From: Verrucomicrobiota bacterium
GTDB taxonomy: Bacteria > Verrucomicrobiota > Kiritimatiellia > Kiritimatiellales > Pontiellaceae
Length of the DNA stretch: 38,205 bases
NCBI GenBank assembly: GCA_024279685.1
Contig: JAJRRI010000081.1
Location: forward strand, 1-38,205
Direction of reading: 5' to 3'
Positions 1-38,205 of this stretch are shown in pieces. Position numbers and translations under genes: made by a program. The first letter of the stretch is position 1. The number at the start of each line of letters is the position of its first letter. The notes beneath the pieces are model-generated. The model did not search any database. It saw only the letters and a program-made list of their open reading frames with translations, and was not told the DNA's origin.

Positions 1-1379
1 CGCTTCGATGATTACGAACAAAACAATCGTAGACGATGCTTCCAGCTTCGTTTCGCACACCTACGAATACGATTCCCTCGACCGGCTGATGGGAGAGTCT
101 TCCTTCACGAATGGAAATTTCGTGTCCGAGGTTCGATATTCCTACGACTTAGCTGGTAACCGACTGACGAAAACCATTGATGATCTTGGCCTTGCCTACA
201 CCCTCGGCACCGGCAACCGCCTCGTCTCCGCTCAGGCCGCATCCATTATCGACCTCACCGGTACCTCCACCGAACCCATCGGCACCGACGATCGCTGGGG
301 CGAGCTCTGGGTTAGTAATTTGACTGCTGGGATCGGCTACATCCCGCAAACCTCCGAGCTCAATTTTTGGGTTGAGGATCTTGCCCTCATTCTTGGCACC
401 AACCAACTCGTTGCCGCCCTGCGCGACCAGGCAGGCAATACGGACTACACCACCAATACCGTTTACCTCTCCGCCGCTAGCACGAATATGCAATACGCAT
501 ATAACACGGCTGGATGCATGACCAACTTCAATGGCATAGCCTTGGAATGGGACGAACGTTATCGGCTGAAATCAGTGCAATCTGCGCAATCGGTGGAGGT
601 CTCTTACGAATATGATGTTCTGGGTCGCCGCGTTTCACGTACTGAAGGAAGCGCAATCAACTACTTTATCTACAACGGTAACCAAGTCGCCGCCGATCTC
701 GACGGCTCCGGCACGCTCCTGCGCACCTATGTCTGGGGCATGGGCATCGACAACTTGCTCTCCTTCACCGACCACACAACATCGAACACATATTATGCAA
801 TCAAGGACCATCAAAATACTGTCCTCGCCTTGGTAGATGCCACCGGCACCATCGTCGAATCCTATACTTACGATGCGTATGGAAACACCCGCGCCTTCGA
901 TACCAACGGCATGGATCCTCACCGCTTCCGCCCTCGGCAATCGCTACACCTTCCAAGGTCGTGAGATCGACTGGACCACCGGCCTCACCTATTTTCGCGC
1001 TCGTTGGTACGATCCTGAAACTGGTCGCTGGCTCTCTAAAGATCCGATTGGCATTGCAGGTGGCCTGAATCAGTATGTCGCCTTCGGGAACAACCCTGTA
1101 AACTTTGTTGATCCTCTGGGCTTGGATGCAAAAGATACTTGGGCAGAAGGAGCGGCGATGGCTGGTTTAGCTGGAGGACTTGGTGGCTTGGCAATTTCGT
1201 ACCCTGTGGCGGCTGTCGGAGCAGGAATTGGGGAATTGATCATTGCCCCTATTGACTTTTTTATGGAGGAAGACTTTCCATCACCGTGGGAACAAATGAA
1301 CCAAGCTTATCTTGAAGCGTTGAAAGCCCTGCTAGAAAGCATGAAAGTTAAGAAAGGTAGTAGCGATGACGATTGTTGA
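1..1379 (+). pseudogene. RHS/YD-repeat protein, 5' end outside window, interrupted by an apparent 1-nt insertion near 911-914
   Basis: ORF 8..964 has YD repeats (YEYDVLGRRVSRTEG, YTYDAYGNTRAFD). The RHS core continues in another frame in ORF 837..1379 (GNRYTFQGREIDWTTGLTYFRARWYDPETGRWLSKDPIGIAGGLNQYVAFGNNPVNFVDPLGLD). Confidence 0.88.
29..52 (+). repeat. 24-bp direct repeat copy 1 within RHS coding sequence
   Basis: GTAGACGATGCTTCCAGCTTCGTT, identical at 2165-2188; encodes VDDASSFV. Confidence 0.85.
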
Positions 1380-1408
1380 AATGAAATTAACTCTAGTGAG
1401 ATAACAAT

Positions 1409-1738
1409 ATGGAAGTGTTTGGAGCATTAATATTTTGGGGATTTATCTGGGTTACCTTAACATGGAGATGTTTTTCGGTGACATCCATTTGTAAGGAAGT
1501 CGCTGAAGGAAAAACGACAAAAGATGCCCTGCTCTTTCAGATTTTACAAGGAGGGATATTCCTCTTTGCGGCCAGTAGTATTCTCTGGTCTGGAAGAAAT
1601 ATAACCAGAATTATTGTGTCAGGCTCACTATTTATTACTGGCATTTGGTACTTTTACTCATGCGTAAAAACCGTGATTGAATTGAAGAAAATCCGGAGCA
1701 CAGAGGGTGGAAACGGATCTAAATCACCCAAACCCTGA
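1409..1738 (+). CDS. Small multi-pass membrane protein, hypothetical; possible immunity partner of the preceding RHS tail
   Basis: 109-aa ORF with about three hydrophobic segments immediately downstream of an RHS C-terminus. Confidence 0.55.
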   Translation: MEVFGALIFWGFIWVTLTWRCFSVTSICKEVAEGKTTKDALLFQILQGGIFLFAASSILWSGRNITRIIVSGSLFITGIWYFYSCVKTVIELKKIRSTEGGNGSKSPKP

Positions 1739-2066
1739 TCCCAGCCCACCACCTCTACCAAGCACGCTAAATTATCTAGCTTTGGCCCTTGTCGTGCAAC
1801 GGATAGGAGGAGCACTTGCTGCAGGTGATGGGCCTTTGCCATTTCTTGATATTTTAGGTGCAGGATTGGCTATTGATGGCATTGCCGATATTACGTTGAA
1901 TTATGGGCAACTTCTTGGCGCGTTAACGGGCACAGATATGTCGGATGTTCCCATAGATTTCACTGACATGGCTGTTGATGGAATTACGGGTAATGATGAG
2001 GTTGGTGATGTTGCTGGAAAAGGTGTTCGTCCTATTATTTCATCATTTTCTAGTTTGAGCCTGTGA
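1707..2066 (+). pseudogene. Possible displaced RHS pre-toxin/tail fragment
   Basis: Gly/Ala-rich hydrophobic stretch GDGPLPFLDILGAGLAIDGIADI resembles RHS/polymorphic-toxin pre-toxin linkers. The ORF starts inside the previous ORF and has no RHS core. Confidence 0.35.
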
Positions 2067-2089
2067 AGGCTTTCTTTTAGAAAGTAGAA

Positions 2090-2108
2090 AGTTCCAGCCG
2101 TTGGAACT
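2090..2108. repeat. Perfect 7-bp-arm palindrome between RHS units
   Basis: AGTTCCA-GCCGT-TGGAACT. Confidence 0.55.
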
Positions 2109-2128
2109 GTTCTTTGACAATTTAATCC

Positions 2129-3742
2129 GTGCTAGCCGCTTGCTTCGCCGCGGAGGAAACAGAAGTAGACGATGCTTCCAGCTTCGTTAGGCGCACCGAA
2201 TTTGATTGGGATTCCGCCGGAAACCGCACGGCCATGCGCAAGTATACGGATGGCTTGCTGGCCTCAACCACCGTCTACGACCCGGCATCGTCCCTTAACC
2301 AGATGACGGGTTGGTGGTTTGGCAATACCAACGCCGTTTATCTCTATGATGCCAACGGCAACCGCACCAACAAAACGGTGACGATCACGGACTACACCGA
2401 ACAGACGGAAACCACGGCATATGGATACGACGAAGACAACCGCCTGACTTCCGTTTTCGACATCAACAACGCCGGGAAAACGAACGGATATACCTTCGCC
2501 TACGACTACCGCCCCCGCCGCTACTATCGCGCAACGCCCGCCGAAACCAACCTCTGCGTTTTCAGCGACGGCCTGGCCGTTCAGGAATACGACGCAGCCG
2601 GCACGATTTCGCCGCTCTCCGGAATCTTCATCCTTACCGAGCCGTTGGTGCCCGGCAACCTTTCCGTCGAAAACATCCGCACCGCCGGATACGGCGGCGG
2701 AGTCGGCGGCATGGTCTACTCCATCAAAAATGGCCAGCTAAAGGCCAGCCACTCCAATCATCGCGGCGACGTCGTCGCCAAAACCGACCACCTCGGTAAC
2801 CTCTCATGGTTCGCGAGATACAACGCCTACGGCACCCGCTTCCACGAATTCGGCGCAACCCATGATCGCCAGCGGGGAAACACGAAGGATGAGGAAGAAC
2901 CGCTGGGGTTCATCAACGATGGTATGAGGCCGCGCGACCTTGAGCACGGGTGCTACTTTACTCGTGATCCAGCGGGCTACATCGATACGCCGAATCTATA
3001 TCTCTATGTAAGAAATAACCCCGTAAACCTATTTGACCCAACAGGGTTGGAACCCAAAATGGGAACACCGTTGCTGATCGCGTGGGAGTTCATTCTCAGC
3101 ATTTCCGCTCGGATCGATGATGCCATCCAAGACTGCACTGGCGGATACGGCATGGATGCTTTGGAGATGGATCTGATTGTCAATGGCGTTCCCTACGACG
3201 AAATGGTCGGGGCGGTGGGCGTTGGCCTTGTTAGAGCCAGCAAGATCATCACCAAAACAGATAAGGTGCTTGATTCCGTGGACCTGGTTTCCGACACCTC
3301 GCGGGGATTGAAAACTGCCGCATCAAAAGGCGATGAAGCTGCCGGGGTAACTACTAAGTTGAATAAGGCAGAGACTCCTTCAAGTGTAGCAACAAAAGCG
3401 ACTCAACCTAGTCCCCAGCAACGTGGGCGCATAAACGAAGCAAAAGTTTTGGATGGTATCGGAGAGACTAAAAACACGCAGAAATTTAAAACCTCTCAAG
3501 GAAATACAATTCCTGACTTTGTGAATGACTCCCAGATAGGAGAAATCAAGGATACAAAAAGGGTTTCAAATACAGCACAGCTACGGGCGCAAAAAGAGGC
3601 AGCTCAGGCTAGTGGACGAGAACATGTAACAATTCCTGGGGATAACACGACCGTATCCAGACCTGCGACCGAAGGAACAACGGTTGTTCGTCGCGACGAC
3701 ATTGGGCCAGCTCCCGTCGAAGATACCACAACCACTGATTAG
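2129..3742 (+). CDS. RHS repeat-associated core protein (N-terminally truncated) with C-terminal Tox-REase-7-like nuclease toxin domain
   Basis: YD repeats and RHS core (DLEHGCYFTRDPAGYIDTPNLYLYVRNNPVNLFDPTGLE), followed by GRINEAKVLDGIGETKNTQKFKTSQGNTIPDFVNDSQIGEIKDTKRVSNTAQLRAQKEAAQASGREHVTI with PD...(D/E)xK-type layout (IPD...EIKD...Q). Confidence 0.85.
   Translation: MLAACFAAEETEVDDASSFVRRTEFDWDSAGNRTAMRKYTDGLLASTTVYDPASSLNQMTGWWFGNTNAVYLYDANGNRTNKTVTITDYTEQTETTAYGYDEDNRLTSVFDINNAGKTNGYTFAYDYRPRRYYRATPAETNLCVFSDGLAVQEYDAAGTISPLSGIFILTEPLVPGNLSVENIRTAGYGGGVGGMVYSIKNGQLKASHSNHRGDVVAKTDHLGNLSWFARYNAYGTRFHEFGATHDRQRGNTKDEEEPLGFINDGMRPRDLEHGCYFTRDPAGYIDTPNLYLYVRNNPVNLFDPTGLEPKMGTPLLIAWEFILSISARIDDAIQDCTGGYGMDALEMDLIVNGVPYDEMVGAVGVGLVRASKIITKTDKVLDSVDLVSDTSRGLKTAASKGDEAAGVTTKLNKAETPSSVATKATQPSPQQRGRINEAKVLDGIGETKNTQKFKTSQGNTIPDFVNDSQIGEIKDTKRVSNTAQLRAQKEAAQASGREHVTIPGDNTTVSRPATEGTTVVRRDDIGPAPVEDTTTTD
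2165..2188 (+). repeat. 24-bp direct repeat copy 2 within RHS coding sequence
   Basis: Identical to 29-52. Confidence 0.85.
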
Positions 3743-3757
3743 AGGAGATACAAACCA

Positions 3758-4213
3758 ATGACAGCCAAAGAAAATGTTGAGAAGTTGATGGATGAGTTGA
3801 TCCCATTTGCTAGGAAGATGATTGCTATCGAAGGCGAGTTTTATCCGTATGGTGGATTTATCAATGCCACAGGAGAGATTGTGCATGTAGGAGTTGAAAA
3901 AGATGATGAATATCCCTCTAGTGCGGAAATGGAGAATGACCTACAAGCTACATTTTATCGCATGGCCAAGTCAGAAGAATGCATAGCAACGGCAATTGTT
4001 GCGAATGTGCGTGTAATTCCCCCTGGAGAAAAAAAAGCATATGATGCAATAAGAGCCTCTCTGAATCACAGCAACGGTTATTCTGCGTTGATTTTCTTAC
4101 CATATGTAGTTTCTGAGAGTGGGGTGGAGTATTTTCAGCTATTTGCTCATAAAGGAGAGAATATAACTTTCAAGTCGGCAGCCATTGATACGACAGAGGA
4201 GGTCGCAGAATGA
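3758..4213 (+). CDS. Candidate immunity protein for the upstream RHS nuclease toxin
   Basis: 151-aa soluble acidic protein starting 15 nt after the toxin stop codon on the same strand (FARKMIAIEGEFYPYGGFINATGEIVHVGVEKDDEYPSS...). The role is positional inference. Confidence 0.6.
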   Translation: MTAKENVEKLMDELIPFARKMIAIEGEFYPYGGFINATGEIVHVGVEKDDEYPSSAEMENDLQATFYRMAKSEECIATAIVANVRVIPPGEKKAYDAIRASLNHSNGYSALIFLPYVVSESGVEYFQLFAHKGENITFKSAAIDTTEEVAE

Positions 4214-4344
4214 AACCTCAAATCTTAGCAGAGTTCAGTGTTTATATATCATACAGTCAAATATCAGCTTTTGACGGGAATAATGAACCCCCGCGCCAAC
4301 CAAAAGCGTTGACTGTGCCAATCTGGAAAAAAGTCAGCCCGTGA
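4210..4344 (+). CDS. 44-aa ORF overlapping the immunity stop codon (ATGA), possibly a truncated downstream gene
   Basis: Hand translation MKPQILAEFSVYISYSQISAFDGNNEPPRQPKALTVPIWKKVSP*; 4-nt ATGA overlap suggests translational coupling. Confidence 0.3.
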   Translation: MKPQILAEFSVYISYSQISAFDGNNEPPRQPKALTVPIWKKVSP

Positions 4345-4381
4345 ATGTAGCATTTTATGAGAGCGCGGTTTAAAATTCGGT

Positions 4382-4648
4382 TTGTATGTGTCGCGCTTGA
4401 TGATTGGGTTCATTGGTGCCTTTCCGACGTTCGGACAGGGCATCCAAACAATGGAAGATGGATCGGTTATCTTTCCCGTGTTTGGAAATAATCTGGTTCA
4501 ACTCGATTCGCTTGGGCGGCTGGAGGGTGTGCTCAATTCGCGCGGCGGGTTGACGACTTTTTCGTATGACGACGCCGGAAAACCTCTCTCAACGCACCGC
4601 CGCCGATCTCAAAATCATCGACTATGGCTACACCGAACTCAAACTTGA
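4382..4648 (+). pseudogene. RHS/YD-repeat remnant
   Basis: Contains MEDGSVIFPVFGNNLVQLDSLGRLEGVLNSRGGLTTFSYDDAGKPLS, a short YD-type segment with no complete core. Confidence 0.55.
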
Positions 4649-4705
4649 AGAGCAGGTAGCCACTCTGCCGCATCCGGCTCCCGGTCGGGGTCTTCTGGTG
4701 CGGGG

Positions 4706-5440
4706 CTACCTCTTCGGCTTGCGGCGGAATCCGTTGCGGATGGCGAGGGTCGAGACGACCCAGAGAGCCTCGTAGACAATATTGCCGCTCATCTTCGAGG
4801 TACCTTCCTGGCGGTCTTCAAAGACGATGGGAATTTCACCGATGCGGAAACCTTTCATCCAGGCCTTGTGGGTCATCTCGATTTGAAAGCCGTAGCCGTT
4901 GGCTTTGACGATATCAAAGTTGTACGCCTCTAGGACCTCGCGCCGGAAGCATTTGAACCCGCCGGTGGGATCGGTGAAGGGCATGCCGGTGATGGCTTGA
5001 ACGTAAACCCCCGCTCCGCGACTGAGCATGAGACGGGAGAGCGGCCAGTTCATGATGCGGATGCCGCCGACATACCGCGACCCGAGAACGAGGGCGTGAC
5101 CCTTCCGAACCGCATCGCGGAAGTTAGGAATTTCGTTGGGGTCGTGAGAAAAGTCGCAATCCATTTCCATAATGAATGAATAGTCGCGTTCCAGCGCCCA
5201 TTTAAAACCCGCGAGGTAGGCGCGGCCGAGGCCGTCTTTGGAGGTGCGGTGCATCACATGAATGCGCTCTTCCTTTTCGGCCAGCGTATCAGCCAACGCC
5301 CCCGTGCCATCCGGCGAATTATCATCTACAAAAAGCATATCCGCGTGCGGTGAGGCATCCAACACGGCGGCAGCAATCTTGTTAATGTTCTCTTTTTCGT
5401 TATAGGTCGGGATGATGACCAAGGTATCGATATCGTTCAT
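4706..5440 (-). CDS. Polyprenol (dolichol)-phosphate mannosyltransferase-like GT2 glycosyltransferase
   Basis: MNDIDTLVIIPTYNEKENI...LFVDDNSPDGTGALAD...DGLGRAYLAGFKWAL...MDCDFSHDPNEIPNF, characteristic DPM1/Ppm1-like GT2 motifs. Confidence 0.92.
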   Translation of the reverse strand: MNDIDTLVIIPTYNEKENINKIAAAVLDASPHADMLFVDDNSPDGTGALADTLAEKEERIHVMHRTSKDGLGRAYLAGFKWALERDYSFIMEMDCDFSHDPNEIPNFRDAVRKGHALVLGSRYVGGIRIMNWPLSRLMLSRGAGVYVQAITGMPFTDPTGGFKCFRREVLEAYNFDIVKANGYGFQIEMTHKAWMKGFRIGEIPIVFEDRQEGTSKMSGNIVYEALWVVSTLAIRNGFRRKPKR

Positions 5441-5487
5441 ATTTTAAAACCTAGATAAAAGCGCGATTTACTGCAAGCGATAGTGGC

Positions 5488-8400
5488 TTAAATCACAACA
5501 ACCCGTGCGCCTTTGGCTGAAATAACCACTAATGTGGCCGTTTGAGTTTTTGATTTTGGGAGCATCTTTCGCGCAGCTTTCCTATATAAATTCAGCTGTT
5601 CACTATAGGCCTCGATCACAGCAGCATCGGTTGCCTCGGTAAATTTATAGTCGAAGATCGAAAAACCATCGTTGGTGCGGCATAGCAGATCGATTGTGCC
5701 ATCGATCAGGCGGTTATCATCATGCAAGACGAATGGCATTTCCGGATGAATTTCCAACATATCGCTCGTCACGGTTTGCATGAGCGCGCGTGCTTTCTCG
5801 ATCCGTATTTCAAGAGCTACGGCTGCGGACATTTCAACGCCAAATCCGTGGCACAGGCGTTCGAGCCACGCTCGGATATCGCCGCACCAACCGTTCAGTG
5901 CCACTTGTTCCAGTACGGCGTGGCCGAGCGATCCAATGGCGGATGTGGTTGCGCGTGAGGATGGAGATGTATGCATCTCACCTGTAAGTTCCTGCGCCAG
6001 TTTCGTGGCTGGCATACGCTGAAGTGTCGGGGGCGTGGGAGGGGCGGGGAGCGTTTCTAATGCGGCGGTAAGGCGGCCTGCGGTTGGAAGGATATGCGTT
6101 CCCGTTTGTGGCGATTTGGCCGCTTCGGCGAGGACGGAGTAGGGGATGGCCGGAATCTCTTTTCCGATGAGTGGTTCCATGTATTTAAGCCATCCCGCAG
6201 ACTTTTTTCCCGGCGAGGCGGACGTAATAACGAGATCGCGCGCACGGGTCATTGCCACGTAGAAAAGGTTTTTTAACTCATGGTCGCGTATACAACTCGC
6301 CCGCTTATTGGCCGCTTTAAAGCCCGGAGATTCGGCCTTGGTTTTATCCGGTGCGGTAATCCTGATTCCAAGAGTTGATCGCTCTTCTTCATCGATAAAA
6401 ACCTGTGTAAACTGAGTGTTGGCCTGGGCGTTGAAGCTGATGTCCGGCAAAACGACGACGCGCTGAGTGAGTCCCTTTGAGCCATGTACGGTCATGATGG
6501 TGACCGCATTTTGTGCGGGGTCGAGTAAGGCGGCCTCGGCAACCTGCGGCGGGTTTTTGATCTGTTTGGCCAACTTGCGGGCGACCGTGGCTGGTGTGGT
6601 TTGCGCGCCGCGTTCGTGTTCCCGCAACCAGTCCAGTACCTTGCGTAGGTTAGCGAGCCGTTGGGTGCCGCGTGGCAACCCGGCCTGCAGGGCATCAAAA
6701 CCCGTCTCGTCGATCAACATCCGCACCAACTCCGAGGCCAGCTTCAAGCGCAATCCTGTGCGGTAGCGCTCGACCACGTCGGTTTTCTTGGAATAGTTGT
6801 TCATTAAATTTTCGATGGAGAAACCCTCTTCGCTCCAGGCGAGTTCGGCAAGGGTTTCATCAGAGAGGCCGATCCACGGTGAGCGCAGGAATCCGATGAG
6901 CGAGTAGGCATCTGCCGGATTGGTGATCACATTAAGGAAGAGCGAGACATCGCGCGTCTCTTGCCGGGCAAAGAGGCCGCGCCCTTTTCCACCCAGGGTG
7001 TATGGGATTCCTGCGTGGCGCAGTGCCTGTTCCAGGGTGGATTGATGTGTTGTACGGCGGAGCAGGATGAGGACATCGGAGTAGCGATAGCGATTCGTTG
7101 TGTCCGTAGGCCGGAAGGTGCCTGAATAACGGAAATGAGGTTGCCATTCGCTGGATGCGTTAACGAGTAGGTGGATTCGATTGGCGACCGCTTCCATTTC
7201 TGCGGCGACCTTTTCTTGTTTTGGCTCGTCGGCGAGCGCCTCGTCTGGGGCGAGAAATTCGACACACGCTTTTTCTCCGACGGTTTCTATGTTGGATTGC
7301 AGATTTTCGTTTTCGGAATAGTCTTCTTTTCCGTAGACCGAAGCGAAGAGGGCGTTGACTACGTCGAGAATGGGCTCCTTGCTCCGATAGCTAGTTTTCA
7401 ACGTCTTCTTTTCTAGGATGTCGGCAGCAAGGTCAGGCATTACCCGTGGATCGGCGCCGCGCCAGGTATAGATGCTTTGCTTTTTGTCGCCGCAGATAAT
7501 TAAGTATGTTTCGTTGCGCCATAAGGCTCGAATAAGTTGGTACTGGACGCGAGAGGTGTCTTGCACTTCATCGACAATCACATAGTCAAATTCCGGCTGA
7601 GCGATTCCCGTTGTTAGTAGGTTGGCGGCCATCTGAAGTTGGTCGTCGAAGTCGACGGTATCCATGGCGTGCTTGCGTTGTTGGAATTGTTGGGCGACGG
7701 CTTGGACGTAACGGGCAAAGGCTTGGGCCGCAGGGAAACGTGCGCGGTAGGCAACCCCGTCTTCGACCGCTTCTTTGAGCGCCCAAAAATCATCCGAGAT
7801 TTCCTTGGCTCCGCCGCGACCAAATTTTTTAATGCCTAGTTCATTCAATCGGCTGACTAAAGCCTCGGCCTCGTCTGTTTCCTGTAGGCCTTGCTGGATA
7901 AGAGCGAGGGCGGCGCCCACGGCAGGTGTAATTTTTGGGAGGGCTTGAATACGCTGGACGATCAGCTCGAACTCAATTCGCGTTGCGATCGGGGCTGGCG
8001 GAGGGAGCATTTCTTCCGCTTGTTCGAGCGAGATCCCTAGACTGCTCGCTTGCGAAATCAGGTGGGGAACGGTTTCGGTGATGCTGCTGCCAAAGCCCCC
8101 GCCGCTTCCAATCAGGTGTGCGCCGGAGCAGAAGGTTTTAAAGTTGGCGTCGGTTTCTAACCGGGTCAGTAGTTCGTTGTGGGAAATTTGGTCGAGTAGA
8201 TCCTCGCGGTCGTCGCCCGTTAGCACGGAGAATCCGGGCGACAATCCGGCCTCCAGCGCATGCTCGCGTAGCAGGCGGGTGCAATAGGCATGGATGGTTC
8301 CAATGGGCGCGGAGGGTAGATGTGCCATCGCAGTAATCGCTTGTTCGGCGAGTTGTCCATCGTCGGCCGACTCGGCACGGTGGCGAGCCTGTAATAACTG

Positions 8401-8562
8401 GTTCGACACGCGCCGGCGTAGTTCGGCTGCCGCGTTATCGGTAAAGGTCATCAATAGAATTTTACGCGGGTCGATCCCTTTTTCGAGAACCAGTTCCTCA
8501 TAGAGATTGACCACTTGATAGGTCTTTCCCGTTCCGGCCGATGCGTTGTAGACAAGATTCAT
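5488..8562 (-). CDS. UvrD/REP-family helicase-nuclease (AddA/RecB-like)
   Basis: Walker A NASAGTGKTYQV, DEVQDTS, GDKKQSIYTWRGAD, VHGSKGLTQRVVVLPD, YVAMTRARD; C-terminal PD-(D/E)XK nuclease LIDGTIDLL...FSIFDYKF. Start set at MNLVYNASAGTGKT (8562) instead of the maximal ORF start at 8661. Confidence 0.92.
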   Translation of the reverse strand: MNLVYNASAGTGKTYQVVNLYEELVLEKGIDPRKILLMTFTDNAAAELRRRVSNQLLQARHRAESADDGQLAEQAITAMAHLPSAPIGTIHAYCTRLLREHALEAGLSPGFSVLTGDDREDLLDQISHNELLTRLETDANFKTFCSGAHLIGSGGGFGSSITETVPHLISQASSLGISLEQAEEMLPPPAPIATRIEFELIVQRIQALPKITPAVGAALALIQQGLQETDEAEALVSRLNELGIKKFGRGGAKEISDDFWALKEAVEDGVAYRARFPAAQAFARYVQAVAQQFQQRKHAMDTVDFDDQLQMAANLLTTGIAQPEFDYVIVDEVQDTSRVQYQLIRALWRNETYLIICGDKKQSIYTWRGADPRVMPDLAADILEKKTLKTSYRSKEPILDVVNALFASVYGKEDYSENENLQSNIETVGEKACVEFLAPDEALADEPKQEKVAAEMEAVANRIHLLVNASSEWQPHFRYSGTFRPTDTTNRYRYSDVLILLRRTTHQSTLEQALRHAGIPYTLGGKGRGLFARQETRDVSLFLNVITNPADAYSLIGFLRSPWIGLSDETLAELAWSEEGFSIENLMNNYSKKTDVVERYRTGLRLKLASELVRMLIDETGFDALQAGLPRGTQRLANLRKVLDWLREHERGAQTTPATVARKLAKQIKNPPQVAEAALLDPAQNAVTIMTVHGSKGLTQRVVVLPDISFNAQANTQFTQVFIDEEERSTLGIRITAPDKTKAESPGFKAANKRASCIRDHELKNLFYVAMTRARDLVITSASPGKKSAGWLKYMEPLIGKEIPAIPYSVLAEAAKSPQTGTHILPTAGRLTAALETLPAPPTPPTLQRMPATKLAQELTGEMHTSPSSRATTSAIGSLGHAVLEQVALNGWCGDIRAWLERLCHGFGVEMSAAVALEIRIEKARALMQTVTSDMLEIHPEMPFVLHDDNRLIDGTIDLLCRTNDGFSIFDYKFTEATDAAVIEAYSEQLNLYRKAARKMLPKSKTQTATLVVISAKGARVVVI

Positions 8563-8584
8563 AGTGAGCTTGTGGATAGGGAGG

Positions 8585-11260
8585 TTATAAAAACCTGCGA
8601 CGAGGACCGGAACGTCTGGATCGTTTCTTTTTCTGTTTTTCTTTTTTTTCGGGTTCAGCATCTAAGTTTTGGTCATTCCGAAGGCGGCTGGATGCTCCGC
8701 TGGAGACGGCGCCAAAGGTATCGAGGGTGAGAGATCCCGCCCCTTTAAGGAGGTCTCCGGCAAATCCGGTTACACTGGAGACGGAGCCGATGATGGCATC
8801 GTAGAAAGCTCCGTATAGCTTGGCCGAGGTCTCGCTAATACTGGCTCCCCCTTTTTCTTTTCCGATATCCGTCATTTCGATGTTGGGTAAGGGAATGGGG
8901 GCGGTGGGTAGGGCGGAGATTTTGGCTTTCACCATCCCGTCTTTTACGAGCAGGTGCGAGATGATGATTTTTTGGCCCGTTGGAGCGTTGGTGGTTGACG
9001 TATCGGCGATGGATGGTGGCGGATTTGTGGTGCTGATTACTTCGTCTTCTTTTTCTTCTGAGAGGGATTTTTTGCGCTTCTGGGTGGCGGATTCGATGAA
9101 GGCTTGCAGGGCTTTAATGTTGTCGGTCGCTAGTTGGCGTTCGTAGGTAATTTGTGGGTTTTCGATGAGGATGTCTTCGATGAGTAGGGTGTCGGTGGAC
9201 ATGGAGTCAGGATCAATTTTAACGGTGATTTTTTTGACGGCTGTCAGGGAGTCATTGGCAAAACCAGGGGGGTTCCCAATGTTGAGGCTGTCGATTTGAA
9301 GGAGGCCCTTGGGCGGTTCGACGGAAAGGTGTTCAATGGCGGCGAGGGTGAAGAATTCCTCGGTGGGAGGCGCTTGGTTTTCGCGGTTAGCTCCAAGCCT
9401 ATTTTTGAGCCTGAATGTGCGCTTAGCCAAGAAGGTTTCATTGGTCGGGATTGGGCTGGTCATGGTGACCGAAAAGTTGGTTATTACCAGAGAATTAAGT
9501 AGGATGGGGGGCTCCGCTAGGAGTACGGGAGGCTGGGGTTTTTCTGCAGTAATAATTGGGGCAGGCTCTGTGGAAGAAGGCGTGAAGCCGGCGATAATTT
9601 TCTGAAGTTCGGTCACGTTCCCGGTGGTGTTAGTTTGTTCTAGGTTGATCAAGGGAGAGTTGATGTAGATTTCTTTGATGACGGTCTGATCGGAGAAAAC
9701 AGATGCGGGATCAATCGTTATGTCGATATGGGGAAGGTTGAAAAGATGGGGGGGGGTGAATCCGCCTGCAGGGTTGGGAATGGGGATGGCTTCAATGCGT
9801 AGGGCTCCCTCGATGAGTTTAACGGAGATGTTTCCGATGGAGGCCATGGTTTGGAGTCCAACGGGGGCATGGGTATGGGTGGTATCGAGAAGCTTGAGCT
9901 GGATGTCATCGATGAATAAATTGTGTAATTCGAAAGGGGGCGGGGTGGGTTCGGATATAACTAAGACCGCCTCTTTTTCGGGTTTTGGCTGAGCGGATTT
10001 CGCGGAGGTTTTTTTGTGGGTATCCGTCGCGATTCGTTTGGCAATTCGCATGAATTCGGTGACGGTATCGGTTTGTAGATTTTGTTCTAAAAAGACATAC
10101 GGTTTGATTACCTGAATATCTTGGATGGCAACCGTAGGGAGAGCGAGCGTTGCGGGATCGATTTTGATTTTTATGGCTTCGAGTTCAAATACGTTAGGTG
10201 TGGCTAAAAGTTTGGGGTTGCTGAGGCTCAGGTTACTGAATTGTACGTCTCCAGAGAGGGGGTTCGAGGTAAATTTTTCGAGTCGGAGGCGAATATTAAG
10301 CTCTGGCTTGGTTATGTTAACGATGTGCAGTTGAGTGTCATTGATAATGAATTCGTGGAGCTCGATCGTTGGGCCGGGTTCGGCTGCTCGGGGAGATTCC
10401 TCGATTAGAGGGGTGGTTTTTTTGCTGGGTTTAGAGGTGAAGCTCTTAGAGATTTTCAGGAATTCGGCGAGCGTATCGGTCTCGGAATTTTGCTCATAGT
10501 AGGCATAGGGTTTGGTGATCTCTACTTTTTCAATAACGATAGCGTCGGAGTAGATGGATTCTGGATTCAATTTAAGAGCGAGGGACTCGAGCGTGAAAAT
10601 ATGAGGCGTGCTCAGGAGTCCTGGATGGCTGAGGGTCATGTTTTTGAGGTGCACTACCCCATTGCTCATGCTGAGTGTTAGTTCTTCGACGGCTAAATTG
10701 ACATCAAGATCGGGATCAGCGGTGTTGGCGAGGAACATTTTAACATCGGTAATTCTCAACTGATTAACAAGGATCTCTTTCGGCGCTTTGTCGTCGCCTT
10801 CTTTTTCAGGTTTGGGTTTCTTGGGCTGATTAGGATCGATATTAGCAAAGGCAAAAAGGTTGGTGATGTACTCGGTAATGTTGTCGGTTGCACTGTTTTG
10901 TTCATAAACAAAATACGGGCTACTGATCAGAATTTCATGAATAATGAGGGTGTCGGAAAAAAGAGTTTCAATATCAATGGCAATACTCACTTCAGCTAGA
11001 GAGACTGTGTTGCTATATCCAAAAGTCTCGTGATTCCCAATTTCGAACCCGGCTAAAATGAGGGTTCCTTGGCGCGGATTGATGGAAAGCCGTTCCATGG
11101 AAATTGGCGCTCCCAATGCTTTAGAACCAATTTTCTCAGCAAGAATTTTAACCGTGGGGCCGAGCCAAAAAAAGAAGGTGGCGGTAAACAGTGCGACGAG
11201 TACCAGTAATAGGGTCGCTAAGCTGAGCAGGGCGCGTTTGAATCCTTTCCCATGTTTCAT
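8585..11260 (-). CDS. AsmA/DUF748-like envelope protein with N-terminal TM segment, five internal repeats and a basic C-terminus
   Basis: N-terminal TM ALLSLATLLLVLVALFTATFFFWLG; repeated signature (I/V)xPYxxxEQNxxTDxxxEF; C-term KKEKQKKKRSRRSGPRRRFL. Confidence 0.72.
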   Translation of the reverse strand: MKHGKGFKRALLSLATLLLVLVALFTATFFFWLGPTVKILAEKIGSKALGAPISMERLSINPRQGTLILAGFEIGNHETFGYSNTVSLAEVSIAIDIETLFSDTLIIHEILISSPYFVYEQNSATDNITEYITNLFAFANIDPNQPKKPKPEKEGDDKAPKEILVNQLRITDVKMFLANTADPDLDVNLAVEELTLSMSNGVVHLKNMTLSHPGLLSTPHIFTLESLALKLNPESIYSDAIVIEKVEITKPYAYYEQNSETDTLAEFLKISKSFTSKPSKKTTPLIEESPRAAEPGPTIELHEFIINDTQLHIVNITKPELNIRLRLEKFTSNPLSGDVQFSNLSLSNPKLLATPNVFELEAIKIKIDPATLALPTVAIQDIQVIKPYVFLEQNLQTDTVTEFMRIAKRIATDTHKKTSAKSAQPKPEKEAVLVISEPTPPPFELHNLFIDDIQLKLLDTTHTHAPVGLQTMASIGNISVKLIEGALRIEAIPIPNPAGGFTPPHLFNLPHIDITIDPASVFSDQTVIKEIYINSPLINLEQTNTTGNVTELQKIIAGFTPSSTEPAPIITAEKPQPPVLLAEPPILLNSLVITNFSVTMTSPIPTNETFLAKRTFRLKNRLGANRENQAPPTEEFFTLAAIEHLSVEPPKGLLQIDSLNIGNPPGFANDSLTAVKKITVKIDPDSMSTDTLLIEDILIENPQITYERQLATDNIKALQAFIESATQKRKKSLSEEKEDEVISTTNPPPSIADTSTTNAPTGQKIIISHLLVKDGMVKAKISALPTAPIPLPNIEMTDIGKEKGGASISETSAKLYGAFYDAIIGSVSSVTGFAGDLLKGAGSLTLDTFGAVSSGASSRLRNDQNLDAEPEKKEKQKKKRSRRSGPRRRFL
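9095..11110 (-). repeat. Five degenerate protein repeats (about 400-500 nt spacing) inside the AsmA-like gene
   Basis: SSPYFVYEQNSATDNITEYI; TKPYAYYEQNSETDTLAEFL; IKPYVFLEQNLQTDTVTEFM; NSPLINLEQTNTTGNVTELQ; ENPQITYERQLATDNIKALQ. Confidence 0.75.
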
Positions 11261-11541
11261 GATCTTTTATTCCTCTTGTGCAGCGAGTTTCATTGGGTAA
11301 ATGATCCACGTTAATCCGATTATCAGAACATAGGAAGTCTATATCCGTAGAATGGAGGTAGAAGGTAAATTAAACGGATTATTTTTGAGAAACGGTACGC
11401 CAGACCCGGCACGAAGTGAGGCTGGTGCAATGCGCTATCTACGAAATGGAGGCGGCGCCCCTCAATTCAGATGTCTTAAAGGAAGAGGATGTTACAAGGC
11501 CAACTGAGTGTCCGTTGAGGATTTAATACAGAGCCTCTCGA

Positions 11542-12717
11542 CTATGCCGCTCCGGCCTTAGGTTCGGCGTTCTTTACCGGCAGGACCATTTTTGAGTCTA
11601 CCTTCTTAAAGGGCAGGCTGATCGTAAGTGCGGTAACATTGCTTCTTCGATATTCGAGATGAACGGTTCCATCCATCATTTGAATATAACGCTGGGCGAG
11701 CGAAAGCCCAGACTGCAACTCATTGATCTCGTTGTCCTCTGTACCGAAAACTTGAGAGAGTCGTTCATCTTCTTTTGCCTTTCCGGTGTACGCCAATTCG
11801 AAGGTAATGGAAACGGAGTCGCCTTTTTCTGATTGATGCGCAGCATGAAGACCCAGCCTTCCTTTTTCAGTATGGGCGAGGGCGTAGCCGAGTACGATTT
11901 CGAGTACCTTTCGAACCTTTTGTTCATCAGCTCCCACGAGTTTGGGTAAGTTGTGGGCTGATTGGTACTGTGCGTAACTCACCGCGAAGAAAAGTTTTTT
12001 GGTCTTGGCTCGTTGGGTAAATTGATGATCAAGGTCATGGATAAGTTCGTGTAAATTACACGGGCTGTATTTCACGTCGCCCGATTCATCGGCCACATGA
12101 CTGAGTTCTTTTCGATAGTTCATGGTATCGATCAAGGTGCGGCAACTCCGGTTGATGATCTCCAGATTGCGTTTTTGTTCACCCGTAAGGTTCTCGGCGG
12201 TGATGATTGCCGCGACAGATTGAACCACCGGATCGAGCGATGTTTGGATTGTTTCCGTAAATTCATCGACGGTCTTGCTGTTTTCTTGATTGGCCACCTG
12301 AGCTTCAGAAAGGTTTTTTTGCAGCTCAGCCTGCCGTTGTTTCAAGTTGGAAATATCGTTTACGACGGCAAGAACCAGCTGCTGTTCTTCGATCTGAATG
12401 GTACTTAAGGACACGAGGCCTTGGAACGATAGTTTGTCGGCTTTCAGGAAGTTCCACTCAAAACTGGCGTGCCCTGTTTTTAAGGCCGAATGTAGCTGAT
12501 CGTTGGCCATGTCGGAGGAAGAGGTGTTTCCTGGTTGTTGCGCGGGAGAAAGCATCGCGATTGTTTTTCCTATTAATGCTTTGGCGGTTTCTTCACCAAA
12601 TAGATGGGCGGCGGCTAGATTGGCGGAACCAATTTCCCCGTTCTTTGGATTGATTTGGAGGAAAGCATCGCCCGATGATTGGAAGAGAGTTCGGTAGTAC
12701 TTTTCCTTTTTCCGCAA
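11542..12717 (-). pseudogene. C-terminal PAS + degenerate histidine-kinase-like module, probably the 3' part of the gene at 12831..15716
   Basis: PAS-like YYRTLFQSSGDAFLQINPKNGEIGSAN...; HATPase-like fold with GLSLAQRYIQMMDGTVHLE. The reading frame stays open upstream through KELKEFQLAFDASQSNIDALIEKNTAEFHQQIEQHTKNKTEL to the frameshift. Confidence 0.75.
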
Positions 12718-12830
12718 TTCAGTTTTATTTTTCGTGTGCTGCTCGATTTGTTGATGAAACTCCGCTGTATTTTTCTCAATGAGTGCATCGATATTACTTT
12801 GGCTTGCATCAAAGGCTAGCTGGAATTCTT

Positions 12831-15716
12831 TCAGCTCTTTTCGGCCGAGGCGCGATGGCTGATTTCGGTCTTCAGGTTTGCAGAAAGTGTTTGAATTGTT
12901 TTTTCAAGTTCGGTGCCCTGTTTCCCAAGAAGCTCTTCCTGTTGGAGAAGATCGCGTTCGGTTTGTTTGAGCGCTTTTACTTCACTCTGTAGGGATTTGG
13001 TTGCCTTTGAAATGAGTTGAGCCTGCTCTGTTTTTTCCTGATCAAGATGTTTGTTGGCCTCGGATAGAGCGGCCGCTAATTTTTCTTGTTCCTTGATGGC
13101 TTGGGTTAGTTCTGTGGATTGGGTTTTGGCTTGGACCTGGAGAGCTTCTTTTTCTTGTTGAAGGTCATTAGCTTGTTTGCGTAATCGGATTTCCGACAGA
13201 CGAATTTCCGCGATGTTTAAATTAAGTTTCTGTGTTTCGTGCTCAACCAATTGACTTTGGCGGGTACTCAATTGCTCAAATTTTTGTTCGGAGTGTTTCT
13301 TTTTGACCTCCGCTTCCTCACGCGCTTGGATTTGTTGGTTATTTTCCTGAGCCTTTGTTTTCAGCGCTTTTTCAAGTTCTTTGATCCGTCCATCTAGATC
13401 TTTTTCTTGCTGACGCAGGGCTTTCTCGCGAATTTGTTTTTTGGCGAGTTCTCGTTTGAACGTTTTGGTCTCCTGTTCGATCCGCTCATTGAATTGCTGT
13501 TTAAGCTCATCAAGTTCATCCGTATTCTGAATTAACTTTGTGGCCGCAATTTCCCGCTCGCCGACTTCGTGCTCGAGCTCGATCGCGTGCTGTTCGGTAA
13601 GTGTTTGGATACGTTCTTGTGCTGTTTTTAGTCGGGCAGCCACTTTCTTGAGCTGGTTTTCTGCCGTTAAACGGGCGGAGTGCTCGATGCCGATTTTTTT
13701 CTTATGGATTTCGGTGAGTTGGGTCGATACTTGTTTGTGCTCTTGTTTAGTCGATTTTAGATCTTGTTGATAGGTATTCAATTCGACTTGGCTGATTTCA
13801 AGAAAGGCCTCGGCCTGTTTGTGGAGGGCGATTTCCTCTTGGAGTTGTTTGTCACGACTGGCGGAGAAGATTTCAATTTTTTGAAGCTCATTTTCTTTGA
13901 TTTCGATGAGTTCTTCCCACTTTTTGCGTTTATCGGTTTCTTTTTCAAGATCTTCTAAGCGAGCCGCGAGTCGTGTTTCAAGTTGTTTTTGGTGAGTTAA
14001 TAGCGTCGCTTCATTGCGCCGCAATAATTCTTCAGTTTGTTTGCGCTCGCGGAGTTGTTCTTGGAATTCGTGCTGGCGATTATCGAGTTCGGCTTCGCGG
14101 ACATGTAGTGTTTGATTGGTATTTCGCAGGGTGATCGTTACTTTAGCGTATTCACTTTTTGATTTTTCAAGTTCATCGGTACGGTGTTTGAGGTGTTGCT
14201 CAAGTTGCTGGCGTTCGCGCTGAACCAATTCTTCTTTCGATTTGCGATCGCTGATTTCGAAGGAGAGGCCGACGGTGCCCTCAACCAGCCCGTCGTCGGA
14301 GACAAGAGGGATTTGAAGGGTTTCCATCCAGCCTGATTTATTACGGGTTTCGTAGGGGCGCTCGATCCGACTCAATTTGCCGGACTTCATAACGGAAATT
14401 GCATTTTTATCGTGGTCGCGAGAGGTGGCAGGCATAACCTCAAAAATGGTTTTCCCGATCCAATCCTGTTGCGGAATGCCGGTTCGGTCGGCCAACTTTC
14501 GGCTGGCATAGAGATAGCGGCACCGCGTGTCTTTTACGTGAACGTCGGCGGGCAAGGCATCGAGAATACGGTGCATGAATTGAGCCTGACTGCTGAGCTC
14601 TTCTTGTTCGCGCCGTTCTTGGCTGACATTCCGCTGGGCACCGCGGATGCCGACGAGGGTCTTGCCTTCGACCAGGCCGATTACATGATTAATGAGGTTG
14701 AGTCGATTGCCACGTGGATCTTGCCGAACGCTTTCAACCGCGGCTAATTTGTAGTTTGAGGTAATCAATGTCTTGATCGCATCGTTATTTTTAAACGGTC
14801 CGCAACCGCCGGAGAGTTCGTTAATTCCTTTGCCGATCAGTGATTCAACGGATGTGCCGTATAATGCGGCGAAGGTTTCGCTACACTCGATAAGTTTCAT
14901 TTTTTCCATGATCGTTGCTGCCATTTTATCGGCGGATGCGTTCAATGGAATAGGGGGGTCAGCGGCTAGGTGATAGTAGCCCTCGACCGTCTCGTCGACG
15001 AAGCGGGCAAGGCGGAGGGTCTCCGCTTTTTCTAAACGTTGTTCTTCGTGAAAAGGGGTTACATCCGAAATCCATCCAATATAGCTCTCAACCTCCTTGC
15101 GTTTATTGAGCACCTTGTTTGCCCGGCAGGCCACATGGGTTTCATCGTCTTTGGAGTTCCGAAAGCGGAAGTTGAGCGAAAGAGGGGTGTCTTCTTCGAT
15201 AAAACTTTTCCACGCTTGGTCAAAGCGTTTGCGATCATCGGGATGAATGGCGCTTTGGAAGCCTTCCTTCAGCGCTTTTTTCGGATAGAGGCCGGAGAGT
15301 TCTTGAAGGCTGGAGTTAATGTAAGTGCACGTGCCTTCCAGATTCATCTGGAACATTCCGATCTGGGCATCGAAGAGAATATTCTGATAGCGGGTCGTCG
15401 TTTGCTTAAGATCCTGCTGGGACTTTTCGAGAGTCTGGTTGGTTTCGGTCAGATGTTCGCGGGTCGTTCCAAGTTCGGTGATCATATCTTTAAGCTGTCG
15501 GTTGGCCGCATTAAAACGCTGTTGAAAGAGGAAGAAAAGAATAATGGAACAAATCAGGAGTGCGCCGACAATGAGAAAGGCCGTCATGCTCATTTCAACC
15601 GGGAAGGTGGATTTCACCGAGTTGACCATTTGGGCATGGGTCACTTCCGGCCACAGTGTGGCCAGTGCCATTCCTGCAAAGGGGAGGACGGATTGTTTTC
15701 TTCGCTTCATTCTCAT
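12831..15716 (-). CDS. Multi-PAS sensor protein with signal/TM region and long coiled coil (5' part of a frameshifted gene)
   Basis: TM FLIVGALLICSIILFFLF; PAS domains (YQNILFDAQIGMFQMNLEGTCTYINSSLQELSG; MHRILDALPADVHVKDTRCRYLYASRKLADRTG); long Q/E/K-rich coiled coil ending ISHRASAEKS*. Confidence 0.85.
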   Translation of the reverse strand: MRMKRRKQSVLPFAGMALATLWPEVTHAQMVNSVKSTFPVEMSMTAFLIVGALLICSIILFFLFQQRFNAANRQLKDMITELGTTREHLTETNQTLEKSQQDLKQTTTRYQNILFDAQIGMFQMNLEGTCTYINSSLQELSGLYPKKALKEGFQSAIHPDDRKRFDQAWKSFIEEDTPLSLNFRFRNSKDDETHVACRANKVLNKRKEVESYIGWISDVTPFHEEQRLEKAETLRLARFVDETVEGYYHLAADPPIPLNASADKMAATIMEKMKLIECSETFAALYGTSVESLIGKGINELSGGCGPFKNNDAIKTLITSNYKLAAVESVRQDPRGNRLNLINHVIGLVEGKTLVGIRGAQRNVSQERREQEELSSQAQFMHRILDALPADVHVKDTRCRYLYASRKLADRTGIPQQDWIGKTIFEVMPATSRDHDKNAISVMKSGKLSRIERPYETRNKSGWMETLQIPLVSDDGLVEGTVGLSFEISDRKSKEELVQRERQQLEQHLKHRTDELEKSKSEYAKVTITLRNTNQTLHVREAELDNRQHEFQEQLRERKQTEELLRRNEATLLTHQKQLETRLAARLEDLEKETDKRKKWEELIEIKENELQKIEIFSASRDKQLQEEIALHKQAEAFLEISQVELNTYQQDLKSTKQEHKQVSTQLTEIHKKKIGIEHSARLTAENQLKKVAARLKTAQERIQTLTEQHAIELEHEVGEREIAATKLIQNTDELDELKQQFNERIEQETKTFKRELAKKQIREKALRQQEKDLDGRIKELEKALKTKAQENNQQIQAREEAEVKKKHSEQKFEQLSTRQSQLVEHETQKLNLNIAEIRLSEIRLRKQANDLQQEKEALQVQAKTQSTELTQAIKEQEKLAAALSEANKHLDQEKTEQAQLISKATKSLQSEVKALKQTERDLLQQEELLGKQGTELEKTIQTLSANLKTEISHRASAEKS

Positions 15717-15768
15717 TTGTAGATACCTCGGACAAATTTCTTAGGATCTTTTTGCTGGAGCCGGGTTT

Positions 15769-16917
15769 TTATTCGCTTTTCGCCGGGCGCAGTAAAAAGA
15801 GAGCCGCACTAAAGAATACAATGTAGCCGGCAAGTGGAGCGGCCGTGTCTTTCGTTTCCGGGGCTCCGGATTCATCGTTTGTGCGTGTCGAGGAAACCGC
15901 TCGGTTTGATTCCGTGGACTTCATATCCTTGAGCAAAGACTCAAGCCGAGAGGTCTGGGCCCCCGCATTCGACTTGGGTGCATCGGTGGCCGTTGGAATA
16001 GGCGAGGATTTAGTTTCGGCGGCGTTCTGGATGTTCGCAAGCAGTGCGGGGGTGGAGTGGGGGTCGACCGAAATTCGGGCTTGCATGAAAATCATGTCCC
16101 GATGGAAAATTGGGGTCATAAGCTCGCACCCCTGTGCCGCCGAGATCCGTTTTTCAGAAATCATTTTTGAGATGATGTTCTTTTTATGTTGGATGCTCAA
16201 TGCGGAGTTAATTGTTAATTGCCCATCGTCACCGATAATGATCTTACGGCTTGAATCCTCAAGAAAGGCCTCGAATGGGTTGGTCTTGACGTCGATATGT
16301 ACCGTTCCGCCCATAATATGAAGTTCGGAAACTCCGCCTTTTTTGGCTAAGGTTTTTAGATCCAGCCCTTGGATACGGTAGACCGATTGGTCGCGAATAA
16401 AGATCTGTCCAGAGCCGACCCCATTATTTCCGATGGTTAATTTTCCAGAAACTGTCGCGTGGTCTTTCAGTGTAACGGATCCCTTGGTCGCGGAGTTTCC
16501 AAATGATTTCGCTGCGAGGGCGATCTGCCCATTCAAGGAGAGGTTATCACTGATCGTTAGGTTGGCATGACCCGTAGAGGAAGCGGGGATATTTACGGTA
16601 CGCTTGTGTTCGATCGGGCTCCACATATTAATGTTTCCGTTCCCCTGGAGGAAAAGGTCCTGGCCGTAGAGCATCATCCCATTGTCGAGTTCAACGGTGC
16701 TATTCACGACCACGACCGCATGGGGGCTACGGAAGTGTACCGACTCTTCACCCATCGGAACGTGTTTGAGTTTCCATTTATAAGGATCGCTCCAGTCGGA
16801 CTTCGTTGCGTCGCCGCGCCAGAGATTGATGGATTGTGCCGAAGCGGAGATGGCCACGCCATAGACTGCGGCGAGCATTAGTATGCGATTGAGTTGGATT
16901 TTATTTTTCATGTTCAC
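15769..16917 (-). CDS. Secreted beta-strand-rich surface protein with C-terminal hydrophobic anchor-like segment
   Basis: Signal peptide ILMLAAVYGVAISASAQS; WRGDATKSDWSDPYKWKLKHVPMGEESVHF resembles the start of autotransporter-associated beta-strand/PEP-CTERM-type proteins; C-term AAPLAGYIVFFSAALFLLRPAKSE. Confidence 0.7.
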   Translation of the reverse strand: MNMKNKIQLNRILMLAAVYGVAISASAQSINLWRGDATKSDWSDPYKWKLKHVPMGEESVHFRSPHAVVVVNSTVELDNGMMLYGQDLFLQGNGNINMWSPIEHKRTVNIPASSTGHANLTISDNLSLNGQIALAAKSFGNSATKGSVTLKDHATVSGKLTIGNNGVGSGQIFIRDQSVYRIQGLDLKTLAKKGGVSELHIMGGTVHIDVKTNPFEAFLEDSSRKIIIGDDGQLTINSALSIQHKKNIISKMISEKRISAAQGCELMTPIFHRDMIFMQARISVDPHSTPALLANIQNAAETKSSPIPTATDAPKSNAGAQTSRLESLLKDMKSTESNRAVSSTRTNDESGAPETKDTAAPLAGYIVFFSAALFLLRPAKSE

Positions 16918-16970
16918 GTCTCCCTCATTGTCGTCGTTGTTCTACTTTTATAATTCGATGGGAGGATAAA

Positions 16971-16986
16971 AGCAGGATGCATGCCT
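16971..16986 (-). promoter_or_regulatory. Sigma-54-like -24/-12 element driving the minus-strand operon
   Basis: Minus-strand AGGCATGCATCCTGCT against consensus TGGCAYRNNNNTTGCW; GG/GC spacing exact; lies about 54 nt upstream of the 16917 start. Confidence 0.45.
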
Positions 16987-17069
16987 TGTTTGGAAAGAAT
17001 GGTTTTTGAGGGAATGGGGTGAGGAGATCTCAAGGGGTAAATTATAAAAATTAACGGAGGCCGTATCTG

Positions 17070-17085
17070 TGGCATGAATGATGCT
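17070..17085 (+). promoter_or_regulatory. Sigma-54-like -24/-12 element driving the 17126 cluster
   Basis: TGGCATGAATGATGCT against TGGCAYRNNNNTTGCW; one mismatch; about 40 nt upstream of the ATG. Confidence 0.55.
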
Positions 17086-17125
17086 TCAATGGTTGCATCT
17101 GAATTAAACCCAAACGGGACACGAC

Positions 17126-17872
17126 ATGAAAAACGAACAGAACTTTTTATATAGCAAAGACGCTAAAACGCTACAGGTTCCCTATGCTGAATATACCGAG
17201 CTCATGAAAAAGTCGGAAGAAGCTCAGCACCTCCTAAAGGTAAAAGGGACCGTACTCGCGGATCTCCAGCAGTTTATCGGAGGCGCCCCGGCTGCGGCAC
17301 TGCCTAAAGCCAACCCGGCTCCGAAATCCAAGCCAGCCCCTAAAGCCAAGCCGGTTCCGAAGACTCCACCGCCGCCAGCGGCTGAGACGGCTCCGGCTGA
17401 GGAATCTAAATCGGAAAAGGTTTCAATCGAATTTTCGACGGACACGCCTGAGACTCCCGCACCCTCGCGGGGTGAGATATCGGATATTCCACCGATCAAG
17501 AAGGATATTATCGGGCATTTCAACAAGCTTGATAAGTCGGGACGGTTGCTCAATATCTTTAAGCAATATTATACGTGCTTGAATGAGGCTTGTGGCGGAA
17601 CCGTTCGCGTGACGATGAAGGACGGTTTTTGCAGCCTCTGGAATTATGATGAATGGGAAGAATTTGCATTTATGGATATTTTCGAAAATCTTTTGCGGAT
17701 CACAATCGACCCACGGTACACAGATGCACTCAAAACACTCAGTCTTTGTGAAGTGCCTCGTCTAATTTCTAGCCGCCGGAACGTAGTTTCTGTGCAGGTT
17801 GACAATCTTAATAATGTAGTACTCGATGTTCTTGCCAAGGCATTTGCCGAGGTAGGCCTACAAGTCAAATAA
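17126..17872 (+). CDS. Hypothetical protein: short N-terminal helical domain, Pro/Ala/Lys-rich linker, C-terminal globular domain
   Basis: ORF with linker NPAPKSKPAPKAKPVPKTPPPPAAETAPAEE between two ordered-looking regions. Confidence 0.8.
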   Translation: MKNEQNFLYSKDAKTLQVPYAEYTELMKKSEEAQHLLKVKGTVLADLQQFIGGAPAAALPKANPAPKSKPAPKAKPVPKTPPPPAAETAPAEESKSEKVSIEFSTDTPETPAPSRGEISDIPPIKKDIIGHFNKLDKSGRLLNIFKQYYTCLNEACGGTVRVTMKDGFCSLWNYDEWEEFAFMDIFENLLRITIDPRYTDALKTLSLCEVPRLISSRRNVVSVQVDNLNNVVLDVLAKAFAEVGLQVK

Positions 17873-17885
17873 CGTGGAGGGGACC

Positions 17886-18944
17886 ATGAAAAACGAAGCT
17901 CAAAAAAATATATTGTTTCTGGGGATAGCCGGAGTTGTTTTCGTTGCACTGAATGCAGCGATTCTAATGGCCACAAAAAATGGCCATCTTGCACCGATTG
18001 AAAATCTAACGCTCTGGGGCGCATTCGTTGTCTTGAATGTCAGCTCGCTGCTCTGGGCCGTCAGCTTACTAGGCCTGCACCCGCTGGTCATCGCTTTTTC
18101 CTATGTGATGGGAGGTTTCGTTGCCTTTTTAGGGGTTCGATTACTCCCGGAAGCGAATGTCGCCGAGGTCACTACCGCTGGAGCCACCTATGGCGCATTT
18201 GGTGCGCTAGCGGTCGGGCACGCCATGACCAAAGTTCGATTGGTTTTCTTCAATAAGAAGCAGGTGCCTTTCATTTTTGTGATCGCCGCACTTTTGCTCG
18301 TAGATGGTTTTCTCAACAGTAGCGTATCGGGCGCAGGATTCGGTGTGATTGTACATGCACTGGTGCTTCCATTCGTGGTGGCAGGCATAGTGGTTGGCCT
18401 TATATGGGCGGGATTGGCCCGTATGGGTGTCGGGGAAGGTTTTGTTCCTGCGTCGATTGAATCTAAGATCGGAGTGTCGAAAGAAAAGCCGGTCGAGGAC
18501 GAGATGGAGCAGATTATGTTCAAAGTTCCTGAAGCCCATGAAGCAGCCGAAGAGCCGGCCGCGGAAGTGGTAGCACCCGAACTTGAGGTCGAACCCGTGG
18601 CACTGAAGGTTGTTGAAAATCCACCTCAGCCGGAACTCCGGGTCGAGGAACCCCTAGAGGACGAAACTAATTTCTTTCCGCTGGAAATCGATAAGGAGGA
18701 CGAGCTCATTCTTCCAGAAGAAGACCTATCTGCTGTAGCTGAACTATTTGAAGTAATGGAAAGCACCCCCGAACGTATTGAAGAATCCATTCCGGTGTTA
18801 GAAGAAAAGAGTGAGGTTTCCGTCGAAGAACCCCCCGTATCTGATGCGGAATCGACTCCGGAACCTGAAGAGAAAAAGGATAGTTCCTCAGATTGGCTCA
18901 GTAGCCACATGGATCTATTAAATAACATAAAAAAAGCAAGCTAA
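17886..18944 (+). CDS. Hypothetical polytopic membrane protein with long acidic C-terminal tail
   Basis: About six hydrophobic segments followed by an E/D/P-rich tail. The likely start MKNEAQK (17886) follows the RBS-like GGAGGGG; the listed ORF starts at 17874. Confidence 0.8.
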   Translation: MKNEAQKNILFLGIAGVVFVALNAAILMATKNGHLAPIENLTLWGAFVVLNVSSLLWAVSLLGLHPLVIAFSYVMGGFVAFLGVRLLPEANVAEVTTAGATYGAFGALAVGHAMTKVRLVFFNKKQVPFIFVIAALLLVDGFLNSSVSGAGFGVIVHALVLPFVVAGIVVGLIWAGLARMGVGEGFVPASIESKIGVSKEKPVEDEMEQIMFKVPEAHEAAEEPAAEVVAPELEVEPVALKVVENPPQPELRVEEPLEDETNFFPLEIDKEDELILPEEDLSAVAELFEVMESTPERIEESIPVLEEKSEVSVEEPPVSDAESTPEPEEKKDSSSDWLSSHMDLLNNIKKAS

Positions 18945-18969
18945 ACTAAAAAAATAAAGGAAAATAGTT

Positions 18970-19134
18970 ATGAATAATGATAATGTACAGATATTCTATG
19001 ATGGAAATGGAAGTGCGGTTGCTGTTCAAATGCCGATCTCGGACTACGAGAAAATTATCAAAAGTGCAAAGGAAGCCATGGAAACTAAAGATGCGATTTC
19101 GAAAGCAGTCGCGGCCCTTCAAGGGGTGCTTTAA
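18970..19134 (+). CDS. 54-aa protein, apparent paralogue of the N-terminal domain of the 17126 product
   Basis: Hand translation MNNDNVQIFYDGNGSAVAVQMPISDYEKIIKSAKEAMETKDAISKAVAALQGVL*; preceded by AAGGAAAA; aligns with MKNEQNFLYSKDAKTLQVPYAEYTELMKKSEEAQHLLKVKGTVLADLQQFIGG. Confidence 0.7.
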   Translation: MNNDNVQIFYDGNGSAVAVQMPISDYEKIIKSAKEAMETKDAISKAVAALQGVL

Positions 19135-19156
19135 ACCTTGGGCCATCCACGAGGTT

Positions 19157-19183
19157 CCACTGTCGGAATCATTCCGGCAGTGG
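19157..19183 (+). terminator. Stem-loop after the 54-aa gene
   Basis: CCACTGTCGGA-ATCAT-TCCGGCAGTGG, 11-bp stem with one G-U pair. Confidence 0.4.
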
Positions 19184-19211
19184 AGACCCTCTCTTCCCAA
19201 CCCATTTAAGC

Positions 19212-19243
19212 GCCTGTATCTTTAGATGCGGGCATTTTTTTTT
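19212..19243 (+). terminator. Rho-independent terminator of the 17126-19134 cluster
   Basis: GCCTGTATC-TTTA-GATGCGGGC (9-bp stem with G-U pairs) followed by A and nine T. Confidence 0.8.
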
Positions 19244-19380
19244 CACTAGAGAGAGAATTCCTATCCTGATTACACCACATGAGTATGCAATATATGGAGA
19301 TTGAAAATGTTTTTCTCCAGACGTACAATTCCGCCTGATGCGGGGTTATCGTAGTTGGAAATACATGAGCGGATGGGCGG

Positions 19381-20973
19381 ATGATAAAAAGGAGAGGGTT
19401 TAAGTCAGGATTTATGGGGGTTGTTGGCCTCCTGCTGGCAGCGGATATTTCCGCGGGTCAAGGCCCCGCCAGCGTAAAAATTGACCGGCTCGTATTCGCC
19501 AAACTCGATGAGCTGGGCATACCGCCCTCCAAGCCATGTTCCGATGAAGTTTTTCTGCGACGGGTCTATCTCGATATGATCGGCACACTGCCGACTCGGA
19601 AGGAGGTCCGAAATTTTCTTTCAAGCCGGAGCACCAACAAACGTGCCAAGCTGATTGACGAGCTTTTCGAGCGAGGCGAGTTCGCCGATTATTGGGCGAT
19701 GAAGTGGTGCGATCTCCTGCGAGTCAAAGCCGAATTTCCCAGCAACCTCTGGCCCAATGCTGTGCAAGCCTATCATCGTTGGGTGCGCACCGCGCTCTAT
19801 ACCAATATGCCGTACGACCAATTTTCCCGCACCCTGCTCACCGCCAGCGGTAGCAATTTCCGCGAGGCTCCGGTCAATTTCTATCGTGCCGTTCCCCAGC
19901 GCGAGGGCACTGAGATCGCCCAGATCGTGGCGCTCACCTTCATGGGCATGCGCACCGACGGATGGGAGCGAGACTCGCTACTGGGCATGGCCGCCTTTTT
20001 CGGCAATGTGGGGTACAAAAAAACCGCCGAGTGGAAGGAAGAGATCGTATTTTTCGCCCCCACCAAGCAGTTTCTTGACCCCGGAACGCAGCAACCGATC
20101 GTGCCGCGACTGTTCGGCGGATCCGAGGTCGTAATTCCTGATGGGTACGACCCGCGCGAGATCTTTACCGATTGGCTCGTCGATAGCCCTCTGTTCGCTC
20201 AGAGCATGGTCAACCGCATTTGGTATTGGCTGATGGGCCGCGGCATCGTGCATGAACCCGACGATTTTCGCCCCGGAAACCCGCCACAGAATCAAGCTTT
20301 GCTTGATCTCCTTGCCAAGGAACTCGTCGTAAGTGGTTACGATTTACGGCATATTTATCGCATCATTCTCAATTCAAAGACCTATCAACTTTCTTCTATC
20401 CATAAGGAGAGAAATCGCTTGGACGAGGCCAACTTCTCGCGCTATATCGTGCGGCGGCTCGATGCTGAAGTTCTGATCGATGCCATCTGTCAAATTACGG
20501 ACACCACCGAATCCTATTCCAGTTCCATCCCCGAACCGTTTACCTGGATTCCGAAAAATCAGCGCTCCATCACGCTCGCCGATGGGAGTATTACCAGCCC
20601 GTTTCTCGACCTATTTGGTCGTCCACCGCGCGACTCCGGTTATGCGTCCGAGCGGAATAACACTCCATCGTCCGCTCAAAAGCTGCACTTGCTCAACTCC
20701 ACCCACATCCAGAAAAAGATCCGAAAGAATCGGCAACTCGTGGGCTTCCAGCGCAAAAAAACAAAAAAGGGCGCCGAGGTAAAGTGGGTCTGGGTTTCCC
20801 CGGAAGAATCGATTGAAAGAGTCTATCTCTCCATCCTATCGCGCTATCCCACAGAGGAAGAGATCGCCGCAATTTTAGCCTACAGTCAAAAGAGCGGGTT
20901 GAACCGGTGGGAGGTCTCGATGGATATGGTTTGGGCCTTGTTGAATACGAAGGAATTTATTTATAAGCATTAG
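19381..20973 (+). CDS. DUF1549/DUF1553 domain-containing protein, no CxxCH cytochrome motif
   Basis: IDRLVFAKLDELGIPPSKPCSDEVFLRRVYLDMIGTLPT (DUF1549) and VNRIWYWLMGRGIVHEPDDFRPGNPPQNQALLDLLAKELV (DUF1553). Confidence 0.9.
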   Translation: MIKRRGFKSGFMGVVGLLLAADISAGQGPASVKIDRLVFAKLDELGIPPSKPCSDEVFLRRVYLDMIGTLPTRKEVRNFLSSRSTNKRAKLIDELFERGEFADYWAMKWCDLLRVKAEFPSNLWPNAVQAYHRWVRTALYTNMPYDQFSRTLLTASGSNFREAPVNFYRAVPQREGTEIAQIVALTFMGMRTDGWERDSLLGMAAFFGNVGYKKTAEWKEEIVFFAPTKQFLDPGTQQPIVPRLFGGSEVVIPDGYDPREIFTDWLVDSPLFAQSMVNRIWYWLMGRGIVHEPDDFRPGNPPQNQALLDLLAKELVVSGYDLRHIYRIILNSKTYQLSSIHKERNRLDEANFSRYIVRRLDAEVLIDAICQITDTTESYSSSIPEPFTWIPKNQRSITLADGSITSPFLDLFGRPPRDSGYASERNNTPSSAQKLHLLNSTHIQKKIRKNRQLVGFQRKKTKKGAEVKWVWVSPEESIERVYLSILSRYPTEEEIAAILAYSQKSGLNRWEVSMDMVWALLNTKEFIYKH

Positions 20974-21020
20974 GAAATAAAGGCCTTGGGCATTAGGCTA
21001 TGGGCTTTAGGAGGCGGGCT

Positions 21021-22340
21021 ATGAAGTTGAATGGACAGGTTGAACTTTCGCGGCGGAATATGTTGCTGGCCGCTGGGGCTAGTGGGCTGGCGCTGGGTGC
21101 GCCGTTGCAAGCGTCTGCCGTGCGACCGGCCAAAGCCAAATCCGTTATCCAAATTTGGATGTGGGGGGGGCCTGCACAGCTCGATACCTTCGATCCGAAG
21201 CCGCACGCTGGGGCCGACTATTGCGGCCCGTACACGCGACCGATTTCCACCAATGTGGACGGGATTCAAATTTGCCAAAAACTACCATTGCTCGCGAAGC
21301 AGGCTGATAAATATTCCATCATTCGGAGCATGACCCATGGCGTGAACGGACATGAAACGGCGTCGTACATGACTCAGTCTGGCCGACCGGCCGGAACCGG
21401 TGATGTCTTCCCTTGCGCGGGCGCGGTTGTCTCGCGCTTTAAGGGATATGACGCGGGATATAAAGGATTACTTCCCCCGTATATTGTACTCACGAAACCG
21501 CAGGGTCGCTTCTCCGAATCCGGATTTATGGGACTGCGCTACAAACCCTTCGCCACCGGCGGGAAGCCGAGCGCTCCGGTCTTTACTGTGGAAGGTATTG
21601 TTCAACAAGGGATCTCGGAAGTTCGCCAGCGCGATCGCCGGAAGCTGCTTAGCGAATTGGAAACGTTGGGCCGTAGAATGAAGGGAAACCTAGCCTTTGG
21701 GAAGATGGATGAGTGCGAAGAGCAGGCCTATGAACTCATCCTGGGTGATGCCGGAAAGGTATTCGATATCAAAGGGGAGGATGCCAAGCTGCGGGAGCGT
21801 TATGGCCGTAGCGACTTTGGTGCATCCTGTTTAGTGGCCCGTCGGTGAGTGGAGCGCGGCGTGCCATACGTCACCATCAACTACCAGGGCTGGGATACGC
21901 ACAAAAAGCATTTCGACCTGATGAACGGAAAGCTTAACGAGCTAGATCGTGGCCTCTCCACGTTGCTCGAAGACCTAGCCCAACGCGGGTTACTCGATAG
22001 CACCGTGGTCTGGGTGGGGGGCGAGTTTGGACGTAGTCCGAAAATCCAGTGGGATGCTCCCTGGAACGGGGGTCGTAGCCATCACGGCGCGTGTTTTTCC
22101 CATCTGATTGCGGGCGGGGGTTTTTCTGGCGGGCATGTGATTGGTTCCTCCGATGCAAAAGGGGAGGAGGTGGCTGATCGGCCCGTCTATCCGTGGGATT
22201 TACTGGGCAGCATGTACGAGCAGCTCGGCATCGATACGACCGCGCGCCTGCCGCACCCGCAGGGGTTGGATATGCGCGTGAGTCCGACTGAGGCGGATGG
22301 GGTTACGATCGGCGGCCGCCTCCGGGAAATTATGTCGTGA
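21021..22340 (+). pseudogene. DUF1501 domain-containing protein interrupted by an in-frame TGA at 21846-21848
   Basis: ORFs 21000..21848 and 21849..22340 share one frame and read GASCLVARR*VERGVPYVTINYQGWDTH across the stop. Likely start 21021 with RBS AGGAGG and twin-arginine-like SRRNMLLAAGASG. Confidence 0.85.
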
Positions 22341-24643
22341 ACGCTGCATTGAAACTTTTCGCCAGTCTACTTATTGTGGGAACAGCTTGGGCCGAACCGT
22401 CGCAGATTGGCTATGCTTTTCCGGCGGGCGGAAGGCAGGGAACGACTTTTCGCATAATGATCGGTGGCCAGCATCTTCAAGGCGCGACTCAGGTCTTTAT
22501 GAGCGGCGAAGGCGTCACCGCCGAGATCGTTCAATTTAGCCGTAAATACGAGCTAAAGCGCCTCCGCAATATCTGGAACAGCCGAAGGAATACCTTGGCC
22601 GCGATGAAGGAAAAGGATGGTAAGGCACTGGAAAAACTTAAACAGAAGCTCGAACGATTCGAGCGGCAACTCTCCGTGGCCGAGCTTCCTTCAGGAGTGG
22701 ATATTGATCAGTGGGCTTCCGTACGGAAAGCTTATAACGTGGGCGGCAAGGAGCAGTTTAATCCGCAAATTGCGGATCGCCTACGGGTCGATGTTTCGAT
22801 CGCTAAGAATGCTCCGCCCGGCCCGCGTGAGCTGCGTATCTACACTCCATCCGGCCTCTCGAACCCCATCTATTTTCAGGTCGGAACGCTGGCTGAAGTG
22901 CGCGAGGTTGAGCCGAACGACGATCATATGACCCCGAATCTCCAAGAGGTACGCCTACCGACGGTCATCAATGGTCAGATCCGCCCAGGGGATATCGACC
23001 ACTTTCATTTCAAAGCGAAGGCGGGGCAATCCATCGTGGTGGATGTTGGCGCGCGGAAGATCATTCCTTACCTTGCGGATGCGGTGCCCGGCTGGTTTCA
23101 AGCGGTTGTGGCGCTCTACGACGAGGAGGGCAACGAGGTCGCCTATCAGGACGACTATAAGTTTAATCCCGACCCCGTGCTCTTTTTTGAAGTGCCCAAA
23201 TCCGAGATGTACACGCTCTCCATCAAGGATTCCATTTACCGGGGTCGCGAGGACTTTATCTACCGCATTGCGATCGGCGAGCTCCCCTTCATTACCCATA
23301 TTTTTCCGCTCGGCGCGCAGCAAGGGCGTGCGGTGGACATTGCACTCGGCGGAAAAAACCTGCCGCGCACCCGCCTGAAAGGAAAGCTACCGGACGAGGG
23401 GATTGAAGTGCGCCATATCTCGGTTAAAAAATCAGGCTACCGTTCGAACGCCATGCCCTTTGCCATCGGCGATCTGCCGGAAACGTTCGAGGTCGAACCG
23501 AACGCTTCGCCGACCGAGGCACAGTCGGTCGAACTACCGCGGGTCATCAATGGTCGCATCCAGCAGATCGGCGATATCGATGTCTTCAGTTTTGAAGGAA
23601 AGAAGGGCGAGACGATATCGATTGAGGTGACCGCGCGACGGCTCAACTCGCCGCTCGATTCGTCTATTACCCTCACCGGGCCGGGGCTGGAAAAGCCGAT
23701 CCGCAACGACGATCGGGTGGAATCCGGCTCCGGACATCTCTTTCTTGGTTCTGGGCTGGTGACGCATCACGCCGACTCGTACTTACTGCATCAACTGCCC
23801 TCCACCGGCACTTATTACGTGCAGATTGGTGACACCCAGGCGAAAGGGGGAGACGATTATGCCTACCGCCTGAGTATCGGGGCGGCGCGTCCCGACTTTA
23901 AATTGAACATAGAACCTTCCGGAGTGCAGATCGCGCCCGGCGGAACGGCCGCCTTTAGTGTACGAGCGCTTCGGCTGGACGGATTTGAGGGTAAAATTTA
24001 TCTCGATATGAAAGCCCTCCCTGCAGGGTTTGAAATGAGTGAGGCGGCCATCCCGATGGGCTCCGACATGACGCGCTTCACCCTCACCGCACCGCGACAA
24101 ATTTCTAAGAAATCCTTTAATCCGCAGGTTACTGGAATGGCCCTCATTGGCGACGATTATGTGGAGCATCCGGCCCTGCCGGTGGATGATCAGATGCAAG
24201 CGTTTCTTTATCGCCACCTCGTTCCCGCACAGGAGTTGGTGCTTGCTCCGGTTGCGAAGCCCCCGGCGCTTTCATTTTCGGTGGAGCACTCGAGTTCCGA
24301 GCGGATCGAGTTGCCGCTTGGCAAAGAAACAATACTCTTTGTGACGGGGCACTTCCAACCGGGAATCAAGGGAGCACGGTTGGTACTCGACGATCCTCCT
24401 GAAGGAATTACGGTTGTGAAAAGTTGGATCGGTAGGAAGCAGGCCCAGGGAAAGACGGCGGATGGAAAACCGAAGTTTGTGAAGGGCGCGGCGCATGGGC
24501 AGATTAGGCTAAAGGTGGAAGAACCATTGGCGGTTGGTTTTAAGACCGACCTTGTGGTGGTGGCCGTGGTGAAAAATGGACGGAAAGAAACTCGTTATAC
24601 GGCTCCGGCGATTCCCATCGAGATCGTTAAGCCGGCATGGTAA
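22337..24643 (+). CDS. Secreted protein with two bacterial pre-peptidase C-terminal (PPC)-like domains
   Basis: Signal peptide; EVEPNDDHMTPNLQEVRLPTVINGQIRPGDIDHFHFKAKAGQSIVVDV and EVEPNASPTEAQSVELPRVINGRIQQIGDIDVFSFEGKKGETISIEV; overlaps the DUF1501 stop. Confidence 0.85.
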   Translation: MNAALKLFASLLIVGTAWAEPSQIGYAFPAGGRQGTTFRIMIGGQHLQGATQVFMSGEGVTAEIVQFSRKYELKRLRNIWNSRRNTLAAMKEKDGKALEKLKQKLERFERQLSVAELPSGVDIDQWASVRKAYNVGGKEQFNPQIADRLRVDVSIAKNAPPGPRELRIYTPSGLSNPIYFQVGTLAEVREVEPNDDHMTPNLQEVRLPTVINGQIRPGDIDHFHFKAKAGQSIVVDVGARKIIPYLADAVPGWFQAVVALYDEEGNEVAYQDDYKFNPDPVLFFEVPKSEMYTLSIKDSIYRGREDFIYRIAIGELPFITHIFPLGAQQGRAVDIALGGKNLPRTRLKGKLPDEGIEVRHISVKKSGYRSNAMPFAIGDLPETFEVEPNASPTEAQSVELPRVINGRIQQIGDIDVFSFEGKKGETISIEVTARRLNSPLDSSITLTGPGLEKPIRNDDRVESGSGHLFLGSGLVTHHADSYLLHQLPSTGTYYVQIGDTQAKGGDDYAYRLSIGAARPDFKLNIEPSGVQIAPGGTAAFSVRALRLDGFEGKIYLDMKALPAGFEMSEAAIPMGSDMTRFTLTAPRQISKKSFNPQVTGMALIGDDYVEHPALPVDDQMQAFLYRHLVPAQELVLAPVAKPPALSFSVEHSSSERIELPLGKETILFVTGHFQPGIKGARLVLDDPPEGITVVKSWIGRKQAQGKTADGKPKFVKGAAHGQIRLKVEEPLAVGFKTDLVVVAVVKNGRKETRYTAPAIPIEIVKPAW

Positions 24644-24716
24644 ATTGGATTTCTCTTTTTTTCGGGATGTTTGACCGCTAGACTATTCATCAATTTTTTG
24701 GAAGAGAGGTTCGAGT

Positions 24717-25865
24717 ATGAGAAAAGGATTGGGTCTGATTTTGATGGGTTTGGTTTTTGGTGGAATGGACCCCTCCGAAGCCCAGCAGAAGGGGGCTGGA
24801 GCACCGGTCTTGCACGTAACCTGCAATACGTCGATGGCAGCGGTTCGGATTGACGGCGAGCGGGTGGATAACGCCCACTCCATCACGCTAAAGAAAGGGC
24901 AACAGTATTTGCTTTCGGTAACGAAGCCGGGCTATGAGCCCTATCGAAAAACATTCTCGGCAGCGTGGAACGGGGGGAGAGAAATCAATGTGGTCTTGGA
25001 GAGGGGGATTGGGCCCGAGGAAGGGCAACCCTGGATCGCTGAGCTTGAAGACGGCATTAAAATGGAGTTCATGTCGGTGCCGGTCGGCCATTTCATGATG
25101 GGGTCGTCCGAGGGGGAGGACGACGAACGCCCGGTGCGACGGGTAGAGTTTAAGCGACCCTTCTGGATGGCGAAAACCGAAGTGACGTATCAGCAGTACG
25201 AACAGTTCCGGAAAGTGAAATATACGCTGGAAGAGAATGAGATAAAGATGCCGTTGGGAGGGGGATATCCGGTGAGTTATGTGAGTTGGAACGAAGCCCG
25301 AGACTTTTGTAAATGGTTGACGAAGAAAGAGCGGCGGCGCGGGCGGTTGCCGGAGGGATATGAATATACCCTGCCGACGGAGGCCGAGTGGGAATATGCT
25401 TGTCGTGCCGGAACCACTGAGGCATATGCGGGGAACGTGGATGCGATGGCCTGGCATAAAAAAAATAGTATAGAACGGACGAATCTCGTGGGGAAAAAGA
25501 AACCGAATGCGTGGGGTTTATACGACATGCATGGGAATGTTTGGGAGTGGTGCGCGGATGAATGGTATGCCTCGTATTCTAATGCGCCGACCGCGGGTTC
25601 CCAGCGTGGCGATGCCTACGATGAGTATGCGGTGGATCGTTTGCGGATGGATGAGGAAGGGAACCAGTATCGTTTGCATAGTCCGGGGAACCGGGTGGTG
25701 CGCGGCGGTAGTTGGCACTATTCGGCCTTGGCTTGCCGCTCGGCAAACCGCTACTACCACGACCAGAAGTACAAGCTGAACTATTTGGGGTTCCGACCTG
25801 TTATTCTTTGGAATCCGCCGGTCTATAAACTGAAGGCGACGACTCGCCTTAAAGAGGGTTTGTAA
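24717..25865 (+). CDS. PEGA domain + formylglycine-generating-enzyme/sulfatase-modifying-factor-like domain protein
   Basis: PEGA-like VLHVTCNTSMAAVRIDGERVDNAHSITLKKGQQYLLSVTKPGYEPY; FGE-like FMMGSSEGEDDERPVRRVEFKRPFWMAKTEVTYQQYEQF, YTLPTEAEWEYACRAGT, GLYDMHGNVWEWCADEW, VVRGGSWHYSALACRSANR. Confidence 0.92.
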   Translation: MRKGLGLILMGLVFGGMDPSEAQQKGAGAPVLHVTCNTSMAAVRIDGERVDNAHSITLKKGQQYLLSVTKPGYEPYRKTFSAAWNGGREINVVLERGIGPEEGQPWIAELEDGIKMEFMSVPVGHFMMGSSEGEDDERPVRRVEFKRPFWMAKTEVTYQQYEQFRKVKYTLEENEIKMPLGGGYPVSYVSWNEARDFCKWLTKKERRRGRLPEGYEYTLPTEAEWEYACRAGTTEAYAGNVDAMAWHKKNSIERTNLVGKKKPNAWGLYDMHGNVWEWCADEWYASYSNAPTAGSQRGDAYDEYAVDRLRMDEEGNQYRLHSPGNRVVRGGSWHYSALACRSANRYYHDQKYKLNYLGFRPVILWNPPVYKLKATTRLKEGL

Positions 25866-25868
25866 CAG

Positions 25869-27727
25869 ATGAAGAGTCAGTTTCTGCGGTACATGATCGC
25901 CTTTTCATGGATTCTCTCTTTATTTTTGACCGGTTGCTCGGGAGGCGATGGGGCTAAGCTATCCATCCGGCAGGTGAAGTCTGCGCTAAAGAAGGCAGAT
26001 AAGGAATCGAACCTAAAGGTCAAAATTTACCCCTCCACGTCGCCTACGAACAGACCCAGAAAATGAAGGCGGCGACCCCGCCTCCCCCTCAGCTGGTGGA
26101 ATTTTTACTGCAAAATGAATCCACGTTGAGCGGCATTCCGCAGCAAATCTATAGTTTATCGATGCAGGCCGAGCAATTCGAGGCCTTCGAGTGGGCGCTC
26201 GAAAATGGCGCAAAGTTGAACATTCATTATACCGAACTGCTGAAATTTTGGGCGATGGGGTCGGTGTGGCGCGACTACATCCTTGCAGAACATTCGGAGA
26301 CCGCTTTGCCGGTTTTTATGGATGAGGCAATCAAGGGATATGACGTGCGATTTTTCCGGGAGCACGTTGCGGAATTCAAGACCATCGGATTCAAGACACA
26401 CCGCTTCATGAGCCCCATCGAATTCAATACCCGCCTCATCCGTTACATGACCGAGCGAATTGAGCGAGCCATGGAAAAAGGTAGTAGGGAGCGGGTGGTA
26501 TTTTTAGTCGATAACATGCCACCTCGGCCTTCTGGAACCTATGTTGAGGAAGGGGCGGCCGAGATTAGGCGCGAGCTCGGCGACTATGCTTTATACACCT
26601 TGGAGGACGAGGAGTTATTCTGCAAACTGATTAAAATGGGGTACGATCACAATCAGATTAACCTCTCCAACTCCATCATTGGCGAGCGGTTGCTCGCAGC
26701 TCTTCGTGCTCACCCCAAATCCGCTATTCGGGCGGTTGGGCTTGATGAATGGAGCGGTAAAATGACTAAAATCGAGTTCGATTTTCTTAATAGCTTGCCC
26801 GAGACCCAGCTGGATTCGTTAGATCAGATCTATGTGAACGAATCTATCGAATTGAGCATGGCGGGCGGGGACGAGGAGCGGACGCGGTCTTACATTGTGT
26901 TGAGCATGCAGAGGAAGCCGTTTACCCAAGGAGATTATGAGTGGCTAATAAATCTCTCACTGAAATATGGAAGTCGAATGGGGATCGATTATGTGAAGGA
27001 GCATAGCGGGGAAATTGACATCTTTACGTTTGATCTCGCCTCCCTCGCCGAAAATCAAGATCTGTTCGTGCGGTATGCGCCAGAGATCATGAAAAAAGTT
27101 TATTCTCCGATGGATACCCAGCCACGTAAGGATGGAACCACGTTAGGTCGAATTTATGAAGCCTTCACCGCCAGTAACGAACAGGCCGGCCTCTACATCG
27201 TTACGCGTTACGACCTCGCGAAGGTATGGGTAAAAACGACGGAAGGGCGCACTCTGTTGATGGATATCTGTCGAGCGGGTAACCTTGCCGCAACTCGCTT
27301 CTTGATTGAGGAAAGAGGGGCCGATATTCATGTCCAGACGGGCTATCAGAAGTTAGAGGTTAATCTCTTTGGCCGAATTCGGCCCACCGAGGGAAAACTT
27401 ACTCCGATCTTTTTTGCGGCGCAAAGCGGTAATACTGAACTGATTAAATACATTTCAGAAAAGAGCTTTGATGGCGTAAATGCTCGCTCGAACTTTGGGG
27501 CCACCCCCTTGATGCATGCCGTGAGCGCAGGGCATCTTGATGCGGTCAAAATGCTCATCGACCTTGGAGCCAAAGTGAATGCTGAGATGAGTCCCGACTT
27601 AAATAACGGGATCGACACGAACGAAATGGGCGCCTTCTACGACATCTCCAACGCCTACCGCCGCGCCAAATCGGGGGGACATACTGAAATCCTCGCGATA
27701 CTCCAGCAGGCGGGTGCCCGTCCGTAG
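25869..27727 (+). pseudogene. Ankyrin-repeat lipoprotein, apparently split by a 1-nt deletion between 26003 and about 26030
   Basis: Lipobox LFLTGCSG in ORF 25869..26066. The downstream frame reads GQNLPLHVAYEQTQKMKAATPPPPQLVEFLLQNES before its annotated ATG at 26063. C-terminal ankyrin repeats LTPIFFAAQSGNTELIKYI and GATPLMHAVSAGHLDAVKMLIDLGAKVN. Confidence 0.75.
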
Positions 27728-27891
27728 CTATTGGATTAAGTTTCAACCTTTAGCTGGACGATCTTATTCGGTGCATTTTTCGCAACGAGCCCCGCTGTGG
27801 GTTTCGGCCTTATCGCCTGCGAGCTAGCTATCCCGGTACGTTTTTTTACAAAAGGTGTTTGCGTACTTGAGGAGCCAAAAGAAGGGAGTGT

Positions 27892-30375
27892 CTACCATGA
27901 AAATAGGACATCCCCCGAAAAAGAATCAAATTCCAAGCAGACTCCGTCGTCCACATCGGTCGTGCGTGGATCGATAAATTTTCCAACCAAATAGGGACTG
28001 GAAGGTTCCGCTAAAATTGCTACATTTTTTTCTGTATCCCGAACCGGGAAAAATCGAACCGTGGCATTCTTTAGGTTGGTGACGAGTAATCGGCGGTTAA
28101 CTCCATACGCTATCGAGGGGAGTTCGCGGCACTCCACCTTGGACGTTTCGGACTGCTGAACGAAAACTCGGCACTCGTGATGCCAGGCGGGGGGGAGTTG
28201 GTAATGGGCTCCCTTTTTGCTAAGAGTGGCATGGGTTCCGGTGAACAAAGGGGCTCCATGCGGCATTCGTAAATGAACGCCGACTTCTGAGACGTTGTAT
28301 CCACTAAAGAAAAAGCCGTTGCGGGAGCGGGAAACGGTATGGATTGGGGTGCGTTCTTTCGTGTTCATTTTCTCATGGAGGGCTTCAAAACCACCCATCT
28401 GGGCAACCAGTAGGCGCACCATTGACTCGGCCGGAAAAAATTGCGCTGTATCCAGTGGATAGGGTAGATTATTTTCCATATGGGTTTCGTCGCAAGAAAC
28501 GGTTCCTCGCACCCAACCGAGCCTTCCACCGTTCCAGCCCGGCGGTTCATGCAAGAGAGCAACCGGATAGGATTGTTCGCCGTGCGTGGCCGTGGCCAGC
28601 ACATGGAGATATTCCGAAGCTTGCTTTGCCAAGGCCAGTGTAAGCGGGCCGCCGGAAATGATGGCGGCATGGTGAAGGGTCGAGCTATATGCCACTCCGT
28701 CGGATTTTTCCCAACCCGGCTGGAGCGTTAGTTCGAAATCGCCCTGAGCGGGCGCTGCGGGTTCAAGTGCTAAAAGAGCTAAAAGCTCGGTGTCGTCGTG
28801 GGCGATCGGGCCGTAAAAAAGAACTCGTCCGCCATGGTGTGCTTGCTCTAGTAACTGCTTCCGGAGTGGGCTTCCTGGTCTTGGAACCGGAGTCAACAGA
28901 ATGGAACCAGAAAGCCTATCTGTTCTATGGGCGGCAATCGATCGGTAATTTTGGGTGCTGACTACGGTGTTTATTGGGGCCCCTTGATTGATGGCTCCGC
29001 GTATGTACCAGTCGCCGAAATAGACCTCTTCAAGTTGGGGCTTATCGCTAAAGACGGCCTCGTGATATTCTGCGAACGGATAGACCCACAGCAAGGGGCC
29101 GGGTTGATCCGGCGAATTCTCCCTTGCTCTCAGGACATGCGCTGTTACTTCGGCCGCAACCTGGGCGGGCATTTCGCCTTTTGAGTCGTCCACGGTAAGA
29201 AAGCTGATGGAATTCGGGGTTTCAATTTTTCCCTGATGATTAAGTCGGCCGACGGCGAGCGGCATGTATAAATCATGGGGGAAGCGTTGGTAGCGGTCGA
29301 TCCATGGACTGTTCACCCACCAGGGGTCATGCGTATAAAATCGGAAAGGAAATCCCTCGCCCGGAAGCTCGGCGATATGCGACATCCAGCCTGCGAGTTC
29401 CAGTCCAAAATCACCATTCAAAGCGGCCCAAGGCGAGTTTACCGGCGGTTCGAGTGGTCCATACTCATAGATCTCCGACAGCGGAACGGCATCCGATGCC
29501 AGATCAATTCCTGTGGTCATATTTGTTCCGCGCGTGCGAACCAACAGATCGGGAACTTCCTGCCTGAAATCCTGCCAGAATTTCCGAATCCCGTTAGCCG
29601 ATTTTTCTGTTTTTCCCGGCATGAAGCGGTAGCCATCGAAAAGAGCCCCATTAAGCCCCCACGTTTCGATTCCAAAGCCAAATCCATTGGAAAACCAGAT
29701 AAAATCAAAGCCAAGATCAGGGTTGAAATACCGTAATTGGCGTCCCAGAAACGTACCAATTGTCGTGCCATCAGGGATGCCATCTGGAAAGCCGGAATAA
29801 GCGACGGAGTCGCCTTTAAGTATCGCCGCACAGCCGACGAATGTTTTTCCATATAGGGGCCCGCCAAGGCAGATCTCAGGGTGCCGCTCGTATTTGAAGG
29901 AGGATTTTGAAAATTCTGGACCGGGGTCAAAGATCGTGCCCACTTTGATAGGGAGCTCCAGAATGTGCTCTCCCTCGCGCTTCATATCTTCAACTAAACC
30001 CTTTAGCCAGCGATAGGTGAAAACTGCGGGGTTTTCGCGATATAGATAGGGTTGCCAGTACAGGCCAATGCCATCCGGGTCTATCTCATCGCCTTTCGCG
30101 CTATTCTGGGTTTCATTCAACCGGCTCGCCCCGCCGAGATAGCGAGCCCACTCGAGTTCCACATCTAGGTCGCCTCGATAATCCAGAATTTCGGTACCGT
30201 CGGCCGCCCACAACATAACGTGTACTTCATCGGCGTGTTCGCAAAGGGAGATCCATTGCCGGAACATCTTTCGGCAGACTGCTCGACGGGTCTCCGTCGT
30301 ATTATCGAAGAAGGCTTTTAGGCTGATCTCTAGGGAAACGGTTTTAAAGGATTCGGGGGTCGGTATATAAGTCAT
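27892..30375 (-). CDS. 827-aa uncharacterised protein, possibly carbohydrate-active
   Basis: Long intact ORF, W/Y/F-rich (IGLYWQPYLYRENPAVFTYRWLKGLVEDM; FIWFSNGFGFGIETWGLNGALFDGYRF); no signal peptide; next to LacI and sugar-related genes. Enzyme class not recognised. Confidence 0.7.
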   Translation of the reverse strand: MTYIPTPESFKTVSLEISLKAFFDNTTETRRAVCRKMFRQWISLCEHADEVHVMLWAADGTEILDYRGDLDVELEWARYLGGASRLNETQNSAKGDEIDPDGIGLYWQPYLYRENPAVFTYRWLKGLVEDMKREGEHILELPIKVGTIFDPGPEFSKSSFKYERHPEICLGGPLYGKTFVGCAAILKGDSVAYSGFPDGIPDGTTIGTFLGRQLRYFNPDLGFDFIWFSNGFGFGIETWGLNGALFDGYRFMPGKTEKSANGIRKFWQDFRQEVPDLLVRTRGTNMTTGIDLASDAVPLSEIYEYGPLEPPVNSPWAALNGDFGLELAGWMSHIAELPGEGFPFRFYTHDPWWVNSPWIDRYQRFPHDLYMPLAVGRLNHQGKIETPNSISFLTVDDSKGEMPAQVAAEVTAHVLRARENSPDQPGPLLWVYPFAEYHEAVFSDKPQLEEVYFGDWYIRGAINQGAPINTVVSTQNYRSIAAHRTDRLSGSILLTPVPRPGSPLRKQLLEQAHHGGRVLFYGPIAHDDTELLALLALEPAAPAQGDFELTLQPGWEKSDGVAYSSTLHHAAIISGGPLTLALAKQASEYLHVLATATHGEQSYPVALLHEPPGWNGGRLGWVRGTVSCDETHMENNLPYPLDTAQFFPAESMVRLLVAQMGGFEALHEKMNTKERTPIHTVSRSRNGFFFSGYNVSEVGVHLRMPHGAPLFTGTHATLSKKGAHYQLPPAWHHECRVFVQQSETSKVECRELPSIAYGVNRRLLVTNLKNATVRFFPVRDTEKNVAILAEPSSPYLVGKFIDPRTTDVDDGVCLEFDSFSGDVLFSW

Positions 30376-30609
30376 GAAATAAGCGCTCCTCTAATTACAT
30401 AGGATCGTCATACTTACCGTAATCTTTCGTAAAGTCAATCGAGTTTATCAAAACATCGCCGCGTTTTTAGGGTTCAAGAGCGATGCCAATTTGGAGTCGG
30501 ATCAGTCCTTCTTCAAAAGAGAATCAAACCCGATTTTCATCGGCATGAATACGCTCTGCCATGGTACGAACAAAGGGTTCGTCAGATAGAAAGAGTGCTG
30601 GGGAATGCT

Positions 30610-31638
30610 TTAGGGAGAGGTTGGCGGGGCTGTAGATTCGCGAATAATAAGTTCACCTTCCATCCAAGGCTCATGAGTGGGTGGGTTGGGGTTCTCCCCG
30701 TTAATCATCTGATGAACTCGCTGAGCTGCGGTATGTCCAAGCTTGCGGATGGGAAGCCGCATCACGGTAAGCGGTGGGTTTAGGTATTCAATATCGGGGG
30801 CGTCGTCGCAGGTTATTAAGGAAACGTGTTTGGGAATTAAAATTCCGAGTTGCTGAAAAGCGTGTAGCGCGCCCACCGCAATTTGCTCTCCGGTAACGAA
30901 TAGCGCGGTGATTTCTGGATGGGATCGGAATAGGGCGAGCGTTTCTTCATACCCCGCCCTAAATCCATAGGGTTCTGTTTTACACACTAAAGCCGGGTCA
31001 AAAGTAATTCCGGCTTGCTTTAAGGCGTGTTTATATCCACGCAGTCGATCGCGCCCTGGACGTTCTTTTGGGGCGATAATAATGGCTCCGATTTGTCGGT
31101 GGCCGAGTTGGGTCAGATACTCAATCGATTGAAAAGCAACCTTAACGTTGTCTACGGTCAGGAGGTGTTTGTTGATTTTTTCAGGCCCCGTGAATAGGCT
31201 ATAATAAGGGAAGTTGCATTGGTTTAATTCATCATAAAAAGTGCTGTGTTTGGTGGTATTGATGAGTACGACTCCGTTGATGTTGCGCTGGCTGAGTTTG
31301 CGTAGCAGCAACCCGTTGTTCAGCTTAGCGGCCGTATCGCAGAAAAGGGAGAAATCTAGATTGCGAGGGTGCAAATATTCCATGATTCCTCGCATAACCT
31401 CCGCAGTGTAGGGAAAAAAACAACCTTCATCCGGTTTCTCATGTTGAATCAGGGCACAGATATTTATAGTACGTGGGGTCATTTTTCGGGTGCTAAACCC
31501 GTATTCGGCCGCTTTTTTTCGAATTCTAGCAACGGTGTCCGCATTGAGTTCATGCGAGTTGTTCAGCGCTCGGCTGACGGTAGCTGCGCTCACCCCGAGT
31601 TCTTTACCTAGGGTAACAAGGCTGGTTTTCTTTTTCAT
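30610..31638 (-). CDS. LacI-family transcriptional regulator
   Basis: N-terminal HTH SLVTLGKELGVSAATVSRALNNSHELNADTVARIRKKAAEYGF followed by a periplasmic-binding-like ligand domain. The ORF extends to 31662; MKKKTS (31638) is the likely start. Confidence 0.93.
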   Translation of the reverse strand: MKKKTSLVTLGKELGVSAATVSRALNNSHELNADTVARIRKKAAEYGFSTRKMTPRTINICALIQHEKPDEGCFFPYTAEVMRGIMEYLHPRNLDFSLFCDTAAKLNNGLLLRKLSQRNINGVVLINTTKHSTFYDELNQCNFPYYSLFTGPEKINKHLLTVDNVKVAFQSIEYLTQLGHRQIGAIIIAPKERPGRDRLRGYKHALKQAGITFDPALVCKTEPYGFRAGYEETLALFRSHPEITALFVTGEQIAVGALHAFQQLGILIPKHVSLITCDDAPDIEYLNPPLTVMRLPIRKLGHTAAQRVHQMINGENPNPPTHEPWMEGELIIRESTAPPTSP

Positions 31639-31706
31639 ATCGATCGTCCGTTTTTTGACCATGTAGAATTTTGTCTTGGTGGATGCAATAGCGGGGCTTG
31701 AAAAGC

Positions 31707-31718
31707 CGAACGCGTTCG
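31707..31718. promoter_or_regulatory. Candidate LacI-type operator
   Basis: Perfect 12-bp palindrome CGAACGCGTTCG with central CpG, between lacI-like and SGNH genes. Confidence 0.35.
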
Positions 31719-31887
31719 ATACTCAGAACAAACGATTATCCTTAAAAATGTATTTACTTTGCATAAGTTTACGATAATTTGGTTTCATTATTTGGGTAAT
31801 AGTATGTAATTCACCGGTTTGCTACTGCGAATTTGATGGCGAGTACCTAGGCTATCATAAACCCCAATCTGAAAAATAGATGAGCAT

Positions 31888-33165
31888 ATGGATGGAGGAA
31901 GCATGGGTGATATAATGGCTAGCCAACACATGCGGTTTATTTCCCGAGCAAAGGTCGGGTTGGTTTTGGGGATCCTTATGCAGACCGATGGCTTTGTGGC
32001 CTCTTCGGCGGCGGATACGGTTGCGCGTTGCCCGGTGGAAAAATCCGCGCTGAGTACGGATTCCAGCGGAAATGACGCTGCACCAAGGGTAAAAACTTTA
32101 CCGACGGTTCCGTGTGCCCCATCCCAAGCCCGAGCGGCTTATTCGGTGGATCACCCTTTAATTTCCTACAGCGGTTATATCGCCAAAGAAGTCATCGGAT
32201 CAGCCTTTGGAGTGAACCAAAAAGCGATGCGCTTTAACCGCTCATTAAACCTGAATTCTGGCAAACGGTACGGTTGGGATACGCCCGGAGTACGCATCTC
32301 TTTTCGCACCGATTCTGCATCGGTGGTTGCGAAGCTCTACTACAGTGACAAGCATATCTCGACTTCCGCACGCAATGGCCAAGGGCTCTTTTTCATCGAT
32401 GGAGAAACGCAGGAGAGTTGGACGTTTAATTCTTCCAGCACCACGGCGGTACGTTCCCCCGAGTGGGTTAAAGTCTCGCTCGCTCATTCGGGTGAAGCTG
32501 GGTTTCACGATTATGAAATCGTTCTTCCCTTTGGGGACTCCGTCGAGTTTTGTGGTCTTGAACTGGATCCTCAGGCATCTCTTGAGCCCTTCCAGTCTTC
32601 CCGAACGCTACGCTACTTGGCCTATGGAGATTCGGTGACGCAAGGATTTTCTGCTAGCCGAATTGATAAGACCTACCCCTATCTTCTGGCGAAAGACCAG
32701 AACTGGGAGGCGCTTAATCTGGGAATGGCCGGTCGAGCGTCAACGGCCAGCGACGGAGCGGTTGTGGGGGGGATTCAGGCGGATATAATCACCGTTTTAA
32801 TGGGGGTTAATAATTGGCAAGGAGGCACTCCTTTGGCGCAATACCGAAGCCAGATGGTCGGTTTTCTTACCTTGCTTCGTGCTCAACAACCAGATGTTCC
32901 AGTTTATTTAATTACTCCACTCTGGGTGGATCCAGCATGGAACCCCCCGAATGCTATTTTGGAGCTTGAGTCCTATCGTGTCACATTACGAGACATAGCA
33001 AGCCAGCTTCAGGATAACAACCTACAGATTATAGAAGGCCCCTCTCTGATTGACCCTGAAAATAAATATTTCAACTCCGTTGCTGTGCACCCCAATGACG
33101 CTGGATTTGCCATGCTGGCCCAGCGTTTGGAGGATGCGATCAAGAAAGCGAATCTTAGAAAATAA
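31888..33165 (+). CDS. SGNH/GDSL hydrolase (carbohydrate-esterase-like), probably secreted
   Basis: YLAYGDSVTQGFSA (GDS block), LMGVNNW (GxxN block), VAVHPNDAGFAMLAQRL (catalytic DxxH-like); N-terminal hydrophobic signal-like region. Confidence 0.87.
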   Translation: MDGGSMGDIMASQHMRFISRAKVGLVLGILMQTDGFVASSAADTVARCPVEKSALSTDSSGNDAAPRVKTLPTVPCAPSQARAAYSVDHPLISYSGYIAKEVIGSAFGVNQKAMRFNRSLNLNSGKRYGWDTPGVRISFRTDSASVVAKLYYSDKHISTSARNGQGLFFIDGETQESWTFNSSSTTAVRSPEWVKVSLAHSGEAGFHDYEIVLPFGDSVEFCGLELDPQASLEPFQSSRTLRYLAYGDSVTQGFSASRIDKTYPYLLAKDQNWEALNLGMAGRASTASDGAVVGGIQADIITVLMGVNNWQGGTPLAQYRSQMVGFLTLLRAQQPDVPVYLITPLWVDPAWNPPNAILELESYRVTLRDIASQLQDNNLQIIEGPSLIDPENKYFNSVAVHPNDAGFAMLAQRLEDAIKKANLRK

Positions 33166-33180
33166 AGGAGACTTAATTAG

Positions 33181-34635
33181 ATGAAAATTGACCGACGTAA
33201 ACCCCTCACTGCACGAGTAGGCATTCTTGGCGTAGGCCACCATGTTTATTGGCCTCAATTCGATGGCCTTAAAGATGAAATGTTCGCCAAGATGAAAATC
33301 TTCGAAAATAAGCTCTCTACTCATTCTGTTGAACCGATCGACTTCGGGTTGGTCGACGATGCCGAAAGTACCTATGCCGTGCTTTCCAAAATTCAGGCCG
33401 CTGATCTAGATCTACTCTTCATCGATATGGTTACATACGCTACCTCCGCCACGTTTGGCATTCTAGTTCGCACCCTTTCAGTGCCCATTGTGTTGGTGGC
33501 GCTACAGCCTTTGGAGGCGCTGCCCTACGAAAAAGCAACAACCTATGTTCAGCTCTGTAACGACGATTTTTGCTCCGTACCCGAATTTACTGGGGTGGCA
33601 ATGCGGATGGGTAAACCGATTCCCGAATGCATTATCGGTCTACTTGAAAATGACCCCATCGCGGATGCGGAAGTCGCCGAGTGGTGCCGTATTGCCAACG
33701 TCCTACACGACCTCCGCCGCTCGCGAATCGGTTTAATGGGGCATGCTCTTGAAGCCATGCTCGACATGCACACCGATCCCACCTCCATCACCGCCGCTTT
33801 CGGTTGTCACGTTGCGCTCTGTGAGCCTGACGAAATCATGAAACACTATACTCACGAGTCGGTTGAATGTGCCGATCTGATCGAAGCCAAGAAAAAAGAG
33901 ATTCTCAGCTTCTTCGACACACCTGACCCTGTCAGCGACCCCCTCACTAGCAAATTAACCGACCACGACCTCCATGTGGCTGCTCAAGCCGCCGTGGCGT
34001 TGGAACATTTTATTCAAGAACGCAAACTCGACGGTCTCGCCTATTACTACGAAGCGCAACCCGGAACACAGATGCGTGAAATGGTGACCAATTTAATGGT
34101 CGGAAACTCATTGCTCACTGCTGCAGGTTTCCCGATGTGCGGGGAGTTCGACATTAAGACCTGCATTGCCATGCTCATTATGGATCGACTCGACATCGGC
34201 GGAAGCTTTGCGGAATTCCACCCGATCGACTTTGCACGCGATTCCATTTTGGTGGGCCACGATGGTCCACATCACCTCAATATTGCCGATGGAAAACCCG
34301 TCTTGCGTAGCCTTTCGAAATATCACGGGAAGCCCGGCTCTGGCGCAGGGGTGGAATTTAAAATTCTTGAAGGCGAGATCACCATGCTCAGTATCGGCGT
34401 AAAAGCCGATGGAACGTTCAAGTTTGTGATTGCGGAAGGGGAATCGATGAGCGGTCCTGTTCCGCCAACGGGCAATACCAACACGCATGGAAAGTTTAAA
34501 CCGGACATCCGTACTTTCCTCAAACGTTGGGTAGCCGAAGGACCAACCCACCACTTCGCATTGGGGATTGGGCATCATGCATCTACCCTCAAGAAAATTG
34601 CCGACCTTCTCGGTATTGAGGCAAAAATTGTGTGA
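33181..34635 (+). CDS. L-fucose/L-arabinose isomerase-superfamily-like protein
   Basis: VGILGVGHHVYWPQFDGL...FIDMVTYATSATFGILVRTLSVPIVLVALQP...; later MCGEFDIKTCIAMLIMDRLDIGGSFAEFHPIDF and DGPHHLNIADGKP; consistent with araA/fucI-like fold. Confidence 0.78.
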   Translation: MKIDRRKPLTARVGILGVGHHVYWPQFDGLKDEMFAKMKIFENKLSTHSVEPIDFGLVDDAESTYAVLSKIQAADLDLLFIDMVTYATSATFGILVRTLSVPIVLVALQPLEALPYEKATTYVQLCNDDFCSVPEFTGVAMRMGKPIPECIIGLLENDPIADAEVAEWCRIANVLHDLRRSRIGLMGHALEAMLDMHTDPTSITAAFGCHVALCEPDEIMKHYTHESVECADLIEAKKKEILSFFDTPDPVSDPLTSKLTDHDLHVAAQAAVALEHFIQERKLDGLAYYYEAQPGTQMREMVTNLMVGNSLLTAAGFPMCGEFDIKTCIAMLIMDRLDIGGSFAEFHPIDFARDSILVGHDGPHHLNIADGKPVLRSLSKYHGKPGSGAGVEFKILEGEITMLSIGVKADGTFKFVIAEGESMSGPVPPTGNTNTHGKFKPDIRTFLKRWVAEGPTHHFALGIGHHASTLKKIADLLGIEAKIV

Positions 34636-34712
34636 CGATCATTTGATCTTGTTCTAACCCACCATCTGGAAGAAGCTTTTATAAGGGCGAAGCCCCTGCT
34701 TCAGTTAAATTT

Positions 34713-37685
34713 ATGAACTCTTCAAAAGCAATTCAATCTGCTCGGATCGATCTCAACGATCTAGCTCAAAGGCTGACCGGTGATTTGGAGACTCGAGATG
34801 TGATTCGGAAGATATACGCTACCGACTCTTCCGAATACCAAGAGCTGCCTCTTGCTGTTGCTTTTCCAGCAACAGAGGGTGATATTGCCGAAATTATCCG
34901 CTTCGCTGGGCAACATAAAATCGGCGTGATTCCACGTACAGCAGGAACCTCACTGGCGGGTCAAGTGGTGGGTTCCGGCATCGTGGTGGATGTCGGGCAA
35001 CAGCTCAACCAGATCCTTTCCGTAAACGAAGAAACGCGACGAGTGCGCGTTCAACCCGGCGTCGTACGCAATGAACTAAACCACCACCTGCATCCATACG
35101 GTTTGATTTTTGGCCCCGAAACCTCCACGGCTAATCGCGCGATGGTGGGAGGGATGGTTGGGAATAACTCGTGTGGCTCTAATTCCCTCGTCTATGGTTC
35201 GACCCGCGAGCACCTTGTTTCTACCCGAGGCTTCCTAAGCGATGGTTCCGAGGTCACTTTTTCGGCCTTAACTCCCGATGAATTTGAGGCCAAATGCAAT
35301 GGAGCAGAACACGCCTTGGAAACACAGATTGATCGAGGATGTCGCGACTTGCTCGCACATCCAAAAAATAGACAGCTCATCCAAAATAATTTTCCCAAGC
35401 CTTCAATTTCGCGACGGAACACGGGCTATGCACTCGATCTGCTCATGGATACACAGATTTTTGACCCGTCATCGAGTAAACCTTTTAACCTCTGCAAACT
35501 CATCGCGGGGTCTGAAGGGACCCTCTATTTTGGGGTTGAGTTTGAACTCGATTGTAATCCATTGCCCCCCGCCCATAGCGCATTGCTCTGCGCTCATTTT
35601 ACGAGTGTGGATGAAGCGCTTCGGTCGGTTCTTTTTGCTTTGCCGCATGCTCCATTTGCCGTCGAACTTATTGATCGTCATATTTTGGAGGCGACGAAAC
35701 GAAACCGAGAACAGCTCAAAAATCGATTTTTCGTGGAGGGCGATCCTGGAGCCGTCTTGGTCATTGATCTTCGCGATGAGAACGAAGCGGTCGTCGATGC
35801 CTCCCTCACTGAATTGATCGCGGAATTAAAAAGAAACAATCTGGGCTATCATTTCCCTATTCTAAAAGGTGAAGACCAAGACAAAGTCTGGGAACTCCGG
35901 CGAGCAGGGCAGGGGTTGATGAGTAATATTCCGGGCGATGCAAAACCGCGGGAGAATGTTGAAGATACGGCGGTTGATGTGCATGACCTTCCCGCCTATA
36001 TTGCCGAATTTGACCAACTCATGCAGGAAAAATATCAGATTGAGTGTGTTTATTATGCCCACGCTGGTTCGGGGGAACTTCACACCCGCCCGATTTTTAA
36101 CCTTAAAACCGAGGCGGGGCTTAAAATGTTCCGAGCGGTTGCCGAAGACATTGCTGAACTTGTTAAAAAGTATAATGGATCGCTGAGCGGTGAGCATGGG
36201 GACGGGCGATTACGCGGGGAATTTATTCCCTTTATGGTCGGTCCAGAATGTTTTTCCATGATGCGGCAGGTGAAGGAGTTTTTTGATCCTCAGCAGATCT
36301 TTAATCCGGGAAAAATAATTGATACTCCACCGATGGACACCTCGCTCCGCACAAGGGTAGGGCAGGCTCCGCCCGAGTATGAGACCCTCTTTGATTTTTC
36401 TGCAACGCAGGGTGTGCTCCGAGCCGCAGAGCAATGCAACGGTTCTGGCGACTGCCGCAAAGGGCCGCTTGCTGGAGGTACGATGTGCCCCAGCTACATG
36501 GCCACTCGTTCCGAAAAAGATAGCACTCGCGCCCGCGCCAATATTCTTCGTTATGCGCTCACTCAGCCGAAGAATGCACTCAGGCCATTCGATAACGAGG
36601 AAGTTAAAGAGGTGATGGATCTCTGCCTCTCCTGCAAAGCCTGCAAATCGGAGTGCCCCTCTAATGTCGATGTGGCTAAACTTAAAGCGGAGTTTCTTCA
36701 GCACTATTACGATTGTCATGGGGTTCCTTTTCGGGATCGTCTGATCGCGGAATTTACGCGCTCCTCTCGTCTGGCGGCCACGGTTCCTTGGGCGTGGAAT
36801 TTTCTTTTGGGAACTCCAATTTCCCGCCGTTTGCTGAATCGTGCCATGGGGTTTCATCCAGATCGCACCATTCCTAAACTCCATGCCACCACGCTTTCTC
36901 GGTGGTTTAAAAAGAGAGCAAAGATCAGCCATCCTAAGCGTAAGGTGTATTTCTTTTGTGATGAGTTTACCGAATTCAATGACGTACCCATCGGTCAAAA
37001 AACCATCCAACTATTGGAAGCACTTGGGTATGAAGTTATGATTCCTGACCATTTAGAAAGCGCTCGTACCTGGCTCTCCAGAGGATTGGTTCGAAAGGCC
37101 AAGGAGATCGCGATCGAAAACGTACGTCGTCTCGCCCCGCTGATTTCCGAGCAAACCCCGCTCATCGGCATTGAGCCCTCCGCGCTACTTAGCCTCCGCG
37201 ATGAATACCCCGAACTCGTCCCCGAAGAACTTGTGCTGCAGGCCAAAGGACTCGCGCAGCATACGCTCCTATTTGAAGAGTTCATTCAGCGTGAGGTTCA
37301 GGCCGGTCGTATTCGTTCGGAGTCCTTTACCCAAGAGCCTCGCCTGATTCAGCTACACGGGCATTGCTTTCAAAAGGCGCTCGCTTCAATGGAGCCGAGC
37401 ATCTGTGCGCTGGCCCTTCCCGAAAACTATGAAGTCCGTCTCATTCCCTCGGGGTGCTGCGGTATGGCGGGGACTTTTGGGTATGAGGCCGAGCATTACG
37501 AGGTGTCCATGAAAATTGGCGAATTGGTTTTATTTCCCGCCGTACGAGAACAACCGCAAGACGTGCTGATAGCCGCTCCAGGTACCTCTTGTCGCCACCA
37601 AATTCACGACGGCACGGGACGGCAGGCTCTCCATCCCGCCGAAATTTTATTTGATGCACTTCTTCCTCCGTCCACGACCTCGTAA
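34713..37685 (+). CDS. FAD-linked oxidase / 4Fe-4S / CCG-domain fusion (D-lactate or glycolate dehydrogenase-like)
   Basis: FAD-binding PRTAGTSLAGQVVGSGIVVDV, GGMVGNNSCGSNSLVYGSTREH; Fe-S CNGSGDCRKGPLAGGTMCPSYM and CLSCKACKSECPSNVDVAKLK; CCG motif SGCCGMAGTFGYE. Confidence 0.93.
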   Translation: MNSSKAIQSARIDLNDLAQRLTGDLETRDVIRKIYATDSSEYQELPLAVAFPATEGDIAEIIRFAGQHKIGVIPRTAGTSLAGQVVGSGIVVDVGQQLNQILSVNEETRRVRVQPGVVRNELNHHLHPYGLIFGPETSTANRAMVGGMVGNNSCGSNSLVYGSTREHLVSTRGFLSDGSEVTFSALTPDEFEAKCNGAEHALETQIDRGCRDLLAHPKNRQLIQNNFPKPSISRRNTGYALDLLMDTQIFDPSSSKPFNLCKLIAGSEGTLYFGVEFELDCNPLPPAHSALLCAHFTSVDEALRSVLFALPHAPFAVELIDRHILEATKRNREQLKNRFFVEGDPGAVLVIDLRDENEAVVDASLTELIAELKRNNLGYHFPILKGEDQDKVWELRRAGQGLMSNIPGDAKPRENVEDTAVDVHDLPAYIAEFDQLMQEKYQIECVYYAHAGSGELHTRPIFNLKTEAGLKMFRAVAEDIAELVKKYNGSLSGEHGDGRLRGEFIPFMVGPECFSMMRQVKEFFDPQQIFNPGKIIDTPPMDTSLRTRVGQAPPEYETLFDFSATQGVLRAAEQCNGSGDCRKGPLAGGTMCPSYMATRSEKDSTRARANILRYALTQPKNALRPFDNEEVKEVMDLCLSCKACKSECPSNVDVAKLKAEFLQHYYDCHGVPFRDRLIAEFTRSSRLAATVPWAWNFLLGTPISRRLLNRAMGFHPDRTIPKLHATTLSRWFKKRAKISHPKRKVYFFCDEFTEFNDVPIGQKTIQLLEALGYEVMIPDHLESARTWLSRGLVRKAKEIAIENVRRLAPLISEQTPLIGIEPSALLSLRDEYPELVPEELVLQAKGLAQHTLLFEEFIQREVQAGRIRSESFTQEPRLIQLHGHCFQKALASMEPSICALALPENYEVRLIPSGCCGMAGTFGYEAEHYEVSMKIGELVLFPAVREQPQDVLIAAPGTSCRHQIHDGTGRQALHPAEILFDALLPPSTTS

Positions 37686-37802
37686 AAAGAAGAGTAGGAT
37701 AGAACGAAAAAACGGGACCTTCGACGGGAAGGATAGAGGCCATGTATGGTTCTACGTAGGATTTTGTGGTGGAGAGCATGTAGTAGGAGAATTTTTAGAC
37801 CA

Positions 37803-37967
37803 GATTAACAGAATCTACAGGATGGATATCTTGCTAATCTCATAAAAAACAAGGCTCTGGCAGAGAATAACTACAGGGCCATAAAGCAGTAAATTCAAAG
37901 AAAATAGCCGGAATTAGGCTGTGATTGAACAGGATTATTCAACCGCATCCTGTAGATCCTGTTAATC
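37803..37967. repeat. 22-bp near-perfect inverted repeat pair flanking about 121 bp
   Basis: GATTAACAGAATCTACAGGATG (37803-37824) and CATCCTGTAGATCCTGTTAATC (37946-37967); 21/22 match in inverted orientation. Confidence 0.8.
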
Positions 37968-37981
37968 CCGTCAAAAGAAAA

Positions 37982-37997
37982 GTAGCTGTAGAGCTAC
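37982..37997. repeat. Short hairpin
   Basis: GTAGCT-GTAG-AGCTAC. Confidence 0.5.
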
Positions 37998-38079
37998 CTT
38001 AAAAATATTCGAAGAGTCCCATTTATACGGAATTAACCTGAATCGTATTCGATCGTCCGCTCCTATGAGGGCACTCAAA

Positions 38080-38103
38080 ACGCGCCCCCTACGGGAGGCG
38101 CGT
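38080..38103. repeat. GC-rich hairpin (REP-like or terminator-like)
   Basis: ACGCGCC-CCC-TAC-GGG-A-GGCGCGT with TTTTTT further downstream. Confidence 0.55.
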
Positions 38104-38205
38104 CTTACATCCTTTTTTCTTTGCGCTCTTGGCGGCTTGAATCACTCCCAATAGTCGTTATTTCCTATGGAAATTATGCTTTGCGGCGTGATTCAATCCG
38201 GATCA

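Follow-up and report, generated by a model that had tools for sequence, protein, structure and literature searches.

A Pontiella-specific locus with divergent sigma-54-type promoter elements and a duplicated RelB-like domain: a possible envelope assembly

Introduction

The antitoxin-type RelB-like module (PF18506) typically dimerises. Its profile matches C, the smallest product of the locus described here, and the N-domain of the larger product A is modelled as the hairpin and helix of such a module. Unlike a RelB-like antitoxin gene, however, C is single-copy and syntenic, no toxin gene was found with it, and its domain is duplicated as the N-domain of A. The predicted fold of the A C-domain recalls the MmcQ/YjbR (PF04237) and YdhG/DUF1801 families, the CyaY-like fold and the double wing of the T4 MotA C-domain. 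It differs from MmcQ/YjbR, YdhG/DUF1801 and MotA in being net acidic, in being fused to a linker and a RelB-like domain, and in having no sequence-profile match to them. For MmcQ/YjbR proteins, a DNA-binding role has been argued (PMC7641849).

On the opposite strand the closest described systems are regulatory. PAS sensor histidine kinases share with f0 the PAS domains, membrane anchor, coiled coil and GHKL-like C-terminus, but f0 lacks the catalytic and phospho-acceptor residues in all aligned relatives. In PEP-CTERM systems with PrsK-PrsR, sigma-54 regulates surface proteins (PMC1569441). Comparably, f1 is exported and C-terminally anchored, lies behind a -24/-12 element and adjoins the transmembrane histidine-kinase-like f0; it has, however, neither a PEP motif nor a PEP-CTERM model match, f0 is a pseudokinase of another architecture, and A-B-C has no counterpart there. 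One article presents sigma-54 as controlling the bacterial exterior (PMC3162934). We analysed a window of 38,205 nucleotides, meaning the whole stretch of DNA under study, together with related genomes.

Results

Distribution and gene order

Profile searches for A, B and C were run on 240 genomes of the class, covering 108 genera. The carrier genus was assigned to Pontiella (Kiritimatiellota), which contributed 28 genomes (27 besides the window genome). The 107 other genera contained none of the three genes, save for one marginal match to C (E 0.007). Within the genus, A was present in 18 of 28 genomes, and A, B and C were all present in 13 of the 14 genomes that were at least 90% complete, the exception being G014. 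Very small genomes (1.1–1.3 Mb) were among the members without A-B-C. The order A-B-C held at every contig-spanned site in the genus with the sole exception of G026; in G020 a contig end falls inside A. Inheritance within Pontiella was vertical, syntenic and single-copy. Thus, the three genes, originally predicted to form one strand-consistent unit, do co-occur in other genomes, and in the same order. The features of the extended locus are as follows.

17126–17872, forward strand: A, 248 aa; N-domain, linker and C-domain
17886–18944, forward strand: B, 352 aa; six membrane helices and a long tail
18970–19134, forward strand: C, 54 aa; free-standing RelB-like domain, homologue of the A N-domain
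19212–19243, forward strand: intrinsic-terminator-like hairpin and T-run ending A-B-C
17071–17086, forward strand: sigma-54-type -24/-12 element GGCATGAATGATGCTT (GG-N10-GC), towards A-B-C
16970–16985, reverse strand: sigma-54-type element GGCATGCATCCTGCTT (GG-N10-GC), towards f1-f0
15769–16917, reverse strand: f1, 382 aa; signal peptide, exported repeat domain and C-terminal transmembrane helix (TM)
12831–15716, reverse strand: f0, N-terminal part; membrane anchor, PAS domains and long coiled coil
11542–12717, reverse strand: f0, C-terminal part; last PAS-like stretch and degenerate histidine-kinase region

Downstream of the terminator-like hairpin lies a DUF1549/1553 – DUF1501 – PPC-domain operon (window 19381–24643), which was syntenic with A-B-C in 10–11 loci. 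We did not count it as part of the unit: it has no sigma-54-type element in the window and is of a widespread type. Its DUF1501 gene (window 21000–22340) has an in-frame TGA that breaks up what is in relatives a single ORF of ~443 aa; this is either a pseudogene or an assembly error.

Coding evidence and terminator

The A, B and C reading frames were all found on the forward strand at their predicted coordinates. B starts at ATG 17886, preceded by GGAGGGG; a GTG at 17874 falls within this Shine-Dalgarno region. Against the nearest relative, dN/dS was 0.12 for A, 0.12 for B and 0.05 for C. By part, it was 0.06 for the A C-domain, 0.07 for the membrane part of B, 0.15 for the A N-domain and 0.19 for the A linker. 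The purifying selection on each of the three supports their status as genes.

A strong terminator had been proposed at 19212–19243. A hairpin, GCCTGTATC-TTTA-GATGCGGGC-ATTTTTTTTT, does occupy 19212–19233 and is followed by a run of nine T; it is good individually, but terminator-like matches in the region occur at chance frequency (4 found vs 3.1 expected). The stretch from 15500 to 21000 had no Rfam match.

Divergent sigma-54-type promoter elements

The intergenic region between f1 and A contains two conserved blocks and little else, and both blocks fit the pattern GG-N10-GC. These two sites were the only exact matches to the pattern in the window, where 0.15 would be expected, and the background is ~0.02 per 300 bp per strand. 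Searches for a sigma-54 pattern with N5 spacing returned nothing or chance matches; it was N6 spacing (GG-N10-GC) that gave the two sites. The forward element was present in 18 of 18 loci, 52–72 bases upstream of the A start, and the reverse element in 16 of the 17 loci with f1. Judged from these motifs, A-B-C and f1-f0 may use sigma-54.

The divergent -24/-12 elements tie A-B-C and f1-f0 together. The original three-gene boundary was too narrow: the unit also takes in f1, f0 and the two divergent promoters of sigma-54 type, and the conserved part reaches leftwards to 11545 or beyond.

A and C share a RelB-like domain

C was the most conserved gene of the three, 72–91% identical within the genus and 54 aa in all members; the A N-domain is far less constrained in sequence. 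Even single-sequence BLAST connected some A proteins with C (best E 0.004). In a single hhalign comparison, C and A N-domain profiles aligned with a score of 37.4 (probability 94.8, E 5.5e-8). The highest control scores were 17.7 over 300 column shuffles and 18.0 over 300 within-class shuffles, and the reversed profile scored 10.6. The resemblance first seen between the 54-aa product and the A N-domain was therefore kept in profile comparison, at 37.4 vs at most 18.0 in 600 shuffles, and on this sequence evidence the homology is real and far above chance. The common core is Q-hydrophobic-P-x-x-[DE]-Y.

Residues 5–36 of C matched the start of the Pfam RelB-like model (PF18506) in 15 of 15 members (best E 5.9e-7). 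Scores straddle the gathering cut-off of 27 bits, with the window C at 25.1 and members scanned singly at 24.5–27.1. A weaker match was to PF02604 (Phd/YefM). C has a net charge of -2 to -5. PDB sequence searches with A and C profiles gave chance matches only.

In six Pontiella genomes the dcw cluster encodes, between an ftsL-like gene and ftsI, a protein of 44–45 aa that carries the RelB-like hairpin motif too (VNVMYDENGNAVRVQMDFDLYQWL):

L097, 7591–7725: small RelB-like protein
L098, 7487–7621: small RelB-like protein
L099, 7406–7540: small RelB-like protein
L100, 6875–7009: small RelB-like protein
L101, ~6752–6886: small RelB-like protein
L102, 7308–7445: small RelB-like protein

We set this protein aside as a functional clue; it occurs in only a subset of relatives and is absent between ftsL and ftsI in G005, G011 and G014.

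The model of A had a mean pLDDT of 71.8, with both ends confident. The N-domain (residues 1–52), originally described as helical, is not purely so in the model, where a short beta-hairpin precedes a long helix (20–51). Residues ~57–118 form the disordered P/A/K linker, and the C-domain (residues ~119–248) was modelled as alpha-alpha-beta4-alpha-beta-alpha. The nearest solved structures to the C-domain in foldseek were YjbR, DUF419, YdhG/frataxin-type proteins and T4 MotA (prob 0.87–1.00, with E values of only 4e-3 to 0.1), including 2fki (E 4e-3, prob 1.00) and 9t2w (E 3.1e-2, TM-score 0.62). The best TM-scores, by target length, were 0.62 for the YdhG/frataxin type, 0.52 for YjbR and 0.52 for MotA, and the best BFVD match was a DUF5655 protein (E 1.1e-3). 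The model thus predicts a CyaY/YdhG/YjbR-like fold. Among 16 A members there was no sequence-profile match to MmcQ/YjbR or YdhG/DUF1801 at E<=10. The C-domain was net negative in 16 of 16 members (-1 to -8). Because it is net acidic, we prefer the view that it binds a peptide or protein rather than DNA.

B is a polytopic membrane protein with a variable tail

Six helices are predicted in B, as first proposed, and positive-inside reasoning places its N-terminus putatively inside. The acidic tail of ~150 aa in the original prediction measures 167 aa in the window, with a net charge of -35, but its acidity is not universal: the tail is variable, mostly acidic, and +1 in two relatives. Two peptides are conserved in it, FFPLEIDK and the C-terminal DWLSSHMDLLNNIKKA (consensus DWLxGHLDLLNKLK). 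Searches of Pfam, NCBIfam, PHROGs and PADLOC with A and B yielded no usable family match, and the best foldseek match of B was only the rhomboid GlpG (E 1.0, prob 0.38). The view that the products belong to no known family thus holds for B, whose membrane fold matches nothing, but not for C, which is RelB-like at the Pfam threshold, or for the predicted fold of the A C-domain.

The divergent operon f1-f0

The f1 protein has a repetitive exported domain, which is probably beta-helical, and a single C-terminal TM followed by Arg; it belongs to no family found. As a PEP-CTERM candidate it has the TM and the Arg, but no PEP motif and no TIGR02595-type model match, and only a sub-threshold T5SS/PEP-CTERM repeat was seen. 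The distribution of f1 is that of A-B-C, except that it is lost in G007 and shortened in G026. In G007 (L155, 1–800) there is neither f1 nor a reverse sigma-54-type element between A and f0.

In most relatives f0 is one ORF of ~1390–1540 aa. It is split by a frameshift in the window assembly (11542–15716) and is also split in L030. Its HATPase_c match fell below cut-off. On alignment inspection, the H-box His, N-box Asn and G1 motif required of an active sensor histidine kinase were missing in every aligned relative; with these catalytic and phospho-acceptor motifs missing, f0 looks more like a scaffold than an enzyme. Proteins resembling f0 also occur alone in the sister family, where none had A, B, C or f1 as a neighbour. 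Thus f0 is the older component, with A-B-C and f1 added in Pontiella.

A natural deletion in G026

G026 (L154, 6478–11067) has a reduced locus from which A and C are gone. Its f1 is cut to 119 aa (signal and TM), and its f0 ends at 1020 aa, before the pseudokinase. B has lost the DWLxxHLDLLNKLK helix at its C-terminus but keeps its six helices and FFPL-ID. The two promoter elements survive, and the forward element now stands 66 bases upstream of B. In this one genome A, C, the end helix of B and the f0 pseudokinase were lost together, which may be the best clue to contacts among them; the pattern could also be generic decay.

Discussion

We found no known system containing A, B and f1, and rate the combination as new, matching no described kind. 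Our preferred reading, held tentatively and at somewhat less than even confidence, is that A-B-C and f1-f0 form a Pontiella-specific, sigma-54-switched envelope assembly, with A and C joined through their shared domain and docked on the B tail. A-B-C would supply its cytoplasmic and inner-membrane half, and the exported, membrane-anchored f1 with the membrane-anchored PAS/coiled-coil/pseudo-histidine-kinase f0 the other half. B would be the membrane anchor, its disordered cytoplasmic tail bearing two docking peptides. A would act as the soluble adaptor: its CyaY/YdhG-like C-domain would bind a protein or peptide partner, probably f0 or the tail of B, and its RelB-like N-domain would assemble with its own copies and with C. 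C, third in the same transcript, would be the domain without the cargo part and so might set the stoichiometry of A assembly or cap it. The original suggestion that a free copy of the domain might act in A assembly as a competitor or regulator fits the shared antitoxin-type module and the finding that one genome has lost A and C together.

Counting towards such an assembly are the strict co-occurrence and order, the homology of C to the A N-domain, the two conserved B-tail motifs, the G026 deletion and the divergent promoters; from these we infer the physical contacts, the membrane topology and a sensory or structural role. Against it count the reliance on monomer predictions, the absence of f1 from G007 where A-B-C persists, and the greater age of f0. 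A fuller version is doubtful: that an antitoxin-type dimerisation domain was taken over for assembly control in an undescribed sigma-54-switched Pontiella envelope machine, built into A, present as a free 54-aa capping protein C, docked on the polytopic B, and connected with both an exported protein and a pseudokinase PAS scaffold.

The same domains could instead point to antitoxin-derived regulators, with C and the A N-domain as RelB/Phd-type DNA-binding dimers, the A C-domain as a YjbR/MotA-like double wing, A and C acting on their own divergent promoters, and B tethering A to the membrane. The RelB-like and weaker Phd/YefM matches of C, the foldseek matches to YjbR and the T4 MotA DNA-binding domain, the DNA binding argued for MmcQ/YjbR (PMC7641849) and the position of A beside the conserved promoter region are consistent with this. 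However, the A C-domain and C are net negative, unlike DNA-binding double wings, the TM-scores favour the YdhG/frataxin type, and the upstream region has no conserved block besides the -24/-12 elements; we consider such regulators improbable. We give very little credence to a diverged type II toxin-antitoxin module in which C (and the A N-domain) is the antitoxin and another product the toxin. The near-cut-off RelB-like score of C is what speaks for it, but Pfam, NCBIfam and PADLOC found no toxin family (RelE/ParE-type) in A, B or C, the vertical, syntenic, single-copy conservation is unlike that of mobile loci, B spans the membrane several times and has a conserved tail, and C comes last in the order.

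Lineage-specific orphan modules are common, and A, B and C might be three such orphans on one transcript that form no complex, their shared domain being an old duplication without present interaction. Small RelB-like proteins do occur elsewhere, as in the dcw cluster of six relatives, but the perfect co-occurrence of A, B and C where contigs allow, their fixed order and their joint loss or shortening in G026 make this unlikely. It is also quite unlikely that C serves B as a dedicated small subunit, seated on the C-terminal helix of B, and is not a partner of A: C is the most conserved gene and disappears with that helix in G026, but A was lost in the same event, which therefore does not tell A from B as the partner, and C is homologous to A. 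The near-invariance of C could also come from a partner unrelated to the unit.

If the envelope-assembly reading is true, the module, which is core, vertically inherited and regulated and has three sequence-orphan proteins, would be an entry into envelope biology unique to the Pontiella lineage, in a phylum of which little cell biology is known. It would also show an antitoxin-type domain that serves, with no toxin involved, as a module for assembly and is supplied as a free copy too. If the interactions fail, the module is an ordinary set of lineage-specific orphans. It is amenable to testing: Pontiella is cultured and type strains exist, with P. agarivorans NLcol2 a putative carrier.

Elsewhere in the window, positions 2129–4213 encode an RHS-repeat protein with a C-terminal Tox-REase-7 domain (36.9 bits, cut-off 25). 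The gene is followed by a 151-aa ORF that had no family match and is a candidate immunity protein.
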